From positions 2,157,001 through 2,221,000 of the forward strand of contig NZ_CP012073.1 in NCBI RefSeq assembly GCF_001262075.1: a stretch of DNA of 64,000 nucleotides. Reading direction: 5' to 3'. The notes beneath the pieces were generated by a model. It was not told where the DNA came from. It was given only the letters and a program-made list of their open reading frames with translations, and ran no database searches. This stretch comes from Ottowia sp. oral taxon 894 (lineage in GTDB: Bacteria; Pseudomonadota; Gammaproteobacteria; Burkholderiales; Burkholderiaceae_C). This document shows positions 1 to 64,000 of the stretch, piece after piece; within the stretch, counting starts at the first letter, position 1, and every line of letters begins with the position of its first letter. Both the position numbers and the translations under genes were made by a program.

Positions 1-1217
1 CCTTGCGCCACCCAGGCGCGGCGGAAGCGGTAGTGGCTGATGGCGATGCCCACCCAGGCAATAAAGCCCGTCAGGCCCGAGGCGGCCAGCACGTACTGGT
101 AAGCCGCGTCGTTGCCCAGTTGCAGCATGTAAACGCCCAGCACCAGCGCGCCCGTGGCCAGCAGGGCGGGCATGGGCACGCCGCGAGCATCCACCTTGCC
201 GAAGGCGGGCCAGGCCAGGCCGCTGCGCCCCATGGCGTAGAGCATGCGCGTGGAGGCATACATGCCCGAATTGCCCGCCGAGAGAATGGAGGTGAGGATG
301 ACGGCATTCATGGCCGCCGCCGCAAAGGCCAGCCCGGCGCGCTCGAATACCAGCGTGAAAGGCGATTTGGAGATTTCATCCACGTCCGCGCCCAGCAATT
401 CGGGGCTGGTATAGGGAATAATGAGGCCGATAATGGCGATGGCGAGAATATAGAAAATCAGGATACGCCAGAAAACCTGGTCAATGGCGCGGGGAATGTT
501 TTTTTCCGGCTCCTCTGATTCGCCTGCGGTAATGCCAATCAGCTCCGTGCCCTGGAATGAAAAGCCCGCCACCAGAAAAACCCCCAGCGTGGTCAGGAAC
601 TGCCCGCCCAGGCTGCCGCCCAGAAAAGGCGCGTCGCCCATGCTGAAGTTTTTCAGCCCGATATATTGGCCGCCCATGATGCCGAAAATGGTGAGCACGC
701 CGATGCCGAGAAAAATAATGACGGTGACCACCTTGATGAGCGCCATCCAGTATTCGGTTTCGCCATACACGCGCACCGAGGCCATGTTGAGCAGAAAAAT
801 CATGCATAAAAACAGCAGGCTCCAGCCCCAGGCGGGCATGAAGTTGCGCAGCGGCTCCCAGTAGCTGATGACGACGGCGGCCACGCTCACGTCCACCGCC
901 GCCGTGATCACCCAGTTGAACCAGTAATTCCAGCCCAGCGCGAAGCCCAGCGAAGGATCGACAAAGCGCGTGGCGTACGTGCTGAAGGAGCCGGAAACGG
1001 GCATGAACGTGGCCATTTCGCCCAGCGACGTCATGAAGAAATAGACCATGAGGCCAATGGCGGCGTAAGCCACCAGCGCCCCGCCCGGCCCGGCGCTGTG
1101 AATGGCCGAGCCGCTGGCCATGAACAGGCCCGTGCCAATGCAGCCGCCAATGGCGATCATGGAAAGATGCCGCGCCTTGAGGCGGCGCTGGATATGGTGG
1201 ACAGCAGTGTCTGACAT
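1..1217 (-). CDS. lysP: LysP-type amino acid permease, 3' end cut by the window
   Basis: An inner-membrane amino acid:proton symporter of the APC superfamily, probably for lysine. Reading the minus strand from the ATG at 1217 gives 405 open codons to the window edge. The frame has no stop, so the C-terminus lies outside. The N-terminus carries LKARHLSMIAIGGCIGTGLF, followed by the segments MTSLGEMATFMPVSGSF, ALGWNYWFNW and GFSFQGTELIGITAGESE. Their order and spacing closely match the lysine-specific permease LysP from memory. Substrate is inferred from that resemblance, and AroP/GabP-type relatives are the alternative. It is divergent from the binding protein gene at 1449, so amino acid uptake functions are clustered here. 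Confidence 0.88.
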   Translation of the reverse strand, partial: MSDTAVHHIQRRLKARHLSMIAIGGCIGTGLFMASGSAIHSAGPGGALVAYAAIGLMVYFFMTSLGEMATFMPVSGSFSTYATRFVDPSLGFALGWNYWFNWVITAAVDVSVAAVVISYWEPLRNFMPAWGWSLLFLCMIFLLNMASVRVYGETEYWMALIKVVTVIIFLGIGVLTIFGIMGGQYIGLKNFSMGDAPFLGGSLGGQFLTTLGVFLVAGFSFQGTELIGITAGESEEPEKNIPRAIDQVFWRILIFYILAIAIIGLIIPYTSPELLGADVDEISKSPFTLVFERAGLAFAAAAMNAVILTSILSAGNSGMYASTRMLYAMGRSGLAWPAFGKVDARGVPMPALLATGALVLGVYMLQLGNDAAYQYVLAASGLTGFIAWVGIAISHYRFRRAWVAQ

Positions 1218-1448
1218 GAATGTGAATGCTGAAAACGAAAACCGCAATTGTGCGTGAGGCCGCGCGCCAAGGCGCGGCGGCAGGGGTTGCCGCAGGCGGC
1301 GGCGCGCGGCGCAGGCGATCCAACCCCCGGTTGGATGGTTATGTGAAAAATATCGTTTCGGGCGCGGCGCAAATGTGGTTTGATACGCGCCTTCGCTGAA
1401 GCGGCGCGGCCCGCGCCGGTTTTCCCTATTCCGACAGGAGCAAATGAA

Positions 1449-2273
1449 ATGAAAAAGCAACTGGCATGGCTGGGCGCCGCCGTTCTGGCGCTGGCTTGCA
1501 CGCAGGCGCTGGCCGACCGGCTGGAAGATATTCAGAAAAAAGGCGTGCTGAAAGTGGCCTCTTTTGACAGCAATCCGCCTTTTGGCTTTGTGGATGCCAA
1601 ATCCAAGAAAATCGAAGGGCTGGATGTGGACTTTGCCCAGGCGCTGGCCGACAAGCTGAAAGTCAAGCTGGAAGTGATTCCCACCAACCCGGCCAACCGC
1701 GTGCCGCTGCTGGTTTCGGGCAAGGTGGATTTGGTAGTGGCCAATTTCACCATTTCGGAAGAGCGCGCCAAGCAGGTGGATTTCAGCATTCCCTATTTCG
1801 CTTCGGGTCAGCAATTCATCATCAAGCAAGGCACGGCGCTGGAAAAACCCGAAGACCTGAACAAGCTGCGCGTGGGCGTGGACAAAGGCACCGTGAATGA
1901 GGGCGTGATTCGCAGCCAGTTTCCCGGCGCCACGGTGGTGGCGTATGACGACACGCCTTTTGCCTTTGCCGCCCTGCGCAACGGCAATGTGCAGGCCATC
2001 ACGCAAGACGGCCCCAAGCTCATCGGCCTGCTGGCCAACGTGCCCGATCGCGACAAATACGTGATTCCGCCATTCACGGTGTCTGAAGACCTGATTGGCA
2101 TTGGCATTCCCAAAGGCGAGGCGGCGCTCAAGAAAGTGGTGGACGAGGCCCTGCTGGAGCTGGAAAAAAGCGGCAAGGCCGAGCAGATTTACAACGCCTG
2201 GTTCGGCCCCGACACAAAAACGCCGCTCAAGCGCCTCTATAAAATCGGCCAGGAAAAACCGCAGGCCAAATAA
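1449..2273 (+). CDS. polar amino acid ABC transporter, periplasmic binding protein
   Basis: Captures an amino acid in the periplasm and delivers it to the permease pair encoded downstream. The start at 1449 follows an AGGAG about ten bases upstream; a further upstream in-frame extension lacks a leader. The 274-residue product has a signal peptide (MKKQLAWLGAAVLALACTQ, probable cleavage after ALA at residue 22) and the SBP_bac_3 fold signature DRLEDIQKKGVLKVASFDSN. The segment GKVDLVVANFTISEERAKQV is typical of glutamate/polar amino acid binding proteins. It is separated from the permeases by a terminator-like hairpin, which often keeps the binding protein in excess. Substrate cannot be set from sequence alone. 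Confidence 0.88.
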   Translation: MKKQLAWLGAAVLALACTQALADRLEDIQKKGVLKVASFDSNPPFGFVDAKSKKIEGLDVDFAQALADKLKVKLEVIPTNPANRVPLLVSGKVDLVVANFTISEERAKQVDFSIPYFASGQQFIIKQGTALEKPEDLNKLRVGVDKGTVNEGVIRSQFPGATVVAYDDTPFAFAALRNGNVQAITQDGPKLIGLLANVPDRDKYVIPPFTVSEDLIGIGIPKGEAALKKVVDEALLELEKSGKAEQIYNAWFGPDTKTPLKRLYKIGQEKPQAK

Positions 2274-2321
2274 AACCGTGTTTTGTAACGCCCTGTTTTG
2301 AAAAGGGCGCGGCCCGGCCCG

Positions 2322-2360
2322 AAACCCTGCCGTCGGTAAAAGGCAGGGTTTTTCTTTTTT
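2322..2360 (+). terminator. intrinsic terminator / attenuator between binding protein and permease genes
   Basis: A perfect 10-bp stem (AAACCCTGCC at 2322-2331 with GGCAGGGTTT at 2342-2351) and a ten-base loop are followed by a T-rich run to 2360. A smaller CGCCCT/AGGGCG hairpin lies just upstream (2289-2309). The position inside an ABC transporter operon suggests partial termination, giving more binding protein than permease. Confidence 0.75.
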
Positions 2361-2378
2361 GCAAATGAGCAATGGCAC

Positions 2379-3140
2379 ATGGCGATGAATGTTTTTGGCG
2401 AACTGCTCGCGCCCCAATATCTGGGCTGGCTGTGGCACGGCTTTTGGGTGACCATCGGCCTGTCGCTGTGCGTGTGCGTGGCCGCCACGCTGGGCGGCTT
2501 TGCGCTGTGCGTGGCGCGCCTGCAAGGGCGCGGCGTGGTGCAGTGGGCGGCGCGCGTTTATCTCTCGGTGTTTCGCAACACGCCTTTGCTGGTTCAGCTG
2601 TTTTTCTGGTATTTCGGCGCGAGCGCCTTTTTGCCTGAAGGCTTTTTGCCCTGGCTGAACACGCCCCGGCAGATTGAAGTGGCCGGGCTTGCGCTGCGCT
2701 GGCCTTCGTTTGAGTTCATTGCCGGTTTTTTCGGGCTGACGCTGTTTACGGCGGCTTTCATTGCCGAAGAATTCCGCGCGGGCGTGCAGGGCGTGGGCGC
2801 CGGCCAGCGCGCCGCCGCCGCCGCGCTGGGCCTGACGCCTCTGCAAGCGTGGCGCCACGTCATCTTGCCGCAGGCGCTGCACAACGCCTTCTCGCCCCTG
2901 GTGGGCCAGTACATGAACGCGGTGAAAAACAGTTCGCTGACGATGGCCATCGGCCTGGCCGAGCTGTCTTACGCCTCGCGGCAGGTGGAGACGCAAACGT
3001 TCAAGACCTTTCAGGCGTTCGGCATTGCCACGCTGCTGTATCTGCTGCTGATTGCCGCAATGGAAGCGGCCTCGCAGCTGTGGCAGCGGCGCGGGCGTTT
3101 TCGCCGCGCGGGGCGTGAAGCGGTGAAGGCGGCGGCATGA
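2379..3140 (+). CDS. polar amino acid ABC transporter permease (GltJ-like)
   Basis: One of two membrane subunits of the amino acid importer. The 253-residue product has about five membrane segments, with an early YLSVFRNTPLLVQLFFWYFG stretch characteristic of the HisM/GltJ family. The EAA loop near residues 135-165 (AAALGLTPLQAWRHVILPQA) contacts the ATPase. The stop overlaps the next gene's start (ATGA at 3137), so the two permeases are translationally coupled. A second in-frame ATG six bases downstream is also possible as start. Family assignment is firm; substrate is inferred. Confidence 0.88.
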   Translation: MAMNVFGELLAPQYLGWLWHGFWVTIGLSLCVCVAATLGGFALCVARLQGRGVVQWAARVYLSVFRNTPLLVQLFFWYFGASAFLPEGFLPWLNTPRQIEVAGLALRWPSFEFIAGFFGLTLFTAAFIAEEFRAGVQGVGAGQRAAAAALGLTPLQAWRHVILPQALHNAFSPLVGQYMNAVKNSSLTMAIGLAELSYASRQVETQTFKTFQAFGIATLLYLLLIAAMEAASQLWQRRGRFRRAGREAVKAAA

Positions 3141-3844
3141 ATTTTTCCGTCGTCTGGGACAACCTGCCTTACCTGCTGCTGGGCGCCTGGCCCGATGGCC
3201 CGCTGGGCGGCGCGGCGCTGACGCTGGCGCTGAGCCTGGCTTCGGGCGCGGCTTCGGCCCTGCTGGGGCTGGCGCTGGGCATTGCGCTGGCCATGCTGCG
3301 CCAGCGCGCGCTGCGCGCCGCGCTGCTGGGTGCGCTGGCGTTTTTGCGCGCCATTCCGGTGCTCATGCTCATCTTCTGGGTTTACTTTTTGCTGCCCATC
3401 GCCTTCGGGCTGGATGTGCCGGAGCTGCTGACCGTGGTGCTGGCGCTTTCGCTGGTGGGCGGCGCGTATCTGGCGCATTCGGTGTACGCGGGCATCAGCA
3501 GCTTGCCGCCCGGCCAGATGCAGGCTGCGCTGGCGCTGGGCATGACGCGCTGGCAGGCCATGCGCCGCGTGGTGCTGCCGCAGGCGCTGCCGATGATGCT
3601 GCCCTCCTTTGTCAATCAATGGATTGCGCTCATCAAGGACACCTCGCTGGCTTACGTGATTGGCGTGGGCGAGCTGTCTTTCGTGGCCACGCAGGTGAAC
3701 AACCGCGTGATGGTCTATCCCGCCGAAATCTTTCTGGCCGTGGCCGTGCTGTATTACCTGATGTGCGCCAGCCTGGATGTGGCATCAGGCTGGCTGCTCA
3801 AGCGCCAGCCCGCGCGCGCCTGGCAGGAGCCGCAAGCAGACTGA
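3137..3844 (+). CDS. polar amino acid ABC transporter permease (GltK-like)
   Basis: Second membrane subunit of the importer, 235 residues. It shows the family's ALAFLRAIPVLMLIFWVYFL segment and an EAA loop (AALALGMTRWQAMRRVVLPQ). KDTSLAYVIGVGELSF follows, a stretch conserved in GltK/ArtQ-type permeases. It overlaps the preceding permease by four bases. No ATP-binding subunit follows: the next gene is DUF1841 on the other strand. The transporter must therefore use an ATPase encoded elsewhere, or the operon has lost it. Confidence 0.88.
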   Translation: MNFSVVWDNLPYLLLGAWPDGPLGGAALTLALSLASGAASALLGLALGIALAMLRQRALRAALLGALAFLRAIPVLMLIFWVYFLLPIAFGLDVPELLTVVLALSLVGGAYLAHSVYAGISSLPPGQMQAALALGMTRWQAMRRVVLPQALPMMLPSFVNQWIALIKDTSLAYVIGVGELSFVATQVNNRVMVYPAEIFLAVAVLYYLMCASLDVASGWLLKRQPARAWQEPQAD

Positions 3845-3856
3845 CTGCGGCAGGTT

Positions 3857-3921
3857 TTCAAGGCCAAATCGCCCGCAAGTCCTGGTGGAATGGGCGCAGG
3901 ATGCTCTCTTTTTGGGAGCAT
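3857..3921 (+). repeat. dispersed repeat A, copy 1 (degenerate)
   Basis: Shares the segment CAAGTCCTGGTGGAATGGG with copy 2 at 6128. It ends in a small ATGCTC/GAGCAT hairpin (3901-3921). It lies between the convergent permease and DUF1841 genes. Confidence 0.55.
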
Positions 3922-3954
3922 GCGGCGCGCCTTTCGCGGTTGCGCCGGTTGTGC

Positions 3955-4389
3955 TCAGTCGCGCGTGGCGCGGCGCTGGATGGCGTCAAGGTAGGCGTTG
4001 CCGTCGAAAGGGCGGCCGCTGGATTGGGCATCGGCCAGCATCTGGCCGAGAAAGGCCATGACTTCGTGGTGGGCGCGGTGCAAATCGCCCTGCCGGGAGG
4101 CGAGCTGCTCAACGGCGTGGCGAATGCCCCGGGGCTGGTCGATGCTGCATTGCTCGCTGATGGACAGGTGCATGGCCAGGTGCAGGAAGGGGTTGGCCTG
4201 GCCGTCCAGCTCCGGGTAGGCGCGGGCGATGGCGCTGGCTTCGTCGGCAAAGTCGGCGTGGTATTCGGGGTGTTCGGCAATCCAGTCAGCGGCCAGGGTT
4301 TCGATGGGCTGCATGGGCTGGCCCGCGCGGCGCTTGGCCCACGCGCGGCAGAAGAAGCGGCGCACTTCGGCAGGAGAGGGGGTGAACAT
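3955..4389 (-). CDS. DUF1841 family protein
   Basis: A 144-residue cytoplasmic protein of unknown function found widely in beta- and gammaproteobacteria. Recognised by the start MFTPSPAEVRRFFCRAW, the central NPFLHLAMHLSISEQCSIDQ and the following PRGIRHAVEQL. The length is normal for the family. It lies 18 bases downstream of the cystathionine beta-lyase gene on the same strand, so the two are probably co-transcribed. No biochemical role can be read from the sequence. Confidence 0.85.
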   Translation of the reverse strand: MFTPSPAEVRRFFCRAWAKRRAGQPMQPIETLAADWIAEHPEYHADFADEASAIARAYPELDGQANPFLHLAMHLSISEQCSIDQPRGIRHAVEQLASRQGDLHRAHHEVMAFLGQMLADAQSSGRPFDGNAYLDAIQRRATRD

Positions 4390-4407
4390 GGCGGCGGCGC
4401 AGGTATT

Positions 4408-5664
4408 TCAGGCCAGCGTCTGCTGCATGGCGTGTTGCAGGTCGCCCTGCAAATCAGCCGTGTCTTCCAGGCCAATGGCAAAGCGCACCAGCGTGCCGCG
4501 CGCCAGATGCGCGGGCCAGTCATGGCGCATGGTTTGCAGCTCATACGGCATGACCAGGCTGAACGGGCCGCCCCAGGAGTAGCCAATGCGAAACAGGCGC
4601 AGCGCATCGCAAAAGGCATCGACTTGTTCGCGGCTGAATTTCTCATCTATCACCACGCTGAACAAGCTGGCGGCTGCCCCCTGGCCTGCCGCATCAGCCG
4701 CGCCGCAGACGGCTTGCCAGTGCGCATGGCCGGGTGAAGCGGGCAGCGCGGGGTGCAGCACTTGCGCGAAAGGGGCCTGGCGCGCGGCCCATTCGGCCAG
4801 GCGGCGGGCGCTGCGGTCGGCGGCGGCGTAGCGCAAAGGCAGGGTGGGCAGGGCGCGCAGCACGGCTTCGGCGTCGTTGCCGCCCACGCCCAGGCCCAGG
4901 CGCATGTGGCAGAGCTTGAGCTTGCGGTGCAGGGCCGCATCGCGCGTGACCACGCTGCCCATGAGCACGTCGCCGCCGCCGCTGGGGTATTTGGTGAGCG
5001 CCTGCACGGAAATGTCCACCGCCAGCCCGCGCCCGTCCAGATTGAAGGGGTTGAAGGCCAGGCCCGCGCCCCAGGTGTTGTCCAGCGCGCTGAGCACGCC
5101 CAGCTCGCGGCACAGGCGCGCCTGCGCCAGCAAGTCAGGAAATTCCAGCGTGACGGAGCCGGCCGCTTCCAGCCAGACCAGGCGCGTGCGGGGCGTGACG
5201 CGATCGGCCAAGTCGGCCGGCTTCATGGGGTCATACACCTGATGGGTGATGCCGAACTGGCGCAGCTCGCCAGCGGCCAGGTCTTTGCCGGGGCCGTAGG
5301 CGTTGTCGGGTAGCAGCACTTCATCGCCCGTTTTGAGCAGGCCCAGATTCACCAGCGCCAGCGCAGCCAGACCGCTGGGCGCCAGCAGGCATTGCAGGCC
5401 GCCTTCCAGCGTGGCGATGCGCTCTTCGAGCGTGAACGTGGTGGGCGTGCCGTGCAGGCCGTAGGTGTAGGCGCTTTTGTCCATCCACTGGCGTTCGCGC
5501 ATGGCCGCCACGTTGGGAAAGAACACGGTGGACGCCTTATGCACCGCTGGCTGCGGAGCCTCGAATTCCGCAGGCGGAACGTAGGGGTGGTGTATGAGCC
5601 GGGTGGACGAAGCGCGCGGCGCGGATGCGGCTGGATCGGCGGAAGTTGTTGCAGTGTGTGGCAT
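4408..5664 (-). CDS. metC: cystathionine beta-lyase, PLP-dependent
   Basis: Cleaves cystathionine to homocysteine, pyruvate and ammonia in methionine synthesis, using pyridoxal phosphate. The 418-residue product belongs to the Cys/Met metabolism PLP family. It has TYGLHGTPTTFTLEERIATL, SALDNTWGAG (D195 binds the pyridine nitrogen) and VQALTKYPSGGGDVLMGS with K225 as the Schiff-base lysine. The start chosen is the ATG at 5664, because a longer frame to 5739 would run into the divergent arsC gene. No clear ribosome site is visible. Cystathionine gamma-synthase is less likely given the overall resemblance to bacterial MetC of the 'HGTPTT' type. Confidence 0.85.
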   Translation of the reverse strand: MPHTATTSADPAASAPRASSTRLIHHPYVPPAEFEAPQPAVHKASTVFFPNVAAMRERQWMDKSAYTYGLHGTPTTFTLEERIATLEGGLQCLLAPSGLAALALVNLGLLKTGDEVLLPDNAYGPGKDLAAGELRQFGITHQVYDPMKPADLADRVTPRTRLVWLEAAGSVTLEFPDLLAQARLCRELGVLSALDNTWGAGLAFNPFNLDGRGLAVDISVQALTKYPSGGGDVLMGSVVTRDAALHRKLKLCHMRLGLGVGGNDAEAVLRALPTLPLRYAAADRSARRLAEWAARQAPFAQVLHPALPASPGHAHWQAVCGAADAAGQGAAASLFSVVIDEKFSREQVDAFCDALRLFRIGYSWGGPFSLVMPYELQTMRHDWPAHLARGTLVRFAIGLEDTADLQGDLQHAMQQTLA

Positions 5665-5731
5665 GAGCGCGATAGTAGTGCCTGGCCTGACAATGGCCGC
5701 TTTTGCAATGGCTTCCAGCGCAGACCCGCCC

Positions 5732-6082
5732 ATGAGCACCGTTACCCTCTATCACAACCCCCGTTGCAGCACGTCGCGCCATGCGCTGGAGCTGCTGAAG
5801 GCGCGCGGCATCGAACCCGTCGTCATCGAATACCTGAAGAATCCGCCCACGGCGGATGAGCTGCGCCGCATCGCCGCCGCCACGGGCCAGCCGCTGCGCG
5901 CCCTGATTCGCACCAAGCAGCCTGAGTACCTGGAGCAAGGGCTGGATAACCCCGCGCTGACGGACGATGAGCTGCTGGCCGCAATGGTGGCCACGCCCGT
6001 GCTGATCAACCGCCCTATCGTGGTCACGGGAAAAGGCGCCCGCCTGGGAAGGCCGCTGCAAGCCATTGAGCAAGTGCTTTGA
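5732..6082 (+). CDS. arsC: ArsC-family arsenate reductase (glutaredoxin type)
   Basis: Predicted to reduce arsenate to arsenite with glutathione/glutaredoxin. The 116-residue protein has the family's catalytic C12 in HNPRCSTSR. It also has the arginines R60 (RALIRTK), R94 (LINRPIVVT) and R107, which occupy the positions described for the R773 plasmid enzyme. No arsR, arsB or acr3 gene is adjacent, so this is an isolated housekeeping-type copy rather than a resistance operon. The start at 5732 is set by similarity; the longer upstream frame is unsupported. Confidence 0.85.
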   Translation: MSTVTLYHNPRCSTSRHALELLKARGIEPVVIEYLKNPPTADELRRIAAATGQPLRALIRTKQPEYLEQGLDNPALTDDELLAAMVATPVLINRPIVVTGKGARLGRPLQAIEQVL

Positions 6083-6127
6083 GCCAGGCCGCCGCGCTTG
6101 AACCTGGCCTGGACTCAATGCCCTGGT

Positions 6128-6190
6128 TCAAGGCCCAAACCGGCCTCAAGTCCTAGTGGAATGGGCGCAGCTCGCTATTCTTTTCATAGT
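6128..6190 (+). repeat. dispersed repeat A, copy 2
   Basis: Contains CAAGTCCTAGTGGAATGGGC and is nearly identical over about 40 bases to copy 1 at 3857. It sits in the gap between arsC and the tRNA-Val terminator. Confidence 0.6.
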
Positions 6191-6219
6191 GATCCGCCAG
6201 CCGGGCCGCTGGCAGGCGC

Positions 6220-6252
6220 AAAAAAAATCGCCCGGCGCTACTGCCGGGCGAT
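6220..6252 (-). terminator. intrinsic terminator of tRNA-Val
   Basis: On the minus strand a perfect 10-bp stem (ATCGCCCGGC / GCCGGGCGAT) with a six-base loop is followed by eight T residues. It starts ten bases past the tRNA 3' end. Confidence 0.85.
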
Positions 6253-6261
6253 TTCGAATGC

Positions 6262-6338
6262 TGGTAGGCGCGATTGGACTCGAACCAACGACCCCCACCA
6301 TGTCAAGGTGGTGCTCTAACCAGCTGAGCTACGCGCCT
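6262..6338 (-). tRNA. tRNA-Val(GAC)
   Basis: A 77-nt cloverleaf can be folded by hand. The acceptor AGGCGCG pairs fully with CGCGCCT, the discriminator is A, and CCA is encoded. The T loop is TTCGAGT and the anticodon loop TTGACAT carries GAC (6302-6304 on the plus strand as gtc). A strong terminator follows. Confidence 0.97.
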
Positions 6339-6416
6339 TCGTTGTGAACGAAGCGGCGGATTCTAGCAGTAAAAAAGCAGGCTTTTCTCTGGCGCTTGCG
6401 GCCTGCATCGGCGCGG

Positions 6417-8621
6417 CTAGCGCCTTTTGGCGCTGCGCACGCCGGGCACCTGCCGCACGGCGCGCAAGGCGTCGGCCAGATTCAGCGTGCTGCTCACTTC
6501 CACGGTGAAGGTCATCCAGGCCGCGCCTTTGGCAGATTGGGTTTGCACGCCGGTCACGTTGATTTTTTCGCGCGCCAGCACGTCGGAAATGTCGCGCAGC
6601 AGGCCCTGCCGGTCTTGCGCTTCCACCGAAATATCAACGGGGTAAGCAGCTTGTGCGCCAACGCCCCAGGCCACTTCGATGATGCGGTCCGGCTCGCGCA
6701 CGATGAGGTCTTGCAAATTGGGGCAGCTCTTGCGGTGCACGCTCACGCCCTTGCCGCGCGTGACGTAGCCCGCAATGGCATCAGGCGGCGCGGGCTTGCA
6801 GCAGCGCGCCATCTGGGTCAGCAAGGAATCCAGCCCCACCACCAGCACGCCGCCTTTGCCCGCCGTGGCGCGGCTGGGCTTGCGCAGCAGCACCTGCCCT
6901 TCGGGCGGGGGCGGCGGCTCCGGCTCTGCGGGGCGCAAGGCGGCTTCGATGGTGCGCAGCGAAAGCTCGTCTTTGCCCACGGTTTCAAACAGCGCGTCGG
7001 GCGTTTTGTAGCCCAGCGAAACGGCCAGCTCTTCCAGCGCCAGGCTGGTCCGGCCTTCGCGCTGGAGGAGCTTTTCCACCATTTCGCGGCCACGAGCGAT
7101 GGTTTCGCGCGTGTGCTGCGCGTTGAACCAGGCGCGCACTTTGGCGCGGGCGCGCGAGCTGGCGATGTAGTTCAGCTCGGGGTTGAGCCAGTCGCGCGAG
7201 GGGCCGCCTTCCTTGGCAGCGGTGATTTCCACCGTCTGGCCGTTTTTCAGCGGGGTGTTGAGCGCCACCATCACGCCATCCACGCGCGCGCCCCGGCAGC
7301 GGTGGCCCAGCTCGGTGTGCAGGGCGTAGGCAAAGTCCACGGGCGTGGCGCCGCTGGGCAGGTCAATCAGGCGCGCGTCTGGCGTGAAAACGTAGATGCG
7401 GTCGTCAAACAAGGCCTGCGATGCCGTGGCGTCCGAAAGGTCATGCTCCCAGGCCAGCAACTGGCGCAGCACGGCAATCTTGGCGTCATAGGCGCTGGCG
7501 GCGCTCACGCCCGCGTAGCCTTTCACGCCCGCTTCCTTGTAGGCCCAGTGCGCGGCCACGCCGTTTTCGGCGTGCTCGTGCATGGCGCGCGTGCGGATTT
7601 GCACTTCCCAGGGCTTGCCGTCCGCGTCGCGCACCACCGTGTGCAGCGACTGGTAGCCATTGACTTTGGGCTTGGCGATGTAGTCGTCAAACTCGCCCGG
7701 CACGGGCGTGTAGTGCTCATTCACCCAGGCCAGCGCGGCATAGCAGTCCTGCACCGTAGGCACGATCACGCGCAGCGCGCGCACGTCGTAGATGTGGGCG
7801 AAATCCAGCTTCTTGCCGCGCATCTTGCGCACGATGCTGTAGATGTGCTTGGGCCGCCCCGACACCTCGGCATCCATGCCCAGCGCGCGCAGCGCCTTTT
7901 CAATATAGGCGCGGCGCTCTTCCAGCGCGGCTTCGCGCTCGGCGCGGCGCTCTTCCAGCATGTTGGCAATGTGCCGGTACACCTGCGGTTCCTGCGCGCG
8001 AAAGACCAGGTCTTCCATTTCCCACTTGATCTGCCAGATGCCCAGCCGGTTGGCCAGCGGCGCGAAAACCTCGTGCGACTCGCGCAGCAGCGCCGGCGGC
8101 AAGGCGCGCCGCTGGGCGGCAAACCAGCGCAGTGTTTGCAGGCGCGAAGCCAGCCGCAGCAGCACCACGCGCAAATCGCGGCTGAAAGCCAGCAGCATCT
8201 TGCGCACGTTTTCCGTCTGCTGGCGCGCGCGCTCCGGCGTGGAAAGCTCCTCGCGCCCCATGCGCGAGAGGCGCTGCGCGCGCTCCAGCCGCACCGCCTC
8301 ATGCGCCAGCCGTGCAAATTCGGGGCCAAACGCCTTGCCAATGATTTCTTCGGGGCGGTTGAGCTGCTCGCTGGCATACACCAGATAGGCCGCCGCCTGT
8401 ATTTCTTCGGAGCTGCCAATGTCGGCCAGGATTTTGGCCACGCCATCGGCATGCGCCAGCGCGTTTTCGCCTGAGTGAAAAGACTCGCTGCTGATCAGCG
8501 GCGCGGCAAAACTGCGCGCGCGCACCAGAAGCGGCGGCGCGCTGGCGTCAGCCTGGCCGGCCGCTGAAGGCGGATCCGCAGAGTCGATGGCAGAAGAAGA
8601 AAGCTGCGCTGGCGTCGTCAT
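6417..8621 (-). CDS. relA: GTP pyrophosphokinase RelA
   Basis: Makes (p)ppGpp from ATP and GTP/GDP on stalled ribosomes. From the ATG at 8621 the product has 734 residues. It has a degenerate N-terminal HD region, the synthetase domain (YDVRALRVIV, EFDDYIAKPKVNGYQSLHT), a TGS domain (RIYVFTPDARLIDLPSGATP), a Cys-bearing region (MARCCKPAPPDAIAGYVTRG) and a C-terminal ACT domain. The hydrolase HD/ED motifs are replaced (YLVYASEQ) and the synthetase carries the acidic EFDD typical of RelA. The enzyme should therefore synthesise but not hydrolyse, and a SpoT would be elsewhere. GGAGG lies unusually close to this ATG, and an upstream ATG at 8654 is possible. Confidence 0.92.
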   Translation of the reverse strand: MTTPAQLSSSAIDSADPPSAAGQADASAPPLLVRARSFAAPLISSESFHSGENALAHADGVAKILADIGSSEEIQAAAYLVYASEQLNRPEEIIGKAFGPEFARLAHEAVRLERAQRLSRMGREELSTPERARQQTENVRKMLLAFSRDLRVVLLRLASRLQTLRWFAAQRRALPPALLRESHEVFAPLANRLGIWQIKWEMEDLVFRAQEPQVYRHIANMLEERRAEREAALEERRAYIEKALRALGMDAEVSGRPKHIYSIVRKMRGKKLDFAHIYDVRALRVIVPTVQDCYAALAWVNEHYTPVPGEFDDYIAKPKVNGYQSLHTVVRDADGKPWEVQIRTRAMHEHAENGVAAHWAYKEAGVKGYAGVSAASAYDAKIAVLRQLLAWEHDLSDATASQALFDDRIYVFTPDARLIDLPSGATPVDFAYALHTELGHRCRGARVDGVMVALNTPLKNGQTVEITAAKEGGPSRDWLNPELNYIASSRARAKVRAWFNAQHTRETIARGREMVEKLLQREGRTSLALEELAVSLGYKTPDALFETVGKDELSLRTIEAALRPAEPEPPPPPEGQVLLRKPSRATAGKGGVLVVGLDSLLTQMARCCKPAPPDAIAGYVTRGKGVSVHRKSCPNLQDLIVREPDRIIEVAWGVGAQAAYPVDISVEAQDRQGLLRDISDVLAREKINVTGVQTQSAKGAAWMTFTVEVSSTLNLADALRAVRQVPGVRSAKRR

Positions 8622-8695
8622 TCCTCCATCGTAAACGCCGCGCCTTGCTCTCATTCAGACTTTGCTCAAGCAGCGTGCCTATGCGTATCGCTATC

Positions 8696-8722
8696 GCGCA
8701 TCAGTGCATTGCACTGATGCGC
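8696..8722. promoter_or_regulatory. 27-bp near-perfect palindrome upstream of relA
   Basis: GCGCATCAGTGCA and its exact inverse flank a single central T. It lies 75 bases upstream of the relA start and has no T-run, so it is more like an operator or hairpin than a terminator. Function unknown. Confidence 0.5.
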
Positions 8723-8775
8723 TGGCGCGGTGGATGCAACACTGCAAAACCCATCTTCCTCCCTCTGTTGCTGTG

Positions 8776-9197
8776 CTAGGGCTTGTTGAGTCCCCCCTCT
8801 CGTACTGCAATACCGCAATGGAAAGAGGAGCATCAAGCGACAAGCAGTGGGCACAGATGGCCTCGCACTACCTGGGCAAGCCTGGCGATGCAGGGCCAAG
8901 AGGCGCGAACAAGCGCTTGGTTTGCAGAGGCCGTGCCGTGGATCGTGCGCACAGGCAGCCCCTGGCGCGACTTGCTCGAAGAATTTGGCAAATGCAACGC
9001 CGTCTTCAAGTGCTTTCGCGAATGAGCTGGGCAATCTGGTTAATTTCGTGCTGATCTCATTGAAAACTTCTTTGACAAGCTCAACGTGTTCAAACGCCTT
9101 GTGCCATGCACGGAGACAAGACCGACGCCAGCTTCAAAGCTGCGATTTATCCAGCTTCGGCTGTAATTTAGTCTCGGTAATTCTCAACAGGTCCTAG
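8776..9197 (+). mobile_element. internally deleted IS5-family element with inverted ends
   Basis: The ends are CTAGGGCTTGTTGAG (8776-8790) and CTCAACAGGTCCTAG (9183-9197), which match as inverted repeats at 13 of 15 positions. Each end is bounded by CTAG, a target reported for some IS5-family groups. The interior of about 400 bp contains two transposase fragments. The right CTAG coincides with the CTAG of a repeat A fragment. Confidence 0.65.
8840..9170 (+). pseudogene. IS5-family transposase remnant
   Basis: The N-terminal piece reads WAQMASHYLGKPGDAG in one frame and then AEAVPWIVRTGSPWRDLLEE followed by CNAVFKCFRE in the next. That is the usual start of IS427-group transposases. After a stop near 9026 the reading jumps to a C-terminal piece, ENFFDKLNVFKR then HGDKTDASFKAAIYPASAVI. 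At least two frameshifts and a large internal deletion (most of the DDE core) make it non-functional. Confidence 0.7.
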
Positions 9198-10235
<1,038 letters not shown>

Positions 10236-10264
10236 TCCGCCGCCGCCCTGTTTCAGGCGTTTCA

Positions 10265-10292
10265 AAAGCCAGCGCGTCAGCGCTGGCTTTTT
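10265..10292 (+). terminator. intrinsic terminator of adk
   Basis: An 11-bp perfect stem (AAAGCCAGCGC / GCGCTGGCTTT) with loop GTCA is followed by TT and a T-rich stretch, 30 bases past the adk stop. Confidence 0.85.
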
Positions 10293-10345
10293 GCTTTATG
10301 GCGGCGCCTTGGCTGCTTTGGAGCCGGCTTGCATATTCCAGAAAG

Positions 10346-10361
10346 CTGATTAAAAATACAG
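10346..10361 (+). promoter_or_regulatory. LexA (SOS) box 1
   Basis: CTG-ATTAAAAATA-CAG fits the LexA consensus CTG-N10-CAG with an AT-rich core. It is 46 bases upstream of the lexA start. Confidence 0.8.
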
Positions 10362-10367
10362 GCGTCA

Positions 10368-10383
10368 CTGGATATCGAAACAG
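10368..10383 (+). promoter_or_regulatory. LexA (SOS) box 2
   Basis: CTG-GATATCGAAA-CAG is a second CTG-N10-CAG site. It begins exactly 22 bases (about two helical turns) after box 1, giving tandem autoregulatory operators for lexA. Confidence 0.75.
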
Positions 10384-10406
10384 TCTTTTTATCCGCCACC
10401 GCCATC

Positions 10407-11054
10407 ATGACCCGCAAGCTCACGGACCGCCAGCGGCAGATTCTGGATCTGATCAAAACCATCATTGCCGAAACAGGCGCCCCGCCCACGCGGGCGGAAA
10501 TATCAACGGCGCTTGGCTTCAAGTCGGCCAATGCCGCGCAGGAGCACCTGCAAGCGCTGGCGCAGAAAGGCATGATTGATCTGGTCAGCGGCGCCTCGCG
10601 CGGCATCCGCCTGCGCGGAGAAGCCAAACTGATGGTGGTGGATACCTCGCAACTGCCGCCCGAACACCTGGCGCTGCCGCTGATCGGGCGCGTGGCAGCC
10701 GGCTCGCCCATCCTGGCGCAAGAGCATGTGGACCAGACCTACCACATTGAAGCGCACCTGTTTTCGCGCAAGCCCGACTATCTGCTGCGCGTGCGCGGCA
10801 TGTCCATGCGCGACGCGGGCATCATCGACGGCGACTTGCTGGCCGTGCAAAGCACCCGCGAGGCCTACAACGGCCAGATCGTTGTCGCCCGCTTGGGCGA
10901 TGACGTGACCGTCAAGCGTTTTCACCGCAATGGCGACGTGATCGAGCTGCATCCTGAAAACCCCGACTACCCCACCATCACCGTGCGCCCCGGCGAGCCT
11001 TTCGTCATCGAGGGCCTGGCCGTCGGCCTGATCCGCAACAGCATGCTGGTGTGA
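10407..11054 (+). CDS. lexA: SOS repressor LexA
   Basis: Represses DNA-damage genes and is inactivated by RecA-stimulated self-cleavage. The 215-residue product has the N-terminal winged helix ([20 protein letters not shown] through [20 protein letters not shown]). The cleavage bond is A98-G99 in GRVAAGSP, with the catalytic serine S133 in [10 protein letters not shown] and lysine K170 in VTVKRF. The length is slightly above the E. coli protein because of an insertion in the linker, which is common in Burkholderiales. Two tandem LexA boxes upstream show autoregulation. It stands alone, not next to a dinF or sulA homologue. Confidence 0.97.
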
Positions 11055-11144
11055 GCGCCCACGCCCGCCAGCGTACGCCCGCGCCCCGTCAGGCCGCAAC
11101 GGTTTTTCACGCGTGAAACGCGCCATCGGCGGGTGGCTTGCTAC

Positions 11145-11227
11145 AAAAGAAGGGGCAAATTCAAGAGGCCGAAAGTGGCGTTTGCGCCCGTTTCTCCTGG
11201 AGATCATGCTCCGAATAACGGAGCAAA
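11145..11227 (-). repeat. dispersed repeat A, copy 4
   Basis: Reverse orientation: GGGGCAAATTCAAGAGGCC, then GGCGTTTGCGCCC and GATCATGCTCCGAATAACGG, in the same order as other copies. It lies directly before the 9-bp tandem repeat. Confidence 0.65.
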
Positions 11228-11251
11228 CCCATGCCTCAAGGCAACGCACTG

Positions 11252-11340
11252 CGGGCGCAGCGGGCGCAGCGGGCGCAGCGGGCGCAGCGGGCGCAGCGGG
11301 CGCAGCGGGCGCAGCGGGCGCAGCGGGCGCAGCGGGCGCG
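11252..11340. repeat. 9-bp tandem repeat, about ten copies
   Basis: The unit CGGGCGCAG is repeated without change for 89 bases. All frames stay open (Arg-Ala-Gln or Gly-Ala-Ala repeats). The surrounding frames have no recognised domain and no convincing ribosome site, so no gene is called. Perfect identity of units implies recent expansion. Confidence 0.9.
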
Positions 11341-11385
11341 TGAAGGGCAGAGCAGGGCGGCGGATCGGTGCGCGCAAAGCTCTGA

Positions 11386-11567
11386 GAACCTGTTCAAAGT
11401 CTGTCTTCGGGTGCTGAAAGCGTGGCCTTTAGGCGGCCTGCGGCGTTGCCAATCCTTCCAATCCTTGATGGGCAGCAATTGAACAGTCAGGCTGATCTGT
11501 GGCTTGCGCTTTGTAGTCCATCCCGGTTCTCGCTTTCGCCCCTCATGGCCAGACGCTGAACAGGTTC
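11386..11567. mobile_element. repeat B: MITE-like element with inverted ends and TGA duplication
   Basis: The left end GAACCTGTTCAAAGTCTG and the right end CAGACGCTGAACAGGTTC (inverted) bound 182 bp of noncoding sequence. TGA flanks both sides (11383-11385, 11568-11570), a 3-bp duplication of the TNA type expected for IS5-family transposition. A 65-bp relative lies at 41581. Confidence 0.65.
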
Positions 11568-11570
11568 TGA

Positions 11571-12664
11571 TGAATCGGTGGATGAACGCCGCCTCATCCG
11601 CATTGCCAGTCTGAATCAAACCATATTCCCCGGCAAAGCAGAAAATGCTTGCCCAATAAAACCATGCGCCGCCGTGAATGGGGTGTTGCATGACCATTCG
11701 CAATATTCAGGCAGCACGAAAAATAATCAGCGCCCTTGCCGGTAAAACCCGCCACTGCGCAAGATACAAGCGGTGAAACGCCGAGAATGACGTTGAATAC
11801 GCTGGAGCGGCAATGTGAATTGCATTGGCATATGTCGCCAAAATCATGTGGGCGCAATCAATTTCACGCGCCGCAGCGCTTTGAATGCAAAATGAAATCA
11901 CGCCAGGCGCATGAGCGGCTGCTGATTGGATTGCGTCTTTGCAAATTTGCAATGGCACTTGATTGAACATTTGCTGCCCGGCGGGACGGGCCAAGCGGGA
12001 AAAGCCGCCGCCAATAATGATTGGTTTGTCGATGCAGCGCCTTATCGATACCGTGCAATATCGCGCGGTGGTGCGTGTTTAAAGCCTTGGCCAGGATGCC
12101 AGCAGCGGAAGGCCATGCTGAATGCAGCGATCGCGCGGGCGCCCGCGCAGTGCGGGGTAAAAAATCAGGATGGCCGGGCGATTGCGACGTGCTGGGCAAG
12201 GCAGTTGGCTAGCCTTTTGGGCACCATGCCCTCTTTCTATTTTCCATTTCCCATGTGGCGGCCTTGTCTGTTTTCTAGAGACAGGCGGTGAAAAGCAGCG
12301 CTTGGTCCCGCGCTCGCGCCGGAAGCGGCCTTGCGTGGGCGCTTCGGGCAGGCGGATGGATTCTGGCGGCGGCGCGCCATGCGTCAGTCAGGCTTTGAAG
12401 CTCCCGGCCCGTTTGTGAATAGACGCCTACAAATGCAGGATGCTCTCAAAAAAAGAGCGAATTTATGAGGGCATAAAACGGCATCTGCGCTGACTCCACT
12501 AGGACCTCATGCTATCGATTAAGGAGCTATATATGTCAGGAAGCCTGCTTTGCGCTCGGCTGTAAGGGCGCAGGGGTGGACCGGGATGGTTTGCAAGAAC
12601 CACGCCCGGGGCTGCGCTTTTCGCGCCCACGGATGAACGGTTCCGGGGGCAGTTTGTGCCAGGC
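11571..12664. other. gene-poor region, probably decayed sequence
   Basis: More than 1 kb with no supportable gene. Between about 11600 and 12200 the sequence is AT-richer than its surroundings. On the minus strand it gives short overlapping frames (for example one reading QMFNQVPLQICKDAIQSAAA) without a domain I recognise and with stops in every frame. This looks like a degraded gene or a foreign insertion. Repeat A copy 5 (12445-12530) closes the region. Confidence 0.4.
12445..12530 (-). repeat. dispersed repeat A, copy 5
   Basis: Reverse orientation: AGAGCGAATTTATGAGGGC, CATCTGCGC, then CACTAGGACCTCATGCTATC. A GCTCT/AGAGC hairpin is at its left end. Confidence 0.7.
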
Positions 12665-14089
12665 CTAGGCGCTGTAGGGCGCAAACCAGCTGCGGTTTTC
12701 GTCTGCTTGCAGCGCGCGGCCCACGAAGGGGAAGGCGCGTTGCGGGCATTGGGCGCGATCGCACACTTTGCAGCCCATGCCGATGGGGGTGGCTGCGCCG
12801 GGGTCGTTCAGGTCCAGCCCCTGGGCATAGACCAGCTGGTGCGCGTGCCGGATGTCGCAGCCCAGGCCGATGGAAAACTGTTTGCGCGGCTGCCCCCAGC
12901 CGGGGCGGCCATGCGAGACGGCGCGCGCAATCCACAGGTAGGCGCGCCCGTCGGGCATGACGGCCACTTGCCGCAGGATGCGGTCTGGCTGGCCGAAGGC
13001 TTCGTAGACGTTCCACAGCGGGCAGGCGCCACCGGTGCGCGAGAAGTGAAAGTGCGTGGCCGATTGGCGCTTGGAGATGTTGCCCGCCTTGTCCACCCGC
13101 ACGAAGAAGAAGGGCACGCCGGGCGCGCCCGGCCTTTGCAGCGTGCTGAGCCGGTGGCAGACGGTTTCAAAGCCCACGTCAAAGCGCTGGCCCAGCAGGT
13201 CGATGTCGTAGCGCAAGGCTTGCGCCGCTTGCAGGAAGTCGGCATACGGCAGCAGCAGCGCGCCGGCCACGTAGTTGGCCAGGCCAATGCGGGCGAGGCG
13301 GCGCGCGGCGGCGTCGTGCGCGAGGGAGGGTGCGTCAATTTGCGCGTCGATGGCTTCGCCCAGCTCCAGCAAGGCCAGTTGCGTGCCCATCTGGAAGGCT
13401 TGCTGGCTGGGGGTGAGCGCCGCTGCGATGAAGAGCGTGCGCGTGGCCGGTTCGTAGCGGCGCTTGTCTGCTTGCGCGCCTTCGGCGTGGCGCACGTGCA
13501 CGCCGTGCTGCTGTTGCAGGCGCTGCCGTAGCCAGGCGGCGAGCGCGCCGCCGCGCACCGGAGCTTGGGTCTGGCTCTGGGCTTGATGGGCCAGCGCTTC
13601 GGCGGCGCGGTCCAGCGCGTCGAAGTGGTTTTGGTGCGCGAAGAAGAAATCACGCACAGCCTCGAAGGGCAGGGCGCGCGGCAGCGTGCCGCCGCTGCGT
13701 TCGTCGCCCAGGCGCAGCGCCAGCGCTTCCAGGCGCTCGGCGGCTTCGGCATTGCGGCGGTGCAGCGCCAGCACGGCGCGCGCCAGCGCGGGCATTTGCG
13801 CGGCAACTTCCCGCAGCTCGGGCAGGGAGATGGCCTCGGGCGCGTCTGCCAGCGCTTCGCGCAGGGCGGCGACCAGGCGCGCCTCGCCGTCTTCGGAGAA
13901 CTGCTGCACGTCCACGCCCAGCGTCTGGCTGATTTTGAGCAGCACGGACACGGTGAGCGGGCGCTGGTTTTGCTCGATCTGGTTCAGGTAGCTGGGCGAG
14001 ATGCCCAGCGTGTGCGCCAGGGCTGTTTGCGACAGGCCGCGCTCGGCGCGCAGACGGCGCAGCTTCAGGCCCATGAAGGTTTTTTTCAT
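12665..14089 (-). CDS. XRE-family regulator with IrrE/ImmA-like and DUF2083 domains (ScfR/RamB type)
   Basis: A 474-residue DNA-binding regulator. The N-terminus is a Cro/cI helix-turn-helix (residues 8-62: LRRLRAERGLSQTALAHTLG, ISPSYLNQIEQNQRPLT). The middle holds a DUF955-like region (RIGLANYVAGALLLPYADFL). The C-terminus is the cysteine-containing DUF2083 domain ending near GCKVCDRAQCPQRAFP. This order matches the short-chain fatty acyl regulators ScfR/RamB that sense acyl-CoA and control propionate or glyoxylate genes. It is divergent from an acyl-CoA thioesterase, which fits that theme. The ATG at 14089 is chosen because the helix-turn-helix starts directly after it. The target genes are inferred, not shown. 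Confidence 0.85.
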   Translation of the reverse strand: MKKTFMGLKLRRLRAERGLSQTALAHTLGISPSYLNQIEQNQRPLTVSVLLKISQTLGVDVQQFSEDGEARLVAALREALADAPEAISLPELREVAAQMPALARAVLALHRRNAEAAERLEALALRLGDERSGGTLPRALPFEAVRDFFFAHQNHFDALDRAAEALAHQAQSQTQAPVRGGALAAWLRQRLQQQHGVHVRHAEGAQADKRRYEPATRTLFIAAALTPSQQAFQMGTQLALLELGEAIDAQIDAPSLAHDAAARRLARIGLANYVAGALLLPYADFLQAAQALRYDIDLLGQRFDVGFETVCHRLSTLQRPGAPGVPFFFVRVDKAGNISKRQSATHFHFSRTGGACPLWNVYEAFGQPDRILRQVAVMPDGRAYLWIARAVSHGRPGWGQPRKQFSIGLGCDIRHAHQLVYAQGLDLNDPGAATPIGMGCKVCDRAQCPQRAFPFVGRALQADENRSWFAPYSA

Positions 14090-14123
14090 GGCCCGGATGA
14101 TGCGCCATGCGGAGCGGCGAGCA

Positions 14124-14213
14124 TTCGCAATATTCGCAAAAGGCCCGGAATTTTCACGCAACCATTCGCCATTTCAGTGCTTTTGCAGCGCGGCTGTTTT
14201 GCGTAAATTGCGA
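14124..14213. promoter_or_regulatory. candidate operator for the divergent regulator/thioesterase pair
   Basis: Two direct TTCGCAA motifs nine bases apart (14124-14130, 14133-14139) are mirrored about 60 bases later by TTGCGTAAATTGCGA (14199-14213), two inverse motifs also nine apart. RamB-type regulators recognise TTTGCAAA-like sites, so binding by the regulator at 12665 is plausible but unproven. Confidence 0.45.
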
Positions 14214-14216
14214 GTG

Positions 14217-14645
14217 ATGACGAGAGATGAGCAGACGGCGATTTCGAGCGCCGAACTTCAGGAGCTGGTGCTGCCGGGCATGGCCAACCACCACGGCACC
14301 TTGTTTGCGGGCCTGGGCCTGCAACTGATGGCCAAGGCGGCTTTCATGGCCGCGCGCAAGCTGGCGCGGCGCGAGGTGGTGATGGCGGGCGCGTCGGGCA
14401 TTGATTTCATGCGCCCCATTCCCGTGGGCCGCACGCTGGCGCTGCGCGCCTGGGTGAGCCGGGTGGGGCGCAGTTCGATGACGGTGTGCATCAGCGGTTT
14501 TGCCGAAGCGCCCGGCGTGCGGCGCGAAGAAGTGCTCAAGGGCGTGTTCGTGATGGTGGCCGTGGGCGGCCAGGGCCGCCCGGCGGCCATTGACGCGGCC
14601 CGCGCCCATGCCGCCCCTGCACCGCAAACGCCAGAAGTGTCATGA
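14217..14645 (+). CDS. acyl-CoA thioesterase, hotdog fold
   Basis: Predicted to hydrolyse acyl-CoA to free acid and CoA in the cytoplasm. The 142-residue product is a single hotdog domain. Its ANHHGTLFAGLGLQLMAKAA segment and SGIDFMRPIPVGRTLALRAW segment match the YciA/acyl-CoA hydrolase group. The start at 14217 overlaps no clear Shine-Dalgarno site; the longer upstream frame runs through the divergent regulator's promoter and is rejected. The head-to-head position with the ScfR-like regulator suggests regulation by it. Chain-length preference is unknown. Confidence 0.8.
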   Translation: MTRDEQTAISSAELQELVLPGMANHHGTLFAGLGLQLMAKAAFMAARKLARREVVMAGASGIDFMRPIPVGRTLALRAWVSRVGRSSMTVCISGFAEAPGVRREEVLKGVFVMVAVGGQGRPAAIDAARAHAAPAPQTPEVS

Positions 14646-14752
14646 CCTTGCCTGCCGCCATCCGGCCGGGGCAGCCGCCTGTTCCGTTTGTCTTTGGTTC
14701 CGGGCAGCGCCGCGCGCTGCGCCTTTCATCTTTTTTCCGGGAGATCTGATCC

Positions 14753-16807
14753 GTGACCACGCCTACACCCAGCGCCGCCGCGCCTGCCATGCCCGCTGCC
14801 GTCATCCAGCGCGACGGCCAGCGCGCCGTTTTTGACGCCTGCCGCATCCGCTCGGCCATTGCCCGCGCGGGCGCGGCCACGGGCGAGTTCGGCGACGCGC
14901 AAGCCGCGCTCCTGGCCGATGAGGCGTGCCGCGTGCTGGCCTACCGCTGGCCGGGTGGCGCGCCGCACATCGAGCAGATTCAGGACGTGGTGGAGCAAAC
15001 GCTCGTTGCCGCGCGCCACATGGCCACCGCGCGCGCCTACATGGCCTACCGCCAGCGCCGCGCCACGCTGCGGGCCGACGCGCAGACGCTGGTGGACGTG
15101 CAAAGCTCCATCAACGAATACCTCACGCGCGCTGACTGGCGGGTGAACGCCAACGCCAACCAGGGCTATTCGCTGGGCGGCCTCATCCTGAACGTGGCGG
15201 GCAAGGTCACGGCCAATTACTGGCTCTCGCATGTGTATGCGCCCGAAATCGGCCAGGCGCACCGCGAGGGCGACATTCACATTCACGATCTGGACATGCT
15301 CAGCGGCTACTGCGCGGGCTGGTCGCTGCGCACGCTGCTCACCGAAGGGCTGAACGGCGTGCCGGGCAAGGTGGAGGCCGCGCCGCCAAAGCACATGTCT
15401 TCCGCCGTGGGGCAGATCGTCAATTTCCTGGGCACGCTGCAAAACGAATGGGCGGGCGCGCAGGCGTTTTCGTCATTCGACACCTACATGGCCCCCTTCG
15501 TGCGCAAGGACGGCATGGACTACGCCGCCGTGCGCCAGTGCATGCAGGAGATGATTTACAACCTGAACGTGCCTTCGCGCTGGGGCACGCAAACGCCTTT
15601 CACCAACCTCACCTTCGACTGGGTGTGCCCTGAAGACTTGCGCGAGCAAGTGCCCGTGATCGGCGGCGAGGAAATGCCTTTCGCCTACGGCGACTTGCAG
15701 GCCGAGATGGACCTGATCAACCGTGCCTACATCGACGTGATGACCACGGGCGATGCGAAAGGGCGCGTGTTCACCTTTCCCATTCCCACCTACAACATCA
15801 CGCCCGACTTTCCGTGGGAGAGCGAAAACGCCGGGCGCCTTTTTGCCATGACGGCCAAATACGGCCTGCCGTATTTCCAGAACTTCATCAATTCCGAGCT
15901 GAAGCCCAACATGGTGCGCTCCATGTGCTGCCGCCTGCAACTGGATTTGCGCGAGCTGCTCAAGCGCGGCAACGGCCTGTTTGGCAGCGCCGAGCAAACG
16001 GGCAGCGTGGGCGTGGTTACCGTCAATTGCGCGCGCCTGGGCTACCTGCACGCGGGCGACGAGGCCGCGCTGCTGGACGCGCTGGGCCGCCTGCTGGAGC
16101 TGGGCAGCCAGAGCCTGGAAGTCAAGCGCAAGCTCATCCAGCGGCTGATGGATCAGGGCCTGTTCCCCTACACCCGGCGCTACCTGGGCACGCTGCGCAA
16201 CCACTTTTCCACGCTGGGCGTGAACGGCATCAACGAAATGGTGCGCAACTTCACGCGCGGCGAGCAGGACATCACCACCGCATGGGGCCACGCCTTCGCG
16301 CTGCGCCTGCTGGACTTCGTGCGCAAGCGCATCACCGGTTTTCAGGAGCGCACCGGCCATCTCTACAACCTGGAAGCCAGCCCCGCCGAAGGCGCAACCT
16401 ACCGCTTCGCCAAGGAAGACCTCAAACGCTGGCCGGACATCCTGCATGCGGGCACGCCCGGCAAGCCCTACTACACCAACTCATCGCAGCTGCCCGTGGG
16501 CTTTACCGACGACCCCTTCGAGGCGCTGGCGCGGCAGGAAGACTTGCAAACCAAATACACCGGCGGCACCGTGCTGCACCTGTACATGGGCGAGCGCATA
16601 TCGGACGCCGCCGCCTGCCGCGAGCTGGTGCGCCGCGCCCTCACGCGCTTTCGCCTGCCTTACATCACCGTCACGCCCACTTTTTCCGTCTGCCCCGTGC
16701 ACGGCTACCTGGCGGGCGAGCACCCATACTGCCCCTTGTGCGACGCCGAAAAGCTGGCGGCCAAACGCCAGGCCATTGAGCGCCAGCAGCAGGCGCGGGC
16801 GGCTTGA
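14753..16807 (+). CDS. nrdD: anaerobic ribonucleoside-triphosphate reductase, catalytic part lacking the glycyl-radical segment
   Basis: Class III ribonucleotide reductase, which reduces NTPs to dNTPs without oxygen. The 684-residue product starts with GTG after GGGAG. It has an N-terminal ATP-cone (VIQRDGQRAVFDACRIRSAI) and then the glycyl-radical barrel (NANANQGYSLGGLILNVAGK, REGDIHIHDLDMLSGYCAGW, NLTFDWVCPEDL). It ends with a zinc site CPVHGYLAGEHPYCPLCD. In related enzymes the radical motif RVxGY follows this zinc site. Here the protein stops 23 residues past it, and the motif is on the separate ORF at 17106. NrdG is encoded downstream. Family identity is firm, and the split is directly visible. 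Confidence 0.93.
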   Translation: MTTPTPSAAAPAMPAAVIQRDGQRAVFDACRIRSAIARAGAATGEFGDAQAALLADEACRVLAYRWPGGAPHIEQIQDVVEQTLVAARHMATARAYMAYRQRRATLRADAQTLVDVQSSINEYLTRADWRVNANANQGYSLGGLILNVAGKVTANYWLSHVYAPEIGQAHREGDIHIHDLDMLSGYCAGWSLRTLLTEGLNGVPGKVEAAPPKHMSSAVGQIVNFLGTLQNEWAGAQAFSSFDTYMAPFVRKDGMDYAAVRQCMQEMIYNLNVPSRWGTQTPFTNLTFDWVCPEDLREQVPVIGGEEMPFAYGDLQAEMDLINRAYIDVMTTGDAKGRVFTFPIPTYNITPDFPWESENAGRLFAMTAKYGLPYFQNFINSELKPNMVRSMCCRLQLDLRELLKRGNGLFGSAEQTGSVGVVTVNCARLGYLHAGDEAALLDALGRLLELGSQSLEVKRKLIQRLMDQGLFPYTRRYLGTLRNHFSTLGVNGINEMVRNFTRGEQDITTAWGHAFALRLLDFVRKRITGFQERTGHLYNLEASPAEGATYRFAKEDLKRWPDILHAGTPGKPYYTNSSQLPVGFTDDPFEALARQEDLQTKYTGGTVLHLYMGERISDAAACRELVRRALTRFRLPYITVTPTFSVCPVHGYLAGEHPYCPLCDAEKLAAKRQAIERQQQARAA

Positions 16808-16857
16808 GAACCAGCTCCAAACCTGTTCGATGACAGGCGCATTTCACTCTGTTTTCG

Positions 16858-16935
16858 AGAGCGAATTCAAGGCCTGAAAAACGCATTTGCCGCACGGTCT
16901 CACGGGACTTGATGCAATCAAATTGGTAGCGAAAT
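16858..16935 (-). repeat. dispersed repeat A, copy 6, inside the nrd locus
   Basis: Reverse orientation: GAGCGAATTCAAGGCCTG, AACGCATTTGCCGCA, then GGGACTTGATGCAATC. It lies in the 298-bp gap between the nrdD body and the glycyl-radical ORF, which otherwise holds nothing recognisable. A TTGATGCAATCAA palindrome (16909-16921) resembles an FNR site but has a 3-base spacer. Confidence 0.6.
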
Positions 16936-17105
16936 AAATGATGGTCCCGGGAGCGTTTTGACGGCAGGATCTGAGCAGGCTGCAAACGCCTGTTCAAGAA
17001 ACGGCCCGGTCTGGCGCAAGCCTTCCATCACGCGCGGCAGCAGCCATCAAAGAAGTGGCGACAGCCTTCTTCCCCTTTTCTTCAACCACCCGAAAGGAGC
17101 TTTCC

Positions 17106-17312
17106 ATGAGCAAAACCATCGCCATCCGGCCGGTTGCGGCGCCTGCCGTCGACGCCGTGCAACTCACCGACGAAGAGCGCCAGCCCTGCGAAGTCTGGAC
17201 GCGCGTGATGGGCTACCACCGCCCCGTTGCCAGCTTCAACATCGGCAAACAGGGCGAGCACGCCGAGCGGCGCTTCTTTGCGGAACCTGCCGCGCTGAGC
17301 CGTTGCGCCTGA
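17106..17312 (+). CDS. nrdD: separate glycyl-radical domain of the anaerobic ribonucleotide reductase
   Basis: A 68-residue ORF preceded by AAAGGAGCTTTCC, a good ribosome site. Residues 18-60 read VQLTDEERQPCEVWTRVMGY then HRPVASFNIGKQGEHAERRF. This is the C-terminal glycyl-radical loop of class III reductases, with G36 in RVMGY as the expected radical glycine. In relatives this segment is continuous with the zinc site of NrdD. Two readings are possible: a functional split subunit that docks on the 14753 protein and is activated by NrdG, or a broken gene. The intact motif, own ribosome site and position before nrdG favour function. It resembles in concept the stand-alone cofactor GrcA/YfiD of pyruvate formate-lyase but is not homologous to it. 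Confidence 0.85.
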   Translation: MSKTIAIRPVAAPAVDAVQLTDEERQPCEVWTRVMGYHRPVASFNIGKQGEHAERRFFAEPAALSRCA

Positions 17313-17380
17313 GCGGCTGCTTCAGAGCCGCCATTCCCGCCCGCGCGGGAATGGCGATGGTCATTACGGCCATGTCGCGA

Positions 17381-17470
17381 ATTTGCTCCTTCATCAATAG
17401 CATGCTTTTCAATATGTTCTAGGACATCATGGCATTTGAGATGCCTGAATTCGCTCCTCTTTTTGATGTG
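17381..17470 (+). repeat. dispersed repeat A, copy 7, overlapping the nrdG start
   Basis: Forward orientation: ATTTGCTCCTTCATCAATAG, TTCTAGGACATCATGG, then GAATTCGCTCCTCTTTTTGA. The nrdG ATG at 17429 and its first dozen codons lie within this copy. Confidence 0.65.
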
Positions 17471-18193
17471 AAAACACCTGCCAGCCTGCCGTCAGAGACT
17501 GCCCGCCCTGCGGCGGAAAGCGGCAAGCCCCTGCGCCTGGGCGGCCTCACGCCGCTGACCACCATCGACTTTCCGGGCCGCCTGGCCGCCGTTCTCTACT
17601 GCCAGGGCTGTCCGTGGCGCTGCACCTACTGCCACAACACGGAGCTGCTGGACGCCGCCACGCCGCCCGCCCTGCCGTGGCCGGACGCGCTGGCCTTTTT
17701 GCACCGGCGGCGCGGCCTGCTGGACGGCGTGGTCTTCTCCGGCGGCGAACCCACCTTGCAGACTGCTCTTGCCGACGCCCTTGCCGCCGTGCGCGCGCTG
17801 GGCATGCAAACGGCCCTGCACACCGCCGGCATGTACCCGCAGCGCCTGGCCGCGCTGCTGCCGCAGCTGGACTGGGTGGGGCTGGACATCAAGGCCCCCG
17901 CGCACCGGCACGACGCCATCACCGCCACCCCCGGCAGCGCCGGCCGTCCCCGGCAGGCTCTGCGCGCGCTGGCGGACAGCGGCATCGACTTTGAATGCCG
18001 CACCACCTGGCCCCCGGGCCTGTTCAGCGCCAGCGAATTGCTGGCCCTGGCTGACGAACTGCGCGCCAGCGGCGTGACTTGCTGGGCCGTGCAGGAATGC
18101 CGCACCCCCGCCGCTCCCGCCTGGACGCTCACGCCAGAGCAAATCCGCCAGCTTGGCGCGGGCTTTGAGCGCTTTACCCTGCGGCGCGCCTGA
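17429..18193 (+). CDS. nrdG: anaerobic ribonucleotide reductase activase, radical SAM
   Basis: Uses a [4Fe-4S] cluster and S-adenosylmethionine to make the glycyl radical on NrdD. The 254-residue product has [20 protein letters not shown] followed by the cluster motif C61-PWR-C65-TY-C68, then [11 protein letters not shown] (SAM-binding GGE) and [15 protein letters not shown]. The first ~35 residues ([20 protein letters not shown]...) are not part of the family. They correspond to the end of repeat A copy 7, which also supplies AGGA and the ATG. A GTG at codon 14 is an alternative start. The gene lies 116 bases after the glycyl-radical ORF. Confidence 0.92.
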
Positions 18194-18393
18194 AAAAAAG
18201 AGTGCGCCCGCAAGAGGGCGCCTGCGCTTGCCGCCTTTCAGCGAAAGCGCAGCTTCTTGAGCCTTTTTTCAGGCAGGACCAGACAGGGGCGATGCCATAC
18301 AATCCGCCGGTTTTGCATGTCGCAAAACGCACGCCGCGTGCAGTTCCGGCGCGTGGCGCAAGTCAAACCATTTGGAACGCAAGGATTCAAGCA

Positions 18394-18660
18394 ATGATCT
18401 CCAAAGAGAACAAGGCCGCCGTGGTCAAGGACAACGCCCGCAAGGCTGGCGACACCGGCAGCCCCGAAGTGCAGGTGGCCCTGCTGACGGCCCGCATCAA
18501 CGAGCTGATGCCCCACTTCAAGCAGCACGCCAAAGACCACCACGGCCGCCGTGGCCTGCTGCGCATGGTCAGCCGCCGCCGCAAGCTGCTGGACTACCTC
18601 AAGGGCCGCGATGCCGACCGCTATCTGGCCCTGATTCAGAAACTCGGCCTGCGCAAGTAA
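18394..18660 (+). CDS. rpsO: 30S ribosomal protein S15
   Basis: Binds the central domain of 16S rRNA early in 30S assembly. The 88-residue product is full length, with [20 protein letters not shown] and [20 protein letters not shown]. The start at 18394 follows AAGGA. The pair rpsO-pnp is conserved in most proteobacteria, and a terminator-like hairpin separates the two here. Confidence 0.97.
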
Positions 18661-18675
18661 GCCGCCATGCACGCC

Positions 18676-18720
18676 AAAACGCCTGACGCCTTTGCTGGCC
18701 CAGGCGTTTTTGTGTTTTTT
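18676..18720 (+). terminator. hairpin terminator after rpsO
   Basis: AAAACGCCTG (18676-18685) pairs with CAGGCGTTTT (18701-18710) and TGTGTTTTTT follows. It probably gives partial termination before pnp. Confidence 0.7.
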
Positions 18721-18897
18721 CAACCCCGGAGCGCGGCGTTTCACAGGCGAGGCTGTGTCATTCCAAAACCCAAAAAAGTTTGCAGGCCCTGCCGGTTTGG
18801 CTGGCGGGCCGGGTTCTGGAATGGCATCGCGTCTTGAGAAAAACCGGCTCCAGCGCCCGCAAAACAAGCGCGGGCAGCTATCAAACAAGGAGCAAAC

Positions 18898-21036
18898 ATG
18901 AGCCTTTTCAACAAAGTCACCAAGACCTTCCAGTGGGGCGACAAAACCGTGGTAATGGAAACGGGCGAAATCGCCCGCCAGGCCACGGGCGCGGTGCTGG
19001 TGAACATAGACGACACCGTGGTGCTGGCCACGGTGGCCGCCAGCAAGCAGGCCAAGCCGGGACAGGACTTTTTCCCGCTGACGGTGGACTACATCGAGAA
19101 AACCTACGCGGCGGGCAAGATTCCCGGCAGCTTTTTCAAGCGTGAAGCCAAGCCCAGCGAGCTGGAAACGCTGACCAGCCGCCTGATTGACCGGCCCATC
19201 CGCCCGCTGTTTCCGGAAGGCTTTTTCAATGAAGTGCACGTGGTGGTGCACACGCTGTCGCTGAACCCGGAGGTGGATGCGGATATTGCCGCCATGATCG
19301 CCGTGAGCGCGGCGCTGTCGGTGAGCGGCATTCCCTTCAACGGCCCCATTGGCGCGGCGCGCGTGGGCTACGTCAATGGCGAATACGTGCTCAACCCCGG
19401 CCCCACGGCGCGCAAGAACAGCCAGCTGGACCTGGTGGTGGCGGGCACGGAATCGGCTGTGCTGATGGTGGAGTCGGAAGCCGATCAGCTTTCTGAAGAT
19501 GTGATGCTGGGCGCGGTGGTGTTCGGCCACGAGCAGGGCAAGATTGCCATTGAGGCCATTCACGATTTGGTGCGCGAAGCGGGCAAGCCCCTGTGGGCCG
19601 AAGACGGCACCTGGGCGCCGGAAGCCCGGGACGAAGCCTTCATGGCCAAAGTTAAAGCGCTGGCCGAAGAAAAACTGCGCGCGGCCTACCAGATTCGCAG
19701 CAAGCAGGCCCGCACGCAGGCCCTGCGCGAGGCGTATGCCGCCGTCAAGGCCGCTTTGGCCGAAGAGGGCGCGGAGTTTGACGAAGTGAAGGTGGACAAC
19801 CAGCTGTTCGAGCTGGAGGCGGCCATTGTTCGCGGGCAGATTCTGGCGGGCGAGCCGCGCATTGACGGGCGCGACACGCGCACCGTGCGCCCCATCGAAA
19901 TCCGCAGCAGCGTGCTGCCGCGCACGCATGGCTCGGCCCTGTTCACGCGCGGCGAAACGCAGGCGCTGGTGGTGACCACGCTGGGCACCGAGCGCGACGC
20001 GCAGCGCATTGACGCGCTGGCGGGCGAGTTTGAAGACCGCTTCATCTTCCACTACAACATGCCGCCCTTTGCCACGGGCGAGGCGGGCCGCATGGGCAGC
20101 ACCAAGCGGCGCGAAATCGGCCACGGCCGCCTGGCCAAGCGCGCCCTGGTGCCGCTGCTGCCCGGCAAGGATGAGTTTCCCTACACCATCCGCGTGGTGA
20201 GCGAGATCACCGAATCCAATGGTTCTTCATCCATGGCTTCCGTGTGCGGCGGCTGTCTGAGCCTGATGGATGCGGGCGTGCCCATGAAGGCGCATGTGGC
20301 CGGCATTGCGATGGGCCTGATCAAGGAAGGCAACCGCTTTGCCGTGCTGACCGACATTCTGGGCGACGAAGATCACCTGGGCGACATGGACTTCAAGGTG
20401 GCGGGCACGACAGGCGGCATCACGGCCTTGCAGATGGACATCAAGATTCAGGGCATCACCAAGGAAATCATGCAAGTGGCGCTGGCGCAGGCCAAGGAAG
20501 CGCGCATGCACATTCTGGGCAAGATGCAGGAAGCGTTGGGCGAGGCCAAGGCCGAGATCAGCAGCTACGCGCCCAAGCTCTACACCATGAAGATCAACCC
20601 GGAAAAAATCCGCGACGTGATCGGCAAGGGCGGCGCGACCATCCGCCAGCTCACGGAAGAAACGGGCACCACCATAGACATTGCCGAAGACGGCGTGATC
20701 ACCATTGCCAGCAATGACGCCGCCAAGGCTGAAGAGGCGCGCCGCCGCATTGAGGAAATCACTGCCGAGGCGGAAGTGGGGCAGGTTTATGAAGGCCCCG
20801 TGACCAAGATTCTGGACTTTGGCGCGCTGGTGAACATCCTGCCCGGCAAGGACGGCCTGCTGCACATCAGCCAGATTGCCCATGAGCGCGTGGAAAAGGT
20901 GAGCGACTACCTGCAAGAAGGCCAGGTGGTGCGCGTGAAGGTGCTGGAAACCGACGACAAGGGCCGCATCAAGCTGTCGATGAAAGCCCTGCTGGAACGC
21001 CCGGCGCGCGAAGAACGCCAGCCAGCGGCTGAATGA
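18898..21036 (+). CDS. pnp: polyribonucleotide nucleotidyltransferase (PNPase)
   Basis: Phosphorolytic 3'-5' exoribonuclease of the RNA degradosome. The 712-residue product has two RNase PH-like cores (early [20 protein letters not shown], second [20 protein letters not shown] with [19 protein letters not shown]). A KH domain (residues ~555-615, [20 protein letters not shown]) and a C-terminal S1 domain ([20 protein letters not shown]) follow. The start ATG follows GGAGC. The order after rpsO matches other proteobacteria. Autoregulation through its leader is known in E. coli and is not visible here. Confidence 0.97.
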
Positions 21037-21094
21037 TGGCTATCAAAAAGAGAGCGCTCCAGCCTTGTTTCACGAGGACCCAAGCCGGTTTTGA

Positions 21095-22111
21095 ATGATG
21101 AAATGCATTGAAATCAGGGAAAACGGCGGCCCTGCCGTGCTGGCGCCTGCCGAGCGGCCTGTGCCGCAGGCGGGCGCGGGCGAGGCGCTGATTCGCGTGG
21201 CAGCTTCAGGCGTGAACCGGCCTGACGTGGTTCAGCGGCAAGGACACTATCCGCCGCCGCCCGGCGCGTCTGACCTGCCGGGGCTGGAGGTGGCGGGCGT
21301 GATTGAAGCGGGCGATGCCGCCGCGCTGGCGGAATGCGGGCTGGCGGTGGGCGACCGGGTATGCGCCCTGGTGGCGGGCGGCGGCTATGCCGAATATTGC
21401 GTGGCCCCGGTGGCGCAATGTTTGCCTATCCCTAAGGGGCTGACTGACGTGCAGGCTGCCGCACTGCCGGAAACCTTCTTCACCGTGTGGAGCAACGTGT
21501 TTGACCGTGCGCGGTTGCAGCCGGGAGAAACCCTGCTCGTGCAAGGCGGCGCCAGTGGTATCGGCGTGACGGCCATTCAGCTGGGCAAGGCGCTGGGCGC
21601 GACCGTCATCGTGACCTGCGGCTCTGACGAGAAGTGCGCGAAAGCCTGCGAGCTGGGCGCTGATCACGCCATCAATTACAAGACCGCTGACTTTGCCGAA
21701 GAAGCCAAAAAGCTCACCAATGGCAAAGGCGTGGACGTCATTCTGGATATGGTGGCGGGCGATTACGTGCAGCGCGAGGTGGAATGCATGGCCGAAGACG
21801 GCCGCCTGGCCATCATTGCGGTGCAAGGCGGCGTGAAAAGCGGTTTCAACGCGGGGCGCCTGCTGGTCAAGCGCCTGACCGTGACGGGCAACACGCTGCG
21901 CGCCCGCCCCGTGGCCTTCAAGGCGGCCATTGCCAGGGCGCTGCGCGAAAAGGTATGGCCGCTGCTGGAAAGCGGCGCCATCCGACCCGTGGTTCACGCC
22001 ACTTTTCCGGCGCTGCAAGGCGCGGATGAATGGCCCAGCGGCGCAGCCCGCGCCCATGCGCTGATGGAAAGCGGCGCGCACGTGGGCAAGATCATTCTGA
22101 CCTGGAGCTGA
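21095..22111 (+). CDS. NAD(P)H quinone oxidoreductase, zinc-free MDR family
   Basis: A 338-residue medium-chain dehydrogenase/reductase of the quinone oxidoreductase (Qor/TP53I3) group. The N-terminal GroES-like fold has [20 protein letters not shown]. The Rossmann part has [20 protein letters not shown] (nucleotide-binding AxxGxxG variant) and [17 protein letters not shown]. The catalytic zinc ligands of alcohol dehydrogenases are missing, as expected. It is placed between pnp and tpiA, as in many Burkholderiales, and ends four bases before tpiA, so the two are probably one transcript. Two adjacent ATGs (21095, 21098) make the exact start uncertain by one codon. Confidence 0.88.
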
Positions 22112-22115
22112 TGTC

Positions 22116-22865
22116 ATGGGCCGGAAAAAACTGATTGCAGGCAACTGGAAGATGAACGGCAGCCTGGCTGCCAATGCAGCTCTGATGGGTGAGTTGCTGG
22201 CAGGCATCGGGCAACCGGCATGCGATGTGGCCGTGTGCGTGCCTGCCGTTTATTTGGCGCAGGTGCAGCTGCTTTTGGCAGGGCAGGGTGGCATTGCGCT
22301 GGGCGCGCAAGACGTGTCGCAGCACGAAAGTGGCGCCTATACGGGTGACGTATCGGCGGCCATGCTGAAAGAGCTGGGCGCGCGCTATGTCATCGTGGGC
22401 CATAGCGAGCGCCGCCAGTACCAGGGCGAAACCGACGCGCAAGTGGCAGTCAAAGCGCAATGCGCGCTGGCGGCGGGCCTTACGCCCATCGTCTGCGTGG
22501 GTGAAACCCTGCAAGAGCGCGAGCAGGGAGAAACCGAATCCGTGGTCGGCCGCCAGCTTTCGGCGGTGATTCAGCTGAACGGCGAACGCCTGACTGATCT
22601 GGTGGTGGCTTATGAGCCTGTCTGGGCCATTGGCACAGGCAGAACCGCAACGCCTGAGCAGGCGCAGGCGGTACATGCTGCATTGCGCGCCTTGCTGGCC
22701 GCCGCCGATTTGCAAGCGGCGGGTGTGCGCATCCTCTATGGCGGCAGCATGAATGCAGGCAATGCAGCCGAGCTGCTGGCCCAGCCTGACATTGACGGCG
22801 GATTGATCGGCGGCGCGAGCCTCAAGGCGCGGGACTTTCTGAAAATCATTGAGACGGCCAGCTAA
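22116..22865 (+). CDS. tpiA: triosephosphate isomerase
   Basis: Interconverts dihydroxyacetone phosphate and glyceraldehyde 3-phosphate. The 249-residue TIM barrel starts with [11 protein letters not shown] (substrate-binding N and K). It has the catalytic histidine in [15 protein letters not shown], the catalytic glutamate in [12 protein letters not shown], and the phosphate-binding GGLIGGASL near the end. It follows the oxidoreductase by four bases and precedes secG, a gene order common in proteobacteria. Confidence 0.97.
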
Positions 22866-22907
22866 TCGAGCGCTTGGCTACATCAAAAAATACATTGGAG
22901 TGAACGA

Positions 22908-23360
22908 ATGAGCTTTGTCATGAACCTCGTGCTGGTGGCACAAATTCTGTCTGCCTTGGGCATGGTGGGTCTCATCCTGGTGCAGCACGGCAAGGGCGCT
23001 GACATGGGGGCCGCCTTTGGCAGCGGCAGTTCCGGCAGCCTGTTTGGCGCTAGCGGCAGCGCCAACTTTCTCTCGCGCAGCACGGCCGTACTGGCAACGG
23101 TTTTTCTGGCCAGCACGCTGCTGCTGTCTTACTACGGTTTCAGCCCGCGCGTTGAAGCATCTGGCGGCAGCGTGCTGGAGGGAGTAAAGGCCCCTGAGAC
23201 CGTTCAGCCGGACGCAGCGGCAGCCATCCCCGCCGGGGCGGCTGCGTCGCATGCAACGCCTCAGAACGAGGGCAAACCGGCTGATGCCAATCAGGGAGAA
23301 GTCAAGCCGGAGGCGGGCAAGAAGGCAGGCGATGCCGCCGAGCAGGCGCCCAAAAATTAA
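22908..23360 (+). CDS. secG: preprotein translocase subunit SecG
   Basis: Small inner-membrane subunit of the SecYEG channel. The 150-residue product has two membrane segments (residues ~4-22 and ~55-75). The conserved loop LILVQHGKGADMGAAFGSGS plus GSLFGASGSANFLSRSTA lies between them. The long Ala/Glu/Lys-rich tail after residue 85 is typical of betaproteobacterial SecG and is not conserved in sequence. It precedes tRNA-Leu. Confidence 0.95.
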   Translation: MSFVMNLVLVAQILSALGMVGLILVQHGKGADMGAAFGSGSSGSLFGASGSANFLSRSTAVLATVFLASTLLLSYYGFSPRVEASGGSVLEGVKAPETVQPDAAAAIPAGAAASHATPQNEGKPADANQGEVKPEAGKKAGDAAEQAPKN

Positions 23361-23470
23361 AAACCTTGCTCTGCCGTAAGGCGATTTTTTCCAGATAGAA
23401 TTCCCGTCTTGCTTCACGGGCTGAACAAAGGTCACAAAAAAACGCAGCAAGTGAAAGCAAGCAACAATCA

Positions 23471-23555
23471 GCCGTCGTGGTGAAATTGGTAGACACGCTA
23501 TCTTGAGGGGGTAGTGGCGAAAGCTGTGCGAGTTCGAGTCTCGCCGACGGCACCA
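23471..23555 (+). tRNA. tRNA-Leu(GAG)
   Basis: 85-nt type II tRNA: acceptor GCCGTCG pairs with CGACGGC, discriminator A and encoded CCA. The anticodon stem is CTATC/GGTAG with loop TTGAGGG, giving GAG (23505-23507), and there is a long variable arm. It lies between secG and nuoA as in many Burkholderiales. Confidence 0.97.
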
Positions 23556-23565
23556 AACAAAAAAC

Positions 23566-23595
23566 ACCGGGAGCGAGTTCCCAGCGCATCCCGGT
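23566..23595 (+). promoter_or_regulatory. hairpin in the nuoA leader
   Basis: ACCGGGA (23566-23572) pairs with TCCCGGT (23589-23595) twenty bases before the nuoA ATG. No T-run follows. It may mark tRNA processing or act as a leader structure. Confidence 0.4.
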
Positions 23596-23614
23596 TCCTG
23601 ACGATGAATGCGCA

Positions 23615-23974
23615 ATGAGTCTGGCTCAGTATTTTCCTGTTCTGGTCTTTATTCTGATCGGTTTGCTCGTTGGCGCGCTGTGTCTGGGAATGGGAGCCTT
23701 TTTCGGCCCCAATCGCCCTGACGCTGCCAAGAACTCTCCTTACGAGTGCGGCTTTGATGTCTTTGAGGATGCGCGCATGAAATTTGATGTGCGTTATTAC
23801 CTCGTAGCCATCCTGTTCATTCTGTTCGACCTGGAAATCGCCTTTCTCTTTCCGTGGGCGGTAGCCCTGCGCGATGTGGGCTTGCCAGGATTCATTGCTG
23901 TTCTTGTCTTCCTGGCGATTCTGGTTGTCGGATTCGTTTATGAATGGAAGAAAGGCGCCCTGGATTGGGAGTGA
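23615..23974 (+). CDS. nuoA: NADH-quinone oxidoreductase subunit A
   Basis: Membrane subunit of respiratory complex I, near the quinone-binding junction. The 119-residue product has three membrane helices and the conserved loop [20 protein letters not shown] followed by [20 protein letters not shown]. It is the first gene of the 14-gene nuo operon. No strong ribosome site precedes the ATG. Confidence 0.95.
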
Positions 23975-24007
23975 TGGCAATGTCGGCAGTCTGGCAAGGA
24001 TGGCAGC

Positions 24008-24487
24008 ATGATTGAAGGGATGATGGAGAAAAACTTCATCACCACGAATTTTGACGCGGTGATGAATTGGGCCAAAACAGGCTCGCTTTGGCCTATGACT
24101 TTTGGTCTGGCCTGTTGCGCGGTGGAAATGATGCACGCCGCCACGGCGCGCTATGACATAGCGCGTTTTGGCGCAGAAGTATTTCGTGCGTCGCCGCGTC
24201 AGTCGGATCTGATGATTGTTGCGGGTACGCTCTGCAACAAAATGGCGCCAGCCTTGCGCAAGGTATATGACCAAATGGCCGAGCCGCGCTGGGTGCTTTC
24301 CATGGGTTCATGTGCCAATGGCGGAGGCTATTACCACTACAGCTATTCAGTGGTGCGTGGCTGCGACCGCATCGTTCCAGTGGATGTGTATGTGCCCGGA
24401 TGTCCGCCGACGGCCGAGGCATTGATATACGGAATCATCCAATTGCAGCAAAAGGTGCGGCGCACCAACACGATTGCGAGGGCGTGA
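24008..24487 (+). CDS. nuoB: NADH-quinone oxidoreductase subunit B
   Basis: Peripheral-arm subunit holding iron-sulfur cluster N2, the last electron donor to quinone. The 159-residue product has the adjacent cysteine pair in [14 protein letters not shown]. The further ligands lie in [18 protein letters not shown] and [19 protein letters not shown]. Start and length are typical. Confidence 0.96.
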
Positions 24488-24491
24488 TTTC

Positions 24492-25112
24492 ATGCTGACA
24501 GAAACAGTGAGTTACGCCATTGCGCCTGACGTCTTGCGGGACAAGATAGCTCTTGCTCTGGATGGATTGGCGAGTAGTGTGAACGTGGCGCTTGGCGAAG
24601 TGACGGCGCTTGTGCCTGCCTCATCCTATTTACAGGCCGCCCAGATTTTGCGGGATGCGCCTGATTGCCGCTTTGAGCAGATGATTGATTTGTGCGGCAT
24701 GGATATGTCTGCTTACGGAGATGGGCGCTGGGAGGGAGCGCGCTTCGCCGTGATACTGCACTTGCTGTCTGTAAGCCACAACCAGCGTGTGCGCTTGCGC
24801 GTGTTTTGCGAAGACGATGACTTTCCGGTGCTGCCTACGGTCACGGGTATCTGGAGCTCGGCCAATTGGTATGAGCGGGAAGCGTTCGATCTATATGGAA
24901 TCATGTTCGACGGGCACGGTGACCTGCGCCGCATCTTGACTGATTATGGTTTCGTTGGGCATCCATTCCGCAAAGATTTCCCTTTGACGGGGCATGTGGA
25001 AATGCGTTACGACGCCGATCGTCAGCGCGTAGTTTATGAGCCGGTTTCAATTGAGCTGCGTGAAATTACGCCTCGAGTCATCCGTGAAGAATCATACGGA
25101 GGCATGCGGTAA
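24492..25112 (+). CDS. nuoC: NADH-quinone oxidoreductase subunit C
   Basis: 30-kDa connecting subunit of the peripheral arm. The 206-residue product carries the family signature [20 protein letters not shown] and [20 protein letters not shown]. The ATG at 24492 follows GAGGG. It is a separate gene from nuoD (which starts on the base after its stop), unlike the fused nuoCD of E. coli. Confidence 0.95.
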
Positions 25113-26366
25113 ATGGCGGAAATCAAGAATTACACGCTGAATTTCGGCCCTCAGCACCCGGCGGCGCACGGGGTGTTGCGATTGGTGCTGGAGCTGGACG
25201 GCGAAGTGGTGGAACGCGCTGATCCGCATATTGGCCTGCTGCATCGCGCAACGGAGAAACTGGCTGAACACAAGACCTTCATTCAGGCATTGCCATACAT
25301 GGATCGGCTCGATTATGTGTCCATGATGTGCAATGAGCATGCCTATTGTCTGGCAGTTGAAAAGCTGTTGGGTATTGAGGTGCCTATTCGTGCGCAATAT
25401 ATTCGCGTAATGTTTGCCGAGATTACGCGAATCCTGAATCACTTGATGTGGCTCGGCTCGCATGGCAACGACTGCGGCTCTTCAACGATCCTGATTTACG
25501 CCTTCCGCGAGCGAGAAGATCTGTTTGATATGTATGAGGCCGTTTCGGGTGCGCGTATGCACGCGGCTTATTTCCGGCCAGGCGGCGTGTATCGTGACTT
25601 GCCGGATTCCATGCCGCAATACAAGGCGAGCAAAGTGCGTAACGCCAAGTCGCTGGAGGCGCTCAACGCCAATCGCCAAGGGTCGCTGCTCGACTTTATA
25701 GAAGACTTCACCAAGCGTTTTCCTGTTTATGTGGATGAATATGAAACGCTGCTGACGGATAATCGGATATGGAAACAGCGGACGGTCGGCATTGGAGTCG
25801 TTGATGCAGACCGCGCCTTGAATATGGGGCTGACGGGACCTATGCTGCGCGGTTCTGGTGTTGCGTGGGATTTGCGCAAGAAGCAGCCATATGATGTTTA
25901 TGACAAGGTAGATTTTGATATTCCTGTTGGAAAAACGGGCGACAGTTACGACCGTTACCTCGTTCGCGTGCAGGAAATGCGCGAGTCCAACAGGATTATC
26001 AGGCAATGCGTGGATTGGCTGCGCGCCAATCCAGGTCCGGTTATTGTGCAGAACTACAAGGTGGCCCCGCCTCCGCGTGAGCGCATGAAGTTCGGCATGG
26101 AAGATCTGATTCACCATTTCAAATTGTTTACCGAGGGCATGCATGTGCCCGAAGGTGAAGCTTATGCTGCGGTGGAGCACCCAAAAGGGGAGTTTGGCAT
26201 CTACATGGTGAGCGATGGTGCCAATAAGCCCTATCGCATGAAGATTCGCGCGCCGGGGTTTGCGCACCTGTCGGCCTTTAATGAACTGGTTAAAGGCCAT
26301 ATGCTGGCTGACGCAGTGGCGATTATTGGCACGTTGGATATCGTGTTTGGGGAGATCGACCGATGA
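25113..26366 (+). CDS. nuoD: NADH-quinone oxidoreductase subunit D
   Basis: 49-kDa subunit forming the quinone-binding cavity with NuoB. The 417-residue product begins with [20 protein letters not shown]. It has [18 protein letters not shown], and at the C-terminus [20 protein letters not shown] with [20 protein letters not shown]. It overlaps nuoE by four bases. Confidence 0.96.
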
Positions 26367-26893
26367 ATACACGTGTCGCATCCATTACCGCAACGCCTCT
26401 GTCAGAGGCTACTCGCATGCGGTTTGATCGTGAAGTTGCGAAATATCCAGCGGGTCAGAAACAGTCTGCCGTCATGGCCTGTCTTTCCATCATCCAGCAG
26501 GAGCGGGGATGGGTCAGTCCTGAGAGCGAAAAGGCAATCGCCGAATATCTTGAAATGCCGCCGATGGCAGTGCATGAAGTGACGACTTTCTACAATATGT
26601 ACAACCAACATGCTGTTGGAAAGTACAAATTGAATGTCTGCACGAATCTGCCTTGCGTATTGCGCAATGGCGCGAAGGCGTTGGCACATTTGGAACGGAA
26701 ACTCGGCATTTCGGTCGGAGAAACCACGCCTGACGGCTTATTTACCCTTCAGCAATGCGAATGTCTGGGGGCTTGTGCTGACGCGCCTGTCATGCTGGTT
26801 AATGACCGCACCATGTGCAGCTTCATGGAAAGCGATAGACTGGATCAGCTTGTTGATGGTCTGCGCGCGGCTGAAAATGGAGACGCCGCATGA
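26363..26893 (+). CDS. nuoE: NADH-quinone oxidoreductase subunit E
   Basis: 24-kDa subunit with the [2Fe-2S] cluster N1a, thioredoxin-like. The four ligands appear in [13 protein letters not shown] (C-x4-C) and [17 protein letters not shown] (C-x3-C). The 176-residue product starts in an ATGA overlap with nuoD and ends in one with nuoF, implying coupled translation. Confidence 0.95.
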
Positions 26894-28245
26894 AAGATGT
26901 CGCTCAGTTTCTCTCTCAGTTTCAGTCTTCGGGCGAAAAGACCTGTTTTCATGGCCGTCATATCAATCCCCAGATTTATGCGGGGTTGAATGGCAACAAT
27001 TGGAGTCTCAAGGATTACGAGGCGCGTGGAGGGTATCAGGCCCTGCGCAAAGTTCTTGGCAAAGATGGCGGCGAAGGTCTGACGCAGGATCAGATCATTG
27101 CCATCATCAAAGAGTCAGGCTTGCGTGGCCGTGGCGGCGCGGGTTTCCCGACTGGCCTCAAATGGAGCTTCATGCCACGGCAGTTTCCGGGCGACAAGTT
27201 TCTGGTTTGCAACTCTGACGAAGGCGAGCCTGGAACCTGCAAGGATCGTGAAATTCTGATGCATAACCCTCATATTGTTATTGAAGGGATGGCTATCGGA
27301 GCTTTTGCAATTGGCGCTTCCCGTGGATACAATTATATTCACGGAGAAATCTTTCAGGTTTATGAAAGATTCCAGGCGGCTTTGCAAGAGGCGCGCGAGG
27401 CCGGCTATATTGGCCAAAATATTATGGACAGCAACTTCAGTTTTGAGCTGAATGCGCATCATGGTTTCGGCGCTTATATTTGCGGGGAAGAAACAGCGCT
27501 GCTTGAATCCATAGAAGGAAAGAAAGGGCAGCCTCGCTTCAAGCCGCCATTTCCAGCAAGCTTCGGCCTGTATGGCAGGCCAACCATCATCAATAACACG
27601 GAAACATTTTCTGCTGTTCCCTGGATCATCCGTAATGGTGGACAGGCTTATCTTGAATGCGGGAAACCCAATAATGGAGGCACCAAGATCTTTTCCGTAA
27701 GTGGTGATGTGGAGCGCCCCGGAAATTATGAAATTCCACTCGGAACGCCTTTTTCTGTCTTGCTGGAGTTGGCAGGCGGTGTTCGCAGTGGACGGCAGCT
27801 TAAGGCGGTCATTCCCGGCGGCTCTTCATCGCCTGTCCTGCCTGCTTCCATCATTATGGATTGCACAATGGATTATGACTCCATTGCAAAAGCAGGCTCC
27901 ATGTTGGGTTCTGGTGCAGTTATCGTGATGGATGATACGCGCTGCATGGTTAAATCTCTTCAGCGTTTGTCTTATTTTTATATGCATGAATCTTGCGGCC
28001 AGTGCACGCCTTGTCGAGAAGGGACGGGCTGGCTATGGCGAGTGGTTGATCGCATTGAAAATGGCAAAGGCCGTCCAGCAGATATGGATTTGCTCGATTC
28101 GGTAGCTGGAAACATCATGGGACGCACGATTTGTGCGCTAGGCGATGCAGCCGCCATGCCTGTGCGAGCCATGCTGAAGCATTTCCGTCCTGAATTTGAA
28201 TATCACGTTGAACATAAGACCTGCACGGTCTCGTCCTATGTCTGA
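26890..28245 (+). CDS. nuoF: NADH-quinone oxidoreductase subunit F
   Basis: 51-kDa subunit that oxidises NADH through FMN and cluster N3. The 451-residue product has the glycine-rich nucleotide site [20 protein letters not shown] and the FMN region [20 protein letters not shown]. The [4Fe-4S] ligands lie in [15 protein letters not shown] plus a later cysteine in [12 protein letters not shown]. Codon usage is visibly AT-richer than in nuoM and nuoN. Confidence 0.96.
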
Positions 28246-28259
28246 AAGGCGCGAACGTC

Positions 28260-30404
28260 ATGGTTGAAATTGAAATTGATGGCAAGAAGGTCGAAATAGC
28301 TGAGGGAAGCATGGTTATTCATGCTGCTGACAAAGCTGGCATGTATATTCCCCATTTTTGTTATCACAAAAAGCTATCCATCGTAGCCAGTTGCCGCATG
28401 TGCCTGGTGGACGTGGAAAAAGCGCCTAAACCGGTGCCTGCTTGCGCAACGCCTGTTACGCAAGGCATGGTGGTGCGCACTCACAGTGCCAAAGCTATCT
28501 CAGCGCAAAAATCGGTAATGGAGTTTCTCCTGATCAATCATCCGCTGGATTGTCCGGTTTGTGATCAGGGCGGAGAATGTCAGTTGCAGGATTTGGCTGT
28601 GGGTTATGGCATGTCGGGCACGCGTTATGAAGAAGAAAAGCGCGTGGTCAAACCCAAGGACGTGGGGCCGCTGATATCCATGCAGGAAATGACGCGCTGT
28701 ATTCATTGTACGCGTTGTGTGCGTTTTGGGCAGGAAATTGGCGGCTCAATGGAATTCGGCATGGCGAATCGTGGCGAATTTTCCGCAATTGAAACATTCA
28801 TTGGCCATAGCGTGGATTCTGAACTGTCGGGCAACATGATTGATGTTTGTCCAGTCGGCGCGCTCACCAGCAAGCCCTTCCGTTTCAGTGCCCGCACGTG
28901 GGAATTGTCTCGGCGAAAAAGCGTCAGTCCGCATGATTCAACTGGCGCGAACCTGATTGTGCAGGTCAAGAACAACAAGGTCATGCGCGTTGTTCCATTT
29001 GAAAATGAAGCTGTCAATGAATGTTGGATTGCGGATCGTGACCGTTTTTCTTATGAGGCGTTGAATGGCGAGGATCGCCTGACCAAGCCAATGCTCAAGC
29101 AGGGCGGGCAATGGCAGGAAGTGGATTGGCAAACCGCTCTTGAGTATGTGGCCAATGGCCTGAATGACATCAAGGCGGAATTTGGGACGGACAAAATTGG
29201 CGCTTTGGTGAGTCCGCACAGCACACTGGAGGAGTTGTATCTCGCAGCTCAATTGGTGCGGGGCTTGGGTAGTGAAAATATCGACTATCGCCTTCGCCAT
29301 ACTGAATTTGACCAGCCTGAGGGCATTCGGTGGCTTGGCACGACAGTTGAGTCTCTCTCCAGTTTGCAGGGGGCGCTGATTGTGGGGTCAAACCTGCGCA
29401 AGGACCATCCCTTGTTTGCACAGCGAATTCGCCAATCAGTGCGGCATGGCGCAGTCGTTTCGGCGATTACATCGCGCAATTTGCTGCGTGATGCGGATGC
29501 TTGGGCCATGCCCGTCCAAAATCAGTTTCTGCTTGATCCAGCCGATTGGTGCCAGGCGCTGGCTGCGGTTGCACAGGCAGTGGCGGCTGAAAAAGATGTG
29601 CCCGCTCCGGTTGAAGCGTTTGCTGATATTCCGGATTTGGCGATGTCCATTGCCAAGGCTTTGCTTTCGGGCGGCACTCAGGCGATTTTGCTGGGCAATG
29701 CGGCGGCGCATCATCCACAGGCCAGCAGCCTGCTGGCTTTGTGCCAGTGGCTGGGCTGCCAGACGGGAGCCAGCGTTGGTTATTTGACGGAAGCTGCCAA
29801 TACGGTTGGCGCGCAGTGGGTGAAGGCATTGCCGGGCCAGAATGGGCTGAATGCTGGACAAATGCTCGCAGGCGGCCTCAAGGCATTGCTGCTGCTCAAT
29901 ACTGAGCCTGCGATGGATGCAACTGCTCCGGTTGAAATGGAAGGCAACGGCATGGTGGTTACGTTCAGCCCATTCAAAGCCAACATGGATGTCAGCGATG
30001 TGCTGCTGCCCATTGCGCCTTTTTCCGAAACATCGGGAACGTTCGTGAATGCTGAAGGCCGCGTGCAGAGTTTTCATGCCGTGGTCAAGCCGTTGGGCGA
30101 CACGCGACCGGCATGGAAGGTGCTGCGCGTGCTTGGCGATATGCTGGGATTGGCGCAGCCTGTTTTCAATTCCTCGCAAGAAGTATTGGCGCACGCGTTG
30201 GGTGGCTCAGGTATTTCCATGCTGCCCGCCAGCTCGTTGAGCAACGCAACGCAAGCGTCCATCACAGTGGAAAAAGCTGTCAATGTGCCCCGTGATTGGG
30301 GAATCTACGAGCTGGATGGCATTGTGCGGCGCGCGCCTGCGCTTCAGCAGACAACGGATGCGCGCGAATACAGATCGCAGGGTGAGCAAGGAGTGGCGGC
30401 ATGA
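28260..30404 (+). CDS. nuoG: NADH-quinone oxidoreductase subunit G
   Basis: 75-kDa subunit with clusters N1b, N4 and N5. The N-terminal [2Fe-2S] domain has [40 protein letters not shown] and [20 protein letters not shown] follow, then [20 protein letters not shown]. At 714 residues it is the short, mitochondrial-like type. The extra cluster N7 motif of E. coli NuoG is absent: the position reads [16 protein letters not shown]. It overlaps nuoH by four bases. Confidence 0.95.
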
Positions 30405-31489
30405 TTGATGCGCTGCACGATTTTGGATTGCACCTGTTTGCAGGCCAATGGTGGGTGCATGCCGCATGGCCCATTGTTTGGACCCTGCTGAAAATCATCG
30501 CAATTATTGCTCCATTGATGATTGCTGTGGCCTACACCACCCTGTGGGAGCGCAAGTTGCTGGGCTGGATGCAAGCGCGGCACGGGCCTAACCGCGTGGG
30601 GCCCTGGGGTCTGCTGCAACCGGCTGCTGATGGCATTAAGTTGCTGACTAAGGAGATTATTCAGCCAACGGCTTCCGCCAAGGGGTTGTTCATCATGGGG
30701 CCGCTGATGGCCATCATGCCTGCTCTTGCAGCCTGGTCAGCCATTCCATTCGCGCCTCATGTGGCGTTGGCCGATGTGAATGCGGGGCTGCTGCTGGTTA
30801 TGGCCATCACTTCGATTGAGATTTATGGCGTGATTATCGCGGGGTGGTCTTCCAACTCGAAATACGCTTTTTTGGGCGCTTTGCGTGCTTCGGCCCAGAT
30901 GATCAGCTATGAGATTGCCATGGGCTTTTGCTTTCTAGCCGTGCTCATGGTGTCTGGCAGCATGAATTTGACTGACATTGTCATGAAGCAGGCGGAAGGC
31001 GTGGCCTTTGGCGGTATTTTTGCCGGCACCTTCCTGTCATGGAACTGGCTCCCGCTCATTCCGATGTTCGTGGTGTATCTGATTTCCATGGTAGCTGAAA
31101 CCAATCGGCACCCATTCGATGTGGTGGAAGGCGAAGCCGAGATTGTCGCAGGTCATATGGTCGAATATTCGGGCATGGGTTTTGCGGTATTTTTCCTGGG
31201 CGAATATGCCGCCATGTGGCTGGTTTCCATATTGGCAGTCATCATGTTTTTGGGTGGGTGGCTGCCGCCGGCTGATTTCGCACCGTTCACATGGATTCCT
31301 GGGTGGATTTGGCTGGGCGTCAAGACAGCCATCGTGCTGACCATGTTTATTTGGATTCGCGCCACTTTCCCTCGATTCCGTTATGACCAGATCATGCGCT
31401 TGGGATGGAAGGTGTTTATTCCCGTCACACTCGTTTGGTTATTGGTCATTGGCGTCTGGATGCATACGCCGCTGAATCTCTGGCTCTGA
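30401..31489 (+). CDS. nuoH: NADH-quinone oxidoreductase subunit H
   Basis: Membrane subunit at the quinone entry, about eight helices in 362 residues. Signature segments are [39 protein letters not shown] and the acidic [20 protein letters not shown]. It overlaps nuoG by four bases. Confidence 0.96.
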
Positions 31490-31505
31490 ACACCGGAGCG
31501 CGAAT

Positions 31506-32012
31506 ATGAATCCTGTTGCAACTCCTTTTTCGATCAAGGACTTTTTCAAGAGCTTTATGCTCCTGGAATTGCTCAAAGGCATGGCTTTGACGGGGCGTTA
31601 CGCTTTCCGCCGCAAAGTCACGGTGATGTTTCCGGAAGAAAAAACGCCGCTGTCACCGCGTTTTCGCGGCCTGCATGCCTTGCGCCGTTACGAAAATGGC
31701 GAGGAACGCTGCATTGCCTGCAAATTGTGCGAGGCTATCTGTCCGGCGATGGCCATCACTATCGAGTCCACCCGGCGGGAAGATGGCACGCGCCGCACCA
31801 CGCGCTATGACATTGATCTGACCAAATGCATCTTCTGCGGTTTCTGCGAGGAAAGCTGCCCAACCGATTCCATTGTCGAAACCCAGATTTTTGAATACCA
31901 CGGCGAAAAGCGCGGCGATCTTTATTTCACCAAGGAAATGCTGCTGGCCGTGGGTGACCGGTACGAAAAAGACATCGCTGCCGCGAAGGCCGCTGATGCC
32001 AAATATCGCTGA
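31506..32012 (+). CDS. nuoI: NADH-quinone oxidoreductase subunit I
   Basis: Ferredoxin-like subunit with clusters N6a and N6b. Two complete [4Fe-4S] motifs are visible: [20 protein letters not shown] and [19 protein letters not shown]. The 168 residues are normal for the family. It lies 16 bases after nuoH. Confidence 0.96.
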
Positions 32013-32028
32013 TTCACAGGCACGATTC

Positions 32029-32682
32029 ATGGACATCCAGGCTGGTTTTTTCTATCTGTTTTCTGCCGTGCTGCTGTTTTCAGCATTCAGGGTGGTGACG
32101 GCGCGCAACCCCGTGCATGCCGTGCTTTTTCTGATGCTGGCGTTTTCGCAAGCTGCAGGAATCTGGCTGCTGCTGAAAGCCGAATTTCTTGCCATCACGC
32201 TGGTGCTGGTTTATCTGGGCGCGGTGATGGTGCTGTTCCTTTTTGTCGTGATGATGCTGGACATCAATATTGACAGTGCACGGCAAGGTTTTTGGAAGCA
32301 TTTTCCGCTGGCGTTGGGCGTAGGTGCCGTGATTACGCTTGAAATGGCGGCTGTCCTTAAAGGCGGCTTTAGCGCGGCGCAAGCGCCTGAAATGCAGGCA
32401 GTACTGGCTGGCGTGAACGCAGGCAATAGCAAGATGCTGGGCGGACTGCTATACACGCAATACCTGTACCCGGTGCAGATTGCCGCAGTCATTTTGCTGG
32501 TGGCCATGATCGCCGCCATTGCGCTCACGCTGCGCGAACGCAAGACTACCAAGAAAATTGATCCTTCCATTCAGGTGCGTGCCAAAGCGGCAGACCGTTT
32601 GGTCGTCGTTTCCATGCAGGCGACGCAGGCGGCTCCGGCAGTGGAGGAGGCGGCTGCTCCAGCCGAGGAGACGAAACGATGA
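32029..32682 (+). CDS. nuoJ: NADH-quinone oxidoreductase subunit J
   Basis: Membrane subunit with five helices. The ATG at 32029 gives 217 residues beginning [20 protein letters not shown], with [20 protein letters not shown] as the conserved third helix. The C-terminal 30 residues are an Ala/Glu-rich tail not shared by all relatives. It overlaps nuoK by four bases. Confidence 0.94.
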
Positions 32683-32981
32683 CATTGGCGCATTGCCTGA
32701 CATTGGGCGCAATTCTGTTTGCGATAGCTATCGTCGGCATTTTTCTCAACCGCAAGAATCTGATTGTGCTGCTCATGGCCATCGAGCTGATGCTGCTGGC
32801 TGTCAATCTGAATTTCGTGGCTTTTTCGCATTATCTGGGTGATATGCACGGGCAGGTGTTTGTTTTTTTCATCCTCACGGTGGCCGCTGCTGAATCGGCC
32901 ATTGGCCTGGCTATTTTGATGCTGCTGTTCCGCAATCGATCCAGCATTAATGTAGATGAACTCAATGAATTGAAAGGGTAA
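32679..32981 (+). CDS. nuoK: NADH-quinone oxidoreductase subunit K
   Basis: Small three-helix antiporter-like subunit, 100 residues. The membrane glutamates needed for proton movement are visible in [20 protein letters not shown] and in [20 protein letters not shown]. It starts in an ATGA overlap with nuoJ. Confidence 0.96.
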
Positions 32982-32988
32982 ACGCATC

Positions 32989-35013
32989 ATGAGTCAGACC
33001 CTTTCCACTGCGGCTCTGCTGGCCGTTCCGCTTGTGCCTTTGGCTGGGTGCCTGGCTGCCGGTATTTTGGGTACAGCCTTCGGCGGCAACGTCATTGGCC
33101 GTCGCGCTTCGCATACGGCAACCATTCTGGGTGTTTTTATTGCCTTCCTTATTTCCGCCTGCACGCTCAAAAGCGTGGCGCTGGATGGCGCGCGATTCAA
33201 CCAGACCATTTATGAGTGGATGGTTGTGGGCGGACTGAAAATGGAAGTGGGCTTCATGGTCGATGGTCTTACGGCCATGATGATGTGCGTTGTCACCTTT
33301 GTATCGCTCATGGTGCACGTATATACCATTGGCTATATGGATGAAGACGCGGGCTACAACCGCTTTTTCTCTTATATCTCGCTATTCACTTTTTCCATGT
33401 TGATGCTGGTGATGAGCAACAACATGCTCCAGCTGTTTTTCGGCTGGGAAGCTGTGGGGCTGGTGTCTTATTTGCTGATCGGTTTCTGGTTCAACAAGCC
33501 AACAGCCATTTTCGCCAATATGAAGGCGTTTTTGGTAAACCGCGTGGGCGATTTCGGCTTTATCCTGGGAATCGGCCTGATTGCAGCTTATACCAATACC
33601 CTCAACTACACCGAAATATTCACCCATGCCCGCGAGCTGGCGGCCCAGACGATGCCGGGCACGGACTGGATGCTGGTGACGGTTATCTGCATTTGCCTGT
33701 TTATTGGCGCAATGGGCAAGAGCGCGCAGTTTCCACTGCACGTGTGGCTGCCGGATTCCATGGAAGGCCCCACGCCTATTTCCGCGCTGATTCACGCGGC
33801 CACCATGGTGACGGCAGGCATTTTCATGGTGACGCGCATGTCGCCGCTGTATGAGCTGTCGGATGCCGCCTTGAGTTTCATTATGGTTATTGGCGGCATT
33901 ACGGCGTTGTTCATGGGCTTTCTGGGCATTATTCAGAATGACATCAAACGCGTGGTGGCGTATTCCACGTTGTCGCAGCTAGGCTATATGACAGTCGCGT
34001 TGGGCGCTTCGGCTTATTCCGTGGCTGTGTTTCACCTGATGACGCATGCGTTTTTCAAGGCGCTGCTGTTTCTGGCAGCTGGTTCGGTCATTATGGGTAT
34101 GCACCATAACCAGGATATGCGCTGGATGGGCGGCGTGCGCAAATACATGCCTGTGACGCACTGGACTCTGCTGATCGGCACGCTGGCTCTGGTTGGCACG
34201 CCTTTTTTCTCGGGCTTTTATTCCAAGGACGCCATTATTGAAGCAGTAGGCGCCAGCCATGTCTGGGGGGCAGGCTTTGGCTATTTCGCCGTGCTGGCGG
34301 GCGTGTTTGTCACTTCTTTCTATTCATTCCGTCTTTATTTCCTCGTCTTCTGGGGCAAGGAGCGGTATGACCAGAACCCGGAAATCCACCACCATGATGA
34401 TCATCATGGCCACGGTCATGATGCCAAACCGCACGAGTCGCCCTGGGTCGTCTGGGTGCCGCTGGTCATGCTGGCCATACCTTCCATTTTCATCGGCTTT
34501 TTCACGCTCATGCCGCTGCTGTTTGGCCCGTATTTCAGCGATGTCATTTTTGTCGATGTCATGCGCCACGGCGCGATGGCCGAGCTGTCCGAACATATTC
34601 ATGGCGCTGTCAGCATGGCTTTGCATGGCTTTGTTTCCTGGCCGTTCTGGTTGGCCGTGGCGGGTGCGGCATCAGCTTGGTACATGTACATGGTCAATCC
34701 GGCGCTGCCAGCGGCGCTCAAGCGGTTCTTCATGAGCGCGGGCATTTACCAGTTTCTGGAAAACAAATATTTCATGGACTGGATTTACGAAAACATTTTT
34801 GCCCGTGGCGGCCGTGTGATTGGCACGGGGCTATGGCTGGGGGGCGACCGCGCGCTGATTGATGGCGCGGTGGTCAATGGCTCCTGGAAGCTGGTCGGCC
34901 GGATTTCGGCCCTGGTGCGCCGTGTGCAGACGGGCTATCTCTACCACTACGCCCTCTGGATGATTCTGGGTGTTTTCGTGTTCATGACGTTCTTTGTCTG
35001 GCTCAACAAGTAA
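32989..35013 (+). CDS. nuoL: NADH-quinone oxidoreductase subunit L
   Basis: Largest antiporter-like proton channel subunit, 674 residues and about 15-16 helices including the long lateral helix. The core motif is NRVGDFGFILGIGLIAAYTN, followed by SAQFPLHVWLPDSMEGPTPI and ALIHAATMVTAGIFMVTRMS. A histidine-rich loop (EIHHHDDHHGHGHDAKPHES, near residues 465-485) lies between helices. Functional meaning of the loop is unknown. Confidence 0.96.
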   Translation: MSQTLSTAALLAVPLVPLAGCLAAGILGTAFGGNVIGRRASHTATILGVFIAFLISACTLKSVALDGARFNQTIYEWMVVGGLKMEVGFMVDGLTAMMMCVVTFVSLMVHVYTIGYMDEDAGYNRFFSYISLFTFSMLMLVMSNNMLQLFFGWEAVGLVSYLLIGFWFNKPTAIFANMKAFLVNRVGDFGFILGIGLIAAYTNTLNYTEIFTHARELAAQTMPGTDWMLVTVICICLFIGAMGKSAQFPLHVWLPDSMEGPTPISALIHAATMVTAGIFMVTRMSPLYELSDAALSFIMVIGGITALFMGFLGIIQNDIKRVVAYSTLSQLGYMTVALGASAYSVAVFHLMTHAFFKALLFLAAGSVIMGMHHNQDMRWMGGVRKYMPVTHWTLLIGTLALVGTPFFSGFYSKDAIIEAVGASHVWGAGFGYFAVLAGVFVTSFYSFRLYFLVFWGKERYDQNPEIHHHDDHHGHGHDAKPHESPWVVWVPLVMLAIPSIFIGFFTLMPLLFGPYFSDVIFVDVMRHGAMAELSEHIHGAVSMALHGFVSWPFWLAVAGAASAWYMYMVNPALPAALKRFFMSAGIYQFLENKYFMDWIYENIFARGGRVIGTGLWLGGDRALIDGAVVNGSWKLVGRISALVRRVQTGYLYHYALWMILGVFVFMTFFVWLNK

Positions 35014-35028
35014 AAGGAAGCGTTGGAA

Positions 35029-36504
35029 ATGAGTTGGTTGAGCCTTGCCATCTGGACACTCATCGTCTTTGGCCTTGTCATCTTGCCGCTGGGGCGCGAT
35101 AGCCAAGCTTCGCTGGCGCGCTGGCTCGCGCTGGCCGGGTCTGTCCTGGGCTTTCTGGTCACGCTGCCGCTGTACACCGGCTTTCAGGCTGGCACGGCGC
35201 AAATGCAGTTTGTCGAAAAAGCGCCGTGGATTGAGCGCTTCAACATTTATTACCACCTCGGCGTGGATGGCATCTCTCTGTGGTTCGTGCTGTTGACGGC
35301 GTTCATCACCATCATCGTCGTCATTGCCGGCTGGGAAGTCATCCAGAAGAAGGTCAATCAGTACATGGCGGCCTTTCTCATCCTGTCCGGGCTGATGATT
35401 GGCGTGTTCGCCGCGCTGGACGGGCTGCTGTTTTACGTGTTCTTCGAGGCCACGCTGATTCCGATGTATCTCATCATCGGCGTCTGGGGCGGGCCCAACC
35501 GGATTTATGCCGCCTTCAAGTTCTTCCTCTACACCCTGATGGGGTCGCTGCTCACGATGGTGGCCTTCGTCTATCTGTATTGGCGTTCGGGCGGCAGTTT
35601 TGATATTCAAACCTGGCACCAGCTACCCCTGCCCCTGCCGGTACAGACGCTGCTGTTCTTCGCGATGTTCGCCGCCTTCGCCGTCAAGGTGCCCATGTGG
35701 CCCGTGCATACCTGGCTGCCGGATGTGCACGTGGAAGCGCCCACGGGCGGCTCCGCCGTGCTGGCAGCCATCATGCTCAAGCTGGGCGCGTATGGTTTTT
35801 TGCGCTTTTCCATGCCCATCGCGCCTGATGCCGCGCATGAATGGGCCTGGCTGATGATCACCCTCTCCCTTGTGGCCGTGATTTACGTGGGCCTGGTGGC
35901 GCTGGTGCAGCAGGACATGAAAAAGCTCGTGGCCTATTCCTCCGTGGCGCACATGGGTTTCGTCACCCTGGGTTTTTTCCTGTTCAACGACCTCGGCGTG
36001 GCGGGCGGCCTGGTGCAAATGGTTTCGCACGGGTTCGTTTCCGCCGCCATGTTCCTGGGCATTGGCGTGCTGTATGACCGCGTGCACTCGCGCGAAATCG
36101 CGGCCTATGGCGGCGTCGTCAATACCATGCCGCGCTTTGCCGCCTTCGCCCTGCTGTTTTCCATGGCCAACTGCGGTTTGCCGGGCACGGCGGGCTTCGT
36201 GGGCGAATGGATGGTGATTCTGGGCGCCGTGCAATTCAACTTCTGGATTGGCATGGGCGCTGCCACGGCGCTGATTCTGGGCGCCTCCTACACCCTGTGG
36301 ATGTACAAGCGCGTCTATCTGGGCGCCACCGGCAATGACCACGTGCGCCAGCTCAAGGACATCAATGCCCGCGAATGCCTGATGCTGGCCCTGCTGGCGG
36401 CCGCCATACTGGGCATGGGCCTGTATCCCAAGCCGTTCACTGACGTCATGGACGCCTCTGTAACCCACTTTTTGCAACACGTTGCCACATCCAAGCTGAA
36501 TTGA
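35029..36504 (+). CDS. nuoM: NADH-quinone oxidoreductase subunit M
   Basis: Antiporter-like proton channel subunit, 491 residues. The ATG at 35029 follows AAGGAAG at a normal distance; a TTG two codons earlier is less likely. Key segments are FVFFEATLIPMYLIIG-like YVFFEATLIPMYLIIGVWGG, AFAVKVPMWPVHTWLPDVHV and EAPTGGSAVLAAIMLKLGAY. The third codon positions here return to the high GC seen in most of the window. Confidence 0.95.
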   Translation: MSWLSLAIWTLIVFGLVILPLGRDSQASLARWLALAGSVLGFLVTLPLYTGFQAGTAQMQFVEKAPWIERFNIYYHLGVDGISLWFVLLTAFITIIVVIAGWEVIQKKVNQYMAAFLILSGLMIGVFAALDGLLFYVFFEATLIPMYLIIGVWGGPNRIYAAFKFFLYTLMGSLLTMVAFVYLYWRSGGSFDIQTWHQLPLPLPVQTLLFFAMFAAFAVKVPMWPVHTWLPDVHVEAPTGGSAVLAAIMLKLGAYGFLRFSMPIAPDAAHEWAWLMITLSLVAVIYVGLVALVQQDMKKLVAYSSVAHMGFVTLGFFLFNDLGVAGGLVQMVSHGFVSAAMFLGIGVLYDRVHSREIAAYGGVVNTMPRFAAFALLFSMANCGLPGTAGFVGEWMVILGAVQFNFWIGMGAATALILGASYTLWMYKRVYLGATGNDHVRQLKDINARECLMLALLAAAILGMGLYPKPFTDVMDASVTHFLQHVATSKLN

Positions 36505-36516
36505 GGAGCTGCAAAC

Positions 36517-38013
36517 ATGATTGACCGACTCAGCTGGCTGGCGATCTACCCTGAAATCGTGCTGCTGGCCATGGCTTGCGTGATTCTGCTGATGGACTTG
36601 ATGGTCAAGGGTAGGCTGCGCACGCCCACCTACCTGATGTCCCTGCTCACGCTGGCCGTGGTGGCTGCGCTGACGGCGTTTTTCGCGCAAGACGGCAAAA
36701 CCGTCTATGGCTTTGGCGGCCTGGTGGTGAGCGATCCCATGAGCAACTGGCTCAAGTGCTTTGCGGCCCTTTCCACCATCGTCTGCTTCGTCTATGGCCG
36801 CGCTTACGCGGCCGACCGGGGCATGCTGCGCGGCGGCGAGCTTTTCTCGATGGGCCTGCTGTCGCTGCTGGGCGCGTTCGTCATGGTTTCGGCCAACAAC
36901 TTCCTGCTCATTTACCTGGGGCTGGAGCTGATGACCCTCTCGGCCTACGCGCTTGTGGCGCTGCGCCGCGACGACGCCACGGCCACTGAAGCGGCCATGA
37001 AGTATTTCGTGCTGGGCGCGCTGGCTTCCGGCTTTTTGCTCTACGGCCTGTCCATGCTTTACGGCGCCACGGGCACACTCGATATCGGCGGCGTGCGCCA
37101 GGCCATTGAAGCGGGCGCGGCGCAAAAACAAGTGCTGGTATTCGGCCTTGTTTTCGTGGTGGCCGGCCTGGCCTTCAAGTTCGGCGTGGCGCCTTTCCAC
37201 ATGTGGCTGCCTGATGTGTACCAGGGCGCGCCTACGGCCATCACGCTCATGATCGGCTCGGCTCCCAAGATCGCGGCCTTCGCCATGGCCATCCGCCTGC
37301 TGGTGGAAGGTCTGCTGCCGCTGGCCTTTGACTGGCAGCAAATGCTGGCGCTGCTGGCCATTGCCTCGCTGCTTCTGGGCAACCTGGCGGCCATTGCGCA
37401 GACCAACCTCAAGCGCATGCTGGCCTACTCCACCATCGCGCAAATGAGCTTCGTGCTCATGGGCCTGATGGCGGGCGTGACGGACGGCAATCCGGCCGGG
37501 GCCGAAAACGCCTACAGCAGCGCCATGTTCTACACGCTCTCCTACGTGCTCACCACGCTCGTGAGCTTTGGCGTGATCATGCTGCTGGCGCGCCAGGGCT
37601 TTGAAAGCGAAGAAATCGCCGACTTCGCGGGCCTGAACCAGCGCAGCCCCTTGTTCGCCGGCATCATGCTCATCTGCCTGTTTTCGCTGGCGGGCATTCC
37701 GCCGATGGTGGGCTTTCAGGCCAAGCTTGGCGTCATCCAGGCGCTGGTGAGCACGGGGCAAAGCGCCTACATTGCGCTGGCCGTGTTCGCCATCGTCATG
37801 TCGCTGATTGCCGCCTTCTACTACCTGCGCGTCATCAAGGTCATGTATTTCGATGCGCCCGCCGGGCCGCAGGCGCAAGCCGCCATTGCCGCCCCGGCCG
37901 ATCTGCGGGCCGTGCTCACCGTCAATGGCCTGCTGGTGCTGGGCCTGGGCCTGCTGCCGGGCGCGCTGATGGAAGCCTGCCGCAGCGCCATTGCGCACAT
38001 GCTCAATACCTGA
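36517..38013 (+). CDS. nuoN: NADH-quinone oxidoreductase subunit N
   Basis: Third antiporter-like channel subunit, 498 residues. Diagnostic stretches are NFLLIYLGLELMTLSAYALV, EAAMKYFVLGALASGFLLYG and FKFGVAPFHMWLPDVYQGAP. It closes the nuo operon; a GGAG ribosome site precedes the ATG. No convincing terminator follows, only repeat A copy 8. Confidence 0.96.
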   Translation: MIDRLSWLAIYPEIVLLAMACVILLMDLMVKGRLRTPTYLMSLLTLAVVAALTAFFAQDGKTVYGFGGLVVSDPMSNWLKCFAALSTIVCFVYGRAYAADRGMLRGGELFSMGLLSLLGAFVMVSANNFLLIYLGLELMTLSAYALVALRRDDATATEAAMKYFVLGALASGFLLYGLSMLYGATGTLDIGGVRQAIEAGAAQKQVLVFGLVFVVAGLAFKFGVAPFHMWLPDVYQGAPTAITLMIGSAPKIAAFAMAIRLLVEGLLPLAFDWQQMLALLAIASLLLGNLAAIAQTNLKRMLAYSTIAQMSFVLMGLMAGVTDGNPAGAENAYSSAMFYTLSYVLTTLVSFGVIMLLARQGFESEEIADFAGLNQRSPLFAGIMLICLFSLAGIPPMVGFQAKLGVIQALVSTGQSAYIALAVFAIVMSLIAAFYYLRVIKVMYFDAPAGPQAQAAIAAPADLRAVLTVNGLLVLGLGLLPGALMEACRSAIAHMLNT

Positions 38014-38118
38014 AAGCCGAGGCGGCCCTGCTGCCGGCCCGCCGCCTGCGCTGCTTGCCTCTGGCGCTTGGCGCTCCTTGCAGCTGCTGCGCAGGCTGTT
38101 GAAAAGTCTGAAATACCT

Positions 38119-38203
38119 CAAAATCAGGAGCAAATTCAAGGCCCAGAAATGGCCTTTTGCGCAATATCGGCGGGGAGGTCATGCTATGGAACAAAGAGCA
38201 ATT
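38119..38203 (-). repeat. dispersed repeat A, copy 8
   Basis: Reverse orientation: AATCAGGAGCAAATTCAAGG, CCTTTTGCGCAATATC, then GAGGTCATGCTATGGAAC. It lies in the gap of about 290 bp between nuoN and the DUF2818 gene. Confidence 0.7.
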
Positions 38204-38301
38204 AAAGCGATGTGGCGCCAGACGCTGGCGCGCACATGCGGCATGCTCGCCGCCGCGCGCCGGGCGGCTGGCCCCGGCGGATATCGGGAAAAAGCATTGC
38301 C

Positions 38302-38607
38302 ATGAGTCAAAGCGCAAGCATCTGGCTGTTGATCGCCCTGGCGGCACTGGCCGCCAACCTGCCTTTTCTCAACCAGCGCTGGCTGGCCGTCTGGCCCGCG
38401 CCATCGGGCCGCAAAAGCCTGGGCCTGCGTTTGCTGGAGCTGGTGTTCTGGTACTTCGTGACGGGCGGTATTGGCAAGGCGCTGGAAGCCCATGCGGGGC
38501 AGATTCACCCGCAAGACTGGGAGTTCTACGCCGTCACCGCCGCGCTCTTTCTCACGCTGGCCTTTCCCGGCTTTGTTTACCGCTACCTGCTCAAACGTGG
38601 ACGCTGA
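38302..38607 (+). CDS. DUF2818 family membrane protein
   Basis: A 101-residue protein with about three membrane helices, starting MSQSASIWLLIALAALAANL and containing RLLELVFWYFVTGGIGKALE. This family of unknown function is regularly found directly after nuoN in betaproteobacteria, so a role connected to complex I is possible but unproven. Its 3' end overlaps the NUDIX gene. Confidence 0.82.
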   Translation: MSQSASIWLLIALAALAANLPFLNQRWLAVWPAPSGRKSLGLRLLELVFWYFVTGGIGKALEAHAGQIHPQDWEFYAVTAALFLTLAFPGFVYRYLLKRGR

Positions 38608-39259
38608 CCGCACCCCCGCCCCTTCGCTCTTCCCCGCCGGCCCTGACTTTCGGGACGAAACCCTGCGTGAGCAGCCGCTGGCCTCCGAGCCTTTGCTGCA
38701 AGGCCATTTCCTGCGCGTGCAGCGCGACACCGTGCGCCTGCCGGGCGGCCAACACGGCGGGCACGGCGGCACGGCCACCCGCGAATACGTGCGCCACCCC
38801 GGCGCAGCCGTCATCGCCGCCCTGCTGGAAGACGGACAGGGCGGCTGGCGCGTGGTGCTGGAGCGCCAATGGCGTCACCCCCTGGGCCAGGCCATCATCG
38901 AACTGCCCGCCGGCAAGCTCGACCCCGGCGAGCCGCCCCTGCACTGCGCGCAGCGTGAATTGCGCGAAGAAACCGGATACACCGCCCGCGAATGGGCCTG
39001 CGCGGGCCTGATGCACCCCACGCCCGCCTACTCCACCGAGGGCATCCACCTCTGGTTCGCGCGCGGCCTCACGGCAGGCCCGCGCCAGCTTGACGCGGGT
39101 GAACACCTGCACGTCTTCACCGCCACCGTGCCCGAACTGCTCGACTGGTGCCGCCAGGGCCGCGTGACCGACAGCAAAACCCTCGCCGCCGCCCTCTGGC
39201 TGCAAAACTACCTCAGCGGCGCGTGGCCGCTTGACTGGCAGCGCGATGAAAGTGCTTGA
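38597..39259 (+). CDS. NUDIX hydrolase, ADP-ribose pyrophosphatase type
   Basis: Predicted to hydrolyse ADP-ribose or similar nucleoside diphosphate derivatives. The complete NUDIX box G-x5-E-x7-REL-x-EE-x-GY is visible as GKLDPGEPPLHCAQRELREE then TGY. The flanking EYVRHPGAAVIAALLEDG and WRHPLGQAIIELPAGKL fit the NudF/ADPR group. The GTG at 38597 inside the end of the DUF2818 gene is the only reasonable start, giving 220 residues. The 3' end overlaps the DUF1178 gene by 14 bases, so the three genes form one unit. Confidence 0.85.
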   Translation: MDADRTPAPSLFPAGPDFRDETLREQPLASEPLLQGHFLRVQRDTVRLPGGQHGGHGGTATREYVRHPGAAVIAALLEDGQGGWRVVLERQWRHPLGQAIIELPAGKLDPGEPPLHCAQRELREETGYTAREWACAGLMHPTPAYSTEGIHLWFARGLTAGPRQLDAGEHLHVFTATVPELLDWCRQGRVTDSKTLAAALWLQNYLSGAWPLDWQRDESA

Positions 39260-39710
39260 TTTGCAATGCGACCAAGGCCACGTCTTTGAAGGCTGGTTTG
39301 CCTCCGAAGACGACTACCAGGCCCAGCGCCAAAGCGGCCTGCTCACATGCCCCCTGTGCGGCGCGCCCGATGTGGACAAACTCCCCAGCGCCCCGCGCCT
39401 GAACCTGGGCAGCGGCAGCGCGCCAGCAGGGCAGGGCGGCCCAAGCGGCGGCCCAAGCGGCGGGCCGGAGGGGGCCGCTTTGCCTGCCATGCAGGCCGCT
39501 TTACTGAAAGCCATGCGCCGCCTCATGCGCGAAACCGAAGATGTCGGCGCCCGCTTCGCAGAGGAAGCCCGCCGCATCCACTACGGTGAAACCCGCGAAC
39601 GCCCCATCCGTGGCCGCGCAAGCCCCGAAGAAACCCACGCCCTGCTGGAAGAAGGCATCCCCGTCATATCTTTGCCCCTGCCGCCCGGATTCGATGGCGA
39701 GCTTCAATGA
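39246..39710 (+). CDS. DUF1178 family protein
   Basis: A 154-residue cytoplasmic protein of unknown function. The N-terminus MKVLDLQCDQGHVFEGWFAS and the CPLCGAPDVDKLPSAPRL segment mark DUF1178; the CxxC could bind zinc. The C-terminal GETRERPIRGRASPEETHAL is also conserved. A Gly/Pro/Ser-rich linker separates the halves. The ATG at 39246 overlaps the preceding gene. Confidence 0.85.
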   Translation: MKVLDLQCDQGHVFEGWFASEDDYQAQRQSGLLTCPLCGAPDVDKLPSAPRLNLGSGSAPAGQGGPSGGPSGGPEGAALPAMQAALLKAMRRLMRETEDVGARFAEEARRIHYGETRERPIRGRASPEETHALLEEGIPVISLPLPPGFDGELQ

Positions 39711-40238
39711 GCAGAGGTGAAAAATCTGGGCCGCCTGCTTTTTGAAAGAGCATGACAGCGAATACAGGCCGCGCCAGAGCTTGCCAGGCGGTTAAGCGCC
39801 AGAAAAACGGGTCAAGGCCTGGCCGCGAGAGATAAAAAGCCGGTCAGGACAGTCAAGGCGCAGACGACACCCTGCTTCTCGCAGGCTTTGCCGCCGTTCT
39901 TTTCTTGTATGCGCCGGCTTGCCTGTCTTGGCTCATGAAGCTGCGGCTGCCGCCAGGCCGCGTTTTTGGCATGGGCCATTTCTACTGTCCATCCGACATC
40001 AGAAACTGGAGCAAATTTGAGAGGGTCAAAACACCGCTCTGCGCAATATCTACTAAGACGTCTTGCTATGAATAGTAGAGCGAAATTGACCTTGTCCAAT
40101 GCTTGCCCGCAGGTGTGAAAAGCGGCCTGGCGGCCTGCGGCGCTGCAAGCGGCAGGTCAGGCCGCCCAGGCTCATCTGCTCTTTCGCCCTTTGCGGCCAG
40201 ACTTCGCTCAGCCTCACGGATAGATGGGCGACAGGCCT
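39711..40238. other. intergenic region with repeats A and B
   Basis: No coding signal. It holds repeat A copy 9 (40005-40085, reverse: GGAGCAAATTTGAGAGGG, TGCGCAATATC, GACGTCTTGCTATGAATAG). A stretch resembling the interior of repeat B follows (40110-40217: GGCGGCCTGCGGCGCTGC, TTTCGCCCTTTGCGGCCAGA). DUF1178 and ruvA converge here. Confidence 0.55.
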
Positions 40239-40817
40239 TTACCGCGCCAAGGTTTTGAGGGCCTGCTTGATGCCTTCGCTCACGCCTACGTCGGCAGGCA
40301 AGGCCTTGAGGGCTGCGGCGGCTTCTTTTTCGCTGTAGCCCAGCGCCAGCAGAGCCTGCTGGATGTCGGCGTGCGCATCGCTGGCTGGCGCAGCCGCGCC
40401 GGAAGCGGAAAGGTCGGGAGAGAGTTTGCCCTTGAGTTCCAGAAGCAGGCGTTCGGCTATTTTCTTGCCGATGCCCGGCAGTTTGGTCAGGCGGCCCGCC
40501 TGCTGGGTGGAAACGGCCTGCGCAAGATCGCTCACGCTCATGCCCGACAAAACGGCCAGCGCCATGCGCGGGCCAATGCCGCTGATGCGGATGAGCTGGC
40601 GGAAGGCGTCACGCTCGGCGGCGGTGCCGAATCCGTAGAGCGTGTGCGCGTCTTCCCGCACGACCAGGTGGGTGAGCAGCGTGACGGGCGCGCCAGCGGC
40701 GGGCAGGTTGTAGAAGGTGCTCATGGGCACGTCCACTTCGTAGCCGACGCCATGGCAGTCGAGCAGCAGGCGCGGCGGGTTCTTTTCGGCCAGCAGGCCA
40801 GCCAGGCGTCCGATCAT
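40239..40817 (-). CDS. ruvA: Holliday junction DNA helicase subunit RuvA
   Basis: Tetramer that binds four-way junctions and loads RuvB. The 192-residue product starts [20 protein letters not shown]. It has the helix-hairpin-helix region ([20 protein letters not shown] and [20 protein letters not shown]) and a C-terminal domain III that contacts RuvB ([20 protein letters not shown]). ruvB and ruvC are not adjacent in this window. Confidence 0.95.
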
Positions 40818-40832
40818 GGTCAGGGCCGCGAA

Positions 40833-41237
40833 TCAGCCGCAGGTCACGCGCACGACCGCGCCTTGCGCATTGACGATGACGTTCAGGCGGCCTATCTGCA
40901 TTTCCTTGGTGGTGGCGCTGTTTTCGCGCAGCATGCGTGCAAGGTCTGCGCCGGCGGCGGCGCGCGCCTGCTCCAGCATGGCCGGGCCGCCGTAGGGTTT
41001 GCCGACGATGGACTGCGCGGCTTTGGCGTTGCATTGGTTGCGCGCGGCTTTGCCGCTTTCCACTTGCGTGATTTCACGCGGCTGGCTTGGCTGGCCTTGC
41101 GCGTGGTCATGAGCGTGCGGGTGCATGGGAGTTTGGGTCTGTGCGGGTTCAGGGGCGGGCTTCGGGGCGTTGGTGCAGGCGGTCAAAGCCATCAGGGCGG
41201 CAAAAGCCAGAGGGTAGGCAAACAGCCGTTTTTCCAT
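40833..41237 (-). CDS. lipoprotein with a peptidase inhibitor I78-like domain
   Basis: A 134-residue exported protein. The signal sequence ends in LMALTAC, so C21 would be lipidated. A His-rich linker (PMHPHAHDHAQGQ) follows. Residues 67-134 (CNAKAAQSIVGKPYGGPAML and RLNVIVNAQGAVVRVTCG) fit the Inhibitor I78 family of small serine-protease inhibitors and related lipoproteins. A metal-related role of the linker is speculation. It is 15 bases upstream of ruvA on the same strand. Confidence 0.75.
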   Translation of the reverse strand: MEKRLFAYPLAFAALMALTACTNAPKPAPEPAQTQTPMHPHAHDHAQGQPSQPREITQVESGKAARNQCNAKAAQSIVGKPYGGPAMLEQARAAAGADLARMLRENSATTKEMQIGRLNVIVNAQGAVVRVTCG

Positions 41238-41273
41238 GTTGAGTGCTCCACAAGTTTGTTGAAAAGAAAACGT

Positions 41274-41312
41274 GAAAACGAAAACGCGCTGCTCCTGCCC
41301 GGGCAGCGCGCG
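41274..41312 (-). terminator. second terminator-like hairpin downstream of the L36 gene
   Basis: On the minus strand GCGCGCTGCC... folds as CGCGCTGC/GCAGCGCG (41285-41292 with 41303-41310). GTTTTCGTTTTC follows. It lies just before the I78 lipoprotein gene. Confidence 0.5.
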
Positions 41313-41342
41313 TGGGATGGTAACTGCCTGCCTGGAACTGAA

Positions 41343-41372
41343 AGCGAAACGGGCGCCTGTTTTCAGACGCCC
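41343..41372 (-). terminator. terminator of the L36 gene
   Basis: On the minus strand GGGCGTCTG-AAAA-CAGGCGCCC forms a 9-bp stem with one T-G pair. GTTTCGCTTT follows, 34 bases past the L36 stop. Confidence 0.6.
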
Positions 41373-41405
41373 GCTGGCAGATTCGTGAAAGCGGCGCGCG
41401 CTGCT

Positions 41406-41555
41406 TCAACACTTGTTTTTGTTCTTGGCGCCGCCCTGGCGCGCCTTCAGGCGCGGGTTTGACTTGCAGATGACGTAGATGCGGCCACGGCGGCGCACCA
41501 CCTGGCAGTCGCGGCTGCGCTTTTTGGCTTCTTTGAGGGATGAAAGCACTTGCAT
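41406..41555 (-). CDS. rpmJ: 50S ribosomal protein L36, alternative (type B) form
   Basis: A 49-residue basic protein, [20 protein letters not shown] then [20 protein letters not shown] and a short Gly/Lys tail. The sequence resembles the YkgO-type L36 paralogue rather than the zinc-ribbon form: only two internal cysteines (C17, C30) remain and the CxxC pair is missing. A ribosome site AGGAG precedes the ATG. In other bacteria such forms replace the zinc-containing L36 when zinc is scarce, so Zur control is possible. No Zur box was recognised. Confidence 0.88.
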
Positions 41556-41580
41556 GATTGAAATACTCCTTTGTGTTTCA

Positions 41581-41645
41581 GAACTTGTTCAAAGTCTGTC
41601 TGTGGGCGCGAAAAGCGCGGATCCGGCCAGACGCTGAACGGGTTC
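41581..41645. repeat. short repeat B copy
   Basis: GAACTTGTTCAAAGTCTGTC at the left and GGCCAGACGCTGAACGGGTT at the right are inverted, as in the 182-bp element at 11386, but only 65 bp long. The flanking triplets (TCA, ATA) do not match. Confidence 0.55.
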
Positions 41646-41788
41646 ATAGGGGGACGGGAAAGCTGCCGATTGTAGTTATGTTCTAACAACTGTGATGCGT
41701 TTTCCCTTTGGAAAAAGCCAGAAACACGCGGAAAACGCACGTGTGCTAGAGTCCCGCTCCGCAACTTTTCACGCATTAGGCCATCAGC

Positions 41789-41821
41789 TTGGCTACCTTC
41801 AACAGGTAGCCAAATTTTTTT
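41789..41821 (+). terminator. strong intrinsic terminator with no upstream gene: small RNA or leader attenuator
   Basis: TTGGCTACCT and AGGTAGCCAA form a perfect 10-bp stem with loop TCAAC, followed by ATTTTTTT. The nearest upstream gene (L36) points the other way, so the transcript that ends here must start in the 41560-41790 gap. It could be a small RNA or the leader of the lytic transglycosylase gene at 41970. The rest of this gap holds the repeat B copy only. Confidence 0.7.
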
Positions 41822-41969
41822 GGAAAGCCCGCCCGCCAGCAGCCAGACAGCCATTGGGCGGGACTCTCAAGGAGCCTCCGGCAAACAAAATACAAAGGCG
41901 CTGGCTCCCGCCTTTTTCACGGTGACCCGCAGCAGCGCCATGCCGCCTGCGGACATGAAAGGAAGCAAC

Positions 41970-42872
41970 ATGCAAATTCCCGCCAGGCTGAACGCCCTGG
42001 GGCGCGGCATCAACACCTTCGCGGTTGATGTGGCCGCCGGGTTCTTCCAGGTTTCGCACAACGGCTTTGCCCTGCTGGGACTGGCCGTGGTTTGCGCTGT
42101 AGCCTTGCTGGTGGCGCGGCCCGATTTGCGCCATCAGGGCGAAGAGCAACTCACCTCATGGCTCAAGGCGCGGCAGGCGGCACAGGTGGGCTTTGAAGCC
42201 GAACCTGTGGCCAGCCGCCGGGCCACGGCCGCCAACCCGGTGGACTTGCCGCCGGAGCAGGCCAACGCGGTGCAGTGGATCAGCCGCAAATACCGCGTAG
42301 CCCCCGAGCCAGTGGCCGCCCTGGTGGCCGAAGCCTATGAAACAGGCCAGCGCGTGCGGCTCGATCCCACGCTGATCCTGGCCGTCATGGCCGTCGAATC
42401 CAGCTTCAACCCCTTTGCACAAAGCAACGTGGGCGCACAGGGGCTGATGCAGGTGATGACCAAGGTGCATACCGACAAATACGAAGACTTCGGCGGCAAC
42501 TTCGCCGCGTTTGACCCCGTCAGCAATCTGCGCGTGGGCATCCGCGTGCTCAAGGACTGCACCACGCGTTTTGGCTCCACGGCTGGCGGCCTGAAGTGCT
42601 ACGTGGGCGCCGCCAACATGGAGGACGATGGCGGCTACGCCGCCAAAGTAATGGCCGAACACGCCCGCATCTACCGCGCTGCTACGGGCCGCGCCCTGCC
42701 CGCAGCGGCCAGCGAAGAAGCGCTGCGCGCCAAGGCTTCCGCCACCGGCACGGCGCCAGCCTCTGCTGACGCCTTGACGCAAGCCGGGTCACTGGCGGAA
42801 AGCAGCGCCAGCCCAGTCAACCCATCCAGCCGCAAGAGCCGCAACGCCATCAGCGTAGCCAGCGCGTTTTAA
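41970..42872 (+). CDS. membrane-anchored lytic transglycosylase (SLT domain)
   Basis: Predicted to cleave peptidoglycan glycan strands from the periplasmic face. The ATG at 41970 follows AAAGGAAGC. Of 300 residues, one membrane helix (about 33-50, FALLGLAVVCAVALLVA) is followed by a soluble SLT domain at 95-225. The catalytic glutamate is E143 in LAVMAVESSFNPFAQS, with NVGAQGLMQVMTKVH and LRVGIRVLKDC further on. A Ser/Ala-rich tail ends the protein. It resembles the MltC/EmtA-like goose-lysozyme fold, but I cannot assign a specific Mlt class. Confidence 0.85.
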   Translation: MQIPARLNALGRGINTFAVDVAAGFFQVSHNGFALLGLAVVCAVALLVARPDLRHQGEEQLTSWLKARQAAQVGFEAEPVASRRATAANPVDLPPEQANAVQWISRKYRVAPEPVAALVAEAYETGQRVRLDPTLILAVMAVESSFNPFAQSNVGAQGLMQVMTKVHTDKYEDFGGNFAAFDPVSNLRVGIRVLKDCTTRFGSTAGGLKCYVGAANMEDDGGYAAKVMAEHARIYRAATGRALPAAASEEALRAKASATGTAPASADALTQAGSLAESSASPVNPSSRKSRNAISVASAF

Positions 42873-43231
42873 AGCCTGGCTTTCTTTCGCCACGCGCCAG
42901 CCGCCGCCTGGCACGGTCTGTTTTCGCACCGGGCGCGCGGCCTCTTGAAAAAACCTGCACCGCTACAATCTTGGCCCTCGACTCGCGGCAAGAGCGACAG
43001 CAACACCTCCGGCCCGGCCTGCCACGCGCACCAGATTCAGACGCAGCGGCCACTTTCCCGCAAGGATTGCACACCAAATGATCGCCCGGACATCTTGCCT
43101 GCGCGCCGCAAGGCACCCCTTGCCTGCTGCGTCCTGACCGCACTCCTTTGTTCTGATGTCTGAACGCATGGTCAGGCGCCGGATGCCTTTCATGCAACCG
43201 ACTGTCATGCCCCTTCACCATAGGTCCGTCC
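42873..43231 (+). promoter_or_regulatory. rpoD upstream region
   Basis: Contains CTTGAAAAAACCTGCACCGC followed by TACAATCT (about 42944-42970). The TACAAT is a good -10 hexamer, but the spacing to TTGAAA is short (13 bases), so the -35 assignment is uncertain. No gene was seen in these 360 bases; dnaG, which often precedes rpoD, is absent. Confidence 0.35.
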
Positions 43232-45658
<2,427 letters not shown>

Positions 45659-45684
45659 GCTCCCGGCGAGCGCCAGATGTACAG

Positions 45685-45725
45685 GAAACAAGGGGCGAAT
45701 TCACTGCTTATTCGCTCCTTGTTTC
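45685..45725. repeat. 16-bp inverted repeat after rpoD
   Basis: GAAACAAGGGGCGAAT and ATTCGCTCCTTGTTTC pair at all 16 positions with one G-T, around a nine-base loop. The right arm is the left end of repeat A copy 10. There is no T-run, so it is a poor terminator but could protect the rpoD mRNA 3' end. Confidence 0.65.
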
Positions 45726-45799
45726 ATAGCATAGGGTCCTAGTAGAGTCTGCGCAAAAGCCACTTTCAGACCCCTTGAAATTGCTCCTCTTTTCAAGAT
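45710..45799 (+). repeat. dispersed repeat A, copy 10
   Basis: Forward orientation and close to consensus: CATAGCATAGGGTCCTAGT, TCTGCGCAAAAGCCAC, TTTCAGACCCCTTGAAATTG, CTCCTCTTTTCAAGAT. Confidence 0.8.
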
Positions 45800-46247
45800 A
45801 GAGCAACCTGCGTTTTCAGGCCTGGCGCAGCAGCCATTGCGGCGCACAGCAGCTTTGCATCAGCCAAAGCACAGAGCCTGAACGCCGTGCGGCTTTTTTC
45901 GCCCTTGGCAGCCAGCAGCGCAGCGCGAAAGCTGGGCTGGTTTCGCTCCGCATTAAATAGCAATATGTCCTAGTGGAAATTGCGCAGAAGGGCGGTTTCT
46001 ACCGCTTTAATTTGCTCCTGTTTCTGGTGCTCTTGCGTGGCAAACGGGTTTTGATGCCGGGCCAGAAATAGGCAGGCCGAACGTGTTTTTCGGCTGCGCG
46101 CCGTTGCGTATGCCGCAGTGCAGGTCGGGCCGGGCAGGCAGTGTGCGCCTGCGCTGCCTATACTTTCGCGCTTTTTCTGATTCAGGGCGGGCGGACCGCC
46201 TTTTTGCTGGCCGCTCGCGCCTGTTTGCCTCTCTGTTCCCTAGATTT
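45800..46247. other. rpoD-acyl carrier protein gap with a second repeat A
   Basis: Copy 11 of repeat A lies at 45942-46028 (TTTCGCTCCGCATTAAATAG, ATGTCCTAGTGGAAATTGCG, TTTAATTTGCTCCTG). The stretch between the two copies resembles repeat B interior (GCGGCTTTTTTCGCCCTTGG). No gene seen. Confidence 0.55.
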
Positions 46248-46532
46248 ATGAACGCTCCCGTTTCCCCCGCTGATGAAAACGCCTTGCTGGCTGAATTGGC
46301 CCAGATGCTGGTGGACTGCCTCAATCTGGATATGAAGCCTGCAGAAATCGACCCGGATGCGCCCTTGTATGGCGATGGACTGGGGCTGGACTCGATCGAC
46401 ATTCTGGAAGTGGCGCTGGCGGTGTCCAAGAAATACGGCTTTCAGCTGCGGGCTGAAGACGAGAACAAGCAAGCCATCTACAGCAGCCTGCGCAGCCTGG
46501 CCCGGCACATCGCGGCGCACCGCACGATTTGA
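46248..46532 (+). CDS. acyl carrier protein (aryl-polyene cluster type)
   Basis: Carries acyl chains on a phosphopantetheine arm. The 94-residue product has the attachment serine S49 in YGDGLGLDSIDILEVALAVS. It continues with KKYGFQLRAEDENKQAIYSS, which resembles carrier proteins of aryl polyene clusters rather than AcpP. Its stop overlaps the possible TTG start of the next gene, and an AMP-ligase gene follows. The usual partner ketosynthases, dehydratases and second carrier protein are not present in the window. Confidence 0.8.
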   Translation: MNAPVSPADENALLAELAQMLVDCLNLDMKPAEIDPDAPLYGDGLGLDSIDILEVALAVSKKYGFQLRAEDENKQAIYSSLRSLARHIAAHRTI

Positions 46533-46552
46533 GTTTTTTTCCTCCCTTGCCA

Positions 46553-47443
46553 ATGACCTGGATGCCTGCAGGCCCGCCGGGCCGCCCCGCTGGCGAGAGC
46601 GCGCCTGCCTGCGGCGCAGCCCGCGCGGATGCCCCAGCCCTTGCTCACGCCCGTGAGGCCAGCGCGGCGTGCGCGCCCCATGACGCACGCGTACCCATGC
46701 TGGTGGCGGCGGGCGTGGTTACCTACGCAGCGGCGGCGTGGTGGAGCAGCCGCCATCTGCCCTGGCTGGCGCTGGCGCTGGCCGTGGCGCCTTTTGTGTG
46801 GCTGGCGGCGGCGTTCGCCTTGGCGCGGCCTGCCGCAGGCGGCGCGTGGCAGCGGGCCGGGCGCTGGCTGCCGCTGCTGGCGTTGTGCGCGGCCCTGGCG
46901 GCGGGCTGGGAGCCGCTGCTGGCCAATGTGCTGCTGGTGTATCTGGTCCAGCACGTGGGCGCGCATGCGGCGCTGGGCTGGATGTTTGGCGCAAGCCTGC
47001 GGCCCGGGCGCACGCCGCTTTGCACCGAATTCGCCAGCTGGGGGCACTGGCGCATGACGCCGCAGCTGGTGTGGTACACGCGGCAGGTCACGCGGGTGTG
47101 GGTGGCGTTCTTCGCGGGCGTGGCGGCCGTGTCGCTGGCGCTGTTCGTGGCGGCTTCGCCTGCGGCGTGGATGCTGTTTTCCTCTGTGCTGGGGCCGCTG
47201 TTGACGGCGGCGCTGTTCGTTGTGGAAAACCTGGCGCGCAGGCGCTATCTGCCGCCCGACAACCGCATGGGCCTGATGGCCACCTGGCGCGCCATTCAGG
47301 CGCGTGCGCGGTCGCAGGGCAAGCCAGCGCCCCAGGCGTGCCCGCCTTCGTCACCGCCTTTCCCGTCCACGCCCTTTCCGCCACGCAACCCGGCAGAGCC
47401 AGATGAACCCACCCGCCCTCGCGCTGAGCGCCCACGCCCCTGA
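46553..47443 (+). CDS. COG4648-like integral membrane protein
   Basis: A 296-residue protein with five or six membrane helices (for example LVAAGVVTYAAAAWW, LPLLALCAALAAGWEPLLAN, AGVAAVSLALFVAASPAAWM). It has the conserved loop WMFGASLRPGRTPLCTEFAS and the C-terminal RRYLPPDNRMGL. This matches the membrane protein of unknown function placed between the carrier protein and the AMP-ligase in aryl polyene clusters. The first 45 residues are Pro/Ala-rich. The start may also be the TTG at 46529. The 3' end overlaps the next gene by 41 bases. Confidence 0.7.
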   Translation: MTWMPAGPPGRPAGESAPACGAARADAPALAHAREASAACAPHDARVPMLVAAGVVTYAAAAWWSSRHLPWLALALAVAPFVWLAAAFALARPAAGGAWQRAGRWLPLLALCAALAAGWEPLLANVLLVYLVQHVGAHAALGWMFGASLRPGRTPLCTEFASWGHWRMTPQLVWYTRQVTRVWVAFFAGVAAVSLALFVAASPAAWMLFSSVLGPLLTAALFVVENLARRRYLPPDNRMGLMATWRAIQARARSQGKPAPQACPPSSPPFPSTPFPPRNPAEPDEPTRPRAERPRP

Positions 47444-48755
47444 TGAAACACTGGCCCTCGGCCCGCAAGGCCCCGTGACGGCCGCGCGCTTCTTTGCCGA
47501 CGCGCAAAGCGTGGCCGAAGCATTGCCCGCCAGCCAGTACGTGCTGAACACCTGCCACGACCGCTACCTGTTCATGGTGGGTCTGGGTGCGGCCCTGCTG
47601 GCCGGGCGGCCCACGCTGATGCCTTCCAGCCTTGCCCCCGAATCCGTGCGCCAGTTGCAGGAGCGCTATCCGCAGCTGCTGTGCCTGCACGACGGTCAAG
47701 AGCGCCCCGAAGGGCTGCCCGCCTGGCCAGTCGCCCCGCCAGCGGCAGGCGCGGCCCGCGCCTTGCAGGATGCGCCGCTGATCGAAGCCAGCCAGGTGGC
47801 CGCCATCGTTTTCACCTCCGGCACCACCGGCGCGCCTACGGCGCACCTCAAGCGCTGGGGCGGACTGTGCGCCGATGGCGAGGCCGAAGCGCGGCGGATA
47901 GGCTCGCAGGGCCTTGCCATCATCGCCACCGTGCCTTCGCAGCACATGTACGGCCTGGAATCGAGCGTGATGCTCACCCTGCGCGGCGGCGCGCGCCTGT
48001 GGCGCGAGCGCCCCTTCTACCCGGCGGACATCTGCGCGGCGCTGCGAGCCGCGCCGGGGCCGCGCATGCTGGTGACCACTCCCTTTCACCTGGGCGCGCT
48101 GCTGGCCGCCCAGGTGGCGTTGCCGTCATGCGAACGCTTGCTGTGCTCCACCGCCCCGCTGCCCGTGGCGCTGGCGCGCCAGGCTGAAGCCGCCTTCGGC
48201 AGCCCGCTGACGGAAATCTATGGCTGCACCGAAAGCGGCCAGATCGCCACCCGCCGCCCCACGCAGGACGAAGCCTGGCATTTGCTGGACGGCGTGCAGC
48301 TTGATGTCAGCGCCGAAGGCGCATGGGCGCATGGCGGCCACGTGCAAATTCGCGTGAAGCTGTCTGACCACATCGAGCCGCTCGGCGAGCGGCGCTTTTG
48401 CCTGGGCAGCCGCCACGCCGACATGGTGAACGTGGCCGGCAAACGCGCCTCGCTGAGCGCGCTCACCGCCCAGCTTTTGGGCGTGGAAGGCGTGACGGAC
48501 GGGTGCTTTTTTCTCCCCCAGAACCCCGCCGCCGAAAAACAGGCCGGCGTGCAACGCCTGGCTGCGCTGGTCGTTGCCGCCCCAGGCATGACGCCCGAGC
48601 GCATCATGGCCGCCCTGCGCCAGCGCATGGACCCCGCCTTCCTGCCCCGCCCCCTGCTGCCCGTGCCCGCCCTGCCGCGCAACGCCACGGGCAAGATCGT
48701 CGCCAAAGAGGTGCAAGCCCTCTACCAAACCCTCTGCCAACCCCGCGCCAGCTAG
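47403..48755 (+). CDS. AMP-dependent acyl ligase (aryl-polyene cluster type)
   Basis: Activates a carboxylic acid as acyl-AMP, presumably to load the neighbouring carrier protein. The 450-residue product has the adenylate P-loop VFTSGTTGAPTAH, LTEIYGCTESGQIATRR (A5 motif), SRHADMVNVAGKRASLSALT and a C-terminal NATGKIVAKE whose lysine is the catalytic one. In aryl polyene clusters a homologous ligase activates 4-hydroxybenzoate, so an aromatic substrate is inferred. The gene ends a three-gene unit. Confidence 0.8.
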   Translation: MNPPALALSAHAPDETLALGPQGPVTAARFFADAQSVAEALPASQYVLNTCHDRYLFMVGLGAALLAGRPTLMPSSLAPESVRQLQERYPQLLCLHDGQERPEGLPAWPVAPPAAGAARALQDAPLIEASQVAAIVFTSGTTGAPTAHLKRWGGLCADGEAEARRIGSQGLAIIATVPSQHMYGLESSVMLTLRGGARLWRERPFYPADICAALRAAPGPRMLVTTPFHLGALLAAQVALPSCERLLCSTAPLPVALARQAEAAFGSPLTEIYGCTESGQIATRRPTQDEAWHLLDGVQLDVSAEGAWAHGGHVQIRVKLSDHIEPLGERRFCLGSRHADMVNVAGKRASLSALTAQLLGVEGVTDGCFFLPQNPAAEKQAGVQRLAALVVAAPGMTPERIMAALRQRMDPAFLPRPLLPVPALPRNATGKIVAKEVQALYQTLCQPRAS

Positions 48756-48840
48756 AGGGTAAGCGGGGCTGAGAGCAGGCGCTGAAAGCCTGCTCAAGGC
48801 CTGTCATTCGGGCAGGATGAAAACGCAAAAGGAGTTTTTT

Positions 48841-48926
48841 TGCTCTTTGATCCATAGCATGACGTCCTAGTGAAATGGGCGCAAAAGCCGTTTTGGAGCT
48901 TGTGAATTTGCTCTTCTTTTTGATGT
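48841..48926 (+). repeat. dispersed repeat A, copy 12
   Basis: Forward, near consensus: TGCTCTTTGATCCATAGCAT, GACGTCCTAGTGAAATGGGC, GCAAAAGCCGTTTTGG, TGAATTTGCTCTTCTTTTTG. Confidence 0.8.
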
Positions 48927-49310
48927 GCCCATGCATCTGCTGGAACCTGCTCGTGAGCAGGCCAGCTAAGCGCCTCGCCGGGCGGCGAAAGGGTCACAAG
49001 ACCTGACTTGTGGTTTGCGCCTTGCGGCCGCCGGATTTCCTTTTGCAGCGGAAGAAGGGCAGGCTGCGCCAGCCCGTGCATCTTCTGCCCAGTTCATTCT
49101 GATAAATGAAACGCCCGGCAAGCAGGCAGCGGCAAAGCCCATATTCGCTCTTGAATTCATAGCATGAGGTCCTAGTTGGGCCTGCGCTGAACGGCTTTTT
49201 CAGCCCCTCATATTTGCTTCTGTTTTTGATGGTATCCGGCAGGTGGCGCTTGCCGTTGGGGGCGCTTCAACCGTCAGCCGTCTGCCGCTGCGCGCCGTTT
49301 TCCTCGCGTT
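48927..49310. other. AMP-ligase to hemE gap with a further repeat A
   Basis: Copy 13 of repeat A occupies 49145-49231 (TCGCTCTTGAATTCATAGCA, TGAGGTCCTAGTTGGG, CATATTTGCTTCTGTTTTTG). The stretch 48950-49080 resembles repeat B interior (CTTGTGGTTTGCGCCTTGCG). Convergent genes, no coding signal. Confidence 0.6.
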
Positions 49311-50450
49311 TCATGGTTGCCGAAGGCGGCGCGAGTAGGCATGCACTTCGTCTACCAGGTGCGCCACGTGTTCGGGCGGCGTGTGCTGGCTGATGCCGTG
49401 GCCGAGGTTGAAGATGTGGCTCACACCCCGGCCTTGGCCTTGCCCGGCATCAGGCGGGCCGAAGGCGTCGAGCACGGCACGGGCCTGCTGGCGGATGACC
49501 TCGGGCGGGGCAAAGAGCACGTTCGGGTCGAGATTGCCCTGGAGCGCAACGGGGCGCGCGGCCGCTGGCGCGCCGGGCGGCAGGGCCAGCGCGCGTTCCA
49601 GCTCGCGGCGTGCGCGCGCCAGGCTGGCCGTCCAGTCCAGCCCCAGCGCGTCGCACGCCAGCGCGGCTGCCATGTCGGGCAGCCACGGCCCGCCGCCTTT
49701 GGTGAAGACGATGCGGGGCACCACGTGCCCGTCGGCGCCCGTGCGTTTGAGCTGGCGCAGCACGCGGGCCGTGTAGGCCAGGCTGAAGGTCTGGAAGGCG
49801 CCATCGGCCAGCACGCCGCCCCAGCTGTCAAACACCATCACGGCTTGCGCGCCCGCGTCAATCTGCGCGTTCAGGTAGGCGGCCACGGCATCGGCATTGA
49901 CGCCCAGCATGCGGTGCATCAGGTCAGGGCGGGCGTAGAGCATGGTTTTCACCTGGCGGTAGTCGTCGCTGGAGCCGCCTTCCACCATGTAGCAGGCCAG
50001 CGTCCAGGGGCTGCCCGAAAAGCCAATCAGCGGCACGCGCCCGGCAAGCGCCCGGCGTATGGAAGTCACGGCGTCAAATACGTAGCGCAGCCGCTGCATG
50101 TCGGGCACGGCCAGGCGGGCCACGGCGGCTTCGTCGCGCACTGCGTGCGCAAAGCGCGGGCCTTCGCCCGGCTGAAAGCTCAGGCCCAGGCCCATGGCGT
50201 CAGGCACGGTGAGGATGTCTGAAAACAAAATGGCCGCATCCAGCGCGTAGCGCTCCAGCGGCTGCAAGGTGACTTCGGTGGCGTAGTCCACATTCGTGGC
50301 CAGCCTCATGAAGCTGCCCGCGCGCTCGCGCGTGGCGCGGTATTCAGGCAGATAGCGCCCGGCTTGCCGCATCAGCCAGATGGGCGTGTGGGCGGTGGGC
50401 AGGCCCAGGCAGGCGCGCACAAAAGTATCGTTTTGCAAGGGGGCGTTCAT
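49311..50450 (-). CDS. hemE: uroporphyrinogen decarboxylase
   Basis: Removes four carboxyl groups from uroporphyrinogen III to give coproporphyrinogen III in haem synthesis. The 379-residue product starts [20 protein letters not shown]. It has [20 protein letters not shown] (substrate-binding arginines), [19 protein letters not shown] and [20 protein letters not shown]. Near the end is [15 protein letters not shown]. The start at 50450 is chosen by similarity; the upstream extension is Pro/Arg-rich and unsupported. It is a single-gene unit. Confidence 0.96.
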
Positions 50451-51052
50451 GCGCCGGATTGTCGCAGGCGGGCTTGCGGACGGCCTGAGCGGGAGCGGGC
50501 GTGAGTGGCGGCGCACAAGTGACAGCGCAAGGGTGGCGGCGCGAGCGGCTGAGCGCCAGCAGCGGGAAGTCAGCGCGGCCCTCCTGTGAACCCCACGCGA
50601 AACCCGCGCAAAGCCCCGCCAGACAAGGCTTTCACGCTATGTTTTTTGGGGCATGGCGGCTCACTTATGCACAAAAAACGCCCGCACGGCCATGCGCCGC
50701 TCCGTTCTCACTACAGAAGCGATAGCGTCCGTAACCCATTGATTTGAAAAGATTTAAATTTTTTGCCGTTTTGCTGTGCAATCCGCAAAAACCCTTGTTT
50801 TGCAAGTGCGGCGCAGCGTTTGCACAGGCTTTTCAACAAAGTTGTCCACAGTTTCTGTGCATAGCCTGCGTGGCCTGTGAAGGCGTGCGGAAAACGCAAG
50901 GAAAAAGACGCGTGAGGCAGGGCCGCGAGCCTGGCAAGCTTGCGCCCGGAAAACACGCGCCCGCCTGCCCGCCGCCTGCCCGCCGCCTGTTCGTGCGCCT
51001 TGCGGCGGCGATGCGGTAAAACCCGCCGTTTTCTCATCTTCCGGCCAGGCTC
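50451..51052. other. intergenic region between divergent hemE and acyltransferase genes
   Basis: 600 bases with no gene. It contains an AT-rich patch (GATTTGAAAAGATTTAAATT, 50743-50762), a hairpin-capable CCGCAAAAAC/GTTTTGC segment (about 50783-50805) and one DnaA-box-like TTGTCCACA (50842-50850). Promoters for both genes must lie here, but none is clear enough to name. Confidence 0.45.
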
Positions 51053-52000
51053 ATGCTGCGTTTCATCCGCTCCGCTCTTCACATGCTGTTTCTCACCGTG
51101 ACGGTGATTCCGTGGTCGCTGACGGTGGTTGCGCTGTCGCCCTTCGTGAGCAAGCAGTGGCTGTATGGCTTCTGCCATGTGTGGGTGCGCATGGTTGTGG
51201 CGTCGGCCAGGCCGCTGCTGGGCATCCGCACGCGGGTGCGGGGGCTGGAGAACCTGCCTGCCGGCCCGCAGGCCGCCGCCGTGCTGCTCGTCAAGCATCA
51301 GTCAGCCTGGGAAACCTTCGTGCTGCCCACGATAACGCCGCATCCGCTTGCCTACGTTTTCAAGCGCGAACTCGCGCGCATTCCCTTCTTTGGCTGGGTG
51401 CTGGCGCGGCTGAACATGGTGCGCATCGACCGGGGCCGCCCCACGGAAGCCTTCACCCGCATGGTCACGCAGGGCCGCCGCCTGCTGGCGCAAGGCATAT
51501 GGGTGGTCATCTTCCCCGAAGGCACACGCGTGGCGCGCGGCCAGCAGGGCAAATACCGCAGCGGCGGCACGCGGCTGGCCATTGAATGCGGTGTGCCCGT
51601 GGTTCCGGTGGCCGTGACTTCGGCGCGCTGCTGGCCGCCGCGCGCCTTCGTCAAAAGCCCTGGCATCGTTGATATTTCATTTGGCCCGCTCATTGCCAGC
51701 CAGGGGCGCAAGGCGGATGAGCTGATGCGCGAAGTGCAAGACTGGATCGAAGCCGAAATGCGGCGGCTCGATCCGCAGGCCTACGCCGGCGCTGCCGCCC
51801 TGCCGCCATCAGACGGCGGGCCGGCCGATGGATCGGCCCTCTGCGCGCCCCAGCCTGTCTGCGCGAACGCCGGCCTGGCAGAAAACAGCGATGGCGGCAG
51901 CGGTGATGGCGGCAGCGGTGATGGCTGCAGCGGTGATGGCTGCAGCGGTGATGGCGGCGGCGGTGATGGCGGCGGTGGCGATGGCGGCGGTGGCGACTGA
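51053..52000 (+). CDS. PlsC-like 1-acylglycerol-3-phosphate acyltransferase with repeat tail
   Basis: Inner-membrane lysophosphatidic acid acyltransferase of phospholipid synthesis. The N-terminal helix (residues 8-30) is followed by motif I as KHQSAWETF (H82, with E87 where most members have Asp), NMVRIDRGRP, motif III FPEGTR (154-159) and motif IV VPVVPVAVTS. After residue 245 the 315-residue protein runs into low-complexity sequence. The last ~35 residues are GDGGS/GDGCS/GDGGG repeats encoded by a 15-bp tandem array. The tail is not part of the family and may be dispensable. The stop is two bases before the DUF45 gene start. Confidence 0.85.
   Translation: MLRFIRSALHMLFLTVTVIPWSLTVVALSPFVSKQWLYGFCHVWVRMVVASARPLLGIRTRVRGLENLPAGPQAAAVLLVKHQSAWETFVLPTITPHPLAYVFKRELARIPFFGWVLARLNMVRIDRGRPTEAFTRMVTQGRRLLAQGIWVVIFPEGTRVARGQQGKYRSGGTRLAIECGVPVVPVAVTSARCWPPRAFVKSPGIVDISFGPLIASQGRKADELMREVQDWIEAEMRRLDPQAYAGAAALPPSDGGPADGSALCAPQPVCANAGLAENSDGGSGDGGSGDGCSGDGCSGDGGGGDGGGGDGGGGD
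51890..52000 (+). repeat. 15-bp tandem repeat in the acyltransferase 3' end
   Basis: About seven units of GGCAGCGGTGATGGC and variants, in frame, encode (Gly-Ser-Gly-Asp-Gly)n. Because the unit is a multiple of three, copy-number change would alter tail length without a frameshift. Confidence 0.85.
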
Positions 52001-52001
52001 C

Positions 52002-52922
52002 ATGTCTGCGCTTGAGCATCTGGGTCAGCTCATGCTGGACCTGTTTGGCGCCGCATCCGCACAGCCTGCCGCGCCCAGGGCGGCGGTTCAGCCTCCGGCC
52101 CCGCGCCTGGTCTCTCCCACGCTCCAGCCGCCCCTACACCACTACACCCACCCGCAGGCCACGCACGCCATACGCTTGGGCGAAACCTGCGTGGCCTGGC
52201 GGCTGCGGCGCTCGGCACGGCGCAGCATTGGCTTCGTGGTGGACGATCTGGGCCTGACCGTCAGCGCCCCGCGCTGGACGCAACTGCCTGAAATCGAGGC
52301 CGCCCTGCACTCAAAAGCGCGCTGGGTCCTCAGCAAGCTCGCCCAGGCGCAAGAGCGGCAGCAACGCCAGCATGCCGCCCGCATCCCGTGGGGCGAAGGC
52401 GCCACGCTGCCCTGGCTGGGCCAGACGCTCACCCTGCGGCGTGAACCGCGAGCCGCCTTGAACGGCCCCGCCCGTCCACGCTGGCAAGCCGCTGCAGATA
52501 GCGTGGCTGACGCGGATCGCAGCAGCGCGGCTGGCCCCGCGCTTTATCTCTCGCTGCCCCCCGCCGCCACGGCTGCGCAGTGGCGCGACGCCGCGCAAGC
52601 CTGGATCAAGCAGCAGGCCCGCCGCCACTTCACCGCGCGGCTGGACCACTTCGCGCCCCTCATGGGCGTGCGCTGGCAAAAGATGGCCCTGACCTCGGCC
52701 AGCACCCGCTGGGGCAGCGCCAGCGCAGACGGCAGCATCCGCCTGAACTGGCGGCTCATGCACTTCCGCCCGGCGGTTGTGGACTACGTCGTCGTTCACG
52801 AACTGGCCCACCTGCACGAGATGAACCACAGCCCGCGCTTTTGGGCGCACGTGCAGGCCCAGCTGCCCACCTACGCCGCCTTGCGCGCCGAGCTGCGCGG
52901 CGAAGCCTTGCCACTCTGGTGA
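52002..52922 (+). CDS. DUF45/YgjP-like metalloprotease-type protein
   Basis: A 306-residue protein ending in a zinc-peptidase-like domain. The HExxH motif is in VVVHELAHLHEMNHSPRFWA, preceded by TRWGSASADGSIRLNWRLMH, both diagnostic of the YgjP/DUF45 family. An N-terminal ~40-residue Ala/Pro-rich segment precedes the conserved part, and a variable Ala-rich insert lies near residue 150-185. Function is unknown; relatives often sit next to phospholipid acyltransferase genes in Burkholderiales. The ATG at 52002 is directly after the acyltransferase stop. Confidence 0.85.
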   Translation: MSALEHLGQLMLDLFGAASAQPAAPRAAVQPPAPRLVSPTLQPPLHHYTHPQATHAIRLGETCVAWRLRRSARRSIGFVVDDLGLTVSAPRWTQLPEIEAALHSKARWVLSKLAQAQERQQRQHAARIPWGEGATLPWLGQTLTLRREPRAALNGPARPRWQAAADSVADADRSSAAGPALYLSLPPAATAAQWRDAAQAWIKQQARRHFTARLDHFAPLMGVRWQKMALTSASTRWGSASADGSIRLNWRLMHFRPAVVDYVVVHELAHLHEMNHSPRFWAHVQAQLPTYAALRAELRGEALPLW

Positions 52923-53071
52923 AAACCGCTTTCTGCCCGTGCCGTCAAAGCAGGCAGGTGCGGGCCGGGCAAGAGCCGAAGGCTGTCTGCATGATTTGCG
53001 TGTCTGAACCCATAGCCAAGCGAGCGCGACGCAAGTTGTAGTCATGCCTCCACGGCGGCACAAGCTCACTC

Positions 53072-53903
53072 GGGCGCGTCATCAATCAGGCGAGCCATAC
53101 GCCAGTCGCTGCCAGATGAATGGCACCAAGGAAGTTGCGAGCCGTCTTGTTGTAACGCGTGGCGATGGCCCGGCGCTGCTTGAGCCTGGCAAAGAAGTTT
53201 TCGATCAGATGGCGGGCTTGGCAAAGATGCGGGTTGTAGTCTTGAGCCGCCTTCTTGCTGCTGCGTGAGGCAATGACAACGCCTTTGCCTTGGGCCGGCA
53301 GCAGCTCAAGCACTCGAGCTTGGGCGTCATAGCCCTTGTCGGCGATCACGGTTTCGGCCGCTGTTTGAGCCAAGAGCACGTCGGCCCCTTCGAGGCCGTT
53401 CGCCTGCCCTGACGTGAGATGAAATCCGGTGGCCCAGTGCATCCGCCGCCGCGTGAATCTTGGCGCTCAGCCCGCCGTGGCTGTGTCCGATGGCTTGCGG
53501 CGCTCCCCTTTTATCCCTGCACCGTGCTGGGGGCGCTCGCACGATGGTCGAGCCGATCATCGCGTACTCGTTGTCGGCCTGCTGCGCCAGGGCTTCAAAG
53601 ACCTGTTGCCATACACCGCTGTAGCTCCAGCGGCTGTGACGCAGGTGCGCCACCCGGAAGCGCCACCCGGAAGTCTCCGAAACGTGCCAACAGATCGCGC
53701 CAGGGGATGCCGGCCCGGTAGCAGCACGGCATTGACAAACAAGCGGTTGTCCTGTGCTCCTGGCTGGCCGGCACGCGCGGGCAGCCAATCCTTGATGCGC
53801 TCCCACTGATCGTCGAGCAACGCGTATCTTCTGGCCATGGCCCCTCTTCTGGGTTCTCGCCCGCAGGCTTCAGGCTCGACTCTTCATGATTGATGACAAG
53901 CCC
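53072..53903 (-). mobile_element. IS5-family element (IS427-like), 832 bp, decayed
   Basis: Terminal inverted repeats GGGCGCGTCATCAATCA (53072 inward) and GGGCTTGTCATCAATCA (53903 inward on the minus strand) differ at two of 17 bases. The length is normal for the group. No clear target duplication was found. It sits between the DUF45 gene and the paralogue cluster and marks an insertion boundary. Confidence 0.8.
53089..53838 (-). pseudogene. IS5-family transposase, frameshifted
   Basis: Starts [20 protein letters not shown] and [10 protein letters not shown], then shifts frame to [15 protein letters not shown]. It shifts again to [20 protein letters not shown] (first DDE aspartate region, normally IDSTIVRAH; here the aspartate is a glycine). 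The final frame holds ETVIADKGYDAQARVLELLP and ARHLIENFFARLKQRRAIAT. At least three frames and a lost catalytic residue mean no active enzyme. Confidence 0.8.
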
Positions 53904-53953
53904 TATGCATGCCGACATGCTGGAAGCACATGCCCGCTTCCCAAATCTTGTTT

Positions 53954-54475
53954 CTATTTAATCTCTCTCAAACCGTTTTCATCCAGTTTGACGTGTCGGA
54001 TATCCATTTGCGCGAACTTGCTCAGAAACTCTTTGCCCGCCTCCTTCAGTTGCGCCGCCACTTGCGGATTCTTGTTTTTCATGTTTTCCATTTGGGCCAT
54101 GGTCAAGAACACGCCAGCGCCCACCAGAATGTGATACATGCTTTGTTTTTCCGTCATGGACATTCCGGCGAATTTCGGATCGACAGCCAGCACGATTTTC
54201 ATCTGACGGGCCAGGGGCTTGAAATACTCCGCTGGCAGCTCCCGGTTGTGGTACGCCGCATAGCAGCCTGCAATCAGCGCGGCGGAAGCCGCCCCCATGT
54301 CATAGGCATCCACACCAAGCTTTTCCGCCAGAGATTCGAACATTTCAATCATGCGGGTGAATGTTTTGCGAGCCTCGGCCTTCTGCTCATCCTGATAGCC
54401 TGCCACAAGCACGTCCATACCTACCATATCCGCTGGCTTGGCAATCGTGGTATCACTAAGTTTTTGATTTGACAT
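53954..54475 (-). CDS. island paralogue 5: leaderless helical protein
   Basis: I do not recognise a characterised function. The 173-residue product has no signal peptide (start MSNQKLSDTTIAKPADMVGM). It is closely similar over its whole length to the mature part of paralogue 4 at 55354: shared blocks are LVAGYQD, KAEARK, YDMG, AALIAG, EYFKPLA and FLTMAQM, then KLDENGL. It is predicted all-helical. It is the last gene of the run, 50 bases from the IS end. Either it is a cytoplasmic version or it has lost its leader. It resembles proteins I recall under DUF6683, with low certainty. Confidence 0.7.
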   Translation of the reverse strand: MSNQKLSDTTIAKPADMVGMDVLVAGYQDEQKAEARKTFTRMIEMFESLAEKLGVDAYDMGAASAALIAGCYAAYHNRELPAEYFKPLARQMKIVLAVDPKFAGMSMTEKQSMYHILVGAGVFLTMAQMENMKNKNPQVAAQLKEAGKEFLSKFAQMDIRHVKLDENGLREIK

Positions 54476-54502
54476 TTTTATTTCCCGTTGCGAGTTAAAA
54501 AT

Positions 54503-55285
54503 TCATTGCGATATTTCCATTCCGGACGACGTGAAACTCACCCGCTCAGGTGGTACGCCCAGCAGACTTTTCAGTAAATTGTCGCCCATGGCCTTCATTC
54601 GCGCCTGCTCCTGTATATTGGGCTTTTTCTGAAGCTCCTGCTGCAAGGCAAACAGCCACATGCCCATGCCTACCAGCGTCTGATAGGTAAACACCTTGTC
54701 GCGGACACGCATGGATTTGATCTTCTCGTTTTCCTGCATCACTTTTTCAAGCTGCTGCTCCAGCGGCTTGATATAGGCATCAGGAAACGCCTGCCCCTTA
54801 TAGGCCGTCCAGGCGCCCGCCAGGGCAACCGCCATACCCGAAGCCAGATTATTGGGTGGAATCCCATAAGCCGGAGCCACCTTCAGATTGAAATCGACAA
54901 TTAATCTCTGAAACATGTGCGAGCGGTCTATGAAATTTTCGCGCTCATATATGCGCGAAGCCAGCATTTCAGGCGCGCGCGTATCACTCAGGCGCTGGCC
55001 GGAAGACATATTCCCCACGTCACCCAAATCTAGCGGAGAGCGTTTGGGCGCTGATTCAGATGGTTTTTTATTGCCTTTCTCGTCTTTTTGGGACTGCTGC
55101 TGGATAAGACGCCACATCCTGTCGCTTTCAAGCGCGTCTGTCACATAATCATAACTGTATCCCCAGGCTGCATCTCCCCACGCGCCAGCCGCCGCAGGCA
55201 TAGCCAGACATAGCGCCGCCAAACAAATCCGCCATCTGCCAGTCATTGCGACGCATGATGAAAATCCAGCGCAACTCAATCTCAT
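54503..55285 (-). CDS. island paralogue 4b: secreted helical protein
   Basis: A 260-residue protein. The ATG at 55285 follows AGGAGAG. A signal peptide is visible (WRICLAALCLAMPAAAGAWG). A polar linker (residues ~60-95, rich in Lys/Glu/Ser) precedes the family core: YGIPPNNLASGMAVALAGAW, FPDAYIKPLEQQLEKVMQEN, FTYQTLVGMGMWLFALQQEL and the C-terminal PPERVSFTSSGMEISQ. The same tail motif occurs in the paralogue at 57252. Function unknown; predicted periplasmic or exported. Confidence 0.75.
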   Translation of the reverse strand: MRLSCAGFSSCVAMTGRWRICLAALCLAMPAAAGAWGDAAWGYSYDYVTDALESDRMWRLIQQQSQKDEKGNKKPSESAPKRSPLDLGDVGNMSSGQRLSDTRAPEMLASRIYERENFIDRSHMFQRLIVDFNLKVAPAYGIPPNNLASGMAVALAGAWTAYKGQAFPDAYIKPLEQQLEKVMQENEKIKSMRVRDKVFTYQTLVGMGMWLFALQQELQKKPNIQEQARMKAMGDNLLKSLLGVPPERVSFTSSGMEISQ

Positions 55286-55353
55286 GAAACTCTCCTGAAG
55301 AGAAACCATGCAGAGGCTGTTGTTCTGGGAGATGGCTGGCGGCGCTGCGCGCT

Positions 55354-56058
55354 TTATCGAACCTGGCTCAAGCCGTTTTCATCCAGCTTGATGCTGGCCG
55401 CGTCCATATGCGTGAAACGGCTCAAAAATTCCTTGCCTGCCGACTGTAATTGCGCGGTAATTTGCGGATCCGGGTTTTTCATGTTATCCATCTGGGCCAT
55501 GGTCAAGAACATGCCTGTACCCACCAGAATCTGATACATACGCTGTTTTTCCTGGACGGATGTCTGCGCAAACTTCGCATCGGCCATGAACACCTGCTGC
55601 ATCTGCTGGGCCAATGGCTTGAAATACTCGTTGGGCAGCACTTCGTTCTTGTATGCGGCATAACTGCCCGCAATCAGCGCTGCCGCTGCTGACCCCATGT
55701 CATACGCAGGCACTTCCAGCTTTTGTGCCACAGGTTCGAACATGTCAATTATTTTTGCAAAAAGCTTGCGGGCCTCAGCCTTTTGGGCGTCTTGGTAGCC
55801 TGCAACCAGCATGTCAATTCCAGCCGTACCGGTTGGTTTCTCAATGGCCGTGCCTACAGTGCCGGACAATGTATTTTGTTTCGGGTCCTCTGTCGTATTC
55901 GACAATAATGATCGCAGCGTATCGCCTGATATCAATTCATTGACCTTGGCGCCTGAAGTGGACATGCCTTCCATTACTGAAGGAAGCGTCAGTCCATGCG
56001 CCCACGGCGCCACCCACAGGCTGGCTGTTGCAAGCAGGATGCAAAATGTTTTGCGCAT
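55354..56058 (-). CDS. island paralogue 4: secreted helical protein
   Basis: A 234-residue protein with a signal peptide (MRKTFCILLATASLWVAPWA, cleavage near HG-L) after a GAGGA ribosome site. The core contains AGIDMLVAGYQDAQKAEARK, VPAYDMGSAAAALIAGSYAA, LPNEYFKPLAQQMQQVFMAD and YQILVGTGMFLTMAQMDNMK. It is the closest relative of the leaderless gene at 53954, so the two probably arose by tandem duplication. Role unknown. Confidence 0.75.
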   Translation of the reverse strand: MRKTFCILLATASLWVAPWAHGLTLPSVMEGMSTSGAKVNELISGDTLRSLLSNTTEDPKQNTLSGTVGTAIEKPTGTAGIDMLVAGYQDAQKAEARKLFAKIIDMFEPVAQKLEVPAYDMGSAAAALIAGSYAAYKNEVLPNEYFKPLAQQMQQVFMADAKFAQTSVQEKQRMYQILVGTGMFLTMAQMDNMKNPDPQITAQLQSAGKEFLSRFTHMDAASIKLDENGLSQVR

Positions 56059-56358
56059 ATCAAATCCTCGTCTGTTGTTGAAGAAAATGAAAAAATGAAA
56101 CCAATGCAACCCAGATTTCATCTGAATATAGCCAGAAGATTCACCAGCTTTATTCTAAACTGATCGCACAAAATACAGCGTCATTGGGAAAAACATTCTT
56201 TGTGGAGTCGCTCAACCCTTGCTACAAATTATCGAATAGGGAGACGCGGACTAATCTTATGCCATCCACATTGCAGTCAAAACATGACAGCAATCCATGA
56301 ATTCTTATCTCGCCCACTTTGTCTAATAATTTTCATTTGGCAACTCTTGCCACAATCA
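56059..56358. other. AT-rich gap within the paralogue island
   Basis: 300 bases between two same-strand paralogue genes. It is much AT-richer than the window average, with no open frame of note. It probably contains a promoter for the 56058-53954 genes, but no clear hexamer pair was identified. Confidence 0.4.
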
Positions 56359-57162
56359 CTATTTGAATGTTATGCCTTTGGGACCCAGCAACACTTTATC
56401 TGGCGGCACATGCAAAACGGTAGACAGCACCTGACCGCCCATTTCTTTCCATTGCGCCTTCATCTCGGGACTCGAGGCTTGCTTTGCACGCGCCTCCAAG
56501 TCCATGGCAAGACATATCATTACCTGATACAGATACCCCTTGTCGGAATAGTCCATCTGCACGACTTTATTGTTCTTCAGCATGGCCGCCTCCATCTGAA
56601 GAAAAACGGGCTTCATCCATGCCGCTTCCACCTGCCGGCCAGAATAAACTCGATATCCGCTGGCCACAAGGGCTGCCATGCCCGTAGCCAGATTGTTCAT
56701 CGGCACGTCCCACAATGCAGGCTGCGTATGATTGAAATCCAGGGCGAGTCGCTTGAAATACCATTTACGTTCACTGTAGTCGTCCCCCAGGCCATATTGG
56801 CCCGCGAGAAATGCGAAACCTCTTTCCTTGCTAAAGCGCCCGCGCACCTCGCCATAACCCGCCTCCCAATTGCCAGAGGCCAGCGGCGACTCTTTTGGAA
56901 GCGGCCTGGACAAAGTCGTATCAGCATCAATATTCCGTAATCGCTCCTGCTCCGCCATCATGCGATTGAGTGTGTCTTGCTCCATCAATGCGCTCAGCGT
57001 ATCCAGGCTAATGCCCCAAGCCTGTGCCGATGATGCACAAATAAACCACAGCGCCAAAACTGTAATTACGACGCCAAACGTGCGGGCTACGGCTTTTTGC
57101 GCACCGCGACAGCCTTCAGACCGTTTCGCAGAAACCTGCGGTAATATGATAATATGCAGCAC
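56359..57162 (-). CDS. island paralogue 3: secreted helical protein
   Basis: The frame runs to a TTG at 57201. The GTG at 57162 follows AGAGGA at a good distance and is chosen, giving 267 residues. A hydrophobic signal (GVVITVLALWFICASSAQAW) lies after a long basic N-region. The core has VPMNNLATGMAALVASGYRV, WMKPVFLQMEAAMLKNNKVV and YLYQVMICLAMDLEARAKQA. The tail VPPDKVLLGPKGITFK aligns with the PERVSFTSSG ends of its relatives. It is the most divergent of the five; function unknown. Confidence 0.7.
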   Translation of the reverse strand: MLHIIILPQVSAKRSEGCRGAQKAVARTFGVVITVLALWFICASSAQAWGISLDTLSALMEQDTLNRMMAEQERLRNIDADTTLSRPLPKESPLASGNWEAGYGEVRGRFSKERGFAFLAGQYGLGDDYSERKWYFKRLALDFNHTQPALWDVPMNNLATGMAALVASGYRVYSGRQVEAAWMKPVFLQMEAAMLKNNKVVQMDYSDKGYLYQVMICLAMDLEARAKQASSPEMKAQWKEMGGQVLSTVLHVPPDKVLLGPKGITFK

Positions 57163-57251
57163 AAGGCATTCCTCTGAATGCACAATAAGAATCCGGCGCA
57201 ATCGCCTACAGGCTTCACGAAGATAAGATTTTCTAAAATTGGTTTAAATTC

Positions 57252-57980
57252 TTATCTAAAAACGATGCCTGACGAAGTGAAGCTGACCCGCTCAGGTTCA
57301 ACGCCTAACACTGCTTGAAATACACTTCTGCCTATAGTTTTTAGCTCCTTCTCATGTGCCGGGTTAGGATTTTTCTGTAACTCAGCCTGCAGCAGCATGA
57401 GTAACATGCCCAAACCCACTGATAGCTGATATGAATTCATCTTTTCTGTAGCTTTCCCTTCAAACAATTCCGCTTTCTTTCTCAAAAAGGAAGCCACCTG
57501 CAAGAAGGCCGGTTTAACTACATTATCAGGCAAAGGCTTGTTGTAATAGGCCGCATACGCACCGCCAAGCAGCGTTATCAGACCCGTGGCCACATTTTCT
57601 TGCGGGACTTGATAAAGACTCTCGACACTTGCGTTGAACTTGTCAATGATCTCCACAAACATCCGTTTGGCCTCAGGGCGGCGCTCTGGAGGAAATAGCT
57701 GGGATAGCTGATTGACGCCATCCATATCCGCAATAAATTCTTCTCCTGCGCGAACCAAGCTGCCGGTATACAAGATATCAGTCTTAACATCAGGGGAATC
57801 ATCTGTTTCGACCTCGCTTAAAGGCCTGAGATTTTTCTTTGCCTGATTCATTGCGCGATTGTAGGCATCTTCGCGGAGCCACTTCTCATTGAAATCAATG
57901 ATAAAGAAAGCGTGAGCGTTAAGATTGACAAACGTTAAAATAATTAACGTTGCAATAGCGGTTATCTTATTGGTAGACAT
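57252..57980 (-). CDS. island paralogue 2: secreted helical protein
   Basis: A 242-residue protein with a signal peptide (MSTNKITAIATLIILTFVNL, cleavage after AHA at 24). The core shows VPQENVATGLITLLGGAYAA, LPDNVVKPAFLQVASFLRKK and YQLSVGLGMLLMLLQAELQK. It ends with VEPERVSFTSSGIVFR. It follows the terminator of the glycine-rich gene and has no strong ribosome site of its own. Function unknown; exported by Sec is likely. Confidence 0.75.
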   Translation of the reverse strand: MSTNKITAIATLIILTFVNLNAHAFFIIDFNEKWLREDAYNRAMNQAKKNLRPLSEVETDDSPDVKTDILYTGSLVRAGEEFIADMDGVNQLSQLFPPERRPEAKRMFVEIIDKFNASVESLYQVPQENVATGLITLLGGAYAAYYNKPLPDNVVKPAFLQVASFLRKKAELFEGKATEKMNSYQLSVGLGMLLMLLQAELQKNPNPAHEKELKTIGRSVFQAVLGVEPERVSFTSSGIVFR

Positions 57981-57995
57981 AGAAGTATGAGAAAT

Positions 57996-58024
57996 AAAAA
58001 CAGGCGGTAAAACCGCCTGTTTTT
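57996..58024 (-). terminator. strong bidirectional terminator inside the island
   Basis: AAAAACAGGCGG (57996-58007) and CCGCCTGTTTTT (58013-58024) form a perfect 12-bp stem with loop TAAAA. It is flanked by A and T runs on both sides, so it can end transcripts of the gene at 58041. Read-through would lower expression of the downstream paralogues relative to it. Confidence 0.85.
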
Positions 58025-58040
58025 ATTGATCCTCAAGACA

Positions 58041-58835
58041 TTACTGCTTGCGACCCATAGTGCTCAAGGATTCACCGATACCCTTGATCACGGTGGAGAA
58101 GGTTTCAGTAAGAAGCTTATATTCTTGGCTCACACCTTGCATTTCGGTCTGAGCTTTTGTCATGTCAGCAGCGGCTTCCTGCTGTGCCTTTTGGTCTTTC
58201 CCCGCACTCTTTTGAGCATCTGCTGCATCACTAATTTTTCCAGAAAGTTCAACCATTTTTGAAGCCTTTTCGCCCAAGACTTCGCCCATAGCTTTCGCAA
58301 TAGCCATCAACCAGCTACCAGTGGATTTCTTGCCACCTTTGCCGCTGCCGCCTGTCCGGTTGCTGGCTGTATCATCCTTTTGGTTTTCTTCCAGATTTTT
58401 ACGAACGGCATCAACAATCTTTTGCGCCAAATCATCTATGGACTTTTGGACATCACTACCAGCCGCATCTTTCAGAGCCTTCTCGGCTTCTGGATCGGCT
58501 TTTTTCTCAAATTTCTTAACGACTTCGTCGATGACCTTCTTGATAGCCTCTTGCAAGAATTTTGGCAGACCATCCTCCTTGGCCAACTTATCCACAGCCT
58601 GCTTACCGCTATTGCCGCTGATTGAATTGATCAGGTTGGCCGTGGCATTGATGACGTTGGCGGGAGAAAAACCTTCCAGCACTTTACCCAAGTCAAGCTT
58701 GTTGCTGCCACCCAAAAAGCCGCCCAGCAATTGACCCAAGCCGCCCAGCAAGCCGCTGCCGCCAAGCAAACCGCCCAGCATGCCGCCGCCGCCACCACCA
58801 ATAACACCAGCAACTACACCTACTGCTGCACCCAT
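58041..58835 (-). CDS. glycine-rich N-terminus, coiled-coil protein heading the island
   Basis: A 264-residue protein of unknown function preceded by a strong GAAGGAGAG. Residues 1-45 are a glycine/leucine run (VVAGVIGGGGGGMLGGLLGG, then SGLLGGLGQLLGGFLGG) that could insert in membranes as a glycine zipper. Residues 60-200 are charged and helical (KKVIDEVVKKFEKKADPEAE). The C-terminus is a predicted coiled coil (DAADAQKSAGKDQKAQQEAA, then FSTVIKGIGESLSTMGRKQ). There is no signal peptide. The composition recalls type III translocators/filaments or glycine-zipper toxins, but no matching apparatus is nearby, so neither is claimed. Confidence 0.75.
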   Translation of the reverse strand: MGAAVGVVAGVIGGGGGGMLGGLLGGSGLLGGLGQLLGGFLGGSNKLDLGKVLEGFSPANVINATANLINSISGNSGKQAVDKLAKEDGLPKFLQEAIKKVIDEVVKKFEKKADPEAEKALKDAAGSDVQKSIDDLAQKIVDAVRKNLEENQKDDTASNRTGGSGKGGKKSTGSWLMAIAKAMGEVLGEKASKMVELSGKISDAADAQKSAGKDQKAQQEAAADMTKAQTEMQGVSQEYKLLTETFSTVIKGIGESLSTMGRKQ

Positions 58836-59135
58836 TTTTACTCTCCTTCAAGGTTGAGATGACCCGTTAGGGCCGGTTGTGATGATCAAGCGTTTTGGCA
58901 CCTGACCTTCCTGGTAACCAAGCATCGCTTTGCTCGCGTTGCCTGTTGGGTGTATTAAACCGGGTTCGCGCGGCTTGCGCCATAGGGATCGTTCCCAGCT
59001 GGGAACGATCCCTATGTCATGAGCGCAACATAAAAGGAAACCCCTATGCCTCTTGCTGCCTGATGACCAGCGCCCCTTGTTTGCAGCGCATGCTGGAGCA
59101 GATTTGCTTTCTGATGTCCTTCTGGCTGGGGAGAA
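58836..59135. other. intergenic region between the response regulator and the island
   Basis: 300 bases containing the 36-bp palindrome (58981-59016) and no gene. It must hold the promoter of the glycine-rich protein gene. Confidence 0.5.
58981..59016. promoter_or_regulatory. perfect 36-bp palindrome
   Basis: CATAGGGATCGTTCCCAG joined directly to its inverse CTGGGAACGATCCCTATG, with no loop and no T-run. It is 146 bases upstream of the glycine-rich gene. It could be an operator for the neighbouring regulator or a fused pair of mobile-element ends. CTGGGAACGATCC recurs at about 61253. Confidence 0.6.
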
Positions 59136-59840
59136 CTACAACACCCGCTGGGCCAAAGCCATGTGGGTCAGGTGCACAACGGATTTGGCTTTCATCTTCA
59201 ACATGACGCGGCTGCGATGCATCTCCACGGTTTTGGTGCTGATATCCAGCTCGCGCGCGATGACCTTGCTGATCTTGCCTTTGACCACTTCCTGCATGAT
59301 TTGCGCTTCACGCGGACTCAGGCTGGACAAACGGCTGGCGTATTCGGCACAAGGAGGGGCGGCAGGGCTATCAGACGGCGCACGGTGGCTTTGAAAAGCG
59401 CGCTTGAGAGCTTCTTCCAGCGCGGCGCCCTCAAAGGGTTTTTCCAGAAAGGTGATGGCGCCTTTTTCCATGGCTTTCACGGCCAGGGGCACATCCCCAT
59501 GGCCCGTCATGTACACCACGGGCAGCGCCGGAGTGGCGCCCGCGCCAGTAATGCCCAGAGCAATCAATTCGTCATGCACTTGCAATCCGCTCATGACTGG
59601 CATGCGCACATCCAGCAGCAGACAAGCCCGTGCAATGGCTGCGTCATCCAGTTGTTTCAACGCTTCTATGGCTTGGCGTGCGTCGCAAAAGTCTTCCACC
59701 TGATAACCTGCACCGCTTAGCCACCACTTGGCCGTGGCGCGGAACTGGTCGTTGTCATCCAGCAAATACAGTGTGCGCACCGGATCTGCAGGTTCAGACG
59801 ATTCAGCAGATGAGGCGGCAGAGGCAAATGTCATGCTCAT
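59136..59840 (-). CDS. two-component response regulator, FixJ/NarL type
   Basis: A 234-residue transcription regulator. The receiver domain (residues 22-145) has D28/D29 in LYLLDDND, the phosphorylation site D77 in LLLDVRMPV, T112 in YMTGHGD and K134 in FLEKPFE. These follow the FixJ/TtrR pattern. The C-terminal LuxR-type helix-turn-helix reads LSPREAQIMQEVVKGKISKV and ELDISTKTVEMHRSRVMLKM. The ATG at 59840 follows AAGGA. No histidine kinase gene is adjacent. It is on the same strand as, and directly upstream of, the paralogue island, so control of it is plausible. Confidence 0.88.
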   Translation of the reverse strand: MSMTFASAASSAESSEPADPVRTLYLLDDNDQFRATAKWWLSGAGYQVEDFCDARQAIEALKQLDDAAIARACLLLDVRMPVMSGLQVHDELIALGITGAGATPALPVVYMTGHGDVPLAVKAMEKGAITFLEKPFEGAALEEALKRAFQSHRAPSDSPAAPPCAEYASRLSSLSPREAQIMQEVVKGKISKVIARELDISTKTVEMHRSRVMLKMKAKSVVHLTHMALAQRVL

Positions 59841-60115
59841 GCGCAGGGTCCTTGCAATCAAGAAAACGCGGCAAGCCAGCCGCATCAGAGGCTGAGGCAA
59901 GTAAAAAGTGTAGTCGCGCTCTATGTTGCATCTATGCCGCAAAAACCGCCCGGCGGCCTATTACCACTCGCCAAAGGGCGATAGACGTCAAAAAAACGGC
60001 TTCCCTCCTGCCGCTGTGCATGGGCCGTGCTTGCGCCAAAGGCCATCGGCACGCGCGATTCGCAGCATTACCTGGAATCTGTTCACAGACAGATGTGGGG
60101 CGACTGCCAGTGGCT

Positions 60116-61057
60116 TCAGCGCCCCAGCAGGCGAAGCAGCCAGTGGCGTGAAGCAAGGGTTAGCGTGAGACAGGCGTTGGCAGTGCAAAGAGTCAGGCGC
60201 GCGCCAGGCTGCTGAAGCAACGGGGCGCAGGCAGCGTCTGCCGCTTGCCAGCAGGCGGCCGCATCAGGGCTGGCTGCATGCGAAGGCAGGTCTTGCAGGA
60301 GGGTAAAGGTTTGCACATCAGCATGGGCGGCCCAAGGAGCATCGATCACGCCTGCTCCGCTAATCCACAGAGCATTGACAGGGGGCTGGCCCGCTGCTTC
60401 GCGGGTAGTGTTGATGGGGTGCGTTTGCAGCAGCATCTGGATTTCGCTTTGCAGGCGCATGAGTGCAGCGGGCAGGCGCGGCAGCAGGCTGGGGGTGAGC
60501 CGTTGTTGACGCGCGCGCGCCAGCGTGCAGGTAGGCAGGCGACGCAGCGGCTCGCCTTGAGCCAGCCATCGCAGGTATGGCGGTTGCGGCGTTGGGTCAG
60601 CCAGCAGGGTCATGCCCGCTTCAGCCAACAGGGGGGCTACGGCCTCGCGCAGGGCGTGGGCTTGTCCGGACGGCAGCGCCAAGGCGGCAGGGTCGGCCAG
60701 CAGAGCATGGTCCATGCCGAGCAGCCATTGGCAAGGGGTGAACCAGGCGCAAGGCACGCCAACAGCGCCCGTTTCACAAGCGGCCCAAGGAATGCAGGCG
60801 GGGTCATCTGAGGCATGGGGCAGACCGTGGGCCAAGGCTTGCGCCAGCTCCAGCGGCGTAAGCGGGGCGTCGCCGGCCAGCAGATAGTGGGCCTGCACCT
60901 GCATGCGGCGCAGCAACGCGGCCAGCCGTGGCAGGCGGGCGGCCCAGGGGCGCGCCAGGGGCGGCAAGCGCGCACCGCTGGGCAGGGGCGCGCTATCGTC
61001 CACAGGCAAGGGCAAGATGCTGGCGCGGTGAGCATCGGCAATGATCAGGTGAGGCAT
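60116..61057 (-). CDS. COG4255/RpfE-like uncharacterised protein
   Basis: A 313-residue cytoplasmic protein. It contains HLIIADAHRASILPLPVDD at the N-terminus, WFTPCQWLLGMDHALLADP in the middle and EIQMLLQTHPINTTREAAGQ with VNALWISGAGVID in the C-terminal half. This pattern matches proteins annotated as 'regulatory protein RpfE type' or phosphoglycerate mutase-like in betaproteobacteria, usually near recJ. Catalytic function is not established, and recJ is not seen within the next kilobase. Confidence 0.65.
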   Translation of the reverse strand: MPHLIIADAHRASILPLPVDDSAPLPSGARLPPLARPWAARLPRLAALLRRMQVQAHYLLAGDAPLTPLELAQALAHGLPHASDDPACIPWAACETGAVGVPCAWFTPCQWLLGMDHALLADPAALALPSGQAHALREAVAPLLAEAGMTLLADPTPQPPYLRWLAQGEPLRRLPTCTLARARQQRLTPSLLPRLPAALMRLQSEIQMLLQTHPINTTREAAGQPPVNALWISGAGVIDAPWAAHADVQTFTLLQDLPSHAASPDAAACWQAADAACAPLLQQPGARLTLCTANACLTLTLASRHWLLRLLGR

Positions 61058-61771
61058 GGCAGGCGGCTATGGGCTTCGAAGAGCTTCCAAAAAAAGAGTA
61101 ACAGTAAATCCAGCACGCGCAGCCTATGCCGAAGCTTGCGGACGATGGGCGTCCAGAGCATCCGAAGAATGCTGGGGCGCGGCCGCCGGACCTCAAGGGG
61201 CTGAAAAAGCGCATCCATCCAACCCTGTTCAGCCCTGAATAGGTAATACCCCCCTGGGAACGATCCTAGTGGCGCAAAAGTTCGCAACCGAATAGCATTG
61301 GCGTCACGATTTTTTGCAAACTGCTTTTGGCCGCGTCATGAACCCTCTCGCTTCCTCCTTTTTGCCAGCTGCCGGTTTTTCGCCGGTGGCTGGCGGCTGG
61401 CCCGCGCCAGCGTCGCAAACCAGCGGCGGCGCCAGCCAAGCCGCTGAGGTGTACGGTTTTCATGGCGAAAGCCCTCAGCTGGCCCGCACGCTGACCGTGC
61501 CACCCGCCAGCGGCGAAACCACCAGCCAGATGCAAGCCCGGTTTCTGGATTGCCTCTTCGTCAAAAACCATCCCTAAGCCACCCGCAGGCAGGCCGAAAC
61601 AAAGGCGCAGAGGCGCATCGCGCGGTTGCCCAGCCAGGCCCTTGTGCCTTGCGCGTCTGCGCACCGGCATTCAGATTATTTTGAACGCGCTTCTGAAATA
61701 AACACGTGGCCCGGGGGACGGCAAACAAAACACGCGCCGGCCTTTACGCCTCCGTCATTTGCCGCTGCCTC
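61058..61771. other. mostly noncoding gap
   Basis: 700 bases. A fragment reading CTGGGAACGATCC then CTAGTGGCGCAAAAG (61253-61281) joins one arm of the 58981 palindrome to a piece of repeat A. One weak ORF (61338-61577) lies in the middle. Nothing else recognised. Confidence 0.45.
61338..61577 (+). CDS. weak hypothetical ORF
   Basis: A 79-residue frame starting MNPLASSFLPAAGFSPVAGG and ending RFLDCLFVKNHP. It has no recognised domain, no signal peptide and no ribosome site. Alternating Ala/Ser/Pro composition is what GC-rich noncoding DNA gives, so it may well not be a gene. Confidence 0.2.
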   Translation: MNPLASSFLPAAGFSPVAGGWPAPASQTSGGASQAAEVYGFHGESPQLARTLTVPPASGETTSQMQARFLDCLFVKNHP

Positions 61772-62476
61772 ATGATGAATTTGCCGTCCTGTCCTATTCA
61801 GAACCTTCAAGTCAGCGCGCGCCTGAGAATCAGCGAATTCACCTGGCAAGATGCCGCTGACCTTGCGCGCATGCACCAGAACCCTCGCGTGCGTGAGTTG
61901 CTGATGGATGATTTACCGCTGGACACCACAAATGCCGCACAGCGCTTCATCGACGGCATGCAGCGCTTTTACCGGCAGCATGAAGGCACTGGCATCTGGC
62001 GTGCAGAGCGCGCCATCGCGCCCGATGCCGAAAGCGTCGCGCAGGCCCGCCAAGCCTATGCCGAGGGCGAAATTCATGAAACCCTGCTGGCCCTGGTTGA
62101 AGCGCCCACCTGGCAGTTTTGCGGCTGGTTCAGTCTGGTGCACCTCATGGATGCGCCAGATGCCCTGGAAATAGGCGCGCGCCTCAGCCCTGACGCATGG
62201 GGCGCGGCGCTGGCGCTCGACGGCGGCGAATGGCTGCTGAACCAGGCCTTTCAAACCTTGAAGCGGGAGCAGGTCTTTGGCCACTGCTCGCCACGCAACC
62301 GGTCGGCCGCGCACTGCCTGCGCGTATTGGGCTTTGAGCGCGTGGGCCTGGCACCGTACAACGGCCAACAAGCAGAACGCTTCAGCCTCAGCCGCGCGCG
62401 CTGGCAGCAATGGGGCACGCTGCCCCGGCGCGAACGCCAGCGCCAAGCCCTTGCCGCCGCCAAGGCAGGCCGCTGA
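61772..62476 (+). CDS. GNAT-family N-acetyltransferase
   Basis: A 234-residue protein of the RimJ/RimL-like acetyltransferase fold. The N-terminal LRISEFTWQDAADLARMHQN is the first strand-helix, and the C-terminal FGHCSPRNRSAAHCLRVLGF ERVG is the typical 'NxxSxxxxxKxGF' end that binds acetyl-CoA. The start is one of two adjacent ATGs (61772/61775), neither with a clear ribosome site. The substrate is unknown. It stands alone between repeats. Confidence 0.75.
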   Translation: MMNLPSCPIQNLQVSARLRISEFTWQDAADLARMHQNPRVRELLMDDLPLDTTNAAQRFIDGMQRFYRQHEGTGIWRAERAIAPDAESVAQARQAYAEGEIHETLLALVEAPTWQFCGWFSLVHLMDAPDALEIGARLSPDAWGAALALDGGEWLLNQAFQTLKREQVFGHCSPRNRSAAHCLRVLGFERVGLAPYNGQQAERFSLSRARWQQWGTLPRRERQRQALAAAKAGR

Positions 62477-62588
62477 AAACCACATACCCCGAACCAAGAG
62501 GCGGGAGTGGCAAGCGAATAGCAAAAAACGCAAAGCAAGATGCAGGACGCGGCCAGTGAGCAACGGGGTTGAATACGCAAAGATTTTT

Positions 62589-62676
62589 TGCTCTTTAAAC
62601 CATAGCATGAGGTCTTGGTGAAATCTGCGAGAAACGGTATTTCAGACCTCTTGAATTTGCTCCTGTTTTCGATGAA
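62589..62676 (+). repeat. dispersed repeat A, copy 14
   Basis: Forward, near consensus: TGCTCTTTAAACCATAGCAT, GAGGTCTTGGTGAAATCTGC, TTCAGACCTCTTGAATTTGC, TCCTGTTTTCGATG. It lies in the gap between the acetyltransferase and rlmH genes, which holds nothing else. Confidence 0.8.
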
Positions 62677-62811
62677 TGCAGACAGGCGTGCAGGTCGCCA
62701 GCAGTGCGGAAAAGCCCATTGGGCGGGCTGCACGGCGGCTGAATACGGCCTCTCGCATCTGGCCGCCTGCAAAATCATTTTTCTTGCCGCTTTTGCCGCC
62801 TCTTTTGCCAC

Positions 62812-63291
62812 ATGAAACTCACCATCATCGCCGTCGGCCAGCGCATGCCGGCCTGGGCGCAAGCGGCGTGGGACGACTACGCCAAGCGCTTTCCGCCAGA
62901 GCTGAAAGTGCAGCTCAAAGCCATCAAGGCCGAGCCGCGCGCGGGCGGCAAAACGGCGGCGCAACTCATGGCTGCCGAGCGCGTGCGCATTGAGGCGGCG
63001 CTGCCCAAGGGCGCGCACCTTGTGGCGCTGGACGAGCGCGGCCAGGCGCTGCGCACACAGGCGCTGGCCGCGCGCCTGAAGCACTGGCAGCAGGCGCAGG
63101 GCATGAATGCCAGCGTGGCCTTGCTCATTGGCGGGCCGGACGGGCTGGATGCCGCGCTGCGCGAGGCCGCCCACGAGCGCCTGCGCCTGTCGGACTTGAC
63201 GCTGCCGCACGCCCTGGCGCGCGTGCTGCTGATCGAGCAGCTTTACCGCGCCTGGTCAGTGAACGCGGGGCATCCCTACCACCGCGAGTGA
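62812..63291 (+). CDS. rlmH: 23S rRNA pseudouridine-1915 N3-methyltransferase
   Basis: Methylates pseudouridine 1915 of 23S rRNA with SAM. The 159-residue SPOUT protein starts [20 protein letters not shown]. It has [36 protein letters not shown] (the SAM-binding knot) and the C-terminal [18 protein letters not shown] conserved in RlmH. The order rlmH-maf is common in Burkholderiales. Confidence 0.96.
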
Positions 63292-63347
63292 GCGCATGAA
63301 TGCAGCCCATGTGAATGCAGCCAACGAAATGCAGTAGCCTGCCCGCC

Positions 63348-63950
63348 ATGATTTACCTGGCCTCACAAAGTCCGCGCCGCCGCCAGTTGCTGGAGCAAAT
63401 CGGCGTGCATCACGAATTGCTGCTGCCCGAAGCGGGCGAAGATGCCGAAGCGCTGGAAGCCGTGCTGCCCGGCGAGCCGCCCGATCGCTACGTGCAGCGC
63501 GTGACGGGGCTGAAGCTGCAAGCGGCCGTACAGCGCCTGCAAGCGCGCGGCCTGCCGCCCGCGCCCGTGCTTTGCGCCGACACCACGGTGGCGCTGGACG
63601 GTGAAATCTTTGGCAAGCCCGCAGACGATGACGAGGCCGCCCGCATGCTGGCGCGTCTGTCGGGCCGCACGCATGAAGTGCTCACGGCCATCCGCCTGTG
63701 GCCGCTGGCGGGGCAGCCGCTGGCGGCCTTGAGCCGCTCGCAAGTGCGCCTGGCTTGTTTGAGCGCCCGCCGCATTGCCGCTTATGTGGCCAGCGGCGAG
63801 CCGCGCGGCAAGGCCGGCGCTTACGGCGTGCAAGGGCGGGCGGCGGCGTTCATCGAGCACATCAGCGGCAGCTACAGCGGCATCATGGGCCTGCCGCTGT
63901 TCGAGACGGCGCAGCTGCTGGAGGCGGCGGGCGTGATGTGCAGGGCTTGA
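63348..63950 (+). CDS. maf: Maf-family nucleoside triphosphate pyrophosphatase
   Basis: House-cleaning enzyme removing noncanonical nucleotides, probably dTTP/UTP pyrophosphatase of the YhdE type. The 200-residue product begins [20 protein letters not shown] (Maf motif). It has [20 protein letters not shown] with the catalytic aspartate and [12 protein letters not shown]. It ends with [20 protein letters not shown]. The start at 63348 is chosen because the Maf motif begins immediately after it. No further gene is visible in the last 50 bases. Confidence 0.93.
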
Positions 63951-64000
63951 TGGCAGCCAGCGCGTAGTTTCAAGGGCTTTCCAACAGGCCCTAACGCCAC

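Follow-up and report, generated by a model that had tools for sequence, protein, structure and literature searches.

The 64,000-nucleotide stretch of Ottowia sp. oral taxon 894 DNA analysed here (the window) very probably encodes, to judge from its sequence, a functional class III (anaerobic) ribonucleotide reductase in two chains: a 684-residue NrdD body without the glycyl-radical loop and a separate chain of 68 residues that carries it. The piece is separate in all 33 family genomes with the body, in 66 of the 69 such genomes of the order, in 78 of the best 80 named loci and on plasmids, which argues for a conserved two-chain reductase. The literature, in those parts that were consulted, treats a class III reductase as an enzyme of one chain; a whole branch in denitrifiers and pseudomonads appears to be encoded as two.

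Domain content and layout of the locus

The NrdD body (alpha chain; 14753–16807, plus strand, GTG start codon) comprises an ATP-cone, a barrel and a zinc site. It matches NF006126 at 1111 bits and positions 2–531 of the 562 of the Pfam model PF13597 (NRDD; E 6.7e-169), with the ATP-cone (PF03477) at residues 17–104. The separate chain (17106–17312, plus strand, ATG start) matches positions 531–562 of the same model (E 2.8e-7). Since the two stretches abut in one Pfam model, the body and the small ORF are complementary halves of one chain, and the cut between them falls at the boundary of the zinc site and the glycyl loop. PF13597 was the only Pfam match of the small ORF at E values up to 1, with none to PF01228, and a search of the genome gave no PF01228 match either.

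Of the features by which a class III NrdD is recognised, the body has the NRDD catalytic domain and the ATP-cone, together with the finger-loop cysteine and the C-terminal zinc-site residues, where the metal is predicted. The SMCCR codons of the finger loop (15920–15934, plus strand) are the same in all 50 rows of the alignment, and C628, H631, C641 and C644 (first-row numbering) of the body's C-terminal zinc site, CxxH-x9-CxxC (16691–16741, plus strand), are likewise invariant. The radical glycine is not in this polypeptide but on the 68-residue chain, as Gly36 in an RVMGY motif (codon 17211–17213, plus strand), which in models of a relative lies within one residue of T4 Gly580. The dedicated radical-SAM activase, nrdG of the NrdG2 type (17429–18193, plus strand; TIGR02495, 184 bits), is the next gene and the sole TIGR02495 match of the genome, which is a single contig of 2.93 Mb with one body, one small ORF and one NrdG2 match.

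The gap between the two ORFs (16808–17105) is 298 bp, the longest among the 32 family loci read, and the Shine-Dalgarno sequence of the small ORF, AAAGGAG, lies at 17093–17099 on the plus strand; a 5- or 6-base match is found in 31 of the 32 family loci. The original prediction had described a 684-residue body that stops soon after its zinc site without RVxGY, with the motif on a 68-residue ORF with its own ribosome site, 298 bp downstream and before nrdG. Both descriptions are borne out by the ORF coordinates, by AAAGGAG and by the end of the PF13597 match of the body at 531 of 562. Searches of the gap for a promoter- or terminator-like site on the plus strand, for a telling inverted repeat and for an FNR box with a 4-base spacer found none, and in these searches no function for it emerged. 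By eye, a near-palindrome at 16909–16921, TTGATGCAATCAA, resembles an FNR/Dnr box with a 3-base spacer instead of the 4-base one, and could provide the small gene and nrdG with a promoter of their own.

The one-chain NrdD enzymes of E. coli, T4 (1h78), Thermotoga maritima (4u3e) and Prevotella copri (8p23) share with this system a homologous body, a zinc site before the glycyl loop, an NrdG activase and, in some of them, an ATP-cone. In contrast to the window's enzyme, their glycyl loop forms the C-terminal end of the catalytic chain itself, with the radical glycine at Gly580 in T4, Gly621 in T. maritima and Gly711 in P. copri. In a relative from a Roseateles sp. MAG (locus L220) body and piece share a frame and are separated by a single TGA, and the read-through chain of 725 residues was folded with AlphaFold2; the models are single tethered chains with the natural stop read through and carry no interface score. 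Two runs with different alignments gave pLDDT values of 76.5 and 76.8 and pTM values of 0.71 and 0.74. Residues 681–690 average 73 and 84 in pLDDT and residues 691–700, which include Gly695, 55 and 57; past about residue 702 the values drop below 50, and the second model falls below 50 in the finger loop (372–397) as well. VIA superposed the models on T4 NrdD with an rmsd of 2.7 and 2.5 Å over 471 and 473 residues. Both alignments end with residue 702 on residue 587, which puts Gly695 on Gly580, the glycine offset being read from the ends of the alignment ranges. Those other alignments to the T4, T. maritima and P. copri enzymes which extend into the piece match to within about two residues, the exception being that of the first model with 4u3e, in which the glycine is eight residues off; some VIA rows stop near residue 622–626, short of the piece. 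As modelled, the hairpin of the small chain would dock at the place that the C-terminal loop occupies in a one-chain NrdD.

Conservation and history of the separate chain

A full-length body is present in 33 of 200 family genomes and the small ORF in the very same 33, while the remaining 167 have neither the full-length body nor the small ORF; the pairing is therefore not a matter of chance. The 167 include two genomes of the window's genus, one genome (G003) with two body fragments of 71 and 49 per cent identity and another (G113) with a different, distant NrdD at 28 per cent. The piece is separate in all 32 of the family loci read as DNA, and the 33rd (G025) was judged separate from the short, 71-residue open frame around its piece. 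Across the 32 loci all three relative frames of body and small ORF are used (8, 9 and 15 loci), and the gap, measured to the best start, varies between -4 (the ORFs overlapping by 4 bp) and 298 bp. Over a 37-codon core, the small ORF of the window compared with 29 relatives gives a median dN of 0.07 and dS of 0.70 (27 of the 29 pairs finite), and third-position entropy across 30 loci is 0.76 versus 0.28 and 0.31 at the other positions. By these measures the small ORF is under purifying selection.

The original prediction had named three findings that would speak against a genuine split, namely a continuous nrdD in related genomes, decay of the small ORF and a sequencing error joining the frames. 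No continuous nrdD of this type was seen among the family relatives (32 of 33 loci read, G025 by its open frame), and dN far below dS is the opposite of decay. The sequencing error is excluded by the three relative frames, by the ORFs' own stop and start and by the Shine-Dalgarno match in 31 of 32 loci. The proposed check, whether both ORFs are always separate and conserved, gave a separate piece in every one of the 33 family genomes with the body. Its statement that known relatives have one chain applies to NrdD of the E. coli, T4 and Thermotoga types; among the groups sampled, the present type of NrdD is as a rule encoded as two chains.

Beyond the family, 80 of 250 genomes of the order have a PF13597 match of any kind. 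The piece is present in all 69 with this body type, by small-ORF profile search and set comparison. The 66 calls of a separate ORF were made from stop codons or a differing frame in the coordinates, with the DNA read for part of them, and in the other three (f37) body and piece are fused into one chain by a short linker. Three genomes of this set with an E. coli-type body only (G203, G251 and G324) have no such small ORF, and one MAG in 580 contigs (G340) has the piece without a body, its contig ending upstream of the piece. The class set gave a match in 28 of 276 genomes (21 with a separate piece, 5 fused and 2 with partial matches only). In the phylum set 47 of 299 genomes matched, mostly through a one-chain enteric-type NrdD, and a separate piece was found in 11, several of them shared with the family, order or class sets. 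The body adjoins the piece in all of the best 80 named bacterial loci, out of at least 570 confirmed relatives; only two, both Maricaulis MAGs, are fused, although the 80 were chosen by the small-ORF motif and so give no measure of how frequent fused forms are. The split ones include Pseudomonas, Stutzerimonas stutzeri, Billgrantia, Vreelandella, Janthinobacterium, Achromobacter and Thiocapsa, and in some loci both ORFs are in the same frame with a single stop between. Pseudomonas aeruginosa, a species outside the 80, has an NrdD that we take to be of about 675 residues. On comparison of these sequences the split is conserved at the level of family, order and class, and also on a plasmid from the Campylobacterota.

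Several variant bodies were encountered. Those of L194, L204, L226 and others (Halomonas-type, Maricaulis) are seemingly without the ATP-cone, their match to the window body starting at about residue 104–117. In an E. coli-type NrdD (L149, in G923) the glycyl piece is set off from the body match within one frame, through an insertion or an independent split, and at G557:C2:195825-198362 a split-type body occupies an open frame of 1021 residues whose two body matches are about 930 bp apart, possibly an intein or other insertion. NrdD matches with in-frame TAA codons occur in two 0.9-Mb genomes of the phylum (G874:C4:123722-125521 and G859:C23:2165-3811).

Among 72,556 plasmid records 28 match the small chain, and six were inspected. 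Cupriavidus necator H16 pHG1 has, in this order, a 676-residue body, a 66-residue piece and nrdG, a layout that Bradyrhizobium pNK6c and Sulfuricurvum pSULKU01 resemble. The C. metallidurans and Paracoccus plasmids have split loci with no listed genes, and on Allochromatium vinosum pALVIN01 the piece occurs without a body in the 7 kb examined. In the annotated plasmid records the small gene is labelled NrdD, and database records carry entries for both pieces; the split may account for entries named 'NrdD' in which the radical site is missing. NrdDG of H16 is essential for complete denitrification, as stated in the portion of PMC2864759 consulted.

A FastTree phylogeny of 164 bodies without their C-terminal columns (seven short rows, 30 rows below 30 per cent identity, two body-less loci and loci duplicating others were left out) has three changes between fused and split, with the fused f37 and Maricaulis rows inside the split clade. 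The history that this suggested, one split and two re-fusions, is not established, as a single clade of all split rows was not rejected in an AU test with IQ-TREE on 47 rows (p 0.56), the constrained tree being 3.6 log units better. One origin of the split would fit both results.

Unlinked, prophage-like and phage copies

Two draft genomes have their only small ORF away from the body, in one (G206, 40 contigs) at a distance of 9.5 kb with opposite-strand genes between and in the other (G254, 280 contigs) on a different contig. Two further candidates were rejected, G262 because the body, a B12-binding radical SAM/DUF4070 gene, the small ORF and nrdG lie on one strand with that single gene intervening, and G343 because contig C9 ends just past the body, an assembly break. 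A radical SAM gene with DUF4070 adjoins the small ORF in L239, L243 and L245 (B12-binding in the first two).

Extra small-ORF copies besides the linked one occur in five genomes of the order (two in total in G274, G300, G356 and G422, three in G432) and in G676 of the class set. That of G422 is near an endolysin and a tail-fibre assembly protein, that of G300 near an Rz-like spanin and a family-19 glycosidase, that of G432:C16 near a neck protein with an NlpA lipoprotein on the other side, that of G676 near RecT and that of G274 near a DUF3363 protein. The copy in G356:C25 is flanked by a radical SAM/DUF4070 gene and a methyltransferase, and the one in G432:C6 has no named neighbour.

A scan of viral contigs gave 185 confirmed relatives of the small chain. 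Among the best 80 of these, 79 stretches hold the motif ORF and none has an NrdD body or nrdG by tblastn, with at least 2.5 kb of upstream sequence available in 54 of the 79. Fifty viral records, which may be fragments, were searched whole, and each has exactly one PF13597 match, all within positions 508–562. A PHROGs scan of ORFs from 12 of these 80 loci revealed phage genes in ten, including those for DNA polymerase, head or virion, head-closure, portal, tail-chaperone, tape-measure, terminase and replication-initiation proteins; the ORFs tried in L297 and L321 gave no phage gene. The 79 viral small chains fall into 50 clusters at 85 per cent identity, and every one of the 79 keeps the radical glycine in an RVMGY-type hairpin. 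The small chain of the window and three of the phage ones match part of phrog_4132, labelled 'unknown function', and the INPHARED phages gave one weak match. The phage copies suggest an auxiliary gene for which no function has been named. In eight of the viral chains (L249, L250, L253, L265, L272, L273, L294 and L322) an extra N-terminal Cys/His-rich stretch (C-x-H ... C ... C..C) precedes the glycyl hairpin, perhaps as a zinc knob of its own.

Proposed mechanism, related systems and competing explanations

The two chains very probably form the enzyme together. The large chain would supply the allosteric cone, the catalytic barrel, the thiyl-forming cysteine of the finger loop and the zinc platform, and the 68-residue chain only the glycyl-radical hairpin. 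NrdG would put the radical on Gly36 of the small chain, from where it would oxidise the finger-loop cysteine of the body. Once oxygen had cut it at the radical glycine the small chain might be swapped, with 68 residues instead of about 750 to replace, and phages that bring a copy of it might sustain dNTP synthesis in the host. We regard it as an even chance that the split exists for the sake of exchange or repair, and as mildly probable that the phage copies are working substitute subunits. The full proposal, of a mobile, exchangeable glycyl-radical subunit whose hosts replace the oxygen-cut peptide while many phages carry a spare to revive or boost dNTP synthesis, is tentative, its likelihood falling slightly short of even. 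It is suggested by the unlinked only-copies, the extra prophage-like copies and the stand-alone phage copies that keep the glycine.

GrcA/YfiD of E. coli and Y06I of T4 are also small stand-alone radical-glycine proteins, in a host and a phage. GrcA/YfiD, however, has PF01228 homology whereas the small ORF here matches PF13597 only, and it is a spare for a pyruvate formate-lyase that has its own glycine. As the NrdD body has no radical glycine, the small chain here would be a subunit first. The likeness to GrcA drawn in the original prediction gains strength from the unlinked, prophage-like and phage copies; that the peptide is detachable and exchangeable is what we infer. If the exchange reading is true, this would to our knowledge be the first time that a glycyl-radical enzyme besides pyruvate formate-lyase was seen to have a spare part. 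In the text of PMC8683613 available to us YfiD and Y06I are the only validated spare parts, both for pyruvate formate-lyase, and spares for other such enzymes are considered possible, a question that becomes directly testable. The locus offers a natural system for adding, removing, labelling or mutating the radical carrier independently of the catalytic chain.

NrdJa/NrdJb of Pseudomonas aeruginosa (split class II) and NrdA of Aeh1 (split class I) similarly have one reductase chain in two ORFs, but they belong to other classes, and here the radical hairpin alone is cut off. From the sections consulted, PMC4520616 gives the class II NrdJab as a unique split reductase in a free-living organism, and PMC3267527 presents both Aeh1 NrdA and NrdJab as split reductases. 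PMC3653736, in its corresponding sections, describes nrdD in pieces in some cultured phages (phiAS4 and others); unlike the present case these are broken copies of the phage's own nrdD, and no free glycyl-radical chain is described there. The open-licence literature, as far as covered, gave no account of a cellular split NrdD or of a free NrdD radical subunit, subscription papers such as Siedow 1999 (H16 nrdDG) being outside its scope.

The small gene adjoins nrdD and nrdG in most bacteria read, so that obligate subunits without exchange fit equally well, and since fused forms exist (f37 and the Maricaulis MAGs) the split is not needed for function. Both designs work, then, and both observations favour neutral gene fission, in which the small chain is obligate, tightly bound and never exchanged and the phage copies are passengers. 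This is a possibility to be taken seriously, if a doubtful one, because the unlinked only-copies, the extra prophage-like copies and the 50 phage-contig clusters, all with the glycine, are hard to explain as passengers. The phage copies might also be inhibitors that titrate NrdG or block the host body and so turn host dNTP synthesis off or redirect it. Redirection of nucleotide metabolism is common among phages, and no body partner was found in the 50 viral records searched whole. The radical glycine kept in 79 of 79 hairpins would, however, be unneeded by a blocker, and we consider inhibition unlikely.

A single chain made out of both ORFs by recoding, splicing or protein joining would suit the loci in which they share a frame with one stop between. 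It hardly suits the occurrence of every relative frame, gaps that vary between an overlap of 4 bp and 298 bp, a Shine-Dalgarno sequence and ATG of the small ORF's own and unlinked genes, and is most improbable. The length of the window's gap among the family loci, the two same-genus genomes without either gene and the nrdD fragments of G003 might be taken for signs of a recent gene break or a pseudogene in the window genome. This is refuted by the conservation of the split over family, order, class and a Campylobacterota plasmid and by dN far below dS, which leave it practically no likelihood.

Elsewhere in the window, a perfect 9-bp tandem repeat of 9.9 copies, GCGGGCGCA, occupies 11251–11339 directly after a gene that reads as lexA-like from its ORF, and a 15-bp tandem repeat of 6.6 copies lies at 51890–51988.
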